64,000 nt of DNA from Nitrospira sp. (GTDB taxonomy: Bacteria; Nitrospirota; Nitrospiria; Nitrospirales; Nitrospiraceae): NCBI GenBank assembly GCA_029194675.1, contig JARFXP010000006.1, positions 1-64,000 on the forward strand, in the 5' to 3' direction. The translations under genes and the position numbers were made by a program. Shown one piece after another: positions 1 through 64,000 of the stretch. Within the stretch, counting starts at the first letter, position 1. Each line of letters begins with the position of its first letter. The notes under the pieces were generated by a model that made no database searches, was not told where the DNA came from, and saw only the letters and a program-made list of their open reading frames with translations.

Positions 1-226
1 TGGAAAAGAAGTGATAGACGGCGTAGCTCATCAGGCTGTTCTGGTTCAACCCACCGAACTTGCGATCGAAATCAGGCCAGCTGAGGACGAGCTCAGCGTG
101 GTCGGTTGGGCCTTTCGGTGCCCATCCCACAAACGCAGCAATCGATGTGGCAACGCCCGTTATCGTGCGTACGCCACTTGGAATCTCCTCGATGTACACA
201 CCTGGATAGGTCGGTGATGTCGGCAT
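1..226 (-). CDS. Contractile tail sheath protein, N-terminal part (cut by window edge)
   Basis: The minus strand from ATG at 226 encodes 75 residues before the window ends. The start reads PTSPTYPGVYIEEIPSG, followed by VRTITGVATSIAAFVG and APKGPTDHAELV. This PGVY-EE...TSIAAFVG pattern is the classic N-terminus of phage-tail and contractile-injection-system sheath subunits. A strong GGAGGAGA ribosome site lies just upstream. In the family, the sheath polymerises around the inner tube and contracts to drive it through a membrane. Whether this is a prophage tail or an extracellular contractile injection system (eCIS) depends on the genes left of the window; a DUF4157-like fragment at 4735-4880 favours eCIS. 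The family call is secure, the system type is inference. Confidence 0.85.
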   Translation of the reverse strand, partial: MPTSPTYPGVYIEEIPSGVRTITGVATSIAAFVGWAPKGPTDHAELVLSWPDFDRKFGGLNQNSLMSYAVYHFFS

Positions 227-256
227 TGGTCTCCTCCGCTAGACTGTTAGTTCGTG

Positions 257-334
257 TTAAGTCAGCTGTTGCTTCCCTATGATCAAGCCTGGATACTCAC
301 CCAATAGTTGACTGCAAATACTCGGCTCGTCCAC
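257..334 (-). pseudogene. Decayed duplicate of the receiver-domain gene at 1933-2304
   Basis: A GTG at 334 with an AAGGAA ribosome site opens a 25-residue frame. Its middle, ICSQLLGEYPGLII, matches GLCSQLLAIYPDLTIV of the intact receiver gene further right, and its end (KQQLT) lines up with TQQL there. The first two codons also correspond (GTG GAT/GAC), but about 65 codons between are missing. It is therefore an internally deleted copy that kept its start signal and leader. The DNA upstream is also duplicated (325-749 against 2295-2507). No function is expected. Confidence 0.6.
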
Positions 335-749
335 AAGGGTTCCTTACATTGCTCTGATATGGCACAGTAAAGAAGAGATTGTGGCGGGCCAATAGATCGC
401 TGGATCCATTTGGATCTAGAGACAGCAACAAAATGGATCTATGCGCATCTAGATCTCTTCTGACCTAGCCCACATTATTCATGACGGTTCGTCGCGAAAT
501 TGCGGAGTCGCCAGGCGAGACTGGCGCACGGAGCCGCGAGGAAGGGAGGCAGACTTGAAACAGTCTGTTGACCGACCGAGCGGCGAGTCCGCCCGCCAAC
601 ATGCCACTGAAGCCGCATGTTGGCTTGTCGCAGCGGCGAACCCGCAATTGCAGCAGAAGTGCTCACGAATAATGTGGGCTAGGCAAGATCTGGCGGCTTG
701 ACCTGATACACAAGACCTCGTGCAGCCGCGCGACTGAAGAGAGGCTCAG
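325..749. repeat. Duplicated leader region, copy 1 (interrupted by a MITE)
   Basis: From about 325 to 468 and again from 683 to 749 this stretch matches 2295-2507, for example CCAATAGATCGC, TTGGATCTAGAGAC and GCAGCCGCGC. The match covers the start of the receiver gene and the whole spacer up to the end of the gene before it. The 210-bp MITE at 469-678 sits inside this copy and is absent from the other, which fixes the insertion point exactly. Confidence 0.8.
469..678. mobile_element. 210-bp MITE, copy 1, IS1380-type ends
   Basis: The element begins CCCACATTATTCATGA and ends with the inverted form TCACGAATAATGTGGG, and is flanked on both sides by CTAG (465-468 and 679-682). The related leader at 2295-2507 lacks it, showing an empty site. 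It has no transposase. A second copy lies inverted at 12566-12774. The ends resemble those of the IS1380-family element at 40241-41931 (ATTATTCACGA core, same CTAG flanks), so that transposase probably mobilised it. Confidence 0.85.
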
Positions 750-916
750 CAGGTATTCAGTTTGGATGTCGGCATCGTATCTCCCTCTGTTTAGACTGTT
801 CGTTAAAGCCTGTGGTCCTGCTTTTCGTTGCTTGAGTCGCCTGCCTAACAGAGGAACTATTCATGGCCGATGCTTCCATAGACCGACTGTGCAATCTGTC
901 GCCCCAGTCCTGTTGC

Positions 917-1755
917 TTACTTTTCGACAAACACCAGATCCTCAGGGTTGACCGTGAGTCTGACATCCTCTCCTGTCACTTCGATGAAGGTGTCGAGATT
1001 GGTGAAATGGCCATTCTTCAACTCCACGACCGGGTCCGGATTGGCGGCAAGGAAGTCCTTGAAGCCATCGATGTTCCCGCCGTTTCCGATGAAGTTCACG
1101 ATGCGGCGAAAGAGTTTGGGCAGGATGACGTGTTTCTCAGTGACAGACGAGAGACTTGAAACCGTAAACCCTTTCGTCGTCTTATCCTTTGACCAGATAC
1201 CTTTGCCACCCCCCTTTCGAGCCTGCGCCACCGCCGACGTGATTTTTTCCCTCAGATCAGAAAAGAGTCCTGTGTAATAAGTCGGATAGGCCAGCCCTTC
1301 CAGCGCCGACTTATAGGTCACGCTTTCTTCCAGACGGTCCGGCCGAAGAAACACCTCCGTCCCATCCTCCTCTTCGGCGTCCCCCGCAAACACGAAGGAG
1401 ACCGGCCGGCGATACTTTTCAATCGCGCGCGACAGGATGTGCCCGCGCGTACCGTCCTGCGCGGAGACGACTTTAGCTCCCTTGTCGAACTTGACCTTCT
1501 TGATCTCGAGTTCATCGAGTAGAAACCGCAAGGCCTTGTGGACCAATTTCAGCGATTGATGGCGTCCTTGATAGTGCGTCTCCAGGATATCGATCGCTTC
1601 GATCCTGAGTTGGGCGTGCTCTCTGGCATTCAGCCCAACCGGGGGCCGTTGAGCAAGTTCCAATTATTGCGATCGTCGGCTTTGAAGCGGATTGAGTCTC
1701 CATCCGGCGAGTAGCCCACGACGTGGAAGGTTCCTTTGATGAGATGAAATGGCAT
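917..1755 (-). pseudogene. SNase-like (thermonuclease-fold) protein with a -1 frameshift
   Basis: The best start is ATG at 1755 (ribosome site AGGGG). That frame reads MPFHLIKGTFHVVGYSP, then DGDSIRF, but stops shortly after WNLLNGP. A second frame picks up at the same point with PVGLNAREHAQLRIEAID and runs to 917. One extra C in the C5 tract near 1640 would join them into a 279-residue protein. DGDSIRF and LRIEAID-ETHY match the two N-terminal signatures of staphylococcal-nuclease folds (DGDT.R and R..GID.PE). The rest (KLFRRIVNF, LTVNPEDLVF) looks like the longer bacterial relatives of that fold. The catalytic residues could not be assigned with certainty. A homopolymer sequencing error is as likely as a real lesion. 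Confidence 0.6.
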
Positions 1756-1932
1756 GGGCCCCTTTTCTTTCCGACTATGAACGTGGCATCTGCGTCTTCA
1801 TACGGACTCATCGCTCACCGTCAGGTTAAACAGGTCGGTCTAGGTCACGTCGACAGACAACGCGACCTCGTCAGAGACACCCTCCATGTCCATGTTCGCC
1901 CGCAATAGGGAGAGGCAACGGCTCCATCATAT

Positions 1933-2304
1933 CTACCTCTCTGCGCACGGCTGTCTCACCGCCATTCTCATTGTCTGTATAATGTCCAGCCGATCGCCAT
2001 TGATCACCCTCCTTCGGCACGAACAGAGCTGCTGGGTAAACGCTATGTTTAGGTCAGGGGCTACGCTCACAATGGTGAGGTCCGGATAGATCGCCAGGAG
2101 TTGGCTACAAAGACCCAGCTCTTCTTGACCTTCTTGAGCCAAGATGACGACATCGGCCTTGACCTTGCCTGTTTCTTGAAGAATGTTCATCGGACCGCGG
2201 CAATCCCCCACCAGTTCCATATCGTCTTGATTCGCAATCATCTGGCGGACGGCATCGGGAATCATCATGGGATGATTCCCAATCAGCACGCGGATTCTAT
2301 CCAC
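1933..2304 (-). CDS. Stand-alone receiver-like protein lacking the phospho-acceptor Asp
   Basis: From GTG at 2304 this encodes 123 residues. It begins DRIRVLIGNHPMMIPDAV, the opening of a NarL-type receiver domain, and has no helix-turn-helix after it. The strand that should end in the phosphorylated Asp reads ADVVILAQEG, with Ala in place of Asp. Phosphorylation is therefore unlikely, and it may act through protein contact. The GTG start is chosen because a decayed copy at 257-334 keeps the same GTG and ribosome site but has an in-frame stop just upstream. It follows the LuxR-type regulator at 2504-3196 on the same strand and may be co-transcribed with it. Confidence 0.6.
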   Translation of the reverse strand: MDRIRVLIGNHPMMIPDAVRQMIANQDDMELVGDCRGPMNILQETGKVKADVVILAQEGQEELGLCSQLLAIYPDLTIVSVAPDLNIAFTQQLCSCRRRVINGDRLDIIQTMRMAVRQPCAER

Positions 2305-2507
2305 AAGAGTTCCCCGCAATGGTGTGACATGACACATGGTAGAGAAGAGATTCTGGAGGACCAATAGATCGCCGGATCTACTTGGATCTAGAGACGACAA
2401 CAAAATGGATCTACGCGAATCTAGATCTCTTTCGGTCTAAGCAAGATTTTGCGGCATGATCTGAATCGCAAAACCTCATGCAGCCGCGCAACAGAGGAGA
2501 GGCTCAG
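2295..2507. repeat. Duplicated leader region, copy 2 (no MITE)
   Basis: This copy spans the start of the receiver gene, the spacer, and the last codon or so of the LuxR-type regulator. It matches 325-749 apart from the MITE. It contains several GGATCT/AGATCT half-palindromes (about 2373-2432) that could fold or bind a regulator. No clear -10/-35 pair was identified. Confidence 0.7.
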
Positions 2508-3196
2508 AATCGAGGTCCGGTGGCACCTCGTTCTTTGATATAGTTCACCGCGGAATGTCGATTGTGCAACTGCAGCTTATCGAGGATGTTATGGACATGG
2601 TTCTTGACTGTCGAAACTTCGATATGGAGTCGAGCAGCAATTTCTTTATTGCTCAAACCTTCTTCTATCAAACGTACAATCTCCGCTTCACGTCGAGTGA
2701 GGCCCATTCCAACCGTCGTCGAAGCCTGAGCCACACCCACTTGGCGGGCCAAGACTGAGACACGGTCAAACGTCAGACTCGCAACCCGTGGAGAGCACAG
2801 TGTTTCCCCCTTCATGACGGCTCTTATGTTCTGGATCAGATCTTCAAGCGAGGCATCCATCGATAGATATCCAGCTGCCCCCACTCCTTCGATGCAGGCA
2901 AGAATATCTTCCTCCTTATCCGGCACCCCAATCACGATCGTCTTCACCCTCAGTGAAGATGCGTACATTCCTTTTCCTGACTGAACAGGTCCTTGACATC
3001 GACATAAGCCGAATTCGAGGATGAGGAGATCTGGTCTGTGCGCAACAACCGTATCCCAGGCTCCTTGATCGAGCACAGATGCACTATGCACGATCGAAAT
3101 CGGTTCGGCATGCGCTAAACAATGCTGCAGACAGTCTCGATACAAGCCATCTCGATGAACAATGACAATGTTGATACCTTGGGAGTGGATCATCAT
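2504..3196 (-). CDS. NarL/LuxR-type response regulator with degenerate receiver
   Basis: The 230-residue protein starts at ATG 3196 (GAGG ribosome site six bases away). Residues about 7-130 form a receiver domain (INIVIVHRDGLYRDCL, then VGAAGYLSMDASLEDLI). A LuxR-type helix-turn-helix covers about 160-220: GLTRREAEIVRLIEEGLSNK, then STVKNHVHNILDKL. It should bind DNA and regulate transcription. The phospho-acceptor position reads PDLLILEFGL, with Glu where Asp is expected, and the usual acidic pair is reduced to HRD. It may be constitutively active or signal-independent. No partner kinase is in view. Confidence 0.85.
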   Translation of the reverse strand: MMIHSQGINIVIVHRDGLYRDCLQHCLAHAEPISIVHSASVLDQGAWDTVVAHRPDLLILEFGLCRCQGPVQSGKGMYASSLRVKTIVIGVPDKEEDILACIEGVGAAGYLSMDASLEDLIQNIRAVMKGETLCSPRVASLTFDRVSVLARQVGVAQASTTVGMGLTRREAEIVRLIEEGLSNKEIAARLHIEVSTVKNHVHNILDKLQLHNRHSAVNYIKERGATGPRF

Positions 3197-3323
3197 CGAT
3201 GACCTCACAAGAGCCTATGGATGACGACATCCCCTCGATCGCAGAAATCGACCCGAGCCCTAACTTGGAAGTATTTGTTCTGCTGAGAAATCCTTATAGA
3301 CAAATACAGTCGAAAAGTAAACC

Positions 3324-3460
3324 TAACAGGCTTCGGAAAAACCCTCCCTTCCTCCTTCGAGAGCCTCAGGACGAACGGAGCGGTCATTGAATTTGCTGAG
3401 GTTTTCCGTTCGTGCTGAGCCTGTCGAAGCAGACAAATCGAGTTTTTCCGCAGCCTGCTA
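3324..3460. repeat. 137-bp palindromic dispersed repeat, copy A
   Basis: The unit begins AACAGGCTTCGGAAAAACC and ends TTTTTCCGCAGCCTGCTA, an inverted pair. Inside is a second pair, CTTCGAGAGCCTCAGGACGA against CGTGCTGAGCCTGTCGAAG. A near-identical unit of the same length lies at 25533-25669. It has no coding capacity. It resembles the REP-like GAGCCTGTCGAA palindromes common in many genomes, but with longer terminal arms like a MITE. Confidence 0.8.
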
Positions 3461-3712
3461 ATAGATCGCTCACACAAAGTGTGACCATTCGCACACAATC
3501 AGCAAATTTGATGCTCGGCCATCGGCATCGACTCTTGAGAACATTTCAGCCTGAATTCAATATGATGGCTGGGAGAAACACTTAGCAGCGGTTTCAGGTG
3601 TATCCAATCCGATTCATCCACGATGAATCTAAAAAGATACTGCTCTGAGGAGCTGTCTCACTTTGCAACACCCGAGGGCTTGCCCGATCTACTGAGACAA
3701 CATGTCACACTC

Positions 3713-3846
3713 TCACGCACTCTTGAACTTGGTGAGTTTCGCAAACAGGATGGCGGAGAAGGGAAGAGCCAGTCCGATCACCAGTTGCGTGATCAAGAGA
3801 TCGCCAAGTTGGCTGTAATCGGCCGCTGTCTGAACAGCCGGTGCTG
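3713..3846 (-). pseudogene. Fragment: C-terminus of a BT1-type transporter
   Basis: About 44 codons ending in TGA at 3713 read ADYSQLGDLLITQLVIGLAL, then PFSAILFAKLTKFKSA. This is almost identical to the last residues of the intact transporter at 4948-6582, with synonymous changes, so it is an older partial duplicate rather than an assembly artefact. Nothing upstream continues the gene. Confidence 0.8.
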
Positions 3847-3934
3847 AGTCTTCGCACTTGCCCAAGTCATGGCAGGAAACGTAGCTTCATAATCGCTGCC
3901 ACACAGCTTCCACAGTCAGGAAGAGAGCTGGCTA

Positions 3935-4190
3935 CTATTTGAACTGTCGCGCATACCAGCCGAGATAGGTGTTCTCTGGGTTTTGTTACTTCATCAGATC
4001 GATACGGTCCTGATGTTTTCCATGCAGGGGCAACATTTTGTACCGGTCGAAATCAATTTTGTTCAGCTCAGGAGCATGGAGCTTTTCGAAATATTGTGTT
4101 CCTATGCCAAAGGGCTCCACGAAGAACCGCTTCGTGGTGATACGGAGAACGAAGCCTAGCGATAGCCGCTTGACATCACGTCGACATGGC
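3935..4190 (-). pseudogene. Unrecognised C-terminal gene fragment with an in-frame stop
   Basis: Directly downstream of hicA an open frame reads TTKRFFVEPFGIGTQYFEKL, then APELNKIDFDRYKML. It meets TAA at 3986, yet continues in the same frame as ENTYLGWYARQFK to a second stop at 3935. The composition looks like a true protein end broken by a nonsense mutation. I do not recognise the family. No start codon or ribosome site was found, so it is probably a remnant. Confidence 0.35.
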
Positions 4191-4196
4191 TTAGGA

Positions 4197-4424
4197 CTAC
4201 AGCAACCCGTTCAATTGCTCGACCGACAATCGTGCTTGTTTGAGAAGGTGAGCAAGTGTGGACCGTTTGAGAGGACGATGAGCCGGAACGGTGATTTTCA
4301 ACACTTCCGTGGGAAGGCGCTTCTGCAGGCGGATGTGGCTGCCCTTCTGACGGACGATCACCCAGCCATCTCGCTGCAGAGCCCGAAGCACCTCGAGGTA
4401 CGAGAGGCTCGGGACTTTACTCAT
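4197..4424 (-). CDS. hicA: HicA-type mRNA interferase toxin
   Basis: This 75-residue protein has the HicA double-stranded-RNA-binding-like fold signature: YLEVLRALQRDGWVIVRQKG, then SHIRLQK with the catalytic His in the GSH motif, then TVPAHRPLKRSTLAHLLKQA. In the family, HicA cleaves mRNA without ribosomes and is neutralised by HicB. Its ATG overlaps the stop of the antitoxin gene at 4421-4424, so the pair is translationally coupled with the antitoxin first, the less usual order. The length and key His are intact, so it should be functional. Confidence 0.9.
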   Translation of the reverse strand: MSKVPSLSYLEVLRALQRDGWVIVRQKGSHIRLQKRLPTEVLKITVPAHRPLKRSTLAHLLKQARLSVEQLNGLL

Positions 4425-4624
4425 ACGGCCAGCTCGATCTCCTCAGCCTCGGAGCTCAGGGTCAGATCATCTTCAACAGGTTCCAAGTACAGCTCGATGG
4501 CCTCTCGAATGTTCTTGATCGCCTCTTCTTTGTTCTCTCCTTCGCTGATACACCCAGGAAGGGCGGGAACAAAAACTGTAAACCCGCCGTCGTCGCTTGG
4601 TTCCAACACCACTTTGAGTTTCAT
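4421..4624 (-). CDS. hicB: HicB-type antitoxin
   Basis: From ATG at 4624 (AATGAGGCG ribosome site) it encodes 67 residues: MKLKVVLEPSDDGGFTVFVP, then ALPGCISEGENKEEAIKNI. This is the typical HicB partial RNase-H fold with the P.LPGC.S.G signature. It is short and lacks the C-terminal DNA-binding domain present in many HicB proteins, like other small HicB forms. A longer in-frame start at 4699 exists but adds an unrelated hydrophobic leader. It precedes hicA with a 4-bp overlap. Confidence 0.9.
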   Translation of the reverse strand: MKLKVVLEPSDDGGFTVFVPALPGCISEGENKEEAIKNIREAIELYLEPVEDDLTLSSEAEEIELAV

Positions 4625-4734
4625 GGACGCCTCATTCAATGCCTGTGCAAAGCATAACAAACTGGTCAGAGATGAGGCAATGAGACGATGAATACACAAC
4701 TGGTCACATCAAGGGCAACTATAAATTGCGGCGC

Positions 4735-4880
4735 GGTCTTCCAATGTATCGGCCATGTCAGGCCTGTTCCTCTCAGTGCAAGTGCACCTGCACCCGATCG
4801 GCAAGCTTCAACGAGGAATGCGAAGAGTGCAAGAGCAAGAAACTGTTGGGAAGGCCGCTGCAGCTGAAGCTCGCCATCAT
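4735..4880 (+). pseudogene. Fragment of a DUF4157 (eCIS-core type) protein leader
   Basis: One frame reads CQACSSQCKCTCTRSASF, then NEECEECKSKKLL and GRPLQLKLAI, then degenerates. Proteins with the DUF4157 peptidase-like domain, frequent near extracellular contractile injection systems, share a leader of this form: a Cys-rich stretch, GECEEC.KK, then LQ.KL.I. The expected next motif (GD.YE.EADRVA) is missing. It is therefore a short remnant. Its presence a few kilobases from a sheath gene supports an eCIS locus to the left. Confidence 0.5.
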
Positions 4881-4947
4881 TGGAAAGTGGGCCAGGGGCG
4901 CACACATTTCGTGCCAATTCCTTCCCAGCAACCGTTGCAGCAGAGGC

Positions 4948-6582
4948 TTACGCGCTCTTAAACTTGGTGAGTTTCGCAAACAGGATGGCGGAGAAGGGAA
5001 GAGCCAGTCCGATCAGCAATTGCGTGATCAAGAGATCGCCAAGCTGGCTGTAATCGGCTGGAGTCTGGAGAGCACTGGTCGTTTGATCACGTACCTCCCT
5101 GGTGACGACGAAGATCTCGTTGAGATACTTGGTGCCGAGCTGGCTGAAGGAAAGCGCGAGGTTGGTGAAGGAAGCCATCACGGCAAAGAAGGTGGCTTTC
5201 AGATTGGCCGGAGCGGAGTTCGCGATCCAGGTCAACATCGGAATCATGGAGATCTGCACGAGCGGCGATTCCAGTGCCGTGTCGACCAAAGCGATGAACC
5301 TGGCATCGACGATTCCACCGGTCGCCTTCGACGTCCATTCGTGTAATCCGTAGTACATACTCACGATCGGTAGAGAGAGGATAGTCCCGACGACGGTTAA
5401 AAATCCGACCACATACATGATCGAACGTTCGGCCATGAAGCGCCGAAAGGCGAACATGCCCACCAAGGCCAAAATGCCGCCGATCAAGGAGAGGACGGAC
5501 AGGAATTGTTGATCGAACTTCAGGTCATCGATCATCCACCAGGTCGATCCTGGGCCAGGTCCTGGAATCGCACGCAAGGCGAAGATGACCGCGGCGGTGC
5601 CGACCAAGGTGAGCCGCTTATCCGGTTCCAGTTCCCGAACGAGTTTCGACATCAAGAACAGCACGATGCTCATCGAACCGGCGAACACGATCTCCTCTCG
5701 ATAAGGAAATCCGCCCAATCCCACTGTCAACGTGAAAAGGACAAAGGCCAAACTTCCACCGAGGATCCACCAATTCGGTTTCGTCGGTTCGTTCTCCACA
5801 TCACGTACATCCACCATCTGCCGGGCCTGCTCCCGTGAGAATCCTTCCTGAACAAATCGCTGCATCTGCCGCCGCTTGAGCCACCACGCTAATCCGACCC
5901 CCACCACAGAGACGACCGGGATCACCATGGCCATCAAATAGATGTTCTTGTACAACCGAACGAGTTCCGCCTGCGGCAGCCCCTCCGTCCCACTGAAGAC
6001 GTACACGTTAATGAGCGCCACGAGGATACCGCCGCCGACAATGGCAACACGTCCGAGTGTCTGCATTGTAGTATGCATCAGCTTGCGCGTTTGATCATCG
6101 AATGGGCGTCCCTGATCGTCGACACGAGGAACCGCTTCGACGGTCATGGCGTCTGCAACGACGTCTTGAATGACGTACCCGATGGGAGCCAGCAACACAC
6201 TAAGGACATACCAAATTTCCGCCGACAATATAGTCGTCATCGCTTCGCGGTTACCGATCAACAGGGCCATGATACCGAGGCTGATCGTCAACAGCCCTGC
6301 ACCCAGCCCAACGAGCCAGCTCTTCCACCGCCACAGGAGATCGACCGTGTGGCCGATCGGCATCTTGAGGGCCCAGGGAATCCCGGCCCAAAAACCGAGC
6401 GCGGCGAGAAATGCAGCGGAGAGTCCGAGGTAATCTTTGACGAAAAAAGTCCCGACGATCCCGGTGAGACCAGAAATACCGTAGGCCACGTAGACCATGA
6501 GCGGCGGGAGATAGGACAACCGCATCTCGCGGCCGAGAGAGAGAATATTGCGATCAATCCAATGAAAAACGGACGTGCGCAT
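4948..6582 (-). CDS. BT1-family (folate/biopterin-type) MFS transporter
   Basis: A 544-residue membrane protein with about 12 hydrophobic segments. The N-terminal part (GISGLTGIVGTFFVKDYLGL, then PWALKMPIGHTVDLLWRWKS) matches the BT1 branch of the major facilitator superfamily. That branch moves folates, pteridines or chlorophyll-related compounds, and the substrate here is unknown. The start at 6582 is chosen because it lies two bases after the stop of the upstream gene; the 37 upstream in-frame codons overlap that gene. It is translationally linked to the ferredoxin/metallo-beta-lactamase gene at 6585-7466. A decayed copy of its last 40 codons is at 3713-3846. Confidence 0.75.
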   Translation of the reverse strand: MRTSVFHWIDRNILSLGREMRLSYLPPLMVYVAYGISGLTGIVGTFFVKDYLGLSAAFLAALGFWAGIPWALKMPIGHTVDLLWRWKSWLVGLGAGLLTISLGIMALLIGNREAMTTILSAEIWYVLSVLLAPIGYVIQDVVADAMTVEAVPRVDDQGRPFDDQTRKLMHTTMQTLGRVAIVGGGILVALINVYVFSGTEGLPQAELVRLYKNIYLMAMVIPVVSVVGVGLAWWLKRRQMQRFVQEGFSREQARQMVDVRDVENEPTKPNWWILGGSLAFVLFTLTVGLGGFPYREEIVFAGSMSIVLFLMSKLVRELEPDKRLTLVGTAAVIFALRAIPGPGPGSTWWMIDDLKFDQQFLSVLSLIGGILALVGMFAFRRFMAERSIMYVVGFLTVVGTILSLPIVSMYYGLHEWTSKATGGIVDARFIALVDTALESPLVQISMIPMLTWIANSAPANLKATFFAVMASFTNLALSFSQLGTKYLNEIFVVTREVRDQTTSALQTPADYSQLGDLLITQLLIGLALPFSAILFAKLTKFKSA

Positions 6583-6584
6583 CA

Positions 6585-7466
6585 CTACGGTGAGACAGTG
6601 CCCTTCTTGCGGCGCTCCACCAAGGCCTGTAAACACGCGCGCATGTCGGCCGAAGAGAGGCGCACACGATCGCCGTGTCCGGCCAGTACCCATTCAAACG
6701 GGTAGTCAAGCAGTTTTTCGATGGACTCAACCAAAGCCCATTTTCTCCAGATCAACCGAGTAGGAGCCTCCAGTGATCTTGTGTGGTGGTTCCACCAGAG
6801 ATGATCGCCGGTGAAGAGAAAACGCTCCCGATAGAGCAGCGCCATACTCCCGGCCGTATGGCCCGGCACGGGAATGATTTGAAACTCTGCTCCAACTCGA
6901 ACCGGCTCTTCCCCTCCAATCATCCGTTCTGCAGTCGGAGCAACATCGCTGTCCGCCTGATGGATGATGCGCTTCGCGCCGAAATGCGCCGCATACTTAT
7001 CCGCATCCGCCACGTCATCCCTGTGGGTCAGAAAGATATGGGCGATACCTCCTCGCCGCTCAAAGGCTTCAACGAGATGCTTGAGGTACCGAGGAGAATC
7101 GATCAGCCAGTTGCCGTCCTGATGTTCAATGAAAAAACTATTCGCTCCGAAGGATTTCTCCGAATTGAAGCCGCAATAACTCACCCCGTTCTCGATCTGG
7201 AGGGGAAAGCTCGCCATAGCGGTTTGCAATCGTGCCTTGTCGCTGTGTTCAGTGCCGATCGAACCCACGGGACAAGCAAGCAATGCCTGGTACGCTTGAT
7301 GAATCTGTGGTTCAGTACCCGGCTGACGACTGACCGTTGAATAGTCGCCGACTTCTTCGAAGCTCAGCGGCGCCAACTGGCGACAGGTGTCGCAATTGAT
7401 GCAGGTCGCATCCACGTAAAAATTACCAGGAACGTTAGAATCGAGACGTTTTGTCGAGTCCGCCAT
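6585..7466 (-). CDS. 4Fe-4S ferredoxin / metallo-beta-lactamase fusion protein
   Basis: This 293-residue protein opens with a ferredoxin-like domain: CINCDTCRQLAP near residue 22 and LACPVGSI near 63, giving four Cys for one 4Fe-4S cluster. A metallo-beta-lactamase domain follows from about 85 to 290, with THRDDVADADKY as a variant of the HxHxDH metal motif, PVPGHTAGSMALLY, TGDHLWW and AGHGDRV. The variant motif is found in a plant and cyanobacterial branch of the fold. The reaction is not known. The transporter gene begins two bases after its stop, suggesting that enzyme and transporter handle the same compound. Confidence 0.8.
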   Translation of the reverse strand: MADSTKRLDSNVPGNFYVDATCINCDTCRQLAPLSFEEVGDYSTVSRQPGTEPQIHQAYQALLACPVGSIGTEHSDKARLQTAMASFPLQIENGVSYCGFNSEKSFGANSFFIEHQDGNWLIDSPRYLKHLVEAFERRGGIAHIFLTHRDDVADADKYAAHFGAKRIIHQADSDVAPTAERMIGGEEPVRVGAEFQIIPVPGHTAGSMALLYRERFLFTGDHLWWNHHTRSLEAPTRLIWRKWALVESIEKLLDYPFEWVLAGHGDRVRLSSADMRACLQALVERRKKGTVSP

Positions 7467-7608
7467 GGTCGATTAAAATCGCATGTTAGTCGTTTCGAAT
7501 CATGAATGATATTAAAGAGATATGTCAAACTATCCGTCTTCGTGATTGACGGTATCGAAATCTTTTTGCTAGCGTGCATAACTGTCTAATAACTGGTTGG
7601 GCAGATGA

Positions 7609-7881
7609 ATGAAGTCTGAAATACCCGAGTTTCTCGCGCCTATCGTGGCCATAGCCATGCTGCTCTTGGCCGGAGTTTTCGGTTTCTTCGGGATAGGCCT
7701 GGCTGCCGTCTGTGTAGCCGGCTTGGGCGGCTTCGCTTGGGCGTTGCCGGACGTTACGGGCATGCGTGGGATGGGAGGGCACGCCGGGGGAGCAGAGCAG
7801 TTCGTCACCATGATGCGTTTTGCCGTGTATTGCGTCGTGGCTGCGTTGATCTACGCCGTTGGAAGCTATTTCGGCACCTGA
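7609..7881 (+). CDS. Small membrane protein of unknown function
   Basis: The 90-residue product has two or three hydrophobic segments: PIVAIAMLLLAGVFGFFGIG, then LAAVCVAGLGGFAWAL, and near the end FAVYCVVAALIYAVG. A Gly/Met-rich loop (MRGMGGHAGG) lies between. No family is recognised. There is no strong ribosome site; the start ATG lies seven bases after the cassette core site, which is typical of integron cassettes. It is the first gene of putative cassette 1. Confidence 0.5.
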   Translation: MKSEIPEFLAPIVAIAMLLLAGVFGFFGIGLAAVCVAGLGGFAWALPDVTGMRGMGGHAGGAEQFVTMMRFAVYCVVAALIYAVGSYFGT

Positions 7882-7911
7882 CATCTCGACAGCTCATTCC
7901 GAGGAATTCGA

Positions 7912-8085
7912 ATGAACGCGATACTCAGCCTCATAACGATTGCTACACCTCTGTTGGGCGTAGTCATGTATGGTCAGCCGGGCTTCATAGTTGGTGCGGG
8001 GATCGGGCTCGCGGCTTTCCTCATCAATTGGAAAACGGGGGATTCGATGAGATGCTTCGTCGTCGTCCAGAGACCGACCCCCTGA
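7912..8085 (+). CDS. Small membrane protein (57 residues)
   Basis: ATG at 7912 follows a GAGGAATTC ribosome site. The protein begins MNAILSLITIATPLLGVVMY and continues GFIVGAGIGLAAFLIN, giving two short membrane spans and a basic tail. No family is recognised. Its end overlaps the start of the ankyrin gene at 8052, suggesting translational coupling within putative cassette 1. Confidence 0.45.
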   Translation: MNAILSLITIATPLLGVVMYGQPGFIVGAGIGLAAFLINWKTGDSMRCFVVVQRPTP

Positions 8086-8435
8086 TGGAGAACCGCGAGT
8101 TTGTACATCGAAACCGATTCAGCATCGGCATGCACGCGGCAGCCGCTAGCGGTGACCTGATGACAGTCCAAATGTCTCTTTCTAATGGCGCGAACGTCAA
8201 CTGGAAGGCGCCCTACAACCACACGGCGCTCATGGAGGCTGCGGCATGGGGGTACGTGGAGATCGTTGAGGAACTATTGAAGCACGGTGCACTGGTGAAT
8301 CTAGTCAATGACTTCAGACAGACAGCGCTCGATAATGTCACGGAGAATCGGACCAACATGCCTGAGGATAAGAGGGCTAGAGTCATCACCATGCTGCGGC
8401 AGGCAGGCGGCAAGAGCGCAAAGGAGTTGACTTAA
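8052..8435 (+). CDS. Ankyrin-repeat protein
   Basis: From ATG at 8052 (127 residues) or ATG at 8085 (116 residues). Two to three ankyrin units are visible: GMHAAAASGDLMTVQMSLSN, then HTALMEAAAWGYVEIVEELL, and ALVNLVNDFRQTALDNV. Ankyrin repeats bind other proteins, and no catalytic domain is attached. The N-terminus overlaps the preceding small membrane gene. It is the last gene before the attC-like site at 8506, in the position expected of a cassette gene. The partner and role are unknown. Confidence 0.7.
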   Translation: MLRRRPETDPLMENREFVHRNRFSIGMHAAAASGDLMTVQMSLSNGANVNWKAPYNHTALMEAAAWGYVEIVEELLKHGALVNLVNDFRQTALDNVTENRTNMPEDKRARVITMLRQAGGKSAKELT

Positions 8436-8505
8436 GAATGGCGCTGAACTGGGCAAGACGCAGGTGCATCTGGCGTGAGTCTGATGGTGGCCGCAGTGAC
8501 GTACT

Positions 8506-8565
8506 GCCCAACAGCAGCATGCAGCGGACGGCGCTGCGCGCCGCCGCTGATGCTGAGCGTTAGCA
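8506..8565 (+). other. attC-like integron recombination site A
   Basis: A 60-bp imperfect palindrome bounded by GCCCAAC (a perfect RYYYAAC left core) and GTTAGCA (right core). The arms CAGCATGCAGCGGACGGCG and CGCCGCCGCTGATGCTG pair along 17 bases with two unpaired bases on the left arm, matching the extrahelical bases of attC hairpins. It lies about 70 bases after the ankyrin gene, in cassette orientation. Confidence 0.7.
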
Positions 8566-9196
8566 ACAGGTATCAAAATGCAAGGAGGTCTCGAATATGG
8601 GCTTCATGAGCTGGTCGCCCAGAGGCAAGCTGCAAAAAGATCCCAAGGAAATGATGGTAGCAGCTATCAAATCTTTCAACTCGGCAATGCAGCAAATGCG
8701 CGATTTGCCCAGCGACGACCCATGTCCCCGCATATGGGAAAGCGTAATTGGTGAATTGACAACCATTATTGGAACGAGGGCATATAACGACGGAGCTCTG
8801 CATATGCGTGCCCGAGCCTCTTATTACGCAGGGTGTTACAAAGAAGCCATTGGCGATATCAATGCTTTTTTCTCTGAGGGTCATCAATACGATCCTGTCG
8901 CTCATGGCGACCTATCTCCCCGGACTTTGCGGGCGATGGCACGAATCGGGTTGCAACAGTTTTCTGATGCAGAGAAAGACCTTCATGAGGAGATCCGACT
9001 GATGAAGGGGAACATGGATCAGCGGTCCATCAACCGCTCACGAGAGGGCTACTGGTTGCTCGTTTGCAAACACAAGGGCAACAAAAGTGCTGCCATCGAG
9101 GAACAGTCCAAGTTCTATTGAAGGTGCTAACCCCGCGCTGAAGACGGACCTTCGCAAGCGGGCTTCGCCGCTTGCTTCGGCGGCTCAGCGCGAACG
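8560..9196 (+). mobile_element. Putative integron gene cassette 2
   Basis: It begins TTAGCA directly after site A and ends at the G of site B. The left core of site B is TGCTAAC, the exact reverse complement of GTTAGCA. This second exact start/end match, with a different sequence from cassette 1, is hard to explain by chance. It contains one gene (8597-9121). Confidence 0.65.
8597..9121 (+). CDS. Hypothetical protein, helical TPR-like
   Basis: A 174-residue soluble protein with a strong AAGGAGG ribosome site. The segments HMRARASYYAGCYKEAIGDI and LRAMARIGLQQFSDAEKDLH have the small/large residue spacing of tetratricopeptide helices. No enzyme motif is seen. It is the only gene of putative cassette 2, starting 37 bases after the core site and stopping four bases before the next attC-like site. 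Function unknown. Confidence 0.65.
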   Translation: MGFMSWSPRGKLQKDPKEMMVAAIKSFNSAMQQMRDLPSDDPCPRIWESVIGELTTIIGTRAYNDGALHMRARASYYAGCYKEAIGDINAFFSEGHQYDPVAHGDLSPRTLRAMARIGLQQFSDAEKDLHEEIRLMKGNMDQRSINRSREGYWLLVCKHKGNKSAAIEEQSKFY

Positions 9197-9202
9197 TTCT
9201 AC
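9125..9202 (+). other. attC-like integron recombination site B
   Basis: A 78-bp site from left core TGCTAAC to right core GTTCTAC. Outer arms CGCGCTGA and TCAGCGCG pair perfectly. An inner hairpin GCAAGCGGGCTTC/GCCGCTTGC sits in the loop, as in longer attC sites. The cores deviate from the RYYYAAC/GTTRRRY consensus at two positions, but the left core matches the start of its own cassette exactly. Confidence 0.6.
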
Positions 9203-9630
9203 TGCAGCCGCCGCGAATCGTTGTCTTCGGGAAAACACCGTATCGCGCGCTGCTCACGCTTCCAGGGTTGAGGGTTCCACACGGTCTCGGAGTTTCGGCC
9301 TCCGTCGCTGAACTCGTTGACCAGACAAGGGGTGGCTTGCTGTTTCAGACGGATGGGTGGGAGTTCCAGATCCACGCCAGTCCTTTCCCCCTCCAGCACA
9401 AGAGACCGGTGCCCCTCGCTCAAGAGGTGTTGAGAGAAGCAGCAACGCCGGCGGGAGTACCCGATAGTCCAGACTCACAGTAGGCTTACGTGGGCTGGCT
9501 CACCGCCGCGCAGTAGGATGTGGCGCTTCGCATGTGAGCATGGCATACTGATGTCCTGAACGAGAAGGACTCCGTTCCTGGCGTCAGGCCCGTGGATTGG
9601 TGTCTGGAACATTGGTGGGGAGGGTAACCC
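9203..9630. other. Stretch without a convincing gene
   Basis: An open frame on the plus strand (about 9200-9483, containing GLRVPHGLGVSASVAELVDQ) has no ribosome site and no recognisable family. It may be a remnant of a third cassette, since it follows a right core GTTCTAC. No partner GTAGAAC core was found downstream. The last 30 bases carry the GGGGAGGG ribosome site of the antitoxin gene. Confidence 0.3.
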
Positions 9631-9831
9631 ATGTCGAGGGTAGACGAACTCAAAACAGAAATCGAGAGACTGCCCCACGAGGAGTTTGCCGAACTCGCCC
9701 GGTGGTTGTCAGAAAAAGATTGGGAACGGTGGGACAAGGAGATCGAAGCTGACTCTGCGGCGGGAACGCTGGATTTCCTGGTGCGTGAGGCGCTCGAAGA
9801 GAAAGCCCAAGGGACGCTCAAGGACCTGTGA
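9631..9831 (+). CDS. Antitoxin of a RelE-type toxin-antitoxin pair
   Basis: A 66-residue acidic, helical protein: SRVDELKTEIERLPHEEFAE, then LARWLSEKDWERWDKEIE, then a tail rich in Glu and Ala. This form (EI..LP..E...L..WL...D...WD.E) is common among small antitoxins paired with RelE-like toxins. The toxin gene overlaps its stop by four bases. It would bind and block the toxin and probably repress their shared promoter; no operator was identified. Confidence 0.75.
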   Translation: MSRVDELKTEIERLPHEEFAELARWLSEKDWERWDKEIEADSAAGTLDFLVREALEEKAQGTLKDL

Positions 9832-10091
9832 AACATCGCACAACGGCTCGGTTTTGGGCTTGCTATGCGAACCTCCCAGAAGCTGTCCAGAGAGTGGCCC
9901 GACACAACTTCGACCTCCTGAAAGAAAATCCCGCGCACCCGTCGCTGCACTTCAAAAAAGTCGGCAAGCTGTGGTCAGTGAGGGTTGGGCCTCACCACCG
10001 AGCACTGGCCGTTGAGGATGGGCCAGATTTCGTGTGGGTTTGGGTCGGACCTCATGATGAGTATGAGCGACGCATCAAGCAGCAGGGCTAA
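9828..10091 (+). CDS. RelE/ParE-superfamily toxin
   Basis: The 87-residue product starts at GTG 9828, inside the antitoxin stop. It reads TARFWACYANLPEAVQRVAR, then HPSLHFKKVGKLWSVRVGPH and ALAVEDGPDFVWVWVGPHDE, the pattern of RelE-like toxins that act on translating mRNA. The conserved C-terminal HDEYERRI is present, so it looks intact. Its TAA stop lies inside the weak attC-like site at 10086, the usual place for a cassette gene to end. Confidence 0.85.
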   Translation: MKHRTTARFWACYANLPEAVQRVARHNFDLLKENPAHPSLHFKKVGKLWSVRVGPHHRALAVEDGPDFVWVWVGPHDEYERRIKQQG

Positions 10092-10137
10092 CTCAGCGCT
10101 TCAGCAGCTCTCTTGCAGCGGCGGCTGAGCTTTAGGG
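10086..10137 (+). other. Weak attC-like site C
   Basis: A left core GGCTAAC (one mismatch to RYYYAAC), outer arms CTCAGC/GCTGAG, and a right core TTTAGGG that would need one change to be GTTAGGG. The spacing is about 52 bp. No cassette start with the matching TTAGCC was found, so this is either a decayed site or a terminator-like hairpin. Confidence 0.3.
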
Positions 10138-10183
10138 TGAACTCTTCGATGAGAGACGTGCATTGAACTCCTGCTCCAATACA

Positions 10184-10816
10184 TCACGATCCCGCCTTCG
10201 CTCGGTCCGCTGCACGCCAGAGGTACCAGGAGGCTGTCGTCCGATAGGGCTTCCATCGCTCGCCATATTGTAACAGCTGTTTTGGCGTGGGCATGGTGGG
10301 CCGTCGGTAGGCTATGCGGAAACCATTGCGCAGGCCGAAATCATCGACCGGCAACACATCAGGACGCCCCAACTGAAAAATCAGCAGCATCTCGACCGTC
10401 CATCGCCCGATGCCTCGGACTTCCACCAGCCGCCGGATAATCGCCTCATCAGCCAATTGCCTGATCATACGGCTTGTCGGCACAGTGCCATCGAGGGTCT
10501 TTGCAGCCAGATCGCGAAGCGCCAAAATCTTCGGTCGCGAGAAGCCGGCTTGCCTGACTGATCTCATATGCATGCCGAGCAGCTCATCCGGGCGAGGAAA
10601 TCTCCGCCCTGGAAAGAGCGCAATGAATCGCTTGAGGATGCTCTCCGCAGCTTTGTCATGGAGCTGTTGATAGGCGATCGCGCGGGCAAGCGATTCGAAC
10701 GGCGAACGGCGCGCTTTCGGCTTCAGCGTGAACGGACCAATCGCCTCGATCAACCGACACATGACTGGGTCAACCTGGGAAAGATAGTCGGTCGGTTCAG
10801 AATCGAGGTGACCCAT
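10184..10816 (-). CDS. DNA-3-methyladenine glycosylase, AlkA-type
   Basis: A 210-residue HhH-GPD base-excision repair enzyme. The helix-hairpin-helix and catalytic region reads LVEVRGIGRWTVEMLLIFQL, then GRPDVLPVDDFGLRNG, with the catalytic Asp in the VDDFG motif. The N-terminal part (SPFESLARAIAYQQLHDKAA) fits the substrate-binding helices. It removes alkylated purines from DNA. The length matches the short AlkA branch without the extra N-terminal domain of the E. coli protein. Its ATG abuts the stop of the upstream NmrA gene (shared base at 10816), so the two form an operon. Confidence 0.9.
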   Translation of the reverse strand: MGHLDSEPTDYLSQVDPVMCRLIEAIGPFTLKPKARRSPFESLARAIAYQQLHDKAAESILKRFIALFPGRRFPRPDELLGMHMRSVRQAGFSRPKILALRDLAAKTLDGTVPTSRMIRQLADEAIIRRLVEVRGIGRWTVEMLLIFQLGRPDVLPVDDFGLRNGFRIAYRRPTMPTPKQLLQYGERWKPYRTTASWYLWRAADRAKAGS

Positions 10817-11766
10817 TACGTCAGTGGAATGCGGCTCTTGTTCTGCGCCAGCCAGGCATCGAACGTCTGGAGTTCGGAATTCAAGCTCCTCGCAACGGCT
10901 GGATTGCGCGCCCCACAGAATGCCTCATTGAAATCGCGCTTGAACTGAAACATGTTGCCGAGGTCATCCGCGCCCTTGAAACCGAACGCTCGATACTGTT
11001 CCGGAGTCACCGCATTGTACCCCACAGGTTGCCCCATGGCCTTGGCCATCGCCGCCGCCATTTCTTGGCCGGTCAAATGTTCACCGGCAATCCCGACCGT
11101 CTTTCCGATGTATTCTTGACCTCTCCTGAAAATTCCAAAGGCACACTTGCCGATGTCCTCGACCGCGATCCCCGGCAGCTTTCTGTCTCCCATGGGCAGG
11201 GTAAACAGCAAGGTGCCGTCCGAAGCTCTCTTCGGTCCCATTCCGAAGGAGATCAAATTGTCCCAATAAAAGGACGTCAACAGAAAGGTCACGGGAAGCC
11301 CCAACTTGGTGAACTCTCGCTCTACTTCTCCCTTCACATCAAAGTGTGGAACTTTGTACTTACCCATCAACGTCGGCATACGGTTATCCGACAGAGGCAC
11401 CCACTTGCGTGTATCTTCCAACGTCGACCAGATCACATGTCGCACACCTGCTTCCTTCGCCGCTTCCGCTTGACTCTTCGCCTGCGCATATTCTTTTTCC
11501 GGAGAAAGATGTTCCCAGAAATTGGTCAGACAGAAAACTCCGTAGGCGCCCGCGAAGGCGCGCTTCAGACCGGCCGCATCGTCCAGATCGGCAGGTACTA
11601 CTTCAGCGCCAAGCTTGACGAGAGCCTTGGCTTTGTCCGAATTCACATCCCTCGTCAATGCACGAGCGACAAAGGTCTTGTCTGGATCGTTCACGATTGC
11701 CCGCACCAGCCCTCCACCCTGCATACCGGTTGCACCCACGACGGCGATGATTTTTCTCTCAGCCAT
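10816..11766 (-). CDS. NmrA-like NAD(P)-binding protein
   Basis: A 316-residue Rossmann protein starting at ATG 11766 (AAAGGGG ribosome site eight bases away). The nucleotide-binding motif is IIAVVGATGMQGGGLVRAI. The later segment EAAKEAGVRHVIWSTLEDTR is typical of the NmrA/HSCARG branch of atypical short-chain dehydrogenases. The Tyr-X3-Lys catalytic pair is not evident, as is usual for NmrA proteins, which often sense NADPH rather than catalyse. It lies immediately upstream of the glycosylase gene. A different NmrA-type fragment occurs at 32130-32280. Confidence 0.85.
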   Translation of the reverse strand: MAERKIIAVVGATGMQGGGLVRAIVNDPDKTFVARALTRDVNSDKAKALVKLGAEVVPADLDDAAGLKRAFAGAYGVFCLTNFWEHLSPEKEYAQAKSQAEAAKEAGVRHVIWSTLEDTRKWVPLSDNRMPTLMGKYKVPHFDVKGEVEREFTKLGLPVTFLLTSFYWDNLISFGMGPKRASDGTLLFTLPMGDRKLPGIAVEDIGKCAFGIFRRGQEYIGKTVGIAGEHLTGQEMAAAMAKAMGQPVGYNAVTPEQYRAFGFKGADDLGNMFQFKRDFNEAFCGARNPAVARSLNSELQTFDAWLAQNKSRIPLT

Positions 11767-11814
11767 GATGGTCACCCCTTTCTAAACCAGGATTACAGTC
11801 GGTCTCGTTGTACG

Positions 11815-12546
11815 TCACATGACAATCCCACCACCGGCCTGGATCGTCTGCCCTGTGAGCCATCGAGCCTCCTCGCTCACGATGAACGCCACCACGTCGG
11901 CAATATCTTTTGGCACACCGAGCCGCTTCATAGGCGAGAGCTCGATGCCCATCTGCCGATACTCTTCCGTCATCATCCCGGTCTCGGTGAAACCCGGCGA
12001 GACCGTATTCACCGTGATCCCCCTTGGAGCCAACTCTTGCGCCAATCCCTTGGTGTATTGCTCCAGCGCCGCCTTGCTTCCGAGATAGGCCGTGGCTCCA
12101 GGAAAGCGCTGATGTGTCCCACCGGTTGAGATATTCACGATACGCCCGCCGTCCTTCAGCGCTCTGGCCGCTTCCTGCATGGCAAAGTACGGTCCCTTGG
12201 CATTCAGGGCGATCACGCCATCAAAGTCTTCCTCGGTCGTTTCCTCAAGCGGCTTCGGCATGAACTTGCCCGCGTTGTTCACGAGAATATCCAACCGGTT
12301 GAACTGTTTCACCGTATCGACGACGAGCCGGCGCGCGTCCGCCACATGACTCATGTCGGCTTGGACCGCGAGTGCCTTACCGCCTTTGCCTTGGATTCCC
12401 GCAACGACCAGTTGAGCTTTCTCCGCACTCTTCGAATAGTTCACCACGACGATCGCGCCTTCTTCGGCCAATCGCTCCGCAATCGAGCGACCGATTCCGG
12501 TGGAGGCCCCCGTCACAATCGCCACTTTCCCGCTCAATGATTTCAT
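11815..12546 (-). CDS. SDR-family oxidoreductase (FabG-like)
   Basis: A 243-residue classical short-chain dehydrogenase. It has the cofactor motif VAIVTGASTGIGRSIAERL, the structural motif ILVNNAG, catalytic Ser in RIVNISTGG, and YLGSK as the Tyr-X3-Lys pair. The end, ARWLTGQTIQAGGGIVM, is that of FabG-like 3-oxoacyl or glucose dehydrogenase relatives. The substrate cannot be told. It is preceded by a MITE at 12566-12774, only 20 bases upstream of its start, which probably replaced or altered its promoter. Confidence 0.9.
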   Translation of the reverse strand: MKSLSGKVAIVTGASTGIGRSIAERLAEEGAIVVVNYSKSAEKAQLVVAGIQGKGGKALAVQADMSHVADARRLVVDTVKQFNRLDILVNNAGKFMPKPLEETTEEDFDGVIALNAKGPYFAMQEAARALKDGGRIVNISTGGTHQRFPGATAYLGSKAALEQYTKGLAQELAPRGITVNTVSPGFTETGMMTEEYRQMGIELSPMKRLGVPKDIADVVAFIVSEEARWLTGQTIQAGGGIVM

Positions 12547-12565
12547 CCGCTCGGCTCCTCTTTAA

Positions 12566-12774
12566 CCCACATTGTTCATGAGCACTTCTGCTGCAATTGT
12601 GGACTCGCCGCTGCGACTAGCCGACATGCGGCTCAGCTGCATGTTGGCGGGCGGACTCGCCGCTCGGTCGGTCAACAGACTGTTTCAAGTCTGCCTCCCT
12701 TCCTCGCGGCTCCGCGCGCCCGTCTCGCCTGGCGACTCCGCAATTTCGCGACAAACTGTCATGAATAATGTGGG
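12566..12774. mobile_element. 209-bp MITE, copy 2, inverted relative to copy 1
   Basis: It runs from CCCACATTGTTCATGA to TCATGAATAATGTGGG and matches the reverse complement of the element at 469-678 through most of its length. The flanks are TTAA on the left and TAAT on the right, so the target duplication is less clear than for copy 1. It separates the SDR gene start from the end of the nitroreductase gene. Confidence 0.85.
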
Positions 12775-12782
12775 TAATCCTG

Positions 12783-13379
12783 TTATGCGATGGGATTCCC
12801 CCACTGTCCGAAGAATGTCCATTCTCCAATCGGCCGGCGACTCCGGGGCCGGAATTCACGCTCTCGCAGCCGCTCTGGAAGCGCAGCTGGATCACCTGGA
12901 TAGCCGATGGCGATCATCGCAACCGGTTCGTAGCCCGAAGGAATCTTGAGATCGACCCGCGCCTTCTCCACGTCGAAACCTGCCATCTGATGAGCGGCCA
13001 AGCCGCCGGCAGTTGCTTGCAAGACGAGATTCTCCGCCGCCAATCCCGTATCGTGAAAGGCATGCCGGTTCGGCTTGCCGTCATCCTCGAAATTCATGCC
13101 GGCGACCGAGAGCATCAGCACCGGCGCGCGGAAAGCCCACCTCCGGTTCCCCTCCGCCAGACAATCAAACAGCCGCTTCCATTCCGTTTCGTGGTCGTGC
13201 TTACTCGCCACGATAAATCGCCACGGCTGCTCGTTATTCGACGAAGGCGCCCATCGAGCCGCTTCGAAAAGAGTTCGTAATAGATCGGACCCTATAGGTC
13301 GCTCATCGAAGGCGCGCGAACTCCAACGCCAAGCGAGCAAGTCATGGATTGGATACTGCGTATGCGCGGGCTTCTCCAT
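12783..13379 (-). CDS. Nitroreductase-family protein
   Basis: A 198-residue FMN-dependent oxidoreductase. It begins HDLLAWRWSSRAFDERPI and has the cofactor-contact segment LFEAARWAPSSNNEQPWRFI and the later QATAGGLAAHQMAGFD, all standard for the family. The ATG at 13379 is chosen; upstream in-frame codons are part of the overlapping outer-membrane factor gene, whose end lies at 13342. It may reduce quinones, nitro compounds or flavins with NAD(P)H. Its 3' end touches the MITE. Confidence 0.9.
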   Translation of the reverse strand: MEKPAHTQYPIHDLLAWRWSSRAFDERPIGSDLLRTLFEAARWAPSSNNEQPWRFIVASKHDHETEWKRLFDCLAEGNRRWAFRAPVLMLSVAGMNFEDDGKPNRHAFHDTGLAAENLVLQATAGGLAAHQMAGFDVEKARVDLKIPSGYEPVAMIAIGYPGDPAALPERLREREFRPRSRRPIGEWTFFGQWGNPIA

Positions 13380-14796
13380 GGCCACTATCCTTCTTCGGAT
13401 TCTCGCCCGGTTGGCTCTCGGGAGACCACCCACCTCCGAGTGCCCTGTACAGCTGCACAATTGAGGAGAGCAGCAACCGTCGCGTACTGGTCAAGGCCAG
13501 CTCCGCCTCGAACAGATTTCTCCGCGCGACGAGGACGTCAAGATAGTTTGCCAGGCCTCCTCTATAGCGAAGTTCGGCGAGTTTCAACGCCGACTGCAGC
13601 GCCGTGACCTGTTGTTGCTGGGACTCGCCCTGACTGCGTGCCGTCCGAACGGCGATGAGCGAGTCCTCGACTTCACGAAAGGCCGTCAACACCGTCTGTT
13701 GATACTGTGCCAATGCCTCCTTGGTTTGAGCTTCCACCGTTTCCTGCTCGAAACCCAGTATTTGAGCATTGAAGATAGGAGCCGCCAACGCGGCGCCGAG
13801 CACACCGAAGTGGCCCGTACTTGCGAAGATCGATTGCAATGCGGGATTAGCCGCACCGGCCATCGCGGTCAACGTGATTTTGGGGAATCGCGCGGCCTTG
13901 GCGGCTCCGATACGGGCGTTGGCGGCCGCCAACTGCCGTTCGGCAACCGCCACATCGGGACGGCGCTGCAACAGCTCGGACGGCAAGCCTGCGGGAACGT
14001 TCGGGGGCAGTGCTTGCTCGTCCAATGAACGGCCGCGGGCCATGCTGAAGGGTTTGCGGCCCAGGAGCACGCTCAACTCGTTCTCGGTTTGAACCATCCG
14101 TCGTTGGAGTTCCGCCGTACGGGCCGCCGCATTGGCTCGTTCCGCTTCAAACTGATCGGCGTCCAGTTTGGAAGTCATCCCCTGGCGCAACCGTGCTTGG
14201 GCAATCCGCACGGACTCTTCCCAGGATTGCAGCGTTCGCTTTGCGATATCGAGCTGGAGGTCGAACTGGAGAAGATTGAAGTAGGTTTCGGCCACTGTGC
14301 TGACCAGTTGAATCGCCACCGCACGGCGGTTCTCTTCCTTGGACAACAAGTCGGCGCGAGCCGCCTCGTTGGCTCGTCTGATGCGGCCCCACAGATCCAG
14401 CTCCCACGACATGTTGCCTTCGAAGTAATAGTTGAACGGATTGGGAAAGCCGGGAACCAAGAACACTGTGCGACGGGCGGCCGGCGCGTTCACTGCGGCC
14501 GTGATTTGCGGTAAAAAGTCCGTTCGGGCGATGAGGGCCCTTGCCCGAAACTCATCGATGGTCGCAACGGCCCGCCGGAGATCCCAATTGTTCTCAAGAG
14601 CCGCCCGAATGAGCCGCTGCAGCTGTTCATCACGCAGAAGATCCCACCATGGCAGATTCGCCATTGAGGGCAGGTCCGACGGACCTTCCGCCATGCGGAA
14701 AGCATTCTCTGTGTCGGCCTTGGGCCTGGTGTAATCAGGACCCATAGCACAGGATAGAAGAAGACACGCAAGTCCGATGGCCAAGATCGTACGCAT
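13342..14796 (-). CDS. RND efflux outer-membrane factor, NodT/OprM type (set 1)
   Basis: A 484-residue lipoprotein: IGLACLLLSCAMGPDYTRP gives the signal peptide with a lipobox Cys. Two TolC-type repeats follow, with signatures WWDLLRDEQLQRLIRAAL and AELRYRGGLANYLDVLVARR. It forms the outer-membrane channel of a tripartite pump. It is the third gene of an operon transcribed adaptor, permease, channel, with its ATG two bases after the permease stop. The last 38 bases overlap the nitroreductase start. Confidence 0.92.
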   Translation of the reverse strand: MRTILAIGLACLLLSCAMGPDYTRPKADTENAFRMAEGPSDLPSMANLPWWDLLRDEQLQRLIRAALENNWDLRRAVATIDEFRARALIARTDFLPQITAAVNAPAARRTVFLVPGFPNPFNYYFEGNMSWELDLWGRIRRANEAARADLLSKEENRRAVAIQLVSTVAETYFNLLQFDLQLDIAKRTLQSWEESVRIAQARLRQGMTSKLDADQFEAERANAAARTAELQRRMVQTENELSVLLGRKPFSMARGRSLDEQALPPNVPAGLPSELLQRRPDVAVAERQLAAANARIGAAKAARFPKITLTAMAGAANPALQSIFASTGHFGVLGAALAAPIFNAQILGFEQETVEAQTKEALAQYQQTVLTAFREVEDSLIAVRTARSQGESQQQQVTALQSALKLAELRYRGGLANYLDVLVARRNLFEAELALTSTRRLLLSSIVQLYRALGGGWSPESQPGENPKKDSGHGEARAYAVSNP

Positions 14797-14797
14797 G

Positions 14798-17700
14798 TTA
14801 GGACTTTTCCTCCGACGTGAGGTTCAACATCACCCTTTGATCCACTCTTACTCCCGGTTGCTCTTTACGCCGAGTCATCTTTCTCAGCAACACAAAAAAC
14901 AACGGCACGAAGAAGATCGCCAAAAACGTGGCCGCGAACATCCCGCCGAGAACCCCGGTGCCGATCGACTGGCGGCTGGCAGCCCCGGCGCCTGAAGCAA
15001 TGACCAATGGGAACATACCGAAGATGAAGGCCATTGACGTCATAATGATCGGACGAAACCGCAAACGGGCCGCCTCCACCGCCGCTTCAATGAGAGGTCG
15101 CCCCGCTTCATAACGGGTGTTGGCAAATTCGACGATCAGGATGGCATTTTTGGCGGCAAGTCCGATCAACGTCACGAGACCGATCTGGAAATAGATGTCG
15201 TTTTCGAACCCTCGAAGCCAGACAGCCGTCAGCGCACCGAACACGGCGAACGGGACGGCGAGAATGACGGCAAACGGCACCACCCAACTCTCGAACTGTG
15301 CAGCCAAGACGAGAAAGACCATCAATAGCCCGATGGCAAAGACTTGGCCTGATTGACCACCGACCCGACGTTCCTGAAAAGAGATATTGCTCCAATCGAT
15401 GGCATAGCCTTGCGGATCCAGCACTTCTTCCGCGACCCGTTCCAACGCCTCGAGTGCTTGACCTGAACTGAAGCCAGGCGCAGCAGCACCCAGCAACAGT
15501 GCCGTATTGTAGCCGTTGAAGTGATTCACAGGATCCGGCCCGCTCTGATACTTCGGCGTCACGACTGTATCGAGCGGGATCATATTGATACCCCTCGCGC
15601 TTCGGGCACGCACATAGATTTTCGAGAGGTCCTGAGGTGTCGACCGATACTCGGCGTCTGCTTCCGTCTGAACGTGATACACACGGCCGAATTTGACGAA
15701 GTCGTTAATGTAGTAATTGCCGAAGTACGCTTGCAGTGTATCAAAGACATCCGAAATCGGAATTCCCAACGACTTCACCCGTTCTCGATTCACGTCGGCA
15801 TAGAGCCTGGGCGAGGAGACACGAAAATTCGTCCCGACGCGTCCGATCGCCGGTTCTTTTTTCGCCCGCTCGACGAATTGCTGCGCGACCATGGCGAATT
15901 TATTGAAATCGCCGCCGCTCGGATCTTGGATCTGCGCCGAGAAGCCGCCGACGGCACCCACTCCGCGAATCGAGGGCGCATTGAATGCAAGGAGCAGAGC
16001 TTCCGGAATTTTTGCAAACTCCCCATAGGCAGCGCCGATAAGCGCTTTCACATGGTACTGAGGCTCCGGCCGTTCATCCCATAACCTCAACGGCACAAAC
16101 ATCGTCGCAGTGTTCGGCCCTCTAGTGCTGAACACGAAATTCTGTCCGACCAAGGCATCGGTTGAATGAACCGCCGGGATCGGCTGAAAAAACCGCTCGA
16201 CCCGTTCGAGAACCGCCTCCGTCCGCTGCGTCGATGCACCGTCCGGCAGTTGTGCGATGACGATGAAGTAGCCTTGATCTTCCTCCGGTAGGAAACTACC
16301 CGGCAACTTCTGGTAGAGTCCGATGGACACGACGACGAGTAACGCGAAGACCGCCATGACACGAAGCGGCCTCACGACGAGAGCGGCGATCGAGCTCGTA
16401 TATCCAGATTGCGTCCGGCTGAAGAAGCGATCAAAAAGTTCCCAGAACCTGCTCCGTTTCCGATGCTGCTGTGTGAGCACGACACCGCAGAGCGCAGGGC
16501 TGAGCGTCAGCGCCACGAACCCCGAAACCGTCACCGAGATCGCGATCGTGGCGGCAAATTGCTTATAGAGGGCCCCTGTGATCCCGCCGATAAACCCGAC
16601 GGGGGCGAAGACGGATACCAAGACCAACACGATCGCGATGATGGGCTCAGTCACCTCGCTCATGGCCCTCTTGGCCGCCTCTTTTGGAGGAAGCCGATCC
16701 TCACGCATATGTCGCTCAACGTTCTCAACCACTACGATGGCGTCGTCCACCACAATCCCTATCGCCAGAACCATCCCGAACAGGGTGATCGTATTGATGG
16801 AGAAGCCGAGGGCATAGAGCCCGATGAAGGTGCCGATCAAGGAGACGGGCACGGCGACGGTTGGAATGATGGTTGCCCGCCAAGTCTGCAGGAACAGGTA
16901 CACGACGAACACCACCAGCACCATCGCTTCCATCAATGTCTTGACCACTTCCTTGATCGAGACTTCGATGAAACGTGTGGTGTCGTACGGGGAGTCATAC
17001 GACACGCCGGGGGGAAAATTCTGGGCCAGCTCGTCCATCTTCGCTCTCGTGCGACGCACGGTATCGAGTGCATTCGCTCCGGGAGACAAGAACGTCAGCA
17101 TGAAGGTCGTCGGCTTGCCGTTCTGTCGGCCTTCCAAGCCATAGGCTTGAGCCCCCAGTTCGATGCGCGCCACGTCCCTGAGCCTCACAAGCGAGCCGTC
17201 CGGCAGTGCCCGCACGATTAAATCTTCGAAGTCCTTCACCTCCGTGAGACGGCCTTTTGCAATGATCGGGATCGTCAGTTCGGTCCCCTTCGGTGCCGGT
17301 TCCCTCCCGATCGTTCCGGAGGGATTATCGCGATTCTGTTCACGAATGATCGCGATGACATCACTCGGGACAAGGTCCAACTTTGCCATCAGCAGCGGGT
17401 TGAGGATGATCCGCATACTATAGTTATGCTGCCCGAACACCACCACATCCCCCACGCCTTTGACGCGTTTCAATTCATCGACGAGCCGAAGCGTGGCATA
17501 GTTCGAGAGGAAGACGGCATCGTGCCGGGGATCGGTCGAATTGAGTGCAATGACGAACACGAGATCGGGAGACATCTTCTTGACGGAGATGCCCTGACGA
17601 ACCACTTCCGGAGGAAGCTGCGGCTCAGCGAGTTTTTCACGGTTCTGCGTTTGAACCTGAGCGATGTCCGGGTTTGTGCCGATCTCAAACGTCAGCTTGA

Positions 17701-17971
17701 TCGTGACGTGGCCGTCGTTACTGCTGGACGATTCGTAATACAGCAGATTATCAACGCCCGGGAGCTGGACCTCGATCGGACGGGCGACCCCTTCAGCAGC
17801 GACCTCCGCGCTGGCACCGAGATAGTCCGCGTCGATCTGCACCACCGGCGGGGTGATTTCAGGAAATTGCGCGACCGGAAGGAACTGCGCGGAGAGCAGC
17901 CCCATGACGACCACAACGACCGAGATGACCGACGCAAGAATCGGCCGATCGATAAAAACATTCGAGATCAC
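14798..17971 (-). CDS. RND efflux permease, HAE-1 type (set 1)
   Basis: A 1057-residue inner-membrane proton-driven pump like AcrB/MexB. It starts at GTG 17971, overlapping the adaptor stop (17968-17970), and reads ISNVFIDRPILASVISVVVV. The proton-relay Asp pair is in AIGIVVDDAIVVVENVERHM. Twelve membrane spans and two large periplasmic loops fit the family length. It exports hydrophobic or amphiphilic compounds with its adaptor and channel. The long open frame upstream of the GTG is antisense noise over the adaptor gene. Confidence 0.95.
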   Translation of the reverse strand: MISNVFIDRPILASVISVVVVVMGLLSAQFLPVAQFPEITPPVVQIDADYLGASAEVAAEGVARPIEVQLPGVDNLLYYESSSSNDGHVTIKLTFEIGTNPDIAQVQTQNREKLAEPQLPPEVVRQGISVKKMSPDLVFVIALNSTDPRHDAVFLSNYATLRLVDELKRVKGVGDVVVFGQHNYSMRIILNPLLMAKLDLVPSDVIAIIREQNRDNPSGTIGREPAPKGTELTIPIIAKGRLTEVKDFEDLIVRALPDGSLVRLRDVARIELGAQAYGLEGRQNGKPTTFMLTFLSPGANALDTVRRTRAKMDELAQNFPPGVSYDSPYDTTRFIEVSIKEVVKTLMEAMVLVVFVVYLFLQTWRATIIPTVAVPVSLIGTFIGLYALGFSINTITLFGMVLAIGIVVDDAIVVVENVERHMREDRLPPKEAAKRAMSEVTEPIIAIVLVLVSVFAPVGFIGGITGALYKQFAATIAISVTVSGFVALTLSPALCGVVLTQQHRKRSRFWELFDRFFSRTQSGYTSSIAALVVRPLRVMAVFALLVVVSIGLYQKLPGSFLPEEDQGYFIVIAQLPDGASTQRTEAVLERVERFFQPIPAVHSTDALVGQNFVFSTRGPNTATMFVPLRLWDERPEPQYHVKALIGAAYGEFAKIPEALLLAFNAPSIRGVGAVGGFSAQIQDPSGGDFNKFAMVAQQFVERAKKEPAIGRVGTNFRVSSPRLYADVNRERVKSLGIPISDVFDTLQAYFGNYYINDFVKFGRVYHVQTEADAEYRSTPQDLSKIYVRARSARGINMIPLDTVVTPKYQSGPDPVNHFNGYNTALLLGAAAPGFSSGQALEALERVAEEVLDPQGYAIDWSNISFQERRVGGQSGQVFAIGLLMVFLVLAAQFESWVVPFAVILAVPFAVFGALTAVWLRGFENDIYFQIGLVTLIGLAAKNAILIVEFANTRYEAGRPLIEAAVEAARLRFRPIIMTSMAFIFGMFPLVIASGAGAASRQSIGTGVLGGMFAATFLAIFFVPLFFVLLRKMTRRKEQPGVRVDQRVMLNLTSEEKS

Positions 17972-19161
17972 AAATGATCCTGAGGAAGGTTGGGGGCAGA
18001 CTCCGTAGCGGAGGCATTCGCCGCGACCCAGGGAACAGCCTTTACGGGAGCGCCCGGACCGATCTTCATTAAGCCGTTCACGACCACCCGATCGCCCGCA
18101 TGCAGACCTCTGTCGATGATCCACTGGCTTCCTTTCCAATCGGAAGCCGTCACGTCTCGAATCTCAATCTTCTCGTCCGGGTTGACCACATAGACAAAGG
18201 GGCCTTGTGGACTTTGCATCACGGCTCGTTGGGGAATGAGGACCGCGTCTGTTTTTGTATCACCGGTAAATCGGACCTTCACAAATTGCCCCGGCAGAAG
18301 GGCTCGCTTCGGATTTGGGAAGGTAATTCTGATTTGACGCGAACTGGTTTCCGATCGCAAACCGGGCTCCAACAAATCAAGGACCCCTTCTTGTGGATAG
18401 GCCGTGCCATCCATGAACGTAAGTCGACCTCGCAACTTGTAGTCTCCTGGATGGGTAATTCTCTTCGCCTCGATGTCCCGCCGCCGTTGTAGGATGAACA
18501 GCTCGGGAACGTTCACAACCACGTACATCGGATCGACTCGATGGATCATGGTCAGCAGATCGGTCTGAGCCGACACCAACCGTCCTTCATAGTAACGGCT
18601 GCGCTCGATAATCCCGCTGATGGGAGCCGTGATGAGAGTGTTATCCAGATCGAATTGGGCCTTGATGAGATCGGCATGCGCGCCTTCCAGCGCGGCATTG
18701 GCCGATAGTTGCCCGGCAACGGCATCGTCGACGTCCTTCTGGCTGACTGCCTGTTCGGCAAGCAACGGTTTCACTCGAGCCAGGTCCTGCTTGGCTTGGA
18801 CCATGCGAGCCTCCGCCTGCGCAATCTTGGCCTTGGCACTCGCAACCGCCGCCTTGAAGGGAACGGGCTCAATCTGATACAGACGGTCTCCTTGCTTCAC
18901 GTCGCGTCCTTCCGGATATAAGACCGCCTTCAAAATCCCCGTCACTTGCGGACGGATTTCCACCGGACGAGACGCTTCGGCCTGACCGATAAACTCCGGT
19001 TCATCGGGGATGCTCTGCGTTTGCACGGTGACGATCTCGACCTGCGATACCTCCGGTGCCGGCATCGACTCGGCTTCTTGTCTACAAGCGGCTGAGACTG
19101 CCATTGCCACAAAGACAAGCCCCGCTGCGACATACCCCATAGATTGATGATCCTTCTCCAT
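17968..19161 (-). CDS. RND efflux periplasmic adaptor (set 1)
   Basis: A 397-residue membrane-fusion protein beginning near ATG 19161 (AGGG ribosome site). An alternative ATG at 19140 gives a cleaner lipoprotein signal, GLVFVAMAVSAACRQ. It has a lipoyl half-motif RPVEIRPQVTGILKAVLYPE, a coiled-coil hairpin (KIAQAEARMVQAKQDLARVK), then DNTLITAPISGIIERSRYYE and the beta-barrel region RALLPGQFVKVRF. It links the permease to the outer-membrane factor. First gene of the three-gene operon. Confidence 0.93.
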   Translation of the reverse strand: MEKDHQSMGYVAAGLVFVAMAVSAACRQEAESMPAPEVSQVEIVTVQTQSIPDEPEFIGQAEASRPVEIRPQVTGILKAVLYPEGRDVKQGDRLYQIEPVPFKAAVASAKAKIAQAEARMVQAKQDLARVKPLLAEQAVSQKDVDDAVAGQLSANAALEGAHADLIKAQFDLDNTLITAPISGIIERSRYYEGRLVSAQTDLLTMIHRVDPMYVVVNVPELFILQRRRDIEAKRITHPGDYKLRGRLTFMDGTAYPQEGVLDLLEPGLRSETSSRQIRITFPNPKRALLPGQFVKVRFTGDTKTDAVLIPQRAVMQSPQGPFVYVVNPDEKIEIRDVTASDWKGSQWIIDRGLHAGDRVVVNGLMKIGPGAPVKAVPWVAANASATESAPNLPQDHL

Positions 19162-19320
19162 ACGACCCACCCTACTTTGCAATTCTCACAAGGTTTCCGC
19201 TACAGGACAAACGTGTCATTGTACTCAGCCAGATGAGACGGCGGCAAGTCCGGACGAACACGGATTACCGGCACCATGACAATGATCAACCGCCGACATC
19301 CGCTTTCATCAATTCTTAAA

Positions 19321-19632
19321 TCAGCTCGTCGCGATTCTTTCTGAAGGTCCGCCCGGCTGGTTTCTTCTGATTTCTTCGACGACACACCTCGTCAAACAGC
19401 CGGACGCCCGCAGCTCCGCCCCTTGCCGCCACAGACGAGCCAACAGTGCCTTGCCGTCGGCATCGATGAACGTCACACCGGTCAAATCGATCATCACGCA
19501 ACGCTGCTGCCTGACGGACATCTGACGACAACTGGCCCTCAGCTCTTCGACCCATGGGCCGGCGAGTCGCCCTTCGAGCCTCAGTGACAGAGCGTCCGGT
19601 TGTGGGCCTCGTTGTTCGGTAATCTTCAACAT
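19321..19632 (-). CDS. STAS-domain protein
   Basis: A 103-residue single-domain protein. MIDLTGVTFIDADGKALLAR is the conserved core of STAS domains (sulfate transporter and anti-sigma-factor antagonist). The usual phosphorylatable Ser is replaced by Asp (FIDADG), which may mimic the phosphorylated or a fixed state, or indicate a lipid/nucleotide-binding role. It lies in a minus-strand cluster with DoxX and zinc-ribbon genes. Confidence 0.8.
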   Translation of the reverse strand: MLKITEQRGPQPDALSLRLEGRLAGPWVEELRASCRQMSVRQQRCVMIDLTGVTFIDADGKALLARLWRQGAELRASGCLTRCVVEEIRRNQPGGPSERIATS

Positions 19633-19666
19633 GTTCGTCGAGCGCCTCTTCGTCCCGTCACCTGCT

Positions 19667-19732
19667 TCAAGCCAGTACCGACATCGCGATCACCGCTATC
19701 ACGTTCAACAGAAGGAGAATGATCAGCCACAT
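19667..19732 (-). CDS. 21-residue single-span membrane microprotein
   Basis: ATG at 19732 follows an excellent AAAGGAGAG ribosome site. The product, WLIILLLLNVIAVIAMSVLA after Met, is one membrane helix and stops at 19667. It sits between the DoxX and STAS genes on the same strand. It is too short for family assignment. The ribosome site and clean hydrophobic composition argue for a real peptide. Confidence 0.45.
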   Translation of the reverse strand: MWLIILLLLNVIAVIAMSVLA

Positions 19733-19809
19733 GACGCTCTCCTTTCAGTTGCTTCAATACAAACCTGGCCTCTGTCCGGCCCTCTTCATTCGGCGTTCCC
19801 GACCTTCGC

Positions 19810-20316
19810 TCAGAACATCCGCAATCCGTGAGCAACCTTCCTCATCGAATGTGGAGGAGCGCTTTCACGCGCCTGAAGCCAACGAGCGATCACGCCATCC
19901 ATAGCCCACTTCCCTCCACCGATGATCACCAGGGTGGCGCTCATCGTGATCACGAGTAGATGATATTCAAAGCCCTCTCCCTGCTGTTGGCCGAACCAGT
20001 TCATGAAAAACCCATGCGGCCAGTGCACGGTTGCGATCGCCCCCAGCATGATGACGATGAAGCTTGCCGCCGTGAATCTCGTCAGAAATCCAACAACCAA
20101 CCCCAGGCTGCCGAAGGCCTCCCCGATGATGACGAGGAAAGCAACCAGCCAGGGGAGCCCCGCGTTTTGGGTAAAAAACCCCATCGTCCCTGCGAAACCG
20201 TTTCCGCCAAACCAGCCCAATAACTTTTGCGCGCCATGCGCGAACATCACGCTCCCAAGTCCAACTCGAAGAATGAGACCGGCCCATGAATCATCTGTTT
20301 TGAAGAATGCCGTCAT
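19810..20316 (-). CDS. DoxX-family membrane protein
   Basis: A 168-residue protein with four membrane helices: AGLILRVGLGSVMFAHGAQK, LLGWFGGNGFAGTMGFF, VAFLVIIGEAFGSLGLVVGF and further spans. The GAQKL..F.G.G motif is diagnostic of DoxX. Family members are quinol-oxidase small subunits or redox-stress membrane proteins. Here no oxidase partner is present, so a generic redox role is more likely. Followed by the 21-residue peptide and STAS genes. Confidence 0.9.
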   Translation of the reverse strand: MTAFFKTDDSWAGLILRVGLGSVMFAHGAQKLLGWFGGNGFAGTMGFFTQNAGLPWLVAFLVIIGEAFGSLGLVVGFLTRFTAASFIVIMLGAIATVHWPHGFFMNWFGQQQGEGFEYHLLVITMSATLVIIGGGKWAMDGVIARWLQARESAPPHSMRKVAHGLRMF

Positions 20317-20338
20317 GATACTCTTCCCATCAGCTCAC

Positions 20339-20599
20339 TCACTTCTGACTCGTCGCCAGTTCACTGCCGCGCTGCGATCGCCGATTCTGCAGAATCACAG
20401 GATCAACAATGTCGCCGCACTGCACACACCGTCGGAGCAACACATCGGCTTCACTGCTACCGAGCATGGACTCGAAACCCTGTTCCACAACCATGAGTCC
20501 TGTGCATCTGGGACAACTTATGGAATTGAAGATAGAGTCCCGTTCCAGTCGATTGCGCCCAGTCCGCTCGTTCTTCGTCAATTCAACCGCTGTCGCCAT
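20339..20599 (-). CDS. Small zinc-ribbon protein
   Basis: An 86-residue protein with two CxxC pairs, SISCPRCTGLMV and RRCVQCGDIVDPVILQNR, forming a likely treble-clef or zinc-ribbon. A GGGAGG ribosome site precedes the ATG at 20599. No further domain is visible. The role is unknown, perhaps nucleic-acid binding. Confidence 0.7.
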   Translation of the reverse strand: MATAVELTKNERTGRNRLERDSIFNSISCPRCTGLMVVEQGFESMLGSSEADVLLRRCVQCGDIVDPVILQNRRSQRGSELATSQK

Positions 20600-20760
20600 G
20601 ATCGACCTCCCTTGTGTAAGAGCTCACTCAATGCTGTGGCAACTTATGTTCCTACGCACTTCCTCACGCAGGCACCACCGAAGCCATTGCAATTAATGGA
20701 GAATACACATCGGCGAGGGGAGCCCTCGCCCGAAGCAATCGAGGCGATCTGCCGAGCTTA

Positions 20761-20773
20761 CGGCACAGTGCCG
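20761..20773. promoter_or_regulatory. 13-bp perfect palindrome between genes
   Basis: CGGCACAGTGCCG lies between the end of the sigma-54 activator gene (20835) and the zinc-ribbon gene start (20599), both on the minus strand. It could be a regulator-binding site or the stem of a small terminator, although no T-tract follows on the minus strand. Confidence 0.25.
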
Positions 20774-20834
20774 AGGGATCGGCACAAGCCCGAATCCTAA
20801 ATGATGGCATCACGAAACACTTGCCCGAGAGAGG

Positions 20835-22394
20835 CTACGAAGGGTCGGGACCGGGACTATCGGGGCGAGAAATACCGAGTCTCTGCATTTTGGACTGGAG
20901 GGTCGTTCGCTTGAGGCCTAACCGAGCAGCGGCACCGGCGGGACCGCCGATGACCCACCTTGTTTCATCCAGCACACGCAGGATTTGCTCACGCTCAATC
21001 TCTTCAAGCGTTGCTGTCTGGACGGTGGCCGGACGCCTCTCCATCTGAAGCTCACTGATCGGCATCTGCAGATCGGTCCCTTGCGTGAGAATGACGGACC
21101 GCTCGACCAGATTCTCCAGCTCACGGATATTGCCCGGCCAAGCGTACCGGGAGAGCAGATCAATCGTCTCGGTTGGTACCGTTTGGATGTTCTTTTTCAT
21201 GCGAACCGCATAGTGCTGCGTAAAATAGCGGACCAGGATAGGGATGTCTTCGGGGCGTTCGCGGAGCGGCGGCAAGATGACAGGGAAGACATTCAACCGA
21301 TAGTACAAGTCACTCCGAAACTGCCGCTCCTCCACCAAACGTTTGAGGTCCCGATTCGTAGCAGCGACTAAGCGTACGTCCACGCGAATGGTTTTCGTGC
21401 TACCCAGCCGCTCAAATTCCTGCTCCTGCAACACACGAAGCAGCTTCGATTGTAACTCCAACGGAATTTCTCCCACCTCATCGAGAAAGATCGTGCCTTT
21501 ATCGGCCAACTCGAATCGACCGGCTTTTTGAGAAATCGCGCCCGTGAAAGCCCCTCGTTCATGCCCGAAGAGCTCGCTTTCCAACAGCCCAGTTGGAATG
21601 GCGGCACAGTTCAGCTTGACGAAGGTGCGCTCGCTGCGTCCGCTCAACCGATGGACGGCTCGAGCGATGAGTTCCTTGCCCGTTCCGGTTTCCCCCTGGA
21701 TCAGCACGGTCGAATCGGTCGGAGCCACGACCTCGACTTGCTTCAGCACCTGCTTTAACGCATCACTGTCGCCGATGATATCGTCAAACCCATGTTCGAG
21801 ACGAAGCTCCTCTTCGAGGTAAAGCTTCTCCTTCGCCAGTCTGTCTTTGAGCTCGGCAATCTGTTTGAACGCCAAGGCGTTTTCGACCGCAACCGCCACT
21901 TGTTGAGCCACTTGTTGAAGAAACTCTATATCCCTATCGCTATAAGCCTCTGCCTTCAAACTCAAGAACCCCATGGCGCCCAACCGCCCTCTCGCCGTGG
22001 TGAGCGGAACAAAGCAAAACGACTCTGTCCCATCTTCCTTCATATGGCCCATGACCGTCGGCCATCGTCGCTCCTCCGTCAATTTGGACACAAGGATTGG
22101 CTGTTGTTGCTGCCAAACTAATCCGGAGGGACAGTCGTCGATCGGGACTTCATGCCCCCCTACGAGGTCAGCCGGCACGTTCGCCTGAATGGTATGCAGA
22201 CGCATGACTTTCTTGACAGGATCATGGAGGGAGAGATCGACATAATTGACCTGCACGACCCGAGGTAGGCGATGGGCTAAATCGTAGAAGAGCCGATCCA
22301 GGTCTCGTTCTGCAGAGATCGCTTGGGCGACTTCTAAAAGCGCCTGATAGCGCTCCGCGAGGGTCTCACAGGGAAGTATGGCCGCCTGATCCAT
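20835..22394 (-). CDS. Sigma-54-dependent activator, GAF-AAA+-Fis (FhlA-like)
   Basis: A 519-residue enhancer-binding protein. An N-terminal GAF domain covers about 10-180. The AAA+ domain follows with Walker A VLIQGETGTGKELIAR, the sigma-54 contact loop in GHERGAFTGAISQKAGR, and Walker B GTIFLDEVGEI. A Fis-type helix-turn-helix ends it (GGPAGAAARLGLKRTTLQSK). It should activate sigma-54 promoters in response to a ligand or redox signal at the GAF domain. All ATPase motifs are intact. The zinc-ribbon/DoxX/STAS cluster downstream is a possible target. Confidence 0.95.
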   Translation of the reverse strand: MDQAAILPCETLAERYQALLEVAQAISAERDLDRLFYDLAHRLPRVVQVNYVDLSLHDPVKKVMRLHTIQANVPADLVGGHEVPIDDCPSGLVWQQQQPILVSKLTEERRWPTVMGHMKEDGTESFCFVPLTTARGRLGAMGFLSLKAEAYSDRDIEFLQQVAQQVAVAVENALAFKQIAELKDRLAKEKLYLEEELRLEHGFDDIIGDSDALKQVLKQVEVVAPTDSTVLIQGETGTGKELIARAVHRLSGRSERTFVKLNCAAIPTGLLESELFGHERGAFTGAISQKAGRFELADKGTIFLDEVGEIPLELQSKLLRVLQEQEFERLGSTKTIRVDVRLVAATNRDLKRLVEERQFRSDLYYRLNVFPVILPPLRERPEDIPILVRYFTQHYAVRMKKNIQTVPTETIDLLSRYAWPGNIRELENLVERSVILTQGTDLQMPISELQMERRPATVQTATLEEIEREQILRVLDETRWVIGGPAGAAARLGLKRTTLQSKMQRLGISRPDSPGPDPS

Positions 22395-22476
22395 ACGACC
22401 AAGTATGGACTACCGATCAACGACAGCTCAAGGGGTCTCACAGGTAAGCAGCCTGCTGGAAACCTCGCCGGGCCCG

Positions 22477-22713
22477 TCAGAGTGTTTGGTGCGTCCCGTC
22501 GCAGAACGGCGGAGTCTTGGTGTGCTTGCACCGGCACAACGCGACCTCCTTTTTTTCATCCAGGGTAAACTCAAGCGGCTCAAACCCAGTGCCTTCATGA
22601 GACCCGTCACAGAACGGTTGGTCTCGCGAGCGCCCGCAGGAGCACCAGTAGTAGGTTCCTGGTTCCAACGTAATCACGGCCGGCTCTTTGGCTGCAATGC
22701 GTGGCTGTCCCAT
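22477..22713 (-). CDS. CDGSH iron-sulfur domain protein (two motifs)
   Basis: A 78-residue protein starting at ATG 22713 behind a GAGGGGGG ribosome site. It contains two CDGSH-type motifs: WCSCGRSRDQPFCDGSH and CRCKHTKTPPFCDGTH. Each three-Cys-one-His set binds a 2Fe-2S cluster, as in MitoNEET relatives and bacterial tandem CDGSH proteins. It probably acts in electron or cluster transfer. It stands alone between the sigma-54 activator and the divergent antiporter gene. Confidence 0.92.
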   Translation of the reverse strand: MGQPRIAAKEPAVITLEPGTYYWCSCGRSRDQPFCDGSHEGTGFEPLEFTLDEKKEVALCRCKHTKTPPFCDGTHQTL

Positions 22714-22906
22714 GAATGTCCCCCCTCTGGATGGTTGAAATGAGATCACGCGGCTGAGTATATGCTCTCCCTATAGAATTTCGCACGTCCTGAGGCGGCG
22801 GTATTATTCACCTCGTCTATGGTATTTTCGTTCCCCGGTCTTGTGGCCTTGCTACCAATCGGTCATGGTACAGCTAATATAGCGTTCACTTAAAATTAGG
22901 TGTTGC

Positions 22907-24607
22907 GTGCAGCCCGACCCCGTATTTTTTAGAGATCTCGCCACGGTATTCCTTGCCGCCGTCGCAGGCGGCGTACTCGCTCGACTTGCCCGGCAGCCGT
23001 TGATTCTTGGCTACGTCCTGGGCGGTATCGCCATCGGCCCGTTTACACCGGGACCTACCATCTCGGAATCTCACACATTCGATCTCTTTGCGGAGATCGG
23101 CATCATTCTCTTGATGTTTTCGATCGGACTTGAGTTTTCCGTGAAGGACCTGATGCGCGTCAAATGGGTCGCCCTCGCGGGAGGTCCGCTCGGCATTCTC
23201 TTGTCCATCGGGTTGGCCCTACTGGTAGGGAGCTTGATCGGGTGGTCGACGACCCAAAGCATCGTGATCGGAGCAGTGACGTCTATGGCGAGCACCATGG
23301 TTCTCGCCCGTTTCCTCGTCGATCGGGGTGAACTTCGTTCAAAACACGGACGGGTGATGATCGGTATCGCCCTGGTGGAAGACGTAGCGGTCGTCGTCAT
23401 GACGGTGCTCATGTCGGCCCTCGGAGAATTCGACTCGGGACGATTGCTCCTGATCGGCAAGGCCTTTGCGAAGGCGATGCTGATCCTAGCGCCGGTCGGA
23501 TACTTGGGCGCCAAAGTCATCCCGCCGATCCTGACGCACGTCGCCAGGACGCAAAACCATGAACTGTTCTTACTCGTGACGCTGGCCATCAGCCTTGGGA
23601 CCGCCGCCGTCACGCAGATGGTCGGACTGTCCCTCGCGCTGGGGGCCTTCCTGGCCGGTCTCATTATCAGCGCATCAGAGTATGGGCACGAAACCTTGGC
23701 CCGGCTGCTCTCGCTACGCGATGCCTTCGTCGCGCTTTTCTTTGTAACCATCGGCATTCTGATCGACCCACGCGTGATCATCGATAACCTTTCTCTCCTT
23801 GCCACAATGATCGGCTTGATCGTCGTCGGGATGTTCACGATTTGGACAACCATCGTGCGGCTGTTCGGTTACTCTTGGACCACGGCATGCCTGGTGGGGA
23901 TCGGTCTCACTCAAATCGGGGAATTCTCGTTTGTCCTGGTGCAGGTTGCAAAAGGGGCAGGCCATGTCGGCAGCGAAGTCTACAATGCGACGCTTGCTGC
24001 CTCCGTCATCACTATTCTCATGAATGCGGCTCTCGTCCGGTATGTACCTGGTTGGATAGGTCGGAGACGGTTCGCCCATGATCAGCACGACATCGCGCCC
24101 TGGCCGCCGGAAGGCGACCCGCTCCGACAGCATGTCGTCCTGTGTGGATTTGGCCGAGTCGGCAGCTCGCTCGGGAGAGCGTTGGAGGCCTTCAGTCTTC
24201 CCTATGTGGTCATCGACCGAAATCCGGACACCATTCGCCAGTTGCAGGCCAGGCACATTGCCTGCCTCTATGGGGACGCCTCCCACCGCGAATTACTCAT
24301 GAAGGCCGGAGCGGAGGACGCGTCTCTGATCATCGTAGCACTGCCTGAAATTGAATCTGCCGCTCTCACGGTACGTCGCATCCGCGCCCTCAATCCGAAA
24401 GTCCCGATCTTAGCTCGAGCACATGGATCAGCGGAAGCGGAACGACTCGGTACGGTTGGTGCAGCCGAGGTGATTCAGCCTGAAGTCGAGGCGTCGGCAA
24501 CACTCATCCGGCATGCATTGGCCTGGTTCGGAGTACCGAAGGACCGCATTCTGGACTACGTGGAACAATATCGACAACCCATGGAAACGAAGCGGCCATC
24601 AAGTTAA
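22907..24607 (+). CDS. CPA2 cation:proton antiporter with TrkA-N domain (KefB/RosB type)
   Basis: A 566-residue protein starting at GTG 22907. Residues 1-390 form the Na+/H+ exchanger membrane domain (RQPLILGYVLGGIAIGPFTP, then ALVEDVAVVVMTVLM and LALGAFLAGLIISASEYGHE). Residues about 400-540 form a Rossmann TrkA-N domain (HVVLCGFGRVGSSLGRALEA) that binds NAD or a nucleotide and gates transport. No C-terminal TrkA-C domain is evident. It is the only plus-strand gene in this neighbourhood, and its stop lies five bases from the convergent metallo-beta-lactamase gene. Confidence 0.93.
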   Translation: MQPDPVFFRDLATVFLAAVAGGVLARLARQPLILGYVLGGIAIGPFTPGPTISESHTFDLFAEIGIILLMFSIGLEFSVKDLMRVKWVALAGGPLGILLSIGLALLVGSLIGWSTTQSIVIGAVTSMASTMVLARFLVDRGELRSKHGRVMIGIALVEDVAVVVMTVLMSALGEFDSGRLLLIGKAFAKAMLILAPVGYLGAKVIPPILTHVARTQNHELFLLVTLAISLGTAAVTQMVGLSLALGAFLAGLIISASEYGHETLARLLSLRDAFVALFFVTIGILIDPRVIIDNLSLLATMIGLIVVGMFTIWTTIVRLFGYSWTTACLVGIGLTQIGEFSFVLVQVAKGAGHVGSEVYNATLAASVITILMNAALVRYVPGWIGRRRFAHDQHDIAPWPPEGDPLRQHVVLCGFGRVGSSLGRALEAFSLPYVVIDRNPDTIRQLQARHIACLYGDASHRELLMKAGAEDASLIIVALPEIESAALTVRRIRALNPKVPILARAHGSAEAERLGTVGAAEVIQPEVEASATLIRHALAWFGVPKDRILDYVEQYRQPMETKRPSS

Positions 24608-24612
24608 TCTAG

Positions 24613-25485
24613 TCAGCGATTTTCCTTCCGCTGCTGCGAGAGATATCGGTACATCCCCTCTACATTTTCCGGGAACCATTCAGCGTAGCGCTGCCACTGC
24701 TCGTACTTGGGAAGCCGCACGACTTTTTTCGCCTCTTCCACACTCGCCCCCTTGCGGACTTGCTCCGCCACGGCCGCTCTGAGGTCTTCGAGGTAGTTGC
24801 GGAATTGTCGCACGTGCTCTTTCTTGCCGATCTTGCCATGGCCTGGGACCAGAGTCTCGAAGTCTAATTGCTCGACCTGTTTGAGCGATTCGATCCAGTC
24901 GTCCGGATAATCGCTCTGCATCGTGCGGTAGGCCACCGTCTCGACTGGAATAAAATCGACGGCAAAGAGTAGTTTGTTCTGCCGGAGCAGGACGACGAGG
25001 CTGTTGTCCGAGTGGTTCTTGCCGGTATAGATGAGGTCGATGTGCTTGCCGCCAAGGTCAATACCCATTCGGTCGGTGAAGGTGAGGTCCGGGACTGGAG
25101 TGTGTGGATCCGCTGCTTGGAGAATTTTCTCCCGCGCCGCCGCATGGCTGACGAAGCGTGCCTGATCGGCGAAGACGCTGCCGCCGGTGATGTGATCATC
25201 GTGGTGGTGGCTGTAGATCACATAACGGACCGGTTGATCGGTCAGGGTCTGGATCTTGGCCTTGAGCCAGATCGCCGCGTCGGAACTGATCGGATCGGTC
25301 GCGATCACGCCCTGCGGCGTCGTGATGAAAATAGATTGATGAAAGTGACGCCGGAACAGGTAGACGTCCTCGGTCAGCTTGGTGACTTCATCATCGGGCC
25401 GGGACTGTTGGGCAAATACCCTCTGGCCCTGAACCAACAGACATCCGACTATCAGCACAAAGAGAAACCATTTCGAGATCGACAT
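24613..25485 (-). CDS. Secreted metallo-beta-lactamase-fold hydrolase
   Basis: A 290-residue protein with a signal peptide (ISKWFLFVLIVGCLLVQGQR, then VFAQ). The metal motif YSHHHDDHITGG is a clean HxHxDH, followed by NHSDNSLVVLL, FAVDFIPVETV and VPGHGKIG. It resembles the periplasmic SoxH/quinoprotein-relay type of the fold, whose natural substrate is unknown. The stop converges on the antiporter gene. The 137-bp repeat copy B lies about 50 bases upstream of its start. Confidence 0.85.
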   Translation of the reverse strand: MSISKWFLFVLIVGCLLVQGQRVFAQQSRPDDEVTKLTEDVYLFRRHFHQSIFITTPQGVIATDPISSDAAIWLKAKIQTLTDQPVRYVIYSHHHDDHITGGSVFADQARFVSHAAAREKILQAADPHTPVPDLTFTDRMGIDLGGKHIDLIYTGKNHSDNSLVVLLRQNKLLFAVDFIPVETVAYRTMQSDYPDDWIESLKQVEQLDFETLVPGHGKIGKKEHVRQFRNYLEDLRAAVAEQVRKGASVEEAKKVVRLPKYEQWQRYAEWFPENVEGMYRYLSQQRKENR

Positions 25486-25532
25486 GCCATTCTCTCCTGA
25501 CAGATCATTCCGTGCCGCATGCTACCGGCCTT

Positions 25533-25669
25533 TAGCAGGCTGCGGAAAAACCCTCCGTTCATCCTTCGAGAGCCTCAGGACAAACGGAGTGCTCATTGAA
25601 TGTACTGAGGTTTTCCGTTCGTGCTGAGCCTGTCGAAGCACACAAATCGAGTTATTCCGCAGCCTGCTA
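25533..25669. repeat. 137-bp palindromic dispersed repeat, copy B
   Basis: It begins TAGCAGGCTGCGGAAAAACC and ends GTTATTCCGCAGCCTGCTA. It matches copy A (3324-3460) in length and throughout most of its sequence, including the internal GAGCCTCAGGAC/GCTGAGCCTGTC palindrome. It sits in the 250-bp spacer between the VOC and metallo-beta-lactamase genes, downstream of one and upstream of the other. Confidence 0.8.
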
Positions 25670-25740
25670 GGTTGTATTCTCCCGTTTGAGCGAAACGACT
25701 CCAGCCGTCTCGCTTGCTCCCTCTTGTCTCCACATCAGGA

Positions 25741-26187
25741 TTACAGATGCAGCGGCTTGATCGGCGACATAACCGCTGCCGGATCGTGCTTCCACACCGA
25801 TTCGTCCGCATCCACGTAGAGTTCCACCTCGTTCCCATCGGGATCTTTTAGATAGAGGCTCTGGCTGACCGTGTGATCGCTCATGCCGTCGATCGGGATC
25901 CCTGCTTGTTCCAGCTCTCGTTTGGCCTGACGCAGCTCATCGAGGCTGTCTCCGATTTTGATGCCGATGTGATAGAGCCCGCGACGCCTGCCCGATGGAG
26001 GCCCGGGCGCATCGCCGACTTGGATGAGCAAGAGTTCGTGGTGGGTACGGCCTGAGGTCAATGCCGCCGCCGCTCCGTTGAAGATCCGCCCAACCTCCTT
26101 AAATCCCAGCAGATCACGATAAAACGCCAACGAGCGTTCGAGATCCTTCACATAGAACACGACATGACCAAGGTAATGGGCTTTCAT
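25741..26187 (-). CDS. VOC-family (glyoxalase/ring-cleaving dioxygenase fold) protein
   Basis: A 148-residue protein with paired beta-alpha-beta-beta-beta units. It begins HYLGHVVFYVKDLERSLAFY and ends SLYLKDPDGNEVELYVDADE. The metal ligands expected of the family (His in LGHV, His in YHIGIK, Glu in NEVELY) are present. It may be a glyoxalase, thiol transferase or dioxygenase. ATG 26187 has an AAGGGG ribosome site; a GTG at 26196 overlapping the upstream stop is the alternative start. It forms an operon with the gene at 26193-26606. Confidence 0.88.
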   Translation of the reverse strand: MKAHYLGHVVFYVKDLERSLAFYRDLLGFKEVGRIFNGAAAALTSGRTHHELLLIQVGDAPGPPSGRRRGLYHIGIKIGDSLDELRQAKRELEQAGIPIDGMSDHTVSQSLYLKDPDGNEVELYVDADESVWKHDPAAVMSPIKPLHL

Positions 26188-26192
26188 TTGAT

Positions 26193-26606
26193 TCACCCCT
26201 TGTTAGGAACAGACTGCCTTAGCAATGCTCTGACCGCTGCATGCTCCAGCCCGACATCGGGACTTCGTTGCAGTGCGTCGTAATATTGTCTACCGAATCC
26301 CTCCCCCTCTTCCGTCGGGATGAGGAGCCTCTGCGCAGAAGCAAGCAGAGCTGAGATTTCCTCGGGGGTTGAGGGGTCGTCCTCTTCGCCGAGTTCATCG
26401 AGCTTGGTCATCAGTTGGGACAGCGGCCGCAACCAGGCGAACCAGGGATCGTTCAACACCAGCTGCAAAAATGCTCCATTGGACGTGATACGTCCATGCA
26501 CGCGCTCATAGGACACCCGCTCGTTGTCCAGCAAGGCTTTGTGCAGACGAAGTAGAGCACGAAAAAGATTGTCCAGATGCGTGCGTGATCGGTCCGGACT
26601 CGACAA
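26193..26606 (-). CDS. Conserved hypothetical protein, helical
   Basis: A 137-residue soluble, mostly helical protein (RTHLDNLFRALLRLHKALLD, then NDPWFAWLRPLSQLMTKLDE). I do not recognise a catalytic motif. It is translationally coupled to the VOC-family gene, whose start lies at or within its stop codon, so the two probably work together. An AAGGAGAGGG ribosome site precedes its start. Confidence 0.65.
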   Translation of the reverse strand: MSSPDRSRTHLDNLFRALLRLHKALLDNERVSYERVHGRITSNGAFLQLVLNDPWFAWLRPLSQLMTKLDELGEEDDPSTPEEISALLASAQRLLIPTEEGEGFGRQYYDALQRSPDVGLEHAAVRALLRQSVPNKG

Positions 26607-26684
26607 GATCCCCTCTCCTTGCTTACTTGCTTACCTCCGGACTTTCTTGTCCAGACTCATCGCTCCTCTCTCACGATGCGTATT

Positions 26685-29600
26685 TCAACGTCCTCCTTGC
26701 ACGGACACCGACTCGAGTCCGGCACGGTCTTCCCCCATTCTGTCTCGTTCGATAGGTCCGGTAACAGGACTACCCAACATTCGGATCAGCATGAAGAACA
26801 AGGGGACAAACAAGACGGAAAGAATCGTCGCGGCGATCATGCCTCCGAATACTCCCGTGCCGATCGAATGGCGGCCGGCCGCGCCGGCTCCGCCGGCGAC
26901 AACCAAAGGCACGACGCCGAGAATAAACGCCAATGAGGTCATGATGATAGGACGGAACCGAAGGCGCGCCGCTTCGACCGCCGCATCTCTCAACGGGAGG
27001 CCATGCTGGTACCGTTGATTCGCAAACTCCACGATGAGAATGGCGTTCTTGGCCGCGAGCCCGATCAGCGTGACGAGGCCGATCTGGAAATAAATATCGT
27101 TGGCCATCCCCGACAGCCATACCGCCGACAATGCGCCGAACACGCCGAACGGTACGGCCAGGATCACGGCAAACGGAACCGTCCAGCTCTCGTACTGAGC
27201 AGCCAGCACCAAAAACACCATAAGCAAGCCGAACGCAAAAGCGACAACCGACTGAGAGCCGGCCTTGCGTTCCTGATAAGAAATGCCGCTCCAATCGATA
27301 TCGAACCCTTGAGGGGTCAATACCTCTTGTGCCGCCCGCTCTAACGCATCAAGGGCCTGGCCTGAACTGTAGCCCGGCGCCGCTGAACCCAGGACAAGGG
27401 CGGTATTGAATCCATTGAAGTGAGTGACGGGATCAGGCCCGCTGGAATAGGTCGTCGTGACCACTGTGTCGAGGGGGATCATTGTTGATTCTCGGCCATT
27501 CAATGCCCGAACGTAGATCTTGCTGATATCGGCCGGACGCGATCGATACTGAGGCTCCGCTTCGGTTTGGACCCGATAGACACGGCCGAATTTTACGAAA
27601 TCGTTGATGTACAGGTTGCCGAAATAGGCCTGAAGCGTGTCGAACACTTCGGAGATGGGCACACCGAGCGCCTTGGCCCTCTCTCGATTGATTTTGGCGT
27701 GCACGCGGGGTGCGCTCACGCGAAAACTGGTACTGACCGCCCCGATCGACGGGTCCTGCCTTGCCTTTTCGACGAACTCCTGAGCGACCGCGCCAAACTG
27801 CTTAAAATCCCCACCGCTCGGGTCTTGCAGTTGCACGGAAAAGCCGCCGGTGGCGCCCAGGCCTCGAATCGAGGGAGCATTAAACGCCAGGATCAGTGCG
27901 CCTGGTATCTTCGCGAACTCTCCGAACGCACCACCGATAAGCGCCTTGACATGGTCCTGCTTGCTCTTCCGTTCATCCCAGTGCTTGAGCGGCGCAAAGA
28001 GGGTCGCCGTATTGGTTCCTCTGGTATTGAAGACGAAGTTCTGTCCCGACAGCGCTTGTGTTCCGTAGACCGCTGGCAAGGTATGGTAGTACTGCTCGAT
28101 TCGATCGACGACTGCGTCCGTCCGCTTTTTCGACGCCCCATCCGGCAGCTGAACGACGGTAATAAAATATCCCTGGTCCTCTTCCGGCAAGAAGGCCATG
28201 GGGATCACCGTAAAAAATTTCACAGTGGCACCAATCACAATACCGCACAGCGCCAGCGAGAGCAGCATGTGTCTCAACGTGAAACCCACGCCTGTCGCGT
28301 ACCGAATTTGGACCCACTCGAACAGCCGGTTGAACAATCCAAAGAAGCCTTTGCGTGGCCCATGGCTCGGCTTCAGCACGAGGGCACAGAGCGCCGGACT
28401 CAGCGTCAGTGCGACAAACCCAGAAATCGCGACGGAGACCGCGATCGTGATCGCAAATTGCTTGTACAATTGGCCGGTGATACCTCCGAGAAATCCCACC
28501 GGCACAAAGACGGCACACAACACCAGCACAATGGCGATCACGGGGCCGGCCACCTCCTCCATGGCCTTCTTGGCCGCGTCCTTCGGGGACAGCCCTCCCT
28601 CCATGTGGCGCTCCACGTTTTCCACAACCACAATGGCATCATCCACCACAATCCCGATGGCGAGCACCAGGCCGAAGAGGGTGAGGGTATTGATCGAAAA
28701 TCCCAGGGCCGCCATCCCGGCAAAGGTTCCGATCAGCGAGACCGGAACCGCCAGGACGGGAATCAGTGTTGCGCGCCAGCTTTGAAGAAAGAGGTACACC
28801 ACCAGGACCACCAAGACCATGGCTTCCCCTAAGGTCTTGACCACTTCCTTGATGGAGACATCGACAAAGCGTGTCGTGTCGTACGGAATGTCATACGTGA
28901 CGCCGGGTGGAAAGATCTTGCTCAGCCTGTCCATTTCCCCGCGAATTCCCTTGACCGTGTCGAGGGCGTTGGCGCCGGGTAACAGAAAGGTGAGAAGCAG
29001 CGCGGTGGGCTTGCGGTTATAGCGGCCCTCGAGCACGTAGGATTGCGCCCCCAACTCGACCCGCGCGACATCTTTGAGACGAACCATCGACCCGTTCGGC
29101 ATTGCTCGAACGATCATGTCCTCGAATTCGTGCACGTCGGACATGCGTCCGTCGGCAAAGAGCGGGAGGGTGAGCTCCGTGGAGATCGGCATGGGCTCCC
29201 GCCCGACGGTTCCGGCGGGGAAGTCACGGTTCTGTTCGCGCACGACATTCGCGATGTCGGTCGGTGTCAGACCCAACTGCGCCATCCGCACTGGATCAAG
29301 GACGAGACGCATGCTGTAGTTTTGTTGTCCGAAGACCAGCGCATCGCCGACGCCGGGCAAGCGCTTGATATTGTCGAGGATTCGCAGGATCGCGAAATTC
29401 GAGAGAAAGAGCGCATCTTGCTGCGGATCGTCTGAATTCAGCACCATAACCGTCAACAGATCCGGCGACATTTTTTTAACGGTCACTCCTTGACGAATGA
29501 CTTCCGGCGGAAGCTGCGGCTCGGCAAGCTTCTGGCGATTCTGTGCCTGGACTTGCGCAATATCCACGTTCGTGCCGATTTCAAAGATCAGCTTGATGGT

Positions 29601-29867
29601 CATGTGACCATCGTTCGTGCTTGTCGAATCGAAATAGAGAAGGTGGTCGATCCCGGGAAGCTGCAACTCGATGGGGCGGGCGACCGATTCCGCCACGACT
29701 TCCGCGCTCGCGCCGGGATAGTCGGCTTCGATCTGCACCACGGGGGGAGTGATTTCAGGAAATTGAGCGATGGGCAGGGCCAACATTGCCACGAGCCCTA
29801 TCACCACGACGATAATGGAAAGAACTGAGGCGAAAATCGGCCGATCGATGAAAAACCCGAGGTTCAT
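26685..29867 (-). CDS. RND efflux permease, HAE-1 type (set 2)
   Basis: A 1060-residue AcrB-like pump (NLGFFIDRPIFASVLSIIVV at the start, proton-relay Asp pair in AIGIVVDDAIVVVENVERHM). It is closely related to the set 1 permease along its length, so the two arose by duplication or share a recent ancestor. ATG 29867 overlaps the adaptor stop by four bases. No outer-membrane factor gene follows; the pump may borrow the set 1 channel at 13342-14796. Confidence 0.95.
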   Translation of the reverse strand: MNLGFFIDRPIFASVLSIIVVVIGLVAMLALPIAQFPEITPPVVQIEADYPGASAEVVAESVARPIELQLPGIDHLLYFDSTSTNDGHMTIKLIFEIGTNVDIAQVQAQNRQKLAEPQLPPEVIRQGVTVKKMSPDLLTVMVLNSDDPQQDALFLSNFAILRILDNIKRLPGVGDALVFGQQNYSMRLVLDPVRMAQLGLTPTDIANVVREQNRDFPAGTVGREPMPISTELTLPLFADGRMSDVHEFEDMIVRAMPNGSMVRLKDVARVELGAQSYVLEGRYNRKPTALLLTFLLPGANALDTVKGIRGEMDRLSKIFPPGVTYDIPYDTTRFVDVSIKEVVKTLGEAMVLVVLVVYLFLQSWRATLIPVLAVPVSLIGTFAGMAALGFSINTLTLFGLVLAIGIVVDDAIVVVENVERHMEGGLSPKDAAKKAMEEVAGPVIAIVLVLCAVFVPVGFLGGITGQLYKQFAITIAVSVAISGFVALTLSPALCALVLKPSHGPRKGFFGLFNRLFEWVQIRYATGVGFTLRHMLLSLALCGIVIGATVKFFTVIPMAFLPEEDQGYFITVVQLPDGASKKRTDAVVDRIEQYYHTLPAVYGTQALSGQNFVFNTRGTNTATLFAPLKHWDERKSKQDHVKALIGGAFGEFAKIPGALILAFNAPSIRGLGATGGFSVQLQDPSGGDFKQFGAVAQEFVEKARQDPSIGAVSTSFRVSAPRVHAKINRERAKALGVPISEVFDTLQAYFGNLYINDFVKFGRVYRVQTEAEPQYRSRPADISKIYVRALNGRESTMIPLDTVVTTTYSSGPDPVTHFNGFNTALVLGSAAPGYSSGQALDALERAAQEVLTPQGFDIDWSGISYQERKAGSQSVVAFAFGLLMVFLVLAAQYESWTVPFAVILAVPFGVFGALSAVWLSGMANDIYFQIGLVTLIGLAAKNAILIVEFANQRYQHGLPLRDAAVEAARLRFRPIIMTSLAFILGVVPLVVAGGAGAAGRHSIGTGVFGGMIAATILSVLFVPLFFMLIRMLGSPVTGPIERDRMGEDRAGLESVSVQGGR

Positions 29868-31069
29868 TTTGCCTGTTCCGCGCCGCTGGCCGGCGATGGA
29901 GGCATCTCGGGTGTCGTTGAGGCAACCGTAACGGGCATGACCTGGGCTCCTGGTGCGACTCGTTGGAATCCCTCCACCATTACCCGTTCTCCGGCACGGA
30001 GCCCTTCCTCAATGAGCCACCAATCTCCTTGCCAATCCGTTGCCTTCACGTCTCGGACTTCCACCTGGTTACCCTGACTCACGACATAGACGACGGCGCC
30101 CTTTGGTCCCTGCTGGACCGCGCGTTGAGGAACAAGGATGGCATTGGGCTTCGACACTCCGTGAAAACGCACGGTCACGAACTGGCCGGGCAACAACACC
30201 CGATCGGGGTTCGGGAACACCACCCGCGCTTGCCGTGAACCAGTCTCGACCCGTAACCCGATATCCGCAAAATCCAACAGGCCCTCATGCGCATAGGTCG
30301 TTCCGTCCACGAAGATGATGGTGCCCGTCAACTTGTAGATTCCCGGGTGCTGAATCCGTTTCGACAGAGTGTCTCGCCGTCGTTTGAGGAGAAAACTCTC
30401 GGGCGCGCTCACGATCACGTACATGGGATCGACTTGATGAATAACGGTCAGGAGGTCCGTCTGCGCCGTGACCAGCCGACCCTGATAGTACCGCGTTCGC
30501 TCGATCAACCCGTCGACCGGCGCCACGATGAGCGTATTGTCTAGATCGAACTTGGCCTTGACCAGATCTCCTCTCGCCGCCTCCAGAGCGGCCCGCGCGG
30601 CAAGGTCCTCCGCGATCGCGTCGTCGACATCTTTCTGGCTGACGGCCTGCTCCTCGAGCAACGGCTTGACACGCGCCAGATCTTGCCTAGCCTGAACAAC
30701 CCGCGCCTCGGCTTGCGCGACTCGTCCCTTCGCGCTCACGAATGCCGCCCGGAAGGGCACAGGATCGATCTCGTAGAGACGGTCACCTTGCTTGACATCG
30801 CGCCCCTCAGGAAAAAACCGTTGCTTGATGATGCCGGTGACTTGCGGACGAATCTCAACGATGCTCGACGCCTCGGCTTGCCCGATAAACTCCGGTTCAT
30901 CGGGCACAGTCTGAGAAAAAGTTTCAACGACCTGCACTTCGGGGATCGGACGAGGCGCTGAAGAGCCGGCTTCGCCCTTGCAGCCGAACTGGCCAACTGA
31001 TCCGACAACGAAAAGCACGCCGATGGCGATCCTCATCGGCGTCGGTTCGGTTCGCAGAGCAGTTTTCAT
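29864..31069 (-). CDS. RND efflux periplasmic adaptor (set 2)
   Basis: A 401-residue membrane-fusion protein from ATG 31069. It has EIRPQVTGIIKQRFFPEGRD, a coiled-coil hairpin (RVAQAEARVVQARQDLARVK), DNTLIVAPVDGLIERTRYYQ and RVLLPGQFVTVRF, parallel to the set 1 adaptor. The signal region (IAIGVLFVVGSVGQFGCKG) has a Cys but only a weak lipobox. It is the first gene of a two-gene operon. A 14-bp palindrome at 31353 may belong to its control region. Confidence 0.93.
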   Translation of the reverse strand: MKTALRTEPTPMRIAIGVLFVVGSVGQFGCKGEAGSSAPRPIPEVQVVETFSQTVPDEPEFIGQAEASSIVEIRPQVTGIIKQRFFPEGRDVKQGDRLYEIDPVPFRAAFVSAKGRVAQAEARVVQARQDLARVKPLLEEQAVSQKDVDDAIAEDLAARAALEAARGDLVKAKFDLDNTLIVAPVDGLIERTRYYQGRLVTAQTDLLTVIHQVDPMYVIVSAPESFLLKRRRDTLSKRIQHPGIYKLTGTIIFVDGTTYAHEGLLDFADIGLRVETGSRQARVVFPNPDRVLLPGQFVTVRFHGVSKPNAILVPQRAVQQGPKGAVVYVVSQGNQVEVRDVKATDWQGDWWLIEEGLRAGERVMVEGFQRVAPGAQVMPVTVASTTPEMPPSPASGAEQAK

Positions 31070-31398
31070 GACATACACCCCGCAGGGAGGATCTGCGCAG
31101 TAGGCATAAGATGTCAAGGCCATAGACCTCTCCGATCTTTTCAGTCCAAGACACTCACCGCAATGGGCTTACGATGTAATCTCCTGAATGAAGTCCGCTT
31201 GCCAGAGCCTATAGGCAGAGACTTATAGAAGGAGGATCAACCATCAACGTGACTATAAGGGAAAACCCAGTTCAGCACAGTCTTTCGTGCAGGCCCTGGT
31301 AACAAACAAGGCCCTCATGACTTCACAAGTGTCTCCTCCCTCCACCTTAAGCGATGACCGGTCATCCGGATGAACACGTGTTCGCGGACTGTTGGCCC
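31070..31398. other. Intergenic control region of efflux set 2
   Basis: No gene is seen in these 329 bases. They lie upstream of the set 2 adaptor on the minus strand and next to the alpha/beta-hydrolase remnant. The only clear structure is the palindrome GATGACCGGTCATC at 31353-31366. Confidence 0.4.
31353..31366. promoter_or_regulatory. 14-bp perfect palindrome, possible operator
   Basis: GATGACCGGTCATC is a perfect inverted repeat about 285 bases upstream of the set 2 adaptor start. The form fits a TetR- or MarR-type dimer site, but no cognate regulator gene adjoins the operon and the distance is long. Confidence 0.25.
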
Positions 31399-31515
31399 TC
31401 ACGCGTAGGAGCCCGCCGCCTCTTCGATCAGTGCGACGATTGCATCGGCCTGTGAGGCCATGGACGCGTGGCTCGCCTGCAGTGTCACGGTCTTCTTTGG
31501 ATGCATGCGCTCCGC
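31399..31515 (-). pseudogene. Alpha/beta-hydrolase, C-terminal fragment
   Basis: The frame reads AERMHPKKTVTLQASHASMA, then SQADAIVALIEEAA, ending in TGA at 31399. This is the typical tail of small alpha/beta-hydrolases, with the catalytic His in SHASM. The matching N-terminal half, with the GHSYGG nucleophile elbow, lies on the same strand at 38040-38316. The 6.5 kb between them holds the MarR/RND set 3 block, so one hydrolase gene appears to have been split by its arrival. Confidence 0.6.
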
Positions 31516-31532
31516 CATCAATCTCTTATGTC

Positions 31533-31561
31533 TTGACACGATATATTTGCATATGCAACAA
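31533..31561 (+). promoter_or_regulatory. marR promoter with overlapping MarR-type operator 1
   Basis: A -35 box TTGACA at 31533 is followed by the palindromic TATTTGCATATGCAACAA (31544-31561), with the perfect core TTGCATATGCAA at 31547-31558. The operator covers the spacer and presumed -10 region. A near copy of the same motif stands at 32060-32077 in front of the efflux genes. Auto-repression by the MarR protein is the natural reading. Confidence 0.6.
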
Positions 31562-31590
31562 TGTGCTCAATGAAGCTGGAATTACCAGAA

Positions 31591-32040
31591 ATGAAACAAA
31601 ACAAAGATAATATTGAACAGATAGTATGTGATTGTCTTTTGAGTCGTGCACGCATACTCAATCGTGTTCTCACAGGCATCTACGATGATGAATTCCGCTC
31701 CTACGGTTTGAAAGCAACACAACTCAATCTCCTGGTCCTTGTAGCGAGGGTCGGCCCCGTTCGACGTATCGACATTGGGAAGCGTCTTCATCTCGACCCA
31801 TCAACGCTGACCCGGAATCTCAAGATAATGATGACCAATGGTTGGATAGAAGAGCTTATAGATGGAGAAGACGGTCGCGGCTCGCCGTTGCAAGTCACCG
31901 CGAAAGGTCGTGACCTTCTGAATCACATCGTTCCGTCTTGGCGAAAGGCGCAGGATCGCGCGCGAAAGCTGATCGGGGATGAGGGCGAGACACTTTTGAA
32001 AAGGCTCGCAGCAAACAAGTTCGGACTTCCGTCGGGGTAG
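31591..32040 (+). CDS. MarR-family transcriptional regulator
   Basis: A 149-residue winged-helix protein. It has RSYGLKATQLNLLVLVARVG, the recognition helix in KRLHLDPSTLTRNLKIMMTN and the wing GEDGRGSPLQVTAKGRDLL. ATG 31591 is preferred over 31561 or 31570 because the promoter and operator extend to 31561. MarR proteins are ligand-released repressors, often of efflux pumps. It lies directly upstream of set 3, and both intergenic regions carry the same palindrome. Confidence 0.88.
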   Translation: MKQNKDNIEQIVCDCLLSRARILNRVLTGIYDDEFRSYGLKATQLNLLVLVARVGPVRRIDIGKRLHLDPSTLTRNLKIMMTNGWIEELIDGEDGRGSPLQVTAKGRDLLNHIVPSWRKAQDRARKLIGDEGETLLKRLAANKFGLPSG

Positions 32041-32059
32041 GTGAGTTTTTTTGATTGTG

Positions 32060-32077
32060 TATTTGCATATACAAATA
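32060..32077 (+). promoter_or_regulatory. MarR-type operator 2
   Basis: TATTTGCATATACAAATA is an inverted repeat (TATTTG-N6-CAAATA). It differs at only a few positions from operator 1 (31544-31561) and lies 20 bases after the marR stop. It sits in front of the efflux adaptor, so the regulator probably controls both its own gene and the pump. Confidence 0.6.
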
Positions 32078-32129
32078 TATGCCATTTGGGAACTTGCCGC
32101 GCAAGAAATCGAAAGGGGGGGGGAACAAC

Positions 32130-32280
32130 ATGACAAAACCAAGAATGTTGATCACGGCAGCGCTCGGGCAAACTGGGTTCCAAGCCGCATTGCTACGGAT
32201 CGAGAAGAGGTTCCCGGTGTGTAATTTTGCGAAACGACGAGCAGACCTCCGGCGGTCTTCAGTCATCGGAGACAGACCAC
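32130..32280 (+). pseudogene. N-terminal fragment of an NmrA-type gene, in frame with the adaptor
   Basis: ATG 32130 has a strong G-rich ribosome site (a run of nine G). It reads TKPRMLITAALGQTGFQAAL, then EKRFPVCNFAKRRADLRR. This matches the start of NmrA/HSCARG proteins (ILVTGATG.TG..., then FPVRAFVRR...). The frame then runs without a stop into the efflux adaptor. A MarR-controlled NmrA gene was probably the original arrangement and was cut away when the efflux genes arrived. Confidence 0.5.
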
Positions 32281-32291
32281 TGTCATCGATC

Positions 32292-33428
32292 GTGAACGTG
32301 CGAGGCAAATTCCTTGCTTGCCTGCTGCTGCCACTCACGATGTTTCTTGGGTGCAACCATCAAGACGAGCAATCCCGGCAGATTTCCCGGCCCGTGAAGG
32401 TCGTCCGAATCAGCGATGAGGCCGCCGCAGGGGTGATGAGTTTCGCCGGGGAAGTACGGGCACGATACGAGACGACCTTAGCCTTCCGGGTATCGGGCAA
32501 AATGCTTCACCGTCCCGTTGAGGTGGGAGATCGCGTGCACAAAGGTCAGCGCTTAGCGAGGCTGGATTCCAACGATTATCGACTTGGAACGGACGCACTT
32601 AACGCTCAGCTCAAATCCGCCCAGGCCGAACAGGATTTTGCCCGGGATGATCTGACACGTTACCGTGAACTCCTGAACCTGCGGGTCATTAGTCCAGCCG
32701 AGTTCGACCGGCATGACACCGCTTACATCACCGCGCGGGAACGGGTCGCGGCGCTGAACGCTCAACTGGGCCAAGCGACCAACCAATTACAGTACACCGA
32801 TCTCCTGGCGGATCGGGACGGCGTGGTGACGGCGCTGGAAGCCGAGATCGGGCAGGTGGTGGCTGCCGGTCAGCCGGTCGTCAAGCTGGCCCGGCTTGAT
32901 GAGAAGGAAATCCATATCGATATCCCTGAGCAGCGTGTGGCTGGAATCGAACTCTACCAGACAGTCCGCGTGACCTTGTGGGCCGGCGGCGACAGGCAAA
33001 TCACGGCACGTATTCGCGAGATCGCGGCGGCGGCCGACCCGGCCAGCCGCACCTATCGAGTCAAGGCGACACTGCTTGAGGGACAGGATGAAGCACGGCT
33101 CGGTAAGACGGCGACGGTGTGGATTCCGTTGACTACCCCACCGCGCATCGCCGTTCCACTCTCCGCCGTATTTACCCCTCAGAACGAGTCTGGACGGCCG
33201 CGTGTATGGCTGGTGGACGAGCAGGCTGGCACGGTCAGATCCGTGCCGGTTCAGCTGGGCGAGGCACTGGACGGAGAGCGCATTGTCGTCGCGGGAGTCG
33301 TGTCCGGACAATTGGTCGTCAGCGCCGGCGTCCAGCGCCTAGCTGAAGGACAGGCGGTGCGCCTGCCGGAACAGGTCGCGGTGGCCATGCAAGGCTTCGT
33401 CGCCGAAAGCAAGGAGGATCAGCCATGA
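32292..33428 (+). CDS. RND efflux periplasmic adaptor (set 3)
   Basis: The GTG at 32292 gives a 378-residue lipoprotein with the signal NVRGKFLACLLLPLTMFLGC. It has the lipoyl segment YETTLAFRVSGKMLHRPVEV, a short hairpin, LADRDGVVTALEAEIGQVVA and PASRTYRVKATL. This is the MexH/RdxA-like shorter branch rather than the type of sets 1 and 2. Translation from ATG 32130 would add about 54 NmrA-derived residues before the signal and may prevent export. The permease start overlaps its stop by four bases. Confidence 0.85.
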   Translation: MNVRGKFLACLLLPLTMFLGCNHQDEQSRQISRPVKVVRISDEAAAGVMSFAGEVRARYETTLAFRVSGKMLHRPVEVGDRVHKGQRLARLDSNDYRLGTDALNAQLKSAQAEQDFARDDLTRYRELLNLRVISPAEFDRHDTAYITARERVAALNAQLGQATNQLQYTDLLADRDGVVTALEAEIGQVVAAGQPVVKLARLDEKEIHIDIPEQRVAGIELYQTVRVTLWAGGDRQITARIREIAAAADPASRTYRVKATLLEGQDEARLGKTATVWIPLTTPPRIAVPLSAVFTPQNESGRPRVWLVDEQAGTVRSVPVQLGEALDGERIVVAGVVSGQLVVSAGVQRLAEGQAVRLPEQVAVAMQGFVAESKEDQP

Positions 33429-36400
33429 AGGATTTCAATCTGAGCGAGTGGGCACTCAAACATCGCTCCATCACCGGTTTTTTCATGGTGCTGGTGCTGC
33501 TCGGTGGAATTCTCGCCTATTCCCAGCTGGGACAGCGGGAAGACCCGACGTTCACCTTCCGGGTGATGGTCGTGAAAACCTTCTATCCTGGGGCAACCGC
33601 GCTGGAAACAGAGCAACAGGTGACCGACCGCCTGGAAAAGAAAATCCAGGAACTACCCAATCTAGACTTCATCCGCAGCTACTCGAAATCCGGCGAATCG
33701 GTCATTTTTGTCACACCCCGTGAAGATACGCCGGCTAAAGAAATTGCCGATCTCTGGTATCAAGTGCGCAAGAAGGTCGGTGACATCCGCATGAGCTTGC
33801 CGCCCGGCATCGTCGGCCCCTTCTTCAATGACGAGTTCGGCGACACCTACAGCCTCCTCTATACCTTTTCCGGGGAAGGCTTCAGCTACGCCGAGCTGAA
33901 AGCTGCGGCAGATTCGGCTCGACAGCAGATCTTGCGCGTCAAGGATGTCGAGAAAGTCGATCTCATCGGCGTCCAGGACGAAAAGATTTACGTCGAGTTT
34001 TCCGACAAGAAGCTGGCCGAACTGGGTCTGGACGCCGCATCAGTCGCTCAAGTACTCCAGGCGCAGAATGGCATGGTGCCGGCGGGAACAGTGTTTTCTT
34101 CACAGCGCAATCTCCCCATACGACTCACCGGCCCATTCGACTCGGTGGATAGCGTGGCGAACCTGGCGGTACGTCTCGAAGGCCGGACCATCAGGGTCAG
34201 CGATTTCGCCAAGGTGACGCGGGGCTACACCGATCCGCCGGAATTCAAGATGCGCTTCAACGGCAAGGAAGCCATCGGTCTCGGCGTGACCATGCACAAG
34301 AAAGGCGATGTGCTGGAACTGGGCAAAGCGCTTGAAACCACCATGACTTGGATCGAGGGGGAACTTCCGGTGGGGGTCGAGGTCGAACGGGTCGCCGATC
34401 AATCGCGCGTGGTCAAAACGGCCATCGGCGAATTCCTGCGCACCTTCTTCGAGGCGCTGGCGGCGGTGCTGCTCGTCAGCTTCCTGAGTCTCGGGTTTCG
34501 CACCGGCTCCGTCGTCGGGCTGACAGTGCCTCTGGTTCTGGCCGGAACGTTGCTGTGCATGTGGCTCTTGGACATGGAAATCCATCGCATTTCGCTGGGC
34601 GCCTTGATTCTCGGGTTGGGCCTTCTGGTGGACGACGCCATGATTGCGATCGAGATGATGGCGCGCAAACTCGAAGAAGGGTGGGATCGGATGCGCGCCG
34701 CGACTTTTGCCTACCGCGCTACGGCGTTTCCCATGCTGACCGGAACCTTGATCACCATTGCCGGCTTTCTACCGGTAGGCCTGGCTAAGTCGCAAGCCGG
34801 TGAATACACGGTGGCGATTTTTCAGGTGATGGCCATCTCGCTGTCCCTATCGTGGATCGGTGCGGTGGTCTTCACACCCTATCTGGGCTTCCTGATGCTT
34901 AAAATCAAGGGCAAGGGGGACACATCCGACCACGACCTTTTTGACACGCCGTTCTATAATCGCTTGCGCCGCTGGGTGGATCGTTGCGTGGAACATCGCA
35001 AGACAGTGATCATTGGGACAGCCGCGCTGTTCGGCGTCGGCGTCGCAACTTTGACCCAAGTCCCCGAACAGTTTTTCCCGTTGTCCAATCGGCCGGAAGT
35101 CATCATCGACCTGTGGCTGCCGGAGGGCAGTGCCTTCGCGCAAACTGAAGCGGTCGCCAAGCGCATGGAGACGCTGCTTGCCACAGATGAGGATGTGGTG
35201 AATTACGCGGCTTATGTCGGCAGCGGCAGCCCGAGGTTTTTCCTCCTGATCGTGCAACAACTGGTCAATACCAACCTCGCCGAATTCGTCGTGATGACGC
35301 GTGACAACGTGGCCCGCGAACGGGTCATGCAACGCATCCGCCTGGCTTTCGCCACGGATTTCCCGGAAGTGCGGGGACGCGCCATGCGGCTCAATGTCGG
35401 GCCACCGATGGACTATCCGCTCGTGTTCAGGGTGTTCGGTGAAGATCCCAAGATCGTTCGAACCATCGCCGACCGGGTGGCCGAGGTCGTGCGCGCCAAC
35501 CCCAACGCGGTGGATGTGAACGACGACTGGCACGATCGCATTCCTTCGTCTCGTCTCGTACTCGATCAGGACAAGGCGCGTGCACTCGGCGTCTCGACTT
35601 TAAACTTGTCGCAAACCTTGCAAGCTCACTATACGGGAATTCCCGTCGGACAGTTCCGCGAGGACGACAAACTCATCGACATCGTCTGGAGGGCGCAAAA
35701 GAACTTGCGCGGCGCCGCCCACGAGTTACCCGATGTGGCAGTGCGAACGGCCAATGGAAAATCTATGCCGCTGGCGCAACTGGTCACATCCGAAACCGTT
35801 TTCGAGGATGGCGTCCGATGGCGCCGTAACCGCTTCCCGGCAATTTCAGTTCGGGCCGATGTGGTAGACGGCATGCTGGCGCCCGATGTAGCCGCCCAGA
35901 TCGTTCCGAAGCTCGAGCCCATCAAAGACAATCTCCCCGCCGGCTATTTCATCGAAACCGGCGCGGCCAAGGAAGACGCCTGGATCGCTCAGAAGTCGAT
36001 CCTGATCTGGATTCCGCTGGTCGTGATCGCCACGCTTATCCTGCTGATGATGCAGCTACAGAACCTGTCCCGAACGTTCCTGGTGTTCGTCACGGCTCCT
36101 TTGGGTGTGATCGGAGCGGCATTCGCCCTGTTGCTGTTCGGCGCTCCCTTCGGTTTCGTAGCCCTGCTCGGCATTATCGCCCTGGCCGGGATGATCATGC
36201 GGAACTCGGTGATCCTCGTGGATCAGATCGAGCAGGATGAAAAGGCCGGTCGGGATACCTGGACCGCCATCGTAGAATCGACCGTCCGGCGTTTCCGGCC
36301 CATTCTCTTGACTGCAGCGGCAGCTATCCTGGCGATGATTCCGTTGTCGCGCAACGATTTCTTCGGACCGCAGGCTATCGCCATCATGGGCGGACTCACG

Positions 36401-37993
36401 ATCGCGACCATACTGACCGTGTTCTTCCTGCCCGCGTTGTATGCAGCCTGGTTTCGGGTCACACGGAACCATGCTCATGCAGATGCCTCGCCGGCAGGGT
36501 CGAATAAACTTGTGTTTCCCAGGGATTCAGTAATGGTTGATGGAGCGATTGCCGTGACGACGCGCTATTCACTACCACTTGTCGTCCTGACGATCGTCAT
36601 GTTAGTGGGGTGTACACCGACGCGTGTGAGTGATCGGGTACCATTATCGATTCCGACGGATTGGAATCATGCCCCAGGTGTTCAAGACAATTCTAATCAG
36701 ACCGATCTCAAAGAATGGTGGCGAGGATTTCGCGATCCACTGCTGAACGAGTTGATCATCGAAGCATTAGCCGCTAACCACGATCTTAGAATCGCAACGG
36801 CTCGCGTTCGAGAGGCCAACGCGATAGTCACTGTCGCGGAATCAGCACTCTACCCCAGTGTTGATTTCTTTTCCTTTGGCGGCCGGGAAAAGCGAATTGA
36901 CCGGATCATCGCAGTACCAAATGGCCAGGGAGGAACACAGCTGGTCATACCCACCGTCAATGTCGGCACCGGTGGTCTTGCTGCACGGTGGGAGGTAGAT
37001 GTTTTTGGTGCCAGGCATCTTGAAGCCGAGGCAACGGGTGCTCAGGCCGCTGGAACCGAAGAAGAACGGCATGGAGTACAAGTGGGATTGGTGGCTCAGG
37101 TGGCGACGAACTATCTGGAACTACGCGGCGCACAGGAACGGACTGCGATTCTGCGCGAAAATATCGACATCCAACGGGAAAGGCTCAGAACTTTGCAGGC
37201 CTTTTATCGTGCGGGTTTAACGAAAGAAACCGAAGTTTCCCGGCAGGAAGCCTTACTGCATAGCACCGAGAGTGCCCTCCCGGGATTGAACGCAGCAGAA
37301 GTCACTCTGATCCATCGCCTCAGCCTGTTGCTGGGCGAATCTCCGGCGAAACTTGAACACCGGCTTGTTGCTGCAGCAGTTCATCCTTCCGACCTGCCGA
37401 GTATCCCAAACATGTTGCCTTCAAGCCTCCTACTACAACGGCCTGATCTGCGCCTTGCGCAAACCGAAGTGAGTGCGGCAGCGGCCAGCCTTGGTGCAGC
37501 GCGGGCCGATTTGTTCCCGAAGCTGGTGCTGTCGGCGAGCGGCGGAATCGGCGCGCTAGCCGTCGGGGGATATCCGACTCTGGTGGAGGGTGTGTATGCG
37601 CTGGGGGCTGGCCTCACGGCTCCGATATTCAATGCGGGACGCATCCGGGCTCACATCGCTGCCGCGGACGCGCGGCTGGATCAAGTCGCGGCGAAGTACG
37701 AAAAAACCTTCCTCCTCGCCTTGGAAGACGTGGAAAATGCCTTTGTCGCCCATACCTCGTCGAAGGAGCGCCGCGAACAACTATTGAAGGCCGAAACAGC
37801 AGCAGAGAAAACGTATCGATCCTCCGAAGCCTTATATCAGAGGGGAGCGAGTGATTATTTATCCCTGCTGGATGCTCAACGCACCAAACTTTCAATCAAC
37901 GACGAGCGTGTCAAAGCTGAAACCGCAGTTCGTGTCTCGTTGGTCTCGCTTTCCAGGGCATTTGGTGGCGGTTGGGCCGTGGACGCTCAGTAA
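33425..37993 (+). CDS. RND permease and NodT outer-membrane factor in one reading frame (set 3)
   Basis: One frame of 1522 codons. Residues 1-1020 are a complete RND permease (LKHRSITGFFMVLVLLGGIL at the start, proton-relay pair in LGLLVDDAMIAIEMM, end LPALYAAWFRV). A linker of about 17 residues follows. From residue 1037 (ATG 36533, AGGGA ribosome site) there is a full outer-membrane lipoprotein of 486 residues, with its own signal and lipobox LVVLTIVMLVGCTPT and TolC repeats (WWRGFRDPLLNELIIEAL, then LYQRGASDYLSLLDAQRTKL). The permease has lost its stop codon. A covalent inner/outer-membrane chimera is hard to assemble, so the internal start probably supplies the channel. Confidence 0.9.
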   Translation: MKDFNLSEWALKHRSITGFFMVLVLLGGILAYSQLGQREDPTFTFRVMVVKTFYPGATALETEQQVTDRLEKKIQELPNLDFIRSYSKSGESVIFVTPREDTPAKEIADLWYQVRKKVGDIRMSLPPGIVGPFFNDEFGDTYSLLYTFSGEGFSYAELKAAADSARQQILRVKDVEKVDLIGVQDEKIYVEFSDKKLAELGLDAASVAQVLQAQNGMVPAGTVFSSQRNLPIRLTGPFDSVDSVANLAVRLEGRTIRVSDFAKVTRGYTDPPEFKMRFNGKEAIGLGVTMHKKGDVLELGKALETTMTWIEGELPVGVEVERVADQSRVVKTAIGEFLRTFFEALAAVLLVSFLSLGFRTGSVVGLTVPLVLAGTLLCMWLLDMEIHRISLGALILGLGLLVDDAMIAIEMMARKLEEGWDRMRAATFAYRATAFPMLTGTLITIAGFLPVGLAKSQAGEYTVAIFQVMAISLSLSWIGAVVFTPYLGFLMLKIKGKGDTSDHDLFDTPFYNRLRRWVDRCVEHRKTVIIGTAALFGVGVATLTQVPEQFFPLSNRPEVIIDLWLPEGSAFAQTEAVAKRMETLLATDEDVVNYAAYVGSGSPRFFLLIVQQLVNTNLAEFVVMTRDNVARERVMQRIRLAFATDFPEVRGRAMRLNVGPPMDYPLVFRVFGEDPKIVRTIADRVAEVVRANPNAVDVNDDWHDRIPSSRLVLDQDKARALGVSTLNLSQTLQAHYTGIPVGQFREDDKLIDIVWRAQKNLRGAAHELPDVAVRTANGKSMPLAQLVTSETVFEDGVRWRRNRFPAISVRADVVDGMLAPDVAAQIVPKLEPIKDNLPAGYFIETGAAKEDAWIAQKSILIWIPLVVIATLILLMMQLQNLSRTFLVFVTAPLGVIGAAFALLLFGAPFGFVALLGIIALAGMIMRNSVILVDQIEQDEKAGRDTWTAIVESTVRRFRPILLTAAAAILAMIPLSRNDFFGPQAIAIMGGLTIATILTVFFLPALYAAWFRVTRNHAHADASPAGSNKLVFPRDSVMVDGAIAVTTRYSLPLVVLTIVMLVGCTPTRVSDRVPLSIPTDWNHAPGVQDNSNQTDLKEWWRGFRDPLLNELIIEALAANHDLRIATARVREANAIVTVAESALYPSVDFFSFGGREKRIDRIIAVPNGQGGTQLVIPTVNVGTGGLAARWEVDVFGARHLEAEATGAQAAGTEEERHGVQVGLVAQVATNYLELRGAQERTAILRENIDIQRERLRTLQAFYRAGLTKETEVSRQEALLHSTESALPGLNAAEVTLIHRLSLLLGESPAKLEHRLVAAAVHPSDLPSIPNMLPSSLLLQRPDLRLAQTEVSAAAASLGAARADLFPKLVLSASGGIGALAVGGYPTLVEGVYALGAGLTAPIFNAGRIRAHIAAADARLDQVAAKYEKTFLLALEDVENAFVAHTSSKERREQLLKAETAAEKTYRSSEALYQRGASDYLSLLDAQRTKLSINDERVKAETAVRVSLVSLSRAFGGGWAVDAQ

Positions 37994-38039
37994 GCCGAGG
38001 AAGTGATAATGACCCCGTGAAAATAGCAGAGAAGGACTC

Positions 38040-38316
38040 AGTCGTGCGGTTCCGAAAGAGTAAATCGGTGAACCCAGATGTGACCCGCGCCCCTGATGAC
38101 CGCACCACCATACGAATGGCCGACCAGCAAGATCGGGCCACCTTGAGCTGCCGCGAGTTTACTTGTGCGATCGATATCATCCGCCAGTGATGTGAGTGGG
38201 TTCTGCGTCGCACAAATTCGATAGCCCTTCGCGTGCAGCGGTGGAATGACGTGCCGCTAACGTGAACCGTCGCCCCAAGCTCCATGCACTAAGACGATGT
38301 GGGGTTTAGTCGTCAT
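38040..38316 (-). pseudogene. Alpha/beta-hydrolase, N-terminal fragment
   Basis: ATG 38316 has a GGAGAA ribosome site. The frame reads TTKPHIVLVHGAWGDGS, an in-frame TAG, then RHVIPPLHAKGYRICATQNP and GGPILLVGHSYGGAVI, after which homology ends. HGAW and GHSYGG are the oxyanion and nucleophile motifs of small alpha/beta-hydrolases. The missing C-terminal half, on the same strand, is at 31399-31515. It is inactive: split, with a nonsense codon. Confidence 0.75.
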
Positions 38317-38346
38317 CGCGGTTCTCCTCTCTGGACATTTCATGCT

Positions 38347-39228
38347 CTAGCTCAGCCCAACCTCTTTCAGAAGAGCCTGAGCACTTGCTTTTTCAACATT
38401 GTTAGACGCAAACTGACTATCACCGGTAATGAGCTTCCTATCTTGGTGGGTTTTTCCGGTGATGTCGCTATTGAGGATCTCAACACCGAGTTCCTTCAGC
38501 TTCTCGGCGACAAACCATGGCATCGGACCAGGCATGTATCCGATATCGGGATTTTTCTTGTCGATGGAATCGGGGAAGACACAGATCTTGTAGCCCTTAT
38601 ACATGAAGTCATCCTTGGACTCCCCGAGCGCCGCCGATAGCAACGCCGCCGGCCCATGGCATTGGGAAATAACATATTTGTCCTTCCTCATCGCCCATTC
38701 GAGAACATGCTTGATGTCTTCGCTGTGAGGGATTCCAATTAGGGCACCATGCCCCCCCGGGATGAAGACAGCTATATACTTTGAGTCTTCTCCAAGTTTG
38801 TTCTCGATAACATCCGAAAGCTTGAGCGGGCTTTTAAGTTTTTCCAAGTACTTGTGATATACGCTCTGGACAGCTTCGTCTTCTTTCGGCAACGCCCAAA
38901 GTTCCAGCTTGACGGGGTTGCCCGACAAAGTCGCGATGTCGAATTCGAAGCCGGCCTTGTTCATATGGTACATCGGAAGCAGCATTTCAACCGGGTGGTT
39001 TCCTGTGGAAAACATCGTGCCGTTCTGCATGAGAAGGTATCTCTCATCAGAGGCAATCATCAGTACCTTCCATTTCCCCTCGCGATAGGGGCTTGGGTAG
39101 TCCGCCCCTTCCAGATCGGATTTGGACGAGGTGTACTTTTCTAGGGAGTAGGCCGAAGGAAAGAAGGCGTTATCCTCAGCCGGATCCGGAGTGGGTACTT
39201 TGCCAGCTTCGGCATCCTTATTTGTCAT
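38347..39228 (-). CDS. hchA: DJ-1/PfpI family protein, Hsp31/HchA type (glyoxalase III/deglycase)
   Basis: A 293-residue protein starting at ATG 39228 behind GAGGAGG. It has the HchA features: [20 protein letters not shown], the Glu-bearing [40 protein letters not shown], and the nucleophile Cys in [17 protein letters not shown]. The end, [20 protein letters not shown], also fits. The family acts as a holding chaperone and methylglyoxal-handling enzyme. It appears intact and monocistronic. Confidence 0.9.
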
Positions 39229-39589
39229 GGCTTTCCTCCTCTCGCTTGATTCGTGAATTGAAGATGCATGGTTTCCCTTCATGCGAGTGTGACATCGATT
39301 GAGACCACCACTCGGTAGAATCCTAGTCGCATGTTCAGTGAAGAAATTACACCGTAGCAAAGGCTGTCCGATTGGGGCAAGGGAAAGTTTGTCGGTTTTT
39401 CATAGCTGGTTTTCTTGTGGGCTATGCAGCTTTGCATGGCCTGATTTGTTCTCTCCGGTTGCTCCCCTCTCGTCTATCAGTTCATGACCCTGCATCGGTT
39501 CGCCTTGTTACTTTCAAGCATAAAGCTCCGGCACTTCGTTACGGCCTGACGGTTCTCCACGGTGGGCCTAGACTTGCGCCTTAGTTCGC
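39229..39589. other. Intergenic stretch, no gene supported
   Basis: It contains the hchA ribosome site at its left edge. Short open frames occur on the plus strand but have no ribosome site or recognisable family. The right edge abuts a truncated dps fragment, so part of this DNA may be decayed coding sequence. Confidence 0.35.
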
Positions 39590-39848
39590 TACCCTCGTAC
39601 AATGGCCTCCCACCCTCACTGAGTTTCTGAAACACACGAGACTGAAGGAACAGCTTGAGAAATCTTTGAGCGCCATTGAGATGGTCAAGAAGTTATTAAT
39701 GGGTCATGAAGAGATTATTCAGTCGTTGCGAGTGGATCTTGAAAGTTGTGGCGATAAGTTTCACGACTCCGGTACGAACGATTTTCTCACCGGACTCATG
39801 GAGCGACATGAAAAGATGGCCTGGATGCTACGGGCCGTGGTGGAGTGA
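39590..39848 (+). pseudogene. 5'-truncated dps (ferritin-like) gene
   Basis: The open frame reads LTEFLKHTRLKEQLEKSLSA, then MVKKLLMGHEEIIQSLRVDL, then GTNDFLTGLMERHEKMAWML, and stops at 39848. GT.DFLTGLME.HEKMAWMLRA is the well-conserved C-terminal helix of Dps proteins, which bind DNA and store iron. The first half with the ferroxidase His/Glu residues is missing, and an in-frame stop lies just upstream. Confidence 0.7.
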
Positions 39849-39956
39849 AAGAGTCGTTTAGGAGACTCGGGGATCCAATTATCTGAACGGCGCCTCACGT
39901 GACTTCAGGAAAGACAGAGGACTTGAAGTTCGCCACAGATCTCAAAATTGAGCTGC

Positions 39957-40088
39957 ATGATTCAGGTTGTTAGGGAACTCCTACAAAAAGGAGTGGTACA
40001 GCAGCAGGGCCCCGTACTGTTGGCGTCAAAACCGGTCGAGGTGTCTGGACTGATCGACGAGGCGGCGACCGCACTTGCCAAAGTCTAA
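39957..40088 (+). pseudogene. Unrecognised 43-codon fragment
   Basis: From ATG 39957 the frame reads QVVRELLQKGVVQQQGPVLL, then ASKPVEVSGLIDEAATALAK. It looks like the last strand and helix of an alpha/beta protein, and I cannot name the family. There is no ribosome site. It sits between the dps remnant and the IS-interrupted gene, so it is probably another remnant. Confidence 0.25.
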
Positions 40089-40240
40089 TCCCAACATAGT
40101 GCATGGCCGGGGAGCAACTTTTCTGGCTTACATTAAACAGCTCTGTATCGGACATTGAAGATGCCGATGGGGACATGAAACGAATATGTCGATGCAACAA
40201 TCACAAGGAGGAGGGGGCATCATGCGAAGCAGGAACCTAG

Positions 40241-41931
40241 CCCGGATGATTCACGACTCGTGACACAAAAAAGCCATCGAGGCTCCGAACTGTGCTATAG
40301 GAGCGGTGTTCAGGCGCTTCTATACCCAGGGAAGGAGAAACCCGATGGCGACAGATTGTATACCGCAAGTGACGTTCGAATTCTATGACAAACTGCGGCC
40401 GGTCGTCGCTCGGTTCGACCAGACCCAGGCCAGCACCGATGGTGGAGCGGTGTTGCTGAAGGCCCTGGATGCCCAGCTCCAGTTGACCGATCGGTTGGCC
40501 GGGTGTTTGGTGGACCGCCGGGATCCCGACAAGATTCGACACACGGTGCGGGAGCTGCTGCGCCAACGGCTCTTCGGCCTGGCCTGTGGCTACGAGGATG
40601 CGAACGACGCCGCCCGGCTGGCAGAGGATCCGCTGCACAAACTGGCCGTGGGACGAGATCCGGTGACGGGAGCGGCCTTGGCCTCGCAGCCGACCCTGTC
40701 GCGCTTTGAGAACGCGGTGGGACCGTGGACCTTGGCGCGGATGGGACGGACCCTGGCGGTGACGGTGATCGCGCACCATCGAGAGCGGCTGAAGGGGCAC
40801 GCGCAGCGCATCACGATTGATCTGGACCCGACGGATGATCCCACCCATGGGCAGCAGGCATTCACCTTCTTCAATGGGCACTATGGCACGTGGTGCTACT
40901 TGCCCTTGGTGGCGACGCTGACCTTCAACGACGAAGCCGAGCCGTATCTGGTCGCGATCGTGCTCCGCCCCGGCAACAGTCCGGCGACGTGCGGCGCCGC
41001 TGGTCTGCTGCGCACGCTGGTGCGCCGCCTGCGGCAGGCGTTCCCGGGGGCCGCGCTGCGGGTGCGTGTCGATGGCGGCTTCGCCGGGAACGAGTGGCTC
41101 GACGTTTTGGAGACGCAACGGGTCGAGTATGTGGTGGGGCTGGCGAGCAACGCGCGGCTGGTGCGGCGCGCGGGGCGGCTCTTGGGCGAGGCCTATGGCC
41201 TGTCCAAGTACAGCGGCCGCACCGAGCACGTCTACGGGGAGACCCGCTATGCGGCCCGGAGTTGGGCGCATCGGCGGCGGGTGATCATCAAGGCTGAAGT
41301 CGTGCGGCGGCCCGGGCGGGATCCCAAATGCAATCCCCGTTTCGTCGTGACCAATCTGCGTGAGGCCCCGGCGACGGTCTATGCCGTCTATTGTCAGCGC
41401 GGCGAGATGGAGAACCGCCTCAAGGAGTTGCACAACAAGCTGGCGTTGGGGCGGACGAGTTGCTCGCGGTTCTGGGCCAATCAATTTCGGGTCCTGCTCA
41501 CCACTGCGGCGTACGTGCTGCTCCAAGACTTGCGGCGGCGCGCTCAGGGGACCGCCTGCGCCACGGCGCAGGTCGCCACGTTGCGGGAGCGGCTGCTGAA
41601 GCTGGCCGTGTGGGTGGAACGATCCGTTCGCCGACTCGTCTTGCACTTGCCGCAATGCGCCTCCTGGGGCGACACCTGGCGCCGCGTCGCCATCGCGGTC
41701 GGCGCTACACCCGGCTAACGGCACTCGCGGCAGGAAGAAACCGGTCGCAGTCCGCACACACGACGGGAGACGTGTCGCTGCACCAGCCCTCGCTACGCGT
41801 CCATAGGGCCGGCTGACGGCTCGATTGTGAGAAACACGCTTTTCAAGAGGCCAGTCCCTGCCATTTCCAGGCTCGACACCTTCACGGTGCTGCTCCCCTG
41901 ACGTGATCCAGCTCATCGTGAATAATGCAGG
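40241..41931 (+). mobile_element. IS1380-family insertion sequence (1691 bp)
   Basis: The left end is CCCGGATGATTCACGA and the inverted right end CCTGCATTATTCACGA, with CTAG target duplications at 40237-40240 and 41932-41935. It carries one intact transposase gene. The insertion point is proved by the host gene frame, which is restored on removal. The ends resemble those of the MITEs at 469 and 12566. Confidence 0.9.
40345..41718 (+). CDS. IS1380-family transposase
   Basis: A 457-residue DDE transposase starting at ATG 40345 (AAGGAG ribosome site). The catalytic triad is visible: Asp in ITIDLDPTDDPTHGQQ, Asp in LRVRVDGGFAGNEWLD, and Glu in YCQRGEMENRLKELHN, the Y-(2)-R-(3)-E region of the IS4-like fold. 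No frameshift or stop is present, so it is probably active. A long open frame on the opposite strand is only an effect of the high GC content. Confidence 0.95.
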   Translation: MATDCIPQVTFEFYDKLRPVVARFDQTQASTDGGAVLLKALDAQLQLTDRLAGCLVDRRDPDKIRHTVRELLRQRLFGLACGYEDANDAARLAEDPLHKLAVGRDPVTGAALASQPTLSRFENAVGPWTLARMGRTLAVTVIAHHRERLKGHAQRITIDLDPTDDPTHGQQAFTFFNGHYGTWCYLPLVATLTFNDEAEPYLVAIVLRPGNSPATCGAAGLLRTLVRRLRQAFPGAALRVRVDGGFAGNEWLDVLETQRVEYVVGLASNARLVRRAGRLLGEAYGLSKYSGRTEHVYGETRYAARSWAHRRRVIIKAEVVRRPGRDPKCNPRFVVTNLREAPATVYAVYCQRGEMENRLKELHNKLALGRTSCSRFWANQFRVLLTTAAYVLLQDLRRRAQGTACATAQVATLRERLLKLAVWVERSVRRLVLHLPQCASWGDTWRRVAIAVGATPG

Positions 41932-42584
41932 CTAGGAGCGAGTGGAGCCGGAGTCGCAGGGTTAGTGCTCGGGAGCCTGATTCTCGCGGGTTGGGGCTTA
42001 GGAAATGCGTCGGCTGAGACACCAACTCCGTCGACAGATTTTCAGAGCCTGACCCAAAGCTGGGACAAGAAGTTACCCGGCACCTCTCGGTTTACCGTCT
42101 TGAGTGATTTCGGCGGGGCAGCGGTGCGGGACAATGAGACAGGACTGGTCTGGGAACAATCGCCGGAGACGAAAACCGTGAATTGGTTGGGTGCACGATT
42201 TCAGTGTACGAGCCGAAAGATCGGCGGACGCATGGGTTGGAGACTCCCATCGGTGCACGAACTGGCAAGCCTGGTGGATCCTTCCGTATCACCGGGCCCC
42301 ACTCTGCCGGCAGGACATCCCTTCGCTAATGCCCAAGCTGCTCACTATTGGTCGGCGACATCGTTCGCTGGTAAACCGACCCACGCATGGAACGTAGGCT
42401 TCGTCATGGGCATGGTGCACGACATCAAAATAACGGACAGTCATAATGTCTGGTGCGTGCGTGGAGGGAATAATGCGGATGCGTATTAACTCTGAGGATG
42501 ACCTGGTGGAGCCTTAGAGACCTGAGGTGAAGTCGTGTCGTTGCATAGGACATCCGCTCATCACCCGGCAAGGTTGTATGTCAC

Positions 42585-42742
42585 CGGACCAGCGCCCGAT
42601 CATCCGCCAACACGGTGATCGCGATTCCGCCGGGCTCGGCCGCGTCGCCGGGCTGACAGACAAGTCTTGCCCCTTGCGCCACCAAGCCCGCGGCTTTCTC
42701 AGCCGTACGATTGTAGACCTGAAGCTTGAAGCCCGCCTTGAT
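42585..42742 (-). pseudogene. Fragment of a 3-hydroxyisobutyrate/6-phosphogluconate-type dehydrogenase
   Basis: The frame reads KAGFKLQVYNRTAEKAAGLV, then AQGARLVCQPGDAAEPGG and VLADDRAL. This is the first Rossmann unit of the beta-hydroxyacid dehydrogenase family (KAG..V.VYNRT.EKA..LV..GA). Neither the GxGxxG start nor anything after the first 55 residues remains. Confidence 0.7.
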
Positions 42743-42878
42743 ACTTGGTGTAGATCTTGACGATCTCGTCACTCACGACCATGCGTCTTATCACTCGCGT
42801 AAAAATGCCCCCACAGACCTTCCCCGCTTTGGACAGAGCGGACCTTCTCTTGTGTCTAGACGGATCATGGTGGACCGC

Positions 42879-43502
42879 CTAAATTCCAACGACCTTCGGT
42901 GGTAGTTTTCCTCCCTCGCTCAGTAGTCGATCGAGCATCACCCGAGGACAGACATTGTGCTCGATGTAGGTGAGAAGGTTTGTGCCGACGCTGCGGATCA
43001 GCTGCTCCGCCTCAGCGTCCAGGCATTTGCCCTCGTCGTCGAAGACGCTGCGGACATTCGCGATTGAGATCGGCATCGGCAACACGACCCCTCCGACATG
43101 GGAGACTACGCTCCGCAGATGCTCTAAAGATTTCACGGCACCGATCGTGCCGCCCGCAATACCTAGTAACGCAACCGGTTTACCGGTCAAGGCGGACGGA
43201 TAGCCGAGACTTTCGATGACGTGCTTCATCACACTGCTGAAACTGCCATAGTACTCAGGCGTGGCCAGAATGATCCCCGTGGCTTGTCCCACTTTCTGTT
43301 GGAGCTGTTTCGCATCCTTAGACTGTGGGTCGGTCCCAGGCGGTGGCAGATTCAACGTGACAGGGTCAATGACCTCAGTTGAGACCTTTGGATGCTTCTT
43401 CAGTTCGTCAAGGACGAGGGCAGATGCCATGTTCGTGTAGTTTCCCGGACGCACGCTGCCGTTGATAATGACGATGTGAATCTTGTCGGATGAGCGAGGC
43501 AT
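42879..43502 (-). CDS. NADPH-dependent FMN reductase
   Basis: A 207-residue flavodoxin-fold protein. It has the phosphate-binding start IHIVIINGSVRPGNYTNMAS, the flavin loop IILATPEYYGSFSSVMKHVI and LTGKPVALLGIAGGTIGAVK. This is the SsuE/azoreductase-like NAD(P)H:FMN reductase group. It could supply reduced flavin or reduce quinones. It is monocistronic and intact. Confidence 0.9.
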   Translation of the reverse strand: MPRSSDKIHIVIINGSVRPGNYTNMASALVLDELKKHPKVSTEVIDPVTLNLPPPGTDPQSKDAKQLQQKVGQATGIILATPEYYGSFSSVMKHVIESLGYPSALTGKPVALLGIAGGTIGAVKSLEHLRSVVSHVGGVVLPMPISIANVRSVFDDEGKCLDAEAEQLIRSVGTNLLTYIEHNVCPRVMLDRLLSEGGKLPPKVVGI

Positions 43503-43725
43503 CGGTTCCCCCTGACACCAGAATTATTCCCACTTGTCTCGTCCGTCTGTTTGAACACCCGTATCACCCGTGCGATACAACCCACCGACTCGCGCGAACT
43601 CGCCTTGGTGCAAGAATCGTAGAAACTTTCCTCATCCTGGCCGAAAGACACATAGAATGCTCCAGTGGACCCGTCGGAGCAAGTACGTTCCTGGATACGT
43701 ATCGAACGGCTCCTGAAGCCACACC

Positions 43726-45330
43726 TCAGCCCCTGTGTCGTTGCTCGCCTAAGCCGAGACGGAGCGCTTCGACATCCAGCTCCTGTTCCAAGCGGTGCAA
43801 CACTTCGTCGCTGATCGTGCCCTCATCCCGGAGCCGAATCAACGCCGAACGTTCGGCTGCCAAGGTCTTTTCTCTGAGCCGAAGAAAGGCTTCGCTCGTT
43901 TCTTTCTTACAATCAGGATCGATCTCGGCATCCGGCGAGAAACGCCGCAGGCGTCGGCCATAATGTAATTCCAATTGTTCGACATGAGTCGGTTTCGGCC
44001 AATCTTCCTTTGTCAATTCGCTCAGACGGGACAATGCCGCGCCGGCAGCCTGGTGGCGAGCCTGCATTTCTTCCTCCTCTCCCTCCGAACCGCCGCTCAC
44101 TCCGAGTGTCCGGATCAACGGAGGCAACGTCAGCCCTTGGACGACTAACGTGGCAAGAATCACTGTAAAGCTGAGGAGGATGATTTCAGACCGGAAGGGA
44201 AATGGTGTGCCGGTGCCGATTGATACCGGCAACGCCATCGCTGCAGCCAAGGTCACAATTCCCCGCATGCCCGTCCAGGCCACCAAAAAAATATGCGGCC
44301 ATGGCGGCAGCGGATCTCGGGCGCGGAGCGTTGGGCTCAGGTATCGGGGGATTGTCGCGCTCAAGGGAACCCATGCCAATCGAACGACGATGGCTGCCCC
44401 ACTAATGAGCGTCCCGCCGATAGCGAGAGACCACAGTCGATCCGAGGGAACGGTCTCTCGGAGTGTGCCGAGCTGCAAACCGATCAGGATGAAGATCACA
44501 CCGTTCAGCACGAATACGACCAAATCCCACACGGCACGTCCATGGAGCCTGGTGATCGGCGCGACTACCTTGCTGAAGTGTTGCCGTAGGTATAAGCCAC
44601 CGGCAACGCAGGACAGTACGGCGGAGGCATGGATCACTTCGCCAATCACCCATGCCACGTAGGGAGCCAATAACGTCGCTGCGATCTCGGTAAAGCTGTC
44701 CCCAATGGCATGGAGCGCCCTTCGCGTCACCCATCCGACCAGAACTCCGACCATGACGCCCGCAACCGCAGCATACACAAAGTGGAGCAGCGCCTCTCCC
44801 ACCACGAAACCGCCGCTGACGACTGCTGCGACGGCGGCCTGATAGAGGACCAATGCCGTTGCATCGTTGACAAGACTTTCGCCTTCCAGGATCGTGACGA
44901 TCCGGCGCGGCATGTTGAGCCGTTTGCCGATGGCGGTGGCCGATACGGCGTCCGGTGGAGAAACGATGGCGCCGAGTGCAACGGCTTCAGCCCAACCGAA
45001 CCCCAACACAGCATGGGCGACTCCGGCGACAGCCGCCGTGGTCGCCAGTACAAGCCCCACCGCCAAGAGTGAGATCGGACGGATGTTCCGGCGGAAATCT
45101 CGCCAGGATGTGAAATAGGCGGCCGCCCAAAGGATGGGCGGCAGGAATACCAAAAAGATGAGGTCGGGGTTGAGCGTGACCGTGGGCATCCCCGGGACAA
45201 TGGCCAAGAGGAGCCCGCCGATCACCAGCAGAATCGGGTAAGGGATCAGAATTCGTTGTGCTACCGTCGTCAGAACCAGGACGACGGCAAGCAGCAGAAT
45301 AATGACCTCAAGCTGATGCAGACTATCCAT
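43726..45330 (-). CDS. CPA1-family Na+/H+ antiporter
   Basis: A 534-residue antiporter of the NhaP/YjcE type. The ion-binding region reads LGAIVSPPDAVSATAIGKRL, then ILEGESLVNDATALVLYQAA, with the essential Asp in VNDAT, and AWTGMRGIVTLAAAMALPVS. About 12 spans are followed by a 110-residue cytosolic helical tail rich in Glu and Arg. It exchanges Na+ (or K+) for protons. An NDH-2 fragment lies just upstream of its start. Confidence 0.92.
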   Translation of the reverse strand: MDSLHQLEVIILLLAVVLVLTTVAQRILIPYPILLVIGGLLLAIVPGMPTVTLNPDLIFLVFLPPILWAAAYFTSWRDFRRNIRPISLLAVGLVLATTAAVAGVAHAVLGFGWAEAVALGAIVSPPDAVSATAIGKRLNMPRRIVTILEGESLVNDATALVLYQAAVAAVVSGGFVVGEALLHFVYAAVAGVMVGVLVGWVTRRALHAIGDSFTEIAATLLAPYVAWVIGEVIHASAVLSCVAGGLYLRQHFSKVVAPITRLHGRAVWDLVVFVLNGVIFILIGLQLGTLRETVPSDRLWSLAIGGTLISGAAIVVRLAWVPLSATIPRYLSPTLRARDPLPPWPHIFLVAWTGMRGIVTLAAAMALPVSIGTGTPFPFRSEIILLSFTVILATLVVQGLTLPPLIRTLGVSGGSEGEEEEMQARHQAAGAALSRLSELTKEDWPKPTHVEQLELHYGRRLRRFSPDAEIDPDCKKETSEAFLRLREKTLAAERSALIRLRDEGTISDEVLHRLEQELDVEALRLGLGEQRHRG

Positions 45331-45483
45331 TCACCTGAGGCAACCGAAAACCATCAAGGCGCAAGAGGCGCCCATCATTTTTCGATATCGAACCTGTCGT
45401 TCTTCCACCAGTACTAGCCGCAGTCGAGCTCCACCAGGGGATAGCCCTGCTCGGCAAACTCCACCACCGTCGCCGCTCTAAGT

Positions 45484-45590
45484 CATCACAGACTTCCGCT
45501 TTTTCAAGTTGTTCCATCACATGAAATCGCAAGGCCATAGCATCGTCCACGGATTTCAGATGAAACGCATGGTCGGCCATACCGGTGAAC
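45484..45590 (-). pseudogene. Fragment duplicated from the NDH-2 fusion gene
   Basis: The frame reads MADHAFHLKSVDDAMALRFH, then VMEQLEKAEVCDD. It is nearly identical to MADHAFPLKSVGDAMVLRFH and what follows in the intact gene at 49320-51356 (corresponding DNA about 50909-51010). Only about 35 codons are shared, then both sides diverge. It is a partial copy about 5 kb from its parent. Confidence 0.8.
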
Positions 45591-45601
45591 TGATTCCCGG
45601 G

Positions 45602-46210
45602 TCACTGACGCCGGATTGTTCGAGTGAGGTCTTCATCAAGAGCACTCAAGATAAGGCGAAGAGCCTCATTCCAGCCGGACACGAGCGCCTCGGGCTTCTG
45701 TTCCATGACGTTCACTTCTTTCCGATACTCCTGATGCCACAGAACCTCTGCCTGACCTGACGCCTCATGAAGGAGGAAGAATTGGACAACCAGAACAGCC
45801 TTTGCAGGAGTCGCACGATAATCTCCATATAGTGCCGTCAGGGTCCCCTCGAGCATGTGCGTGGCGGGCAATGGCCCTGACGAACCCATGACATACTGAA
45901 ACAGGCCGGCCCTTGTCAGCCAGTTCATGACCTGTTGGGTGATCATGGCATTGGGTGGGACAAACCACTCGTTGTAGAAGTCTCCTTCGTAACGTGCATC
46001 GCTCGTGCGATACACCAACTCCTTTCCTTCAAAAGCCGGCGAGACTCGAAATTTTCGAACCTTCAGGACGGTCTCAGGAATCGAGGCACGCGTCTCACCT
46101 GGGTGTACCGCCTCCAGAATATAGGAGTGCTTCTCCGGATAGCTCCTGTCGAGATTCACGCAACCGCCAAGCACGAGCACGACAAGGCAGACGCCGATGA
46201 AATCCGGCAC
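45602..46210 (-). CDS. ABC-transport auxiliary lipoprotein (PqiC/MlaD-associated)
   Basis: From GTG 46210 it encodes 202 residues with a lipoprotein signal, IGVCLVVLVLGGCVNLDRSY. The body reads VRKFRVSPAFEGKELVYRTS, then YEGDFYNEWFVPPNAMITQQ, the pattern of the ABC_trans_aux family that accompanies MCE transporters. A longer start at 46297 overlaps the MlaD gene. It is the last gene of the four-gene Mla-type operon and probably sits in the outer or inner membrane to receive lipid. Confidence 0.85.
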   Translation of the reverse strand: MPDFIGVCLVVLVLGGCVNLDRSYPEKHSYILEAVHPGETRASIPETVLKVRKFRVSPAFEGKELVYRTSDARYEGDFYNEWFVPPNAMITQQVMNWLTRAGLFQYVMGSSGPLPATHMLEGTLTALYGDYRATPAKAVLVVQFFLLHEASGQAEVLWHQEYRKEVNVMEQKPEALVSGWNEALRLILSALDEDLTRTIRRQ

Positions 46211-46226
46211 TGCTATCCCAGATGGG

Positions 46227-47258
46227 TTATCGCTTTGTTGCCCCTGCCCGAGGCGGAGGTTCGCCCAAGAACACTTGAGCGGGATATTGTTTCGCATTGT
46301 CGGTTATTCCCCGAAGGTTCTCTGAGATGATTCGGAGATTCTCCACTGTGTCCTCGATATCTTGACTCTTATTTGCGAGCAGCGTGTCTACTCGCCGGAG
46401 GCTCTTCTCCAACCGGTTCGAGGCATCTGGAAACCTGTCGGACGCGATCCTAATCTGTTTGGAGATGTGTGACAACTCCATGACCAAGTTTTTTGCCCCT
46501 TCCATCGTGCGGGCTGCGTCCGACACGATGCTTATCAACTCAGGGCGCTCCAGAACCAGGCGACCTTGTTGAGCGATCCTCTCAAGCTCGGCCAGCACTC
46601 GGCCTGTCTGGCTACTCAATGCTTGCATATTTGTGTCTTTGGCCACTTTCGTCACTTCCAGTACAAGGCTATCGAGATGTCTGGCTATTGTGTGGATGTC
46701 GGCTTTTTCCAGATCTCTGGCTATGGTATGGAGAGCAGTACCCAATATACTCAGGTTGCTCGGAGCAGAAGGCAGATACACAGCTTGAGGTTTCCACGGC
46801 ACTTCTAGTGCCGGATACTCTTCCGGATCGAGGTAATCCGCTTCTAAGTACACCACGCCAGTCACGCCTTGCGAGGCCAGCCGGACCCGAAGCCCCGCTG
46901 TAATCCTGCCGCCACGCTCCGCTTTTTTTTCTTCTTCCGTGAGATGGGGCGCCAGATCAGCGGCGGCTCCACGGACGAGGATATAGCGCCCATAGCGCTG
47001 CAAGTCTTCTTTGCCGAGTTCTGCCCGATAGACATCGCCCACGAAATCGATCGCTTCGACCGTTCCGACCTGCACGCCGCGATACTTGATCGGCGATCCG
47101 ACCGCGAGGCCTTGGACGGATTCGTCAAAATAGCTTTCCCAATACACCACCTTCTTGAACCACTTCCCTCCACTCAGCGCGACGATCGCGATGATCGCTG
47201 TGACCAATCCGAGCACGAGAAAGACGCCGATCTTATGATAGTTGGCCTTGGCGCTCAT
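46227..47258 (-). CDS. mlaD: MlaD-type MCE substrate-binding protein
   Basis: A 343-residue protein with one N-terminal span (HKIGVFLVLGLVTAIIAIVA), then the MCE domain: YFDESVQGLAVGSPIKYRGV, QVGTVEAIDF, ITAGLRVRLASQGVTGVVYL. The domain includes an insertion of about 40 residues. The C-terminal half is a long coiled coil (IAQQGRLVLERPELISIVSD). MCE hexamers shuttle phospholipids across the periplasm. The ATG overlaps the ATPase stop by four bases. Confidence 0.93.
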   Translation of the reverse strand: MSAKANYHKIGVFLVLGLVTAIIAIVALSGGKWFKKVVYWESYFDESVQGLAVGSPIKYRGVQVGTVEAIDFVGDVYRAELGKEDLQRYGRYILVRGAAADLAPHLTEEEKKAERGGRITAGLRVRLASQGVTGVVYLEADYLDPEEYPALEVPWKPQAVYLPSAPSNLSILGTALHTIARDLEKADIHTIARHLDSLVLEVTKVAKDTNMQALSSQTGRVLAELERIAQQGRLVLERPELISIVSDAARTMEGAKNLVMELSHISKQIRIASDRFPDASNRLEKSLRRVDTLLANKSQDIEDTVENLRIISENLRGITDNAKQYPAQVFLGEPPPRAGATKR

Positions 47259-48052
47259 CGCTCTCCACCCCTGTCCTTTCCGGCGGTCTCGGTCGACACA
47301 GCAGGATTAAGAAATTGACGCACCCAGGGATTGGTGGCCTGCTCGCGTAACTCCTGAGGCCGTCCTATCGCGACGATCTTTTTGACCCCCTTGTCCAACA
47401 TGATCACCCGATCGGCGATGCTGTAAATGCTCGACAGCTCATGTGTGACGATGACGAACGTGATCGCAAGATTGCGGGCAAGGTCGAGAATCAATCGGTC
47501 GAGTTCTGCCGAGGTAATCGGGTCGAGTCCCGCAGAGGGCTCATCCAGAAAGAGAATGTGCGGGTCAAGCGCCATGGCGCGCGCGATGGCCGCACGTTTC
47601 TGCATGCCGCCGCTGAGTTCGGACGGCAGGTAATCCAGGAACGTTTCCAGCCCGACCAACTTGAGTTTCATGCGAGCGATCAAATCCATGGCATCCGACG
47701 GAAGGGCTGTGTATTCTTCCAGAGGCAGCCGGACATTTTCCAACAGGGTCATGGAACCGAACAGGGCGCCCATCTGATACGCGACCCCGATGCCCTTGAG
47801 AATATTGATGCGCTCCTCTCCCTCGGCCGTCACGATGTCCTTCCCGCCGATGAAGATCTGCCCGGCGGCGGGCCGGTAAAGACCGATCATGTGTTTCAGC
47901 AATGTGCTCTTGCCACTGCCGGATCCCCCGAGAATGGCGAAGACCTCGCCACGATGGATCTCGAAAGAGATGTCGTCGATCACCACTGAGCCATCGTAGG
48001 CGGCGGTGAAGTGTTGCACTTGAATGATGGGCCTGTCCTCATTCGGGAGCAT
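47255..48052 (-). CDS. mlaF: MlaF-type ABC transporter ATPase
   Basis: A 265-residue ABC ATPase with Walker A VFAILGGSGSGKSTLLKHMI, signature LPSELSGGMQKRAAIARAMA and Walker B PHILFLDEPSAGLDPITSAE. The PSAGLDP motif is typical of MlaF/Mkl proteins. It energises lipid transport with MlaE. ATG 48052 is preferred; a TTG nine bases upstream is the alternative. Second gene of the operon, 12 bases after MlaE. Confidence 0.95.
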   Translation of the reverse strand: MLPNEDRPIIQVQHFTAAYDGSVVIDDISFEIHRGEVFAILGGSGSGKSTLLKHMIGLYRPAAGQIFIGGKDIVTAEGEERINILKGIGVAYQMGALFGSMTLLENVRLPLEEYTALPSDAMDLIARMKLKLVGLETFLDYLPSELSGGMQKRAAIARAMALDPHILFLDEPSAGLDPITSAELDRLILDLARNLAITFVIVTHELSSIYSIADRVIMLDKGVKKIVAIGRPQELREQATNPWVRQFLNPAVSTETAGKDRGGER

Positions 48053-48064
48053 GACGTGCAACTG

Positions 48065-49210
48065 TTACAAGCCTAAGGCATAGAAAACCACGGCAAAGAG
48101 GCCATCCACAATGGCGATGAGCACGATGCCGCTGACGACTGCGCTGGTAGTCGATTGGCCGACCGCACTGGCGCCTGTTTTGGTCTCCAAACCGCGAAGG
48201 CAGCCGATGGCGGCTACCACAATGCCGTAGACGAATGATTTCAGCAGCCCACCCATGAGGTCCCCCACTGTCACGTCCGACAGGACTTGGTTCACATAGG
48301 TGACCAGCGGATACCCCAGCGACCGCATCACTATCGCTCCTCCCATCAAACCGAACAGGTTGGCGAACACCGTCAAGACCGGGATCATCGCCACCGCCGC
48401 TATGACACGCGGCAGAACGAGGAATCGGACCGGTTCAAGCCCCATCGTACGCAGCGCGTCGATTTCTTCCCTGACCTTCATGGTTCCCAGTTCTGCGGCA
48501 AAAGCCGAACCGGACCGGCCGGCCAGGATAATTGCGGTGATCAAGGGGCCCATCTCGCGGAGCATCGCTAATCCCAGGAGATTGGCGACGAAAATGTCCG
48601 CCCCAAACCGGCGCATCGGAATGGCGGACTGAAACGCCAAGATGAGTCCGAGCAGCACGCCGATCAGTGCAATGATGGGAAGCGCATCAACCCCGGACTG
48701 CTCCGCCGCAAGCCAGGCATCTCGCCATCGTACAAGACGGGGACGGCAGGCAGCACGGAGTAACATCACCGCCAGCTCCCCGACGAAGGTCAGAAGGGAC
48801 TGAAGGTCCCGCCACAATTCAGCCGTGGCTTTTCCAACCTGCTCAATGATCGAAAGCGGCTCACGGCGGCGTCCCGGAGGACGCTCAATTGAGATGCGCC
48901 CATAGATGTCCAGAAGGCGCCGGACTTCTTCCCGCAGCCCTTGAATTGCGGCATCACCGCCGGTGCGGATCTGCAACTGCTGAAGGTCGATCAGGAATGC
49001 AACCCCAGCGCCGTCACAATAGCTCACGCCTGACGCATCGATCACGAGACGACGTGGTTTCCCTTGTGTCAGTAGCTGTCGGCCTTGTTGCCACCACTTC
49101 CCGGTCGTGCCCGAATCCCACCGTCCCGTCATAAAGAGCGTGAGCGTCCCGCCATCGGGTGAGATTCGCACATCCAACGAATTGATAGACGCCTCTGCGA
49201 CTGTAGTCAT
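48065..49210 (-). CDS. mlaE: MlaE-type permease with N-terminal STAS domain
   Basis: A 381-residue protein. Residues 1-110 form a STAS domain (LVIDASGVSYCDGAGVAFLI) and the rest is an MlaE permease: QSAIPMRRFGADIFVANLLG, REMGPLITAIILAGRSGSAF, AAELGTMKVREEIDALRTMG. In Proteobacteria the STAS protein MlaB is a separate subunit; here it is fused in front of the permease. It forms the channel of the lipid transporter. First gene of the operon mlaE-mlaF-mlaD-lipoprotein. Confidence 0.95.
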   Translation of the reverse strand: MTTVAEASINSLDVRISPDGGTLTLFMTGRWDSGTTGKWWQQGRQLLTQGKPRRLVIDASGVSYCDGAGVAFLIDLQQLQIRTGGDAAIQGLREEVRRLLDIYGRISIERPPGRRREPLSIIEQVGKATAELWRDLQSLLTFVGELAVMLLRAACRPRLVRWRDAWLAAEQSGVDALPIIALIGVLLGLILAFQSAIPMRRFGADIFVANLLGLAMLREMGPLITAIILAGRSGSAFAAELGTMKVREEIDALRTMGLEPVRFLVLPRVIAAVAMIPVLTVFANLFGLMGGAIVMRSLGYPLVTYVNQVLSDVTVGDLMGGLLKSFVYGIVVAAIGCLRGLETKTGASAVGQSTTSAVVSGIVLIAIVDGLFAVVFYALGL

Positions 49211-49319
49211 AATTCAATGACCCTATTATGAAGCCTCCTCAACTCCTCCCAGAGAAGTGGTTCGCCGCTTGAGGCGCGTCAGCTCAAGGTCATAGTGATG
49301 CCCGTGATTGAGTACGATC

Positions 49320-51356
49320 TCACCGGTCAGGACCTCGAAAATCGAGCGAGGATTGTTCCACCAGCCAGCGCAGCATTTTCTCAGACCGAACGAGGCCGAT
49401 CAGACGACGATTGTCCTGGTTCTCGACCACGGGGAGCCAGTCGATGTCGTGCCGACTCATCAAGTCGCCGACCATCAGGCTCCTATCATCCGGAGTCACC
49501 GTAAGGGGATCGGCGCGCATGAAATCCCACACCTTGGTTGACGGCTGCTTCCCTTGCGCAAAAGCTTCAAACAATTCGTTTCTGGTGACAATGCCTTCCA
49601 AATGTCCCTTCTCATCCAAGACGCTTAGATATTCCACCGCAAGCCCATCAAACATGCAAACGGTGCTTTCAAACGTATCCTCAGGGGAAAGGCGGTGGTC
49701 CGGAACCGCTTCCATGAACTCGGACAGCGGTCGGCGTTCGAGAGCCGTCCACGCGTGGCTCAAGGATCGGTTCAATCTGGGTCGCCGCCACCGCAACGCC
49801 TGAGCGACGAGATTGCGGAAGGGAGTCAGCGCTCCGGAAATTTTCGAGAAGACCTCCTTGCCCATCACGAGCACCTCAACCGTGGTGCGGGCACGGACGC
49901 TCCCGATGCGCACGTTGCCGTCGAGGAGCGCGATCTCGCCGAAAAACTCTCCCGGTCCAAGCACCGCCATAAGCTGCTGTTGTCCTGTAGGGTCAAGCCG
50001 GAGGACTTCGACCTCGCCCTGTTCGATCACATAGAAACTCATCGCCGGCTCACCTTCGGCAAAGATCAAGTCGCCGGGCCGATAATGAGCCCTGGCGATC
50101 CGTTCCGTTTGGTTGACCCTCGGATGCGCCAGGTCGCGCGGAAAGAACAGCTCCCAAGTCCAGTCGAACGCAACTTTGATCCGGCGGGACCAAGACGGTG
50201 ATTTCAGTAGATACACGGTTCGCCACAGCCACCAAGCCGGAAACCCGGAGAGACGCACACCCATAATTTCTGCGACCGCCTTCCGCTCTCCGATCCCGCA
50301 CAGTTGCCCCAGCGGCTTGAAGAAGAACGGCCTGGTGGATTCACCCTGTAGTGCACGAATGATGTTCTCCGCCGCTTGCCGCCCTTGCCGTTCGGCAAAC
50401 TGCCCGGTCGTCGGCGAGGCCTGGCCGTCATAGGCATTGACAATGTGGGCGCAGTCTCCCACTGCCCAGAGATTCGATACGCCGCGCACACGCATATCCG
50501 GATCGGTCAGGAGCCGGCCGCCCTCCTTGGGCACATCGAGCCGATGAACCAAAAGCGGTGCGGTGGTGCCGATCGTGCAAACGACCGTGGCGCCGCGGAG
50601 CACTCGACCGTCATGCAGCTCGACGCCCTCGGCCGTCGCCGATATGGCGCGTCCGTTGAGTACCATGTGAATGCCGGCTTCCTCCATCTTCGTTCGGGCA
50701 AACTCGCGCAATGTCGGGCTCACTTCCGGCAAAATCTGATCGCGGCGGTGCACCAACGTCACAGTGACTTCACGGCTGCTGAAGTTGCTATAGTACCGCG
50801 CGCTGGCTCTGATCAGATCGTTGATCTCGCCGGCCACCTCCACTCCGGTAAAGCCGCCGCCGACCACTACGAACGAGAGATACCAGCGTCGCCGCTCCGG
50901 GTCGTCGCAGACTTCCGCTTTTTCAAGTTGTTCCATCACGTGAAACCGTAAGACCATGGCATCGCCCACGGATTTCAGGGGGAACGCATGGTCGGCCATA
51001 CCAGGGACCGCACTCAGATTGACCGATGTGCCGCAGGCCAGCACGGCATGATCAAACATCACGCGACCTGGACGGCCGTCGTAGCTTTCGTATTCCACTT
51101 CGGATGTGACCAGGTCGATTTGGCGAACCTCTTCGGTTCGACAGCGAACTCCGGGCAGCATCTGACGCAACGGCACCGTGACCGCACCAGGGTTGATCGC
51201 GGCCCCAGCCACTTCGGCCAACAACGGATAGAACACCATGTTGTTTTCTTGGCTGAACAGAACGATTTCGCAAGCGTTCGCCGACAACCTCTTCCGCAAA
51301 GCCCTTGCGCACTTCACCCCGGCAAATCCCCCGCCCACTATGATAATCCGTGTCAT
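49320..51356 (-). CDS. NDH-2 type NAD(P)H dehydrogenase fused to cNMP-binding and CBS domains
   Basis: A 678-residue protein. Residues 1-400 are a type II NADH:quinone oxidoreductase: FAD motif IIIVGGGFAGVKCARAL, NADH motif FVVVGGGFTGVEVAGEI, and NLWAVGDCAHI, with hydrophobic segments near 375-400. About 425-530 is a cyclic-nucleotide-binding domain (YRPGDLIFAEGEPAMSFYVI, then GPGEFFGEIALLDGNVR). About 560-675 holds a CBS pair (YLSVLDEKGHLEGIVTRNEL, then DIDWLPVVENQDNRRLIGLV). The combination suggests an oxidase switched by a nucleotide or adenylate signal. ATG 51356 or 51362. Not overlapping other genes; the Mla operon follows. Confidence 0.9.
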   Translation of the reverse strand: MTRIIIVGGGFAGVKCARALRKRLSANACEIVLFSQENNMVFYPLLAEVAGAAINPGAVTVPLRQMLPGVRCRTEEVRQIDLVTSEVEYESYDGRPGRVMFDHAVLACGTSVNLSAVPGMADHAFPLKSVGDAMVLRFHVMEQLEKAEVCDDPERRRWYLSFVVVGGGFTGVEVAGEINDLIRASARYYSNFSSREVTVTLVHRRDQILPEVSPTLREFARTKMEEAGIHMVLNGRAISATAEGVELHDGRVLRGATVVCTIGTTAPLLVHRLDVPKEGGRLLTDPDMRVRGVSNLWAVGDCAHIVNAYDGQASPTTGQFAERQGRQAAENIIRALQGESTRPFFFKPLGQLCGIGERKAVAEIMGVRLSGFPAWWLWRTVYLLKSPSWSRRIKVAFDWTWELFFPRDLAHPRVNQTERIARAHYRPGDLIFAEGEPAMSFYVIEQGEVEVLRLDPTGQQQLMAVLGPGEFFGEIALLDGNVRIGSVRARTTVEVLVMGKEVFSKISGALTPFRNLVAQALRWRRPRLNRSLSHAWTALERRPLSEFMEAVPDHRLSPEDTFESTVCMFDGLAVEYLSVLDEKGHLEGIVTRNELFEAFAQGKQPSTKVWDFMRADPLTVTPDDRSLMVGDLMSRHDIDWLPVVENQDNRRLIGLVRSEKMLRWLVEQSSLDFRGPDR

Positions 51357-51362
51357 GCCCAT

Positions 51363-51734
51363 GCCTTTGATGCTCAGCCGGTTTGACTCCCGTTAACTCG
51401 GTACTGGTGCAGCAGTCGCCGAGATCGAGGATGTTGAGCGAGCCGGTTTTGTCGGAACTGAAGGCGCTGATGACGGCACCATGGCCGACCGGTACGCGTG
51501 ACACCTCATCCTGGTTGTAGACGTCCGCTTTTCTGGAATGAAGCTCCGGGTGCGGCTGCCGGGGCGAACGAACGTGCCAGGTGACGGTAGGCTGTCTGAT
51601 CAGACTCTAGGAGCGTGAGGTCTTTAGTTCACATTCCGCTGCGCCAAACGTACCGGACTGTATACATAACGCATGATGATCATTCGGCGCGCGCATAGGT
51701 TTGACTATGCGCGCGCCGCGTTCCCTGTCGCCTG
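51363..51734. other. Intergenic region upstream of the NDH-2 fusion
   Basis: The minus strand has an open stretch (about 51380-51540) that reads SRKADVYNQDEVSRVPVGHG, then AVISAFSSDKTGSLNIL. It looks protein-like but has no start or family I recognise and runs out of frame into the NDH-2 gene. It may be the remnant of a lost upstream gene. A GCGCGCGCATAG/CTATGCGCGCGC hairpin at about 51690-51718 may be the terminator of an element or gene here. Confidence 0.3.
51689..51718. terminator. GC-rich hairpin downstream of the repeat-protein gene
   Basis: GGCGCGCGCATAG and CTATGCGCGCGCC form a long inverted repeat around a short TTTGA loop, just after the stop of the minus-strand gene at 51735. No clear T-tract follows on the minus strand, so termination strength is uncertain. 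Confidence 0.5.
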
Positions 51735-52658
51735 TTACTCCGCCTTTCGAAGATCGATGACGGTTCCCTGCTCGTCCAATTCAATGGTGATCATCGTGCC
51801 TTCCTCGATCGGCTTGGTCTTCACTTCCATCCGGTCCAGCGGAAACACCTTCTCGCCCTCCGGTGTCCACAGTTTGATTTCCTGCTTGGTCAATCCGGCA
51901 TAAATCAGCTTGCCGGTAATCAGACGGTGCTTCCCCGGTTTATTCTTATGTTTCCCATGGTGGTCGATCACCAGGTTTTCTTCGTTGAGCCACAACGTCA
52001 CCTTGTCGCCGACCGCTGCATCGGACGGAGCGGTCTTGGCATTGATGGTGTACTGGCCTACCGGGGTCTTCACATACACCAAGCCGGAATTGATTTTCGT
52101 CACGACTCCGTCCAACGTGAGATGGTGGCCCGATAGGGTGTGGGGATGCTCGTCCAGTTCGATTTCCACCGTCATGCGATGGATATCGATGACTTTACCG
52201 GCTTCGTTCAGTTCGATGGTGATCGGGGTTCCTTCCTTGATGCCTGAGAGTTGGGACCGGCCGGTTTGCACATCAAACTTCTTCTTACCCTCGGGTGTCC
52301 AAAGTTTGATCTCCTTCTTGTCCTTTGACGCATAGGCCAACTTGCCGGAGACGAAGCGATGGGAATGGGACGGGTCTCCTACACGATGGACATCGACCAC
52401 GATATTGTTCTCGTTGACCTGCATCTCCACTTCTTCACCAACCTCGAGGTTTTTCGGCGCGGTGGCGGAGGAAATCCTGATCTGACCCCACGCGGTCTTC
52501 ACGGTGATGAGGTCCGATTGAATGGCCGATACTGTGCCGGCAACCTTCATATGGGTCCCCTTGCCATGCCCGTGCGTTCCTCCTTGGTCGGCCAAGGCAT
52601 AGGACGCCGGCATCGACAAGCTCAGGACCATCGAACCGACAATCAGCATCTTGCGCAT
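51735..52658 (-). CDS. Secreted two-repeat beta-rich protein of unknown function
   Basis: The 307-residue protein starts at ATG 52658 behind AAAAGGAG and has a signal peptide, KMLIVGSMVLSLSMPASYAL. Two homologous halves of about 130 residues follow. The first has VAGTVSAIQSDLITVKTAWG and EIKLWTPEGKKKF; the second has LDGVVTKINSGLVYVKTPVG and EIKLWTPEGEKVF. Each ends in TIEL.E.G.VID.., a small beta-barrel-like unit. A His-rich linker (HGHGKGTH, HHGKHKNKPGKHR) could bind metal. No known family is named. Confidence 0.75.
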   Translation of the reverse strand: MRKMLIVGSMVLSLSMPASYALADQGGTHGHGKGTHMKVAGTVSAIQSDLITVKTAWGQIRISSATAPKNLEVGEEVEMQVNENNIVVDVHRVGDPSHSHRFVSGKLAYASKDKKEIKLWTPEGKKKFDVQTGRSQLSGIKEGTPITIELNEAGKVIDIHRMTVEIELDEHPHTLSGHHLTLDGVVTKINSGLVYVKTPVGQYTINAKTAPSDAAVGDKVTLWLNEENLVIDHHGKHKNKPGKHRLITGKLIYAGLTKQEIKLWTPEGEKVFPLDRMEVKTKPIEEGTMITIELDEQGTVIDLRKAE

Positions 52659-52848
52659 CTGACTTCTCCTTTTCATCTGTCCCACGCATTCCGGTGACCG
52701 TTGAGTACGACCGTTCACAGTACCCTCCTTGGCTGCAGGTTAAAGATCTCGATTCCAGTCCATTGATACATAGAACCACTACTCCGGCCTCCGGAAGATT
52801 CTTGCCAGAGGAAACCTCGCGATCTTTCGCTTTTGGAGTAGGAAGTAT

Positions 52849-53046
52849 CTAGATATTTGAGGGGAAACGCAACTCTCTCACCTCATAAACCGGATAAACC
52901 GGGGCGGAACAACGCATCTTCAGGACGTTCGACCCATCCTCCAGCCACACGCTTTCTTTTTTGGTTTTTGAACATCGGATCGGCTGTCCCGCAAGGCTGC
53001 AGCGAGCGAAGCGACAAGGTTCTTGTGATTGTTCCGGACCATGCAT
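52849..53046 (-). CDS. Possible small hypothetical protein
   Basis: A 65-codon frame ends KESVWLEDGSNVLKMRCSAP, then VYPVYEVRELRFPSN. The second half has protein-like composition with two Cys. There is no strong ribosome site. The region 52659-53090 otherwise holds only the leader of the repeat protein at its left edge. Confidence 0.3.
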   Translation of the reverse strand: MHGPEQSQEPCRFARCSLAGQPIRCSKTKKESVWLEDGSNVLKMRCSAPVYPVYEVRELRFPSNI

Positions 53047-53090
53047 TCTGCGTTATCATCAAGAAGTTATCTCACCCGACACACGACACG

Positions 53091-53618
53091 CTAGAATGTG
53101 ATACTGCTTCCCCAAAAGGCAAACTCTCCGACATGAGCCATTCCCACTCCATTCACGTGGACATGAAGGGAATGAGGATTATCGTCGGCGACGAAGGCGA
53201 CACCAGTGTTATACCGTCCGGCGACTTCCCGTTGTAACGTTTCGTACAGTCCGCGGAGGAGTCCTCGGCCACGGTAAGACCGATCGATGCAAACCGGTCC
53301 ATAGATGAACACACGAGAGGACACGAGCGATCGAGCGTGATAGTCGATTGCATCGAATTGCCGCATCATGGCGGCGAGTAGAGGGAATGGTCGATTGAAT
53401 TCACAGGAGGAGGCGCAGAGGTAACCGACCAGATGTCCTTCGATGGCGGCTACGATGATCCCGACATCGCTTGCCATCTCTTCGAATTGCTCACGTGTAA
53501 ACTGCACCGACAAAAAGCCGTCCCAGCGTTCCGCATCCTCCAGGTTACCGATGAAGTTCGCCGCCTGCACATCGAGAATGGCTGTGATGTCCTCCAACTT
53601 TGCCCGTCTGAATTCCAT
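53091..53618 (-). CDS. GNAT-family N-acetyltransferase
   Basis: A 175-residue protein with the GNAT core: MEFRRAKLEDITAILDVQAA, IIVAAIEGHLVGYLCASSCE, and the acetyl-CoA loop CIDRSYRGRGLLRGLYETLQ. The target is unknown. It may be co-transcribed with the gene upstream of it (HAD hydrolase at 53653). A decayed copy of its first 28 codons and leader lies at 61850-61936. Confidence 0.88.
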   Translation of the reverse strand: MEFRRAKLEDITAILDVQAANFIGNLEDAERWDGFLSVQFTREQFEEMASDVGIIVAAIEGHLVGYLCASSCEFNRPFPLLAAMMRQFDAIDYHARSLVSSRVFIYGPVCIDRSYRGRGLLRGLYETLQREVAGRYNTGVAFVADDNPHSLHVHVNGVGMAHVGEFAFWGSSITF

Positions 53619-53652
53619 GGTCCTTACCCGATCACGACAAGCCCGCAGCCGA

Positions 53653-54339
53653 TCAATTCATTCGGTTCTTACAACGTCGCACGGTCGAGAAATCGTGGTC
53701 GAGCAGATCTCCGATACGGTCGATGGTCACGTCGGCCGGTGGAAAACGAGCCAGTATCTGCTGGTCCAGTGCATAGTGGCCCTGGCGGGGAAATACCGTG
53801 GTCACGCGTGAGCCCCATCTTGTCTTCACGGCCGAGAGAATGCGGAGCTTGTCGTCGATCAACAGGTAATGCTCGGCTGGGTAGAGCTGCTCCACATCGT
53901 CCAGCTCCCGTTCCTTGTGAATGTAGATCAACACGCGTCCTTGTACGGCTTTGAACAAGCCGGATCGCTCGACCTTTCTTGGCTGAAACACCACGTCACC
54001 GTCCGAGAGGATCACCACTGTGCCCCAGCGCGTGACATGTTCGATGACCGCGAGCGCGCTCGGGTACAACCGGTCGGCGAACGGATAATTGATCAGAAAA
54101 TGAGAGACCGTCAACAAATGCGGGTCCCTCGGATACTCGGCACGATACCGTTGAAGGGCCCCTAAATAATCCGCATAGCCCAACTCGACCCGCAACTGTT
54201 CGAAGATCGTCCAATATCGTTTCTGACGCTCATGACCGACTTCGCACTCAAGATATTGTTGCAAGTCCTCGGTCACCCGATCGTTGTCCAGCAACGTGTT
54301 GTCCACGTCGAACAGGAAGACGATGTCTGTAGGCGACAT
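53653..54339 (-). CDS. HAD-superfamily hydrolase
   Basis: A 228-residue phosphatase-like protein from ATG 54339 (GGAGAAG ribosome site). Motif I is IVFLFDVDNTLLDNDRVTED with both catalytic Asp residues, motif II TVVILSDGD, motif III near KVERSGLFK and motif IV EHYLLIDDKLRIL. The substrate is unknown. It follows zwf by about 70 bases, so it may act on a sugar phosphate. Confidence 0.88.
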   Translation of the reverse strand: MSPTDIVFLFDVDNTLLDNDRVTEDLQQYLECEVGHERQKRYWTIFEQLRVELGYADYLGALQRYRAEYPRDPHLLTVSHFLINYPFADRLYPSALAVIEHVTRWGTVVILSDGDVVFQPRKVERSGLFKAVQGRVLIYIHKERELDDVEQLYPAEHYLLIDDKLRILSAVKTRWGSRVTTVFPRQGHYALDQQILARFPPADVTIDRIGDLLDHDFSTVRRCKNRMN

Positions 54340-54427
54340 AAGCAGCTCTTCTCCATCAATGACGCTCAGCATCCTACCATGCCTGGTCTCTGGAATCGTT
54401 CCGATCGCTCAGGGGTCCGTCTTCGGG

Positions 54428-55783
54428 TTATGCCAACCGCCGTCTCCGATGAGCCGATCCGCTTCCTTGGGCCCCCAGGTGTTCCTCATATTCGAATAAC
54501 GGAGTTGCGATGCCCAGGATCGGCTCTACGGCACGCCACGCGGCTTCTACGCCGTCTTCTCGCCCGAAGAGCGTGAGGTCACCTTTGACGGCATCTCCGA
54601 GCAAGCGCTCATAGGAATCCATCTCGTCGCCGGAACAATGACGCGCGATCAACTCGATCCGTTCTCCCGTCAGGAGTTCTCCAGGAACCTTCGCCTTGGT
54701 ACCGAGGGCGATCAGCACGTCGGGGTTGAGCCGAAAACGAAAGTGGTTCGGCAGCGGCGCTTCGGTTTCGTCCAACACGGGGCAGGGCGGCCGCTTGAAC
54801 TCCACGAGGACCTCGGTGGCGGTCACGGGCAAACACTTGCCGGCCCGCACATAAAACGGCACGCCCGCCCAGCGGTCGCTCTCGATATGGAACCGGAGCG
54901 CGGCAAACGTTTCGATCTGCGAATCGGACGCGACACCTTCCTCGCGGCGGTAACCGCGAAACTGACCCCGCACGACATCCGACGGATTGAGCGGCCGGAT
55001 CGCCTTGAGGACCTTGACCCGCTCATCCCGAATCGACTTATGGTCGCTCCCGGCCGGTTGCTCCATGGCCAATGACGCGATCACCATCAACATGTGGTTC
55101 TGCGCCACATCCCGAATCGCCCCCGTTTCCTCATAGAAGCGGCCGCGGCCCGCGACGCCGAAGCGTTCGGCCATCGTGATCTGCACGCGTTCAACGTGGT
55201 GGCGGTTCCAGCCGGCTTCAAGGAATGGATTGGCGAAACGGAAGTAGATGAGGTTCTGGACCGGCTCCTTTCCGAGGTAGTGGTCGATCCGGAAGACGGC
55301 TTGCTCCGGGAAGTGGGCGCGAAGTGTGCGGTTGAGCGCCTGCGCGGAAGCCAGGTCTCGACCGAAGGGTTTCTCAACCACCACGCGCGCGTTCTTCAGA
55401 CACCCGGCCTGCGCCAGCCCTTCGATCGCGATGGAGAACATACTCGGAGGAATGGCCAAATAGCACAGAGGGCGCTCGGCGCCCTCGAGTTCTGTACGCA
55501 ATCGTTCGAAGGTCGCCTTGTCGCGATAATCGCCGCAGACGTACCGGAGCAGCCCCGACAACTTCACGAAGGCCTGCTCATCCAGCCCACCGTGCTCGAT
55601 TAGACTCTCGCGGATCCGGCTCCTCAACCGTTCGAGATTCCACTCGTCCTTGGCGACCCCGATGACCGGCATCTCGAGATGACCGCGCCTCGCCATGGCC
55701 TGCAGGGCCGGAAAAATCTTCTTGTATGCAAGATCGCCGCTGGCCCCGAAGAAGACGATCGCGTCGGACTTCGCCATGACCAT
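54428..55783 (-). CDS. zwf: Glucose-6-phosphate 1-dehydrogenase, frameshifted at the last ~20 codons
   Basis: A 451-residue enzyme of the oxidative pentose-phosphate pathway. It has the NADP motif IVFFGASGDLAYKKIFPAL, the substrate/active-site motif RIDHYLGKEPVQNLIYFRFA and PFYVRAGKCL. The C-terminus goes astray after FEYEEH: the current frame reads LGAQGSGSAHRRRRLA, while the next frame gives the expected WGPKEADRLIGDGGWHNP and would stop at 54409. A deletion of two bases (or insertion of one) near 54475 explains this. The missing tail is short and outside the active site, so activity may survive. Confidence 0.9.
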   Translation of the reverse strand: MVMAKSDAIVFFGASGDLAYKKIFPALQAMARRGHLEMPVIGVAKDEWNLERLRSRIRESLIEHGGLDEQAFVKLSGLLRYVCGDYRDKATFERLRTELEGAERPLCYLAIPPSMFSIAIEGLAQAGCLKNARVVVEKPFGRDLASAQALNRTLRAHFPEQAVFRIDHYLGKEPVQNLIYFRFANPFLEAGWNRHHVERVQITMAERFGVAGRGRFYEETGAIRDVAQNHMLMVIASLAMEQPAGSDHKSIRDERVKVLKAIRPLNPSDVVRGQFRGYRREEGVASDSQIETFAALRFHIESDRWAGVPFYVRAGKCLPVTATEVLVEFKRPPCPVLDETEAPLPNHFRFRLNPDVLIALGTKAKVPGELLTGERIELIARHCSGDEMDSYERLLGDAVKGDLTLFGREDGVEAAWRAVEPILGIATPLFEYEEHLGAQGSGSAHRRRRLA

Positions 55784-55940
55784 TGCTCACCTTCCTTTCC
55801 CCTCGATCGGCCGTCTCATGCTCTGGGTCTGAGCCTGCACCGGCGTTGCAATACAGGTAGCCCACAGCGCCCGATGATAAGGCTGCTCCATTTCGTGATT
55901 GTCAACATTGTTGTTCTCCTCGATTACCCCCCCTTCCGAA

Positions 55941-56717
55941 TCAGCACATTCCCTTCCTCCCGACGAGGATGAGCGTGGGGTAAGCGAAATGGATTTCCGT
56001 ACCGACCCAATGGGCGCCCATCCCAAGACGGTCCTGTCCGATATCGTTGCGCAAGAGTGCGCGGATCGTCTCGTCGTCGCCGGGACGAGGAAACGATGCA
56101 GCCAATTGCCGCTCGAGTTCCATCGCGAGCCTGTGCCAGTAGGTTGTGACGCGAGCGAGCTTCAACCGTTCAGCCATGCCGAGCAGTTCTTCCGGCGTGC
56201 AGGCGCTGGTGTGGGACGGATCCCGCAGTTTCTCAAGGTGATCGTAGGCCGCTCTTTTTTCCCACTGAATCGCGACATCGACGACCATCAACACCCCGTC
56301 CTTTTTGCACACCCGGTGCATTTCCGCGAACACCTGGAAGGGGTCGAGGAAATGATGAAAGGAATACCTGGTGATCACCATGGAAAAGGATTCGTCTGCA
56401 TAGGGCAGCGGCACGACATCGGCGTTGTTCCATTCCACGTTCGTGAGCCCTTTGTCCCTTTGGATCTGCCGCGCCTTGTCGATCATGGCAGGCGTGATGT
56501 CGATTCCCGTGACCCGTGCGGCTCGCGCCGCGAAGGCGCAGGCCACCAGCCCAGGGCCACAGGCGACGTCGAGCACGGTATCGCGCGATGTGACGCCGGT
56601 CGATTCAAGCATGAGCCGGAAGGCAGACTCCTGCGAATGTTCGGGCAGGTCCGCGAAGGGACCGGCTTGCCTGGTGAATTGCTCGATGATGGATGCCCGG
56701 TGTTGTGCCTGTGTCAT
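55941..56717 (-). CDS. Class I SAM-dependent methyltransferase (UbiE-like)
   Basis: A 258-residue protein with motif I TVLDVACGPGLVACAFAARA, motif II VTGIDITPAMIDKARQI, then NADVVPLPYADESFSMVITR and YSFHHFLDP. This is the methyltransferase type 11 pattern seen in UbiE and arsenite methyltransferases, and the substrate is unclear. ATG 56717 (MTQAQH) is preferred. It lies upstream of zwf on the same strand, with 150 bases between them. Confidence 0.85.
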   Translation of the reverse strand: MTQAQHRASIIEQFTRQAGPFADLPEHSQESAFRLMLESTGVTSRDTVLDVACGPGLVACAFAARAARVTGIDITPAMIDKARQIQRDKGLTNVEWNNADVVPLPYADESFSMVITRYSFHHFLDPFQVFAEMHRVCKKDGVLMVVDVAIQWEKRAAYDHLEKLRDPSHTSACTPEELLGMAERLKLARVTTYWHRLAMELERQLAASFPRPGDDETIRALLRNDIGQDRLGMGAHWVGTEIHFAYPTLILVGRKGMC

Positions 56718-56747
56718 CCTGTCTCCCCTGGTCATGCGCCATTGTGG

Positions 56748-56888
56748 TCAGATTTTCCTGATCGCCGTGAGACGGTTCGGACGGGCCATCGACCTCGGAG
56801 CCGTTCTGATATCGCCGACAAGAGCGATGTCGGCTCCCCGCAACAGCTCCACGAACTCCTCGATGCTTCGGGTGGAATGGCCGATCAT
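56748..56888 (-). pseudogene. DUF488 fragment
   Basis: From ATG 56888 the frame reads IGHSTRSIEEFVELLRGADI, then ALVGDIRTAPRS, and ends at 56748. IGHS.R..EEF..LL......VDIRT.PRS is the conserved N-terminus of DUF488 proteins. The remaining 80 or so residues are absent and the last residues are unrelated, so it is a remnant. Confidence 0.7.
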
Positions 56889-56902
56889 GAAGCATGGAAG
56901 CT

Positions 56903-57130
56903 TCACATGTCGCCCTTCTCATCTGCGAGTTCAAGGACGCTGCCCTTATGGGCCGCGATATGATCGGTCTTATCGCTTTTGATTTCGTATTGAGGAGCTG
57001 TTCCCGAAGCGTGATGGACATGGCCCTTGTAGTTAAAATCCTTGGTGTGGATGGCAATGATGGTTCCCGAGACCCGGCCCGCCTCGGAGTTCCAGCTCAC
57101 ATGGTCACCGATCCTGAACTTCTTAGCCAT
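56903..57130 (-). CDS. DUF2945 (hypervirulence-associated Tudor-like) protein
   Basis: A 75-residue protein: AKKFRIGDHVSWNSEAGRVS, then GTIIAIHTKDFNYKGHVHHA and APQYEIKSDKTDHIAAHKGS. This is a complete DUF2945 domain, a small SH3/Tudor-like beta barrel of unknown biochemical role. It has a GGAGGATGCAAG ribosome site and follows the Rieske/FAD gene by 16 bases on the same strand, so they may be an operon. Confidence 0.88.
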   Translation of the reverse strand: MAKKFRIGDHVSWNSEAGRVSGTIIAIHTKDFNYKGHVHHASGTAPQYEIKSDKTDHIAAHKGSVLELADEKGDM

Positions 57131-57146
57131 CTTGCATCCTCCTCAT

Positions 57147-58679
57147 TCACGCCAGTAGCACCTCCTGCTCGAACGCGACCTCCGCTCGCAGACTCTCCAG
57201 GTCACGCCCAACGGTCGCGACAGCAAGCCGTTTGTTGTTTCGCCAATAGGTGACTGTGCAGTCACGCGCGGCGGGATCACCGTCAATCTCCAAGCGATTC
57301 CATTGCTCTGCATGGCCCACATAATTGATGCGTGTATCATAGTGCTGGCTCCAGAAGAATGGCACCGCTGCAAAGCGCTGCCGCTGTCCAAGGATATTCC
57401 GCGCGGCAACGACACCTTGGCGCTCCGCGACCACCCAATGTTCCACACGAATGTGGTCTCCCGTCCTCTGGTCTGGCCAGCGGGCAATATCGCCGGCCGC
57501 GTAGGTGTTCGGGACATTCGTTTGCAGAAATCCATCGACGACGACTCCTCGATCTACTGTGAGGCCCGCCTCCTTGGCCACGGCCACTTCCGGGCGAACT
57601 CCAATGCCCGTCACCACCAGATCAGCGGCCAATTCCCTGCCGGTCGATAGCCTGACGCGATCCGGTTCAATCTTGGTGACGGTGGCGCCGAGATGAAACA
57701 CAACCCCATGAGATTCATGAAGCGCCCTCACCATATCCCCGAGTGCCGCGCCGAGAATGCGCTCCATCGGACGAGCCTCTGGGGCGACAACCTGTACCTC
57801 CAATCCGCGCGCTCGTAATGACGCCGCGACTTCGAGACCTATGAAGCTTGCGCCAACCACGACGCAGCGATGTGCCGTCCCTATTCGGTCGATCATGGCA
57901 CTACAGTCCGCCAGAGTACGGAGCACGCTTACGTGTGGCAAGGTGGCGCCGGGAACCGAGAGCCGGATGGGTTCGGCGCCTGTGGCGAGCAGTAATGCAC
58001 CATAGGTCACCCGACTGTCATCTGAGAGAGTGAGGGATCTCTGGGCGGGATCGAGCTTGATGACGCGGCTCTCACATCGCACATCGATGTGATGATCCTC
58101 GTAGAACGCCGGAGACCGTAGAGGGATCCAATCTGGCTGCGCAGTCCCGGCGAGATAATCTTTCGACAAATTCGGACGATCGTACGGCAACGCAAGATCA
58201 GCGCTCAACATCGTCACGGGACCTTGATAGCCGTCCCGGCGCAACGTCTGGGCCGCAGCGTATCCGGCTGCGCCGCCTCCGACGATCACAACTGATTCAG
58301 GAAGATCTGCGGCCACCAATTTTGGTGGTTGTGCTGTCGACAATGCTTCGCGCACGAGGGCGCGGCCGTCACGCCGCTCTACACGCCAGCATTTCAGATC
58401 ATTGAGAGCGGGCGGCCGAAGAGCCTGGCCTGTGCGGACATTGAAACAGGCATGGTGCCACGGACACCGGATCGTATCATTGACCAGCAGCCCGCTACCC
58501 AGCGGCGCCCCATAATGCGTGCACAGCGCACCGATGGCAAACAGCTCGCCACCCTGACGCACGAGCAGAGCCGGCTCGCCACCGACATGGCCTGTCACCA
58601 TACCGCCTTCAACGATATCCGCTAACGGAACTCCCTCAGTGAGATCCGGTCCGGTCTGTGATGATGAATGTTCGGCCAT
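57147..58679 (-). CDS. Rieske ferredoxin / FAD-dependent reductase fusion
   Basis: A 510-residue protein. Residues 1-105 are a Rieske domain with cluster ligands in LCTHYGAPLGSGL and RCPWHHACFNVRTG. Residues 125-510 are a flavoprotein like AIF or ferredoxin-NAD reductase: VVIVGGGAAGYAAAQTLRRD, YDRPNLSKDYLAG, CVVVGASFIGLEVAASLRAR and YAAGDIARWP. Electrons would pass from NAD(P)H through FAD to the 2Fe-2S centre. The partner oxygenase or acceptor is not in view. Similar single-chain fusions occur in eukaryotic AIFL and in some bacteria. Confidence 0.92.
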   Translation of the reverse strand: MAEHSSSQTGPDLTEGVPLADIVEGGMVTGHVGGEPALLVRQGGELFAIGALCTHYGAPLGSGLLVNDTIRCPWHHACFNVRTGQALRPPALNDLKCWRVERRDGRALVREALSTAQPPKLVAADLPESVVIVGGGAAGYAAAQTLRRDGYQGPVTMLSADLALPYDRPNLSKDYLAGTAQPDWIPLRSPAFYEDHHIDVRCESRVIKLDPAQRSLTLSDDSRVTYGALLLATGAEPIRLSVPGATLPHVSVLRTLADCSAMIDRIGTAHRCVVVGASFIGLEVAASLRARGLEVQVVAPEARPMERILGAALGDMVRALHESHGVVFHLGATVTKIEPDRVRLSTGRELAADLVVTGIGVRPEVAVAKEAGLTVDRGVVVDGFLQTNVPNTYAAGDIARWPDQRTGDHIRVEHWVVAERQGVVAARNILGQRQRFAAVPFFWSQHYDTRINYVGHAEQWNRLEIDGDPAARDCTVTYWRNNKRLAVATVGRDLESLRAEVAFEQEVLLA

Positions 58680-58694
58680 TGCAGTCCTCCTTGA

Positions 58695-58850
58695 TCATGC
58701 AAACCGTCGGTCGCCCACCTTGAACTGTCGTTCGTCGATGTCATATGTCAGCATCACGTTCAAATTTCGGATCAGGTCAGTTGGTGGGATCTGACACCCG
58801 TGTCGACGAGTTTCTTGCGCACAGTTGACCAGGGACGTGCCACGCTTCAT
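58695..58850 (-). CDS. Possible small protein, unassigned
   Basis: An open frame from ATG 58850 reads KRGTSLVNCAQETRRHGCQI, then PPTDLIRNLNVMLTYDIDER. Codons upstream in the same frame (HIVVIALSVLLLL) would form a membrane span but lack a start. No family is recognised. It could be the 3' remnant of a longer gene. Confidence 0.25.
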   Translation of the reverse strand: MKRGTSLVNCAQETRRHGCQIPPTDLIRNLNVMLTYDIDERQFKVGDRRFA

Positions 58851-58919
58851 CAACAGCAGCAATACCGACAGCGCAATGACGACGATGTGCGTTCCTTGAG
58901 TTTGACCTCCGGTGACCGG

Positions 58920-59198
58920 TCAGCGGACGATCTCGCGGTTATCGAGCTTCTGCGGAGGCAGCTGCTCCACCACCTGCAAGTGATTGATCACTTTTTTGAC
59001 CCCATGGACGCCCTCGGCCGCCCTTCCGGCCGCTGTCTTTGACAGGTCATCAAGAACGTCGCCCTTGAGGGTCACCTCGGCCTTACGCACTGAGACCTGG
59101 ACGGTTGGATTGCTTTCGAGCGCAGGGGTCTGTTTAAAGGCTTCCCAGACATCCCGTCTGACCTTGTAATCGGGTGCCAGCCCCCTGTCCACGATCAC
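58920..59198 (-). CDS. BON-domain protein
   Basis: A 92-residue protein from GTG 59198 (GGAG ribosome site). It reads RRDVWEAFKQTPALESNPTV, then VSVRKAEVTLKGDVLDDLSK and GVHGVKKVINHLQVVEQLPP. This is one BON unit (V.G.V.L.G.V......A...A..V.GV..V.N.L). BON domains bind membranes or act in stress responses in OsmY-like proteins. No signal peptide is seen from this start, so the true start may be elsewhere or the gene may be truncated. Confidence 0.75.
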   Translation of the reverse strand: MIVDRGLAPDYKVRRDVWEAFKQTPALESNPTVQVSVRKAEVTLKGDVLDDLSKTAAGRAAEGVHGVKKVINHLQVVEQLPPQKLDNREIVR

Positions 59199-59472
59199 TT
59201 TGAATATTCTCCGAGGAAGGATGGTTCCATCCGTGATCGCTTCCAGGTCTGTAGTCCCACCTCATGCCGCTCACGGTTCAAACCTACGCTGTTGTACTAT
59301 AAGAGTCCTACTGGGTGAATCCCCTGTTGATGCCGAACTAGGAGAGAGGAAAAGAAAACGCATGTTTGCAGAAATCACGATGCGGAAGAGATGATATCAA
59401 CGCACTTCGGGTAACCTGACGGCGAAGGCCGTAGGCTCGCTTTCGGCCGAAATCTTGCTACCTTGCTGGGCG

Positions 59473-60092
59473 CTACCCCACTCGTTCCGCTCGGTCCTGA
59501 CGGACGATATCGCTCCATAAGAGATGGCCCGCATTGGAGGCGATCGTCTTCACCGGCTTCTTGTCCCCATCCAAGGTATAGGCGTAGTACCCGAGATCCT
59601 CGCACCAGAACCGCTCTTCAAACCGTTGCTGCAGCTCCACGGCTTCTCGCCGGAGCTTCGCCGCCAGGTCGGCATCGCCGAAATATTTCGCGCCCTCGGC
59701 AGCCCGGCGTTTCGCATCGAAGACGTACCCCTGGAGTTCGCAGAGCACCTTGGGCCCTTTCACCATCGAGCCGTCCGGATAGAGAACCGCATCGCCCGCA
59801 TCCTTCCATCCCATGTTTTCATAGCCTTTGTCGGAACGGATCTGGTACTCCTGAAATCCGTCCACGTCTCGATCTCCGTATTCATCGATCCACTTCAAGC
59901 AGGGCTTGACGGTTTGCTCAAAGTGATCAACGAGCGCATCATCGCCCAACCAGTTCGAGTGTCTCGCGAATAGAGGCCCTGATCGGAGCCAACCGTGATG
60001 GAGCCGTCGAATTCAGAAATGAAGAAGGTATTCTCGTGATTAATGGAGATGACGGGAGGGCCGACCGTGACTTTTACCGACATGCGCATCAC
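59473..60092 (-). pseudogene. Glycogen debranching enzyme with a large internal deletion
   Basis: The N-terminal part from 60092 reads ISINHENTFFISEFDGSITV, then GSDQGLYSRDTR, the start of the amylo-alpha-1,6-glucosidase family. At about 59968 the frame changes and the sequence jumps to NWLGDDALVDHFEQTVKPCL, then WIDEYGDRDVDGFQEYQIRS and GYENMGWKDAGDAV, which belongs hundreds of residues later. It ends soon after HLLWSDIV. Both the middle and the end of the roughly 700-residue enzyme are missing. Confidence 0.75.
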
Positions 60093-60150
60093 CTCCGACT
60101 ACTGCTTGCCGGCGTCAGCTAGCCCACATTCGCCCTGAGCTTATCGTCGC

Positions 60151-60918
60151 TCATGGAGTCCCCCTCCCGCGCTCTTCTCTCGCACTGCCGCTCTGCACGA
60201 CGCAGCAGGCGCGCTCATCCTTCCAGACCTCTTCCCATAAGCGAAAGCCGCCGGTGAAGGCGTGGTCGTTGTCGCCAAGGCGAATGCCTTTCGGCAACTG
60301 CTTGAGCCGCTTGGCATTGCCGCCGCCCAGCACCACGTAGTCGGCTTGAAGCGCGTTCTTCAGCGCCATCACGACATCCTCGACATATCGGCGCCATTTC
60401 TTCTTGCCGTACCGTTTGAGGCCGCGCAAGCCGACGCAATCTTCATACGTGCGCCCTTTTCGGTACTGCAAATGCGCGAGTTCCATCGGTACCAGCACGC
60501 CGTCGGTGATCAACGCGGAGCCCAACCCGGTGCCGAGCCCCAAGAACAACATGCGGTCGCCTTCGTAACTCCCGAGAGCCTGCATCGCGGCGTCATTGAG
60601 CACCTTGACCGGACAACCGAACGCCTGCTTAAAATCGAACCCGACCCATCCATTGGCCAGATTCTTGGGTTCCGCAGTCGGCCGACCGCCCCGTACCGCC
60701 CCTGGAAATCCCAACGAGATGACTTCATAGGACCAATCAGCGGCGAGTTGTTTGACCGCCTCCACCATGTTCTGCGCCGTCATGGTCGGACCGGAAGGGA
60801 TCTTTCGCGCTGTCCGTTTGCCGGTGGCCAAGATCTTCACGTGGGTCCCACCCACATCGATCACCAATACGTTGCGAAGACGGCGGGATGCTCCGTCGTC
60901 TTTCACTCGTCCCGCCAT
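60151..60918 (-). CDS. ppgK: Polyphosphate glucokinase (ROK family)
   Basis: A 255-residue sugar kinase: VLVIDVGGTHVKILATGKRT (phosphate-binding loop), SLGFPGAVRGGRPTAEPKNL, and the sugar/phosphate region FLGLGTGLGSALI. The pattern and length match polyphosphate glucokinases, which phosphorylate glucose with polyphosphate or ATP. Its product is the substrate of zwf in the same window. ATG 60918 is preferred over the upstream in-frame ATG at 60942. Confidence 0.85.
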   Translation of the reverse strand: MAGRVKDDGASRRLRNVLVIDVGGTHVKILATGKRTARKIPSGPTMTAQNMVEAVKQLAADWSYEVISLGFPGAVRGGRPTAEPKNLANGWVGFDFKQAFGCPVKVLNDAAMQALGSYEGDRMLFLGLGTGLGSALITDGVLVPMELAHLQYRKGRTYEDCVGLRGLKRYGKKKWRRYVEDVVMALKNALQADYVVLGGGNAKRLKQLPKGIRLGDNDHAFTGGFRLWEEVWKDERACCVVQSGSAREERGRGTP

Positions 60919-61089
60919 AACATCAGGCCTCCAACTTTGCATTCACATCGTACTCCCTTAAAACAGCCAGCCGGTAAACGCACACAACCGTGATGGGGCA
61001 ACTACCCAAAGGCTGATCGAGGCAGACCCTCAATCACGTTATCGCCGCACTATCCTTGATCGACCGTATTCTTGACCCAAGGCGGCGCC

Positions 61090-61764
61090 CTACTTCTTGT
61101 CTTCGGACTGCCCGGACGATTCGACCTTACTCTTGAGAGCGGTCAGCCGCTTGTCCAAATCGGTATGCAGTTCACCGAGATGGCGTGAAAAGTCTTCCGC
61201 CATGCCTTTCAAGGCTCCTTTCACTCCTTCCGACAGGAGTCCCGACCGTTCCTTCATCTCCTGACCTTTGTGCTTCATCTCCTCAAGCTTCCCTGCCATT
61301 TGGGTTTTGGCTTCTGCGGCTTTTGCGATGAATTCGGTCTTGGCTTCTTCGGCCAGACGCAAAAAATCGGCCGACGCCTCGCCCGCCTTGTCTTTCAACG
61401 ATCCGACCGTTTCTTGCAGAGACAGGGTGGCTTTTTCGAGCTCCGCGTGAAGGTCGCCGGCCCGTTGTTTGAGCGAATCGACGGTGTCGGCGTGCGCAGC
61501 CTGGAATTCGGTGATGGAATCCGACACGGTCCTGGTGAGTTTTTCGGCGCCGGTCTTGATCGTGGCGGGTGCTTCGCGAGCCGCAGCCGTTGCGGTCGAC
61601 GACACCCATTGCACCGCGCCGCGAAACTTGTCGATCGATTGGTCCACTTTGTCGAGTTCGTCGCGGGCCTCCATCCCCAATAGGTGAGCCTGCAGTTTCA
61701 ACTCATCCCGCTTCTGTTCCAAGGAACCCAGCCATTTCTTGATATCGTCAACCGTCAATGCCAT
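61090..61764 (-). CDS. Long coiled-coil / apolipoprotein-like helical protein
   Basis: A 224-residue hydrophilic protein from ATG 61764 (AAAGGAGG ribosome site). After LTVDDIKKWLGSLEQKRDEL it is almost wholly helical with repeated KAGEASADFLRLAEEAKTEF-like segments (about 11-residue periods). No membrane span or catalytic motif is seen. Phasin-, LEA- and apolipoprotein-like proteins share this look; granule coating or stress protection are possible but unproven. Confidence 0.7.
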   Translation of the reverse strand: MALTVDDIKKWLGSLEQKRDELKLQAHLLGMEARDELDKVDQSIDKFRGAVQWVSSTATAAAREAPATIKTGAEKLTRTVSDSITEFQAAHADTVDSLKQRAGDLHAELEKATLSLQETVGSLKDKAGEASADFLRLAEEAKTEFIAKAAEAKTQMAGKLEEMKHKGQEMKERSGLLSEGVKGALKGMAEDFSRHLGELHTDLDKRLTALKSKVESSGQSEDKK

Positions 61765-61849
61765 GTTCGTGTCCTCCTTTTTAGCGCGTCTATTCACGAG
61801 CCCACGGTGAGGCATTGCGTGGCGCGCTCGATTTCATTGATCATTGTCT

Positions 61850-61936
61850 TGACCATTCTCCAGGTTGTCGATGAAGTTGCCCGCCGCACATTGAGAATGG
61901 CGGGATGTCCTCCAGTTTCGCCCGTCTGAATTCCAT
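61850..61936 (-). pseudogene. Fragment duplicated from the GNAT gene start
   Basis: From ATG 61936 the frame reads MEFRRAKLEDIPPF, like MEFRRAKLEDITAI of the intact gene at 53091-53618. DNA similarity covers about 120 bases including the leader (53540-53660). It shifts frame after about 12 codons and ends. It is a partial duplicate about 8 kb from its parent. Confidence 0.75.
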
Positions 61937-61992
61937 GACCCTTGTCCGATCATCTCAAGCGTGCAGCCGACCCATTCGATCGGTCCTGTACC

Positions 61993-62331
61993 TCACTCCA
62001 CCTCGATCGAGACTACCGCTTCGGCACCCAATGCGTCGTGATCGTGGCTCGCCGCCACAAGCTTGATCTCATGCGAGCCGCGAGCCAGCCCTTTCACCAC
62101 ACCTTTAAACCCTTTTTGATACTCTCCGTCCACGTAACAATGGATGTGCGTGGCTTCCGCACCCTTTGAGAGCTTATACTGCACTTTGACGGAATCCCCT
62201 TTGATCACTGCGCCCTGTGTCGGACTCACGATCGTGAGTCGGCTACTATCGTCATCGGCTGTCCAACCAGTCACGCCGGTTCCCAATGACAACAGGCCGA
62301 CCAGCACCGAGAGCACCAGTACACGAGTCAT
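61993..62331 (-). CDS. Small secreted Ig-like protein
   Basis: A 112-residue protein with a signal peptide (VLVLSVLVGLLSLGTGVTGW). The mature part reads LTIVSPTQGAVIKGDSVKVQ, then YKLSKGAEATHIHCYVDGEY and GLARGSHEIKLVAASHDHDA, an Ig-like beta sandwich with several His. It is similar to periplasmic SP..GA.V.G..V.V domains of unknown role. A clear GAGGTGGG ribosome site precedes it. Confidence 0.7.
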   Translation of the reverse strand: MTRVLVLSVLVGLLSLGTGVTGWTADDDSSRLTIVSPTQGAVIKGDSVKVQYKLSKGAEATHIHCYVDGEYQKGFKGVVKGLARGSHEIKLVAASHDHDALGAEAVVSIEVE

Positions 62332-62375
62332 TTCCCACCTCTTTGTTGGTTAATGGCACAATCGGCTTCGCGCCG

Positions 62376-64000
62376 TCATCCTGCCTTCGATTTCCTGTCG
62401 AGTGTGCGATCAAGATTAAAAGCGGCGCTGATGAGAGCCAGATGAGTGAATGCCTGCGGGAAGTTACCGAGTGCTTCACCGCCTGTGCCGATCTCTTCCG
62501 AATACAGCCCGACGTGGTTGGCATGACCCAGCATGCGCTCAAACAGCAGCCGAGCCTCGTTCAGTTTCGCGCGATCGACGCGTCCCGCCCTCGTCAATGC
62601 CTCGACCAGCCAAAATGAGCACATGGTGAAGGTGCCTTCTTTTCCGTGCAGCCCGTCTGCTCCCGTTTCGCTGTCGTAGCGGTACACCAACCCGTCCGAG
62701 GCAAGACCGCCATATTTCGGTGAACGGTTGATGGCATCCAATGTCTTCAGCATCCTCGGATCGTTCGGGGAGAGGAAGAACACCAGCGGCATGATGAGAT
62801 TGGAGGCATCCAGCGAGTCGCCGTCATAGTGCTGCACGAAGGTTTGACGTTCGGAGCTCCATCCCTTCGTCATGATCTCTTCGTAGATTCGGTCCCTGAC
62901 CTGAAGCCAGCGTGCGCGATCGACCGGCAAAGACCGCTTCTCGGCCAATCGAAGGCCGCGATCCATGGCGACCCAGCACATCAACTTAGAGAACACGAAG
63001 TGTCTCCGTCCGCCACGCACTTCCCAGATGCCTTCATCCGGCTGCTGCCAGTTCTCACAGAGCCAATCGAGCCGCCGCCGGATACGCATCCACACATCAT
63101 ACCCGATCGGCATCACATATTTGTTGTACAGGTACAATGAGTCCAGCAGTTCACCATAGATATCCAACTGCAGTTGGTTATAGGCGCCGTTACCGATGCG
63201 CACCGGTCGAGACCCTCGATAGCCGTCCAAATGATCGAGCGTCGTTTCCGTGAGATCGTGGCGGCCGTCGATGCCGTAGACGATCTGCAACGATCCATCC
63301 GATTCCACCTCTCCCGCTCGCGCCCCTAACCATCTCATAAAGCCGACCGCCTCGTCGGTAAATCCGATCCGCAGCAGGCCGTACAGTGTGAAGGCGGCAT
63401 CCCGAATCCACGTATAGCGATAGTCCCAGTTCCGGACTCCACCGAGCGTTTCCGGCAAGCTGCATGTCGGAGCTGCGATGATGGCGCCGGTCGGTTCGAA
63501 TGTCAGTAGTTTCAGGGTAAGCGCTGAGCGGTGGACCATTTCCCGCCAACGACCGGTATAGGTGCATTTCGACAGCCAGCCCCGCCAATAGTTCACCGTC
63601 TGTTCAAAGAGTTCGTCGGCTTCACCGATTGAGGGACAGGGACTGCAGCCCTCATCGGGTTGAATGCCACCAAGCACGAACACCCCCGACTGCTCCTCGC
63701 ACAGGACAAAGACCGCCGTCGCGCCGCGGTCATCCGCCGTAAGCGGAATATCCGTCGCGAGACTCAGACTCAGGCCGGCAGAATGGAAACTGGCTCCCTG
63801 TTTGGAAATGACGACGTCATGGCCCGCCCGCGCATAATCGAAAGCGGGATGGCATCGCATGCGAAACTCCATGCTTCCCTGCGTCACTCTTACCCGCCGA
63901 ACCAGCGAATGCCGCCACGCGGATTCGCTCGACAGGCCGGGCGGCATGAAATCTTCGATCTCGGCGATTCCGCCCGCCGAATAGAAGCGCGTGATCAGGA
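62376..64000 (-). CDS. Glycoside hydrolase family 15 (glucoamylase/trehalase-like) protein, 5' end outside the window
   Basis: The frame is open to the right edge; residues before the first visible ATG ([20 protein letters not shown]) belong to the protein, so the start lies beyond 64000. It has a beta-sandwich N-terminal part and an alpha/alpha-barrel with catalytic signatures [40 protein letters not shown] and [20 protein letters not shown] (general base Glu near the end). Such cytosolic GH15 enzymes hydrolyse alpha-glucans or trehalose to glucose. Nearby ppgK and zwf would take that glucose onward. Confidence 0.92.

Follow-up and report, generated by a model that had tools for sequence, protein, structure and literature searches.

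The 64-kb window (the whole stretch of Nitrospira sp. DNA analyzed here, 64,000 nucleotides) contains an integrase-less array of integron gene cassettes, i.e., a CALIN (probability of about 0.92; Table 1). The array most likely goes back to one that an integron integrase installed in an ancestor shared by five species; cassette exchange and loss of the integrase would then have left it stranded. The array is assigned to the CALINs because the genome has no complete intI yet carries attC sites, the insert is missing from most relatives and its boundaries fall on core sites. An earlier note, made from the sequence alone, had placed two cassettes at 7596-9202. Both of these cassettes stand, but the real end of the array lies at about 10143 and includes a third cassette.

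Table 1. Features of the cassette array and its flanks, in window coordinates.
Feature	Position	Strand	Basis or remark
Left flank: ferredoxin/metallo-beta-lactamase-fold protein	6585-7466	-	Pfam Fer4_13, Lactamase_B
Insert leader	7467-7595	.	Common only to G017 and G015; absent from G001/G010
Left boundary core GTCTAATAACTGGTTGGGC	7584-7602	+	G017 homology ends at 7602; candidate attI-like or secondary attG-type site
Cassette 1 (G/TTGGGC ... GCCCAAC/attC A)	7597-8559	+	Core rule, synteny break
90-aa small hydrophobic protein, no family	7609-7881	+	Cassette 1
57-aa small hydrophobic protein, no family	7912-8085	+	Cassette 1
127-aa ankyrin-repeat protein	8052-8435	+	Pfam Ank_4, 4.3e-11 on the 119-aa version from 8076
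attC site A	8506-8565	+	R1, stem scan, fold
Cassette 2 (G/TTAGCA ... TGCTAAC/attC B)	8560-9196	+	Exact core rule at site A R'
174-aa orphan protein, weak TPR-like signal	8597-9121	+	Pfam TPR_2, E = 0.006, below cut-off
attC site B	9125-9202	+	R1, R2, fold; off-consensus right core GTTCTAC at 9196-9202
Cassette 3, toxin-antitoxin, apparently 5'-truncated	9197-10137	+	9208-10109 recurs at other loci, in other species
66-aa putative antitoxin	9631-9831	+	Upstream of toxin gene, 4-bp overlap
87-aa ParE-like toxin	9828-10091	+	Pfam PF24732, E = 9.5e-7
Terminal attC site C	10086-10143	+	R2; degenerate R' GTGAACT
Right flank: HhH-GPD DNA glycosylase	10184-10816	-	Pfam 3e-15; adjoins left-flank gene in relatives

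The core motifs quoted in the earlier note are all present in the window: GTTGGGC at 7596-7602, GCCCAAC at 8506-8512 (R'' of site A), GTTAGCA at 8559-8565 (R' of site A) and TGCTAAC at 9125-9131. Site A is an imperfect palindrome in which the two unpaired bases described earlier on one arm are a G and an A, both extrahelical and both in the 5' arm. In a mechanical stem scan of both strands it scored 17 and was the sole match in 64 kb, while 640,000 shuffled strand-bases gave six matches with scores of at least 9. The single-stranded site folds with a z-score of about -3.7, and none of 200 shuffles equaled it on either strand. The earlier note had proposed a covariance-model search, with the absence of a match as evidence against an attC. 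For an independent test we used a model (R1) derived from plasmid-borne class 1 resistance cassettes, of which 11 attC sites were aligned and the known R and L pairs imposed on the alignment. Searched against the window, R1 returned a single match with E up to 10, which was site A (41.6 bits, E = 1e-8), and both extrahelical bases fell on bulge columns of the model. Site A departs from the textbook attC in that a CAG/CTG of its central spacer is able to pair, giving a stem longer than usual. Rfam at the gathering threshold gave no matches; a repeat search at default settings found nothing at the arms because they are imperfect, and a strict RYYYAAC...GTTRRRY scan did not pick up site A because its core is GTTAGCA.

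The other two sites are degenerate. Site B was matched by R1 at E = 0.25 in 3 kb and by a genus model (R2) at E = 0.008 in 3 kb and 0.17 in 64 kb, with fold z-scores of -2.6 and -1.7; the earlier assignment of site B as an attC is upheld, but for a degenerate site with weak model scores. R2 was built from 11 sites including site A, such that its score is circular for site A and not for sites B and C; the pairs of its alignment, which is itself fitted to the model, covary well above shuffles and slid controls. Site C, which closes the toxin-antitoxin cassette and is absent from the earlier account, was matched by R2 with 20.8 bits (E = 0.0083 in 64 kb). Alone, it folds no better than shuffles; its orthologue in the relative G015 is a good attC (R1, 33.2 bits, E = 8e-6). 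In the window, site C has a right half similar to the terminal attC of the relatives G017 and G015, and homology between the window and three other genomes (L211, L212 and L214) ends inside the stem of site C. Judged from these similarities, site C may be chimeric, with its left half from the cassette and its right half resident. The toxin-antitoxin cassettes of L211, L212 and L214 end within the attC stem at slightly different points, as if hairpins were break points.

A CALIN is recognized by at least one attC site (by default two) found with a covariance model. Here, site A is accompanied by a marginal second site, given the R2 score of site C and the weak scores of site B, and a strict pipeline could report a single attC at this locus since B and C are weak. 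Taken alone, sites B and C would fit ordinary terminators or palindromes within a plain genomic island. Applied to the whole array, this explanation is very improbable: it is refuted for site A by the R1 match and its two aligned bulges, the hairpins do not overlap any terminator-like site, the boundaries lie on core sites and the toxin-antitoxin block is found at other loci. A further weak attC-like match to R2 is located at 49236-49301 on the minus strand (16.9 bits, E = 0.078).

The cassette boundaries are also consistent with a CALIN, although not all to the same degree. GTTAGCA occurs once on the plus strand of the window, exactly as the right core of site A, and the core match of cassette 2 is the more informative one because of this uniqueness. 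GTTGGGC has 10 copies on the plus strand, including one at 7953 inside cassette 1, with about 0.14 expected per 910 bp; because of this recurrence, the core match of cassette 1 alone is modest. Thus, the exact core matching emphasized in the earlier note holds for cassettes 1 and 2, but as an argument it is weaker than claimed for cassette 1, in which position 7596 is backed instead by the break in synteny with G017 at 7602. Cassettes 1 and 2 have the structure expected of CALIN cassettes, cassette 3 breaks the core rule, and exact core matching fails for many other attC sites of the genome. An attI proposed at 7584-7602 lacked statistical support: its attI-like score ranked 8 of 1716 GTT positions, within the background range. 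A high-scoring attI-like place at 38401 was dismissed, being inside a predicted ORF (38347-39360, minus strand). Another attI-like place is found at 49178 on the minus strand.

Among the cargo, the ankyrin protein named in the earlier note is confirmed by its Ank_4 match, whereas the TPR-like protein shows the signal but below the cut-off. The 127-aa version of the ankyrin protein also matches PHROG 9262, the function of which is unassigned, and PADLOC and PHROGs returned generic ankyrin matches only for the cargo. For the 174-aa protein, neither 98 other genomes nor the genome_contigs collection yielded a relative, and its AlphaFold model is too poor for use (mean pLDDT 45); the 90-aa protein has none in 76 other genomes of the genus. 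Homologues of the ParE-like toxin (86-93%) are found in four genomes, and four species carry the toxin-antitoxin block elsewhere in their genomes, with 83-87% DNA identity over at most 9208-10109. By eye, the putative antitoxin resembles that of the terminal cassettes of G017 and G015. In L211, one of these, the block follows an attC-like site; the right core of that site, ATTAGCC, agrees at most positions with the left core of the cassette, which is GACTAAC there and GGCTAAC in the window. L211 also has GTTCTGC at the place matching GTTCTAC by eye, a position shifted by the automatic alignment. On the basis of these comparisons, the window copy of cassette 3 seems to have lost its 5' end and to have been joined at GTTCTAC to site B.

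Comparison of the same locus among relatives showed that the two flanking genes, of which the left one has a full-length orthologue in most genus members, are only tens of bases apart in most of the 13 relatives compared. An insert separates them only in the window genome, G017 and G015. Homology to these two relatives stops at 7602 and picks up again at 10118 (G017) or 10137 (G015); the leader of about 130 bp before it holds a promoter-like site for the flanking minus-strand gene according to a promoter scan. The cargo differs among the three inserts. That of G017 encodes an IS-like transposase, proteins of 139 aa and 80 aa (the latter addiction-module-like) and, in common with G015, a 126-aa protein and a toxin-antitoxin pair, and all three inserts end with a toxin-antitoxin cassette, a terminal attC and then the same flank. 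In G017 and G015, this terminal cassette extends from GTTAGCC to GGCTAAT/GGCTAAC and encodes the toxin-antitoxin pair. Conserved synteny across relatives without cassette boundaries, named in the earlier note as evidence against cassettes, was not what we observed: the two cassette genes searched are absent from 98 and 76 other genomes, respectively, and the flanks adjoin without them in most relatives. In a tree of the flanks, the window groups with G017, and G015 groups with G001 and G010 if the tree is rooted on more distant species. The distribution is compatible with one gain in a common ancestor followed by one loss in G001/G010; separate gains are also possible.

The absence of an integrase, which the earlier note had claimed for this stretch, extends to the entire 5.2-Mb genome, in which no complete integron integrase and none over the family cut-off was found. 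XerC and XerD were first taken as candidates and then rejected; the two best full-length matches are XerD and XerC themselves. The sole integron-like piece is a C-terminal integrase remnant on contig C4 (340937-341059; 59 bits with TIGR02249 versus 44 with XerD), with no attC in the 18 kb around it. By eye, the sequence after this remnant resembles what follows intI in G067 and G108, and another ORF lies farther on. The array thus has no integron integrase nearby, as expected of a CALIN, and lacks the functional intI adjoining attI that characterizes a complete integron.

The earlier note had suggested looking for more attC sites elsewhere in the genome, which has at least 13 further attC-like sites: R1 detected 8 sites at E < 0.001 and R2 14 at E < 0.01, at about 11 places. 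The further sites occur in arrays of two to four and as several single sites on contigs C1-C4 (e.g., C2:1126529-1129572, C3:587418-588555, C1:651779-653194, C4:127842 and C4:445784). In each of nine genomes from a different family of the order, R1 gave 0-2 matches, versus the 8 here; it also found attC beside the integrase genes of relatives. In the genus, an integrase above the family cut-off was identified in 8 of 77 genomes, of which 6 are full-length without stops, with fragments in others, while attC was found in 39 of 59 genomes. The integrons of the genus have intI oriented as the cassettes, with attC 3' of intI. A named Nitrospira sp. MAG contains an integrase that is 75% identical and, beside it, stretches of 92-94% identical DNA in common with two genus members, which makes Nitrospira the probable genus. 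This MAG has two copies (L124:1848-2010 and 2763-2913) of a stretch that matches, at 92-94%, sequence lying downstream of intI in both G056 and G017.

Off-target insertion, intI loss and rearrangement are the published routes to CALINs (PMC8618304). At about even odds, an ancestral integrase located elsewhere put the cassettes into an attG-type GTT site, so that no integrase was ever present at the locus. Such insertion has been reported experimentally (Loot et al., 2024, as cited in PMC12444791), and it is consistent with the several single sites among the scattered attC, with the complete intI of G017, which sits on another contig, and with the common leader, which has no detectable similarity to the intI or attI regions of relatives. 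However, no single-cassette intermediate was found at the locus, and an inherited array would account just as well for the conservation of its position across species. Possible but less probable is a locus that was once a complete integron, from which the integrase gene was deleted while attI and cassettes were left behind. The left core GTCTAATAACTGGTTGGGC does resemble genus attI cores such as GCCTAATCATTGTTAGGC, and integrase remnants are common in the genus, including that on C4, but the attI-like score of this core is at background level and no integrase remnant was found at the array locus of the window genome. Given the leader without integrase or attI similarity, the scattered attC and the position of the G017 integrase, off-target insertion is slightly favored over local integrase loss.

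The substrate of integron integrases is attC in its folded bottom-strand form. In the proposed history of the CALIN, such an enzyme would have acted on the bottom strand of the attC hairpins to insert cassettes here in the common ancestor of five species; cassettes would later have been exchanged or lost, and the whole insert would have been lost in the ancestor of G001/G010. Loss of the integrase from the window genome would then have stranded the array, although excision would presumably still be possible with an IntI that was newly acquired or provided in trans. Loss of the array would be disfavored by its terminal toxin-antitoxin cassette. Toxin-antitoxin cassettes are reported to stabilize the Vibrio superintegron (reference cited in PMC11023631), and by analogy the terminal pair may stabilize the array likewise. 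It is conceivable, although rather doubtful, that in this genus an integrase acting in trans spreads single cassettes into secondary sites over the chromosome and is later lost, so that orphan attC are left scattered genome-wide. If so, the window array would be a record of such off-target insertion, with its cassette joined at an internal GTTCTRC and its terminal attC that may be chimeric.

These results enlarge the record of cassette arrays in a probable nitrifier genus, previously two reported CALINs: attC occurs in most sampled genomes, a minority have complete integrons and others retain integrase remnants. The array locus also provides a natural series, comprising an empty state and three different cassette sets, that bears on how CALINs form and how cassettes turn over without a local integrase. 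CALINs as a kind are already known in Nitrospira; the present additions are the comparison of one locus among relatives, the third cassette and the genus counts of attC and integrases. With IntegronFinder 2, two CALINs were identified in Candidatus Nitrospira inopinata (PMC9024848), probably of the same genus, which likewise have several attC, one cassette orientation and no integrase nearby. The array described here differs in having one strong and two degenerate sites and in being compared at the same locus with empty or differently filled relatives. The conserved-position CALINs of Xanthomonas (PMC12444791) are also integrase-less arrays at one place in several species, with the integrase elsewhere or lost; they belong to another phylum, and in contrast the cargo at our locus differs between species. 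In the chromosomal integrons of Treponema (PMC3607928), intI is oriented toward attI, and the integrons of the genus studied here likewise have intI along the cassettes, whereas the window array is without intI. Class 1 integron arrays share the attC consensus with the window array, and the class 1 model finds site A, but the genome has no integron integrase over the cut-off that would make this a class 1 integron, and none of the three cassettes carries a resistance gene.
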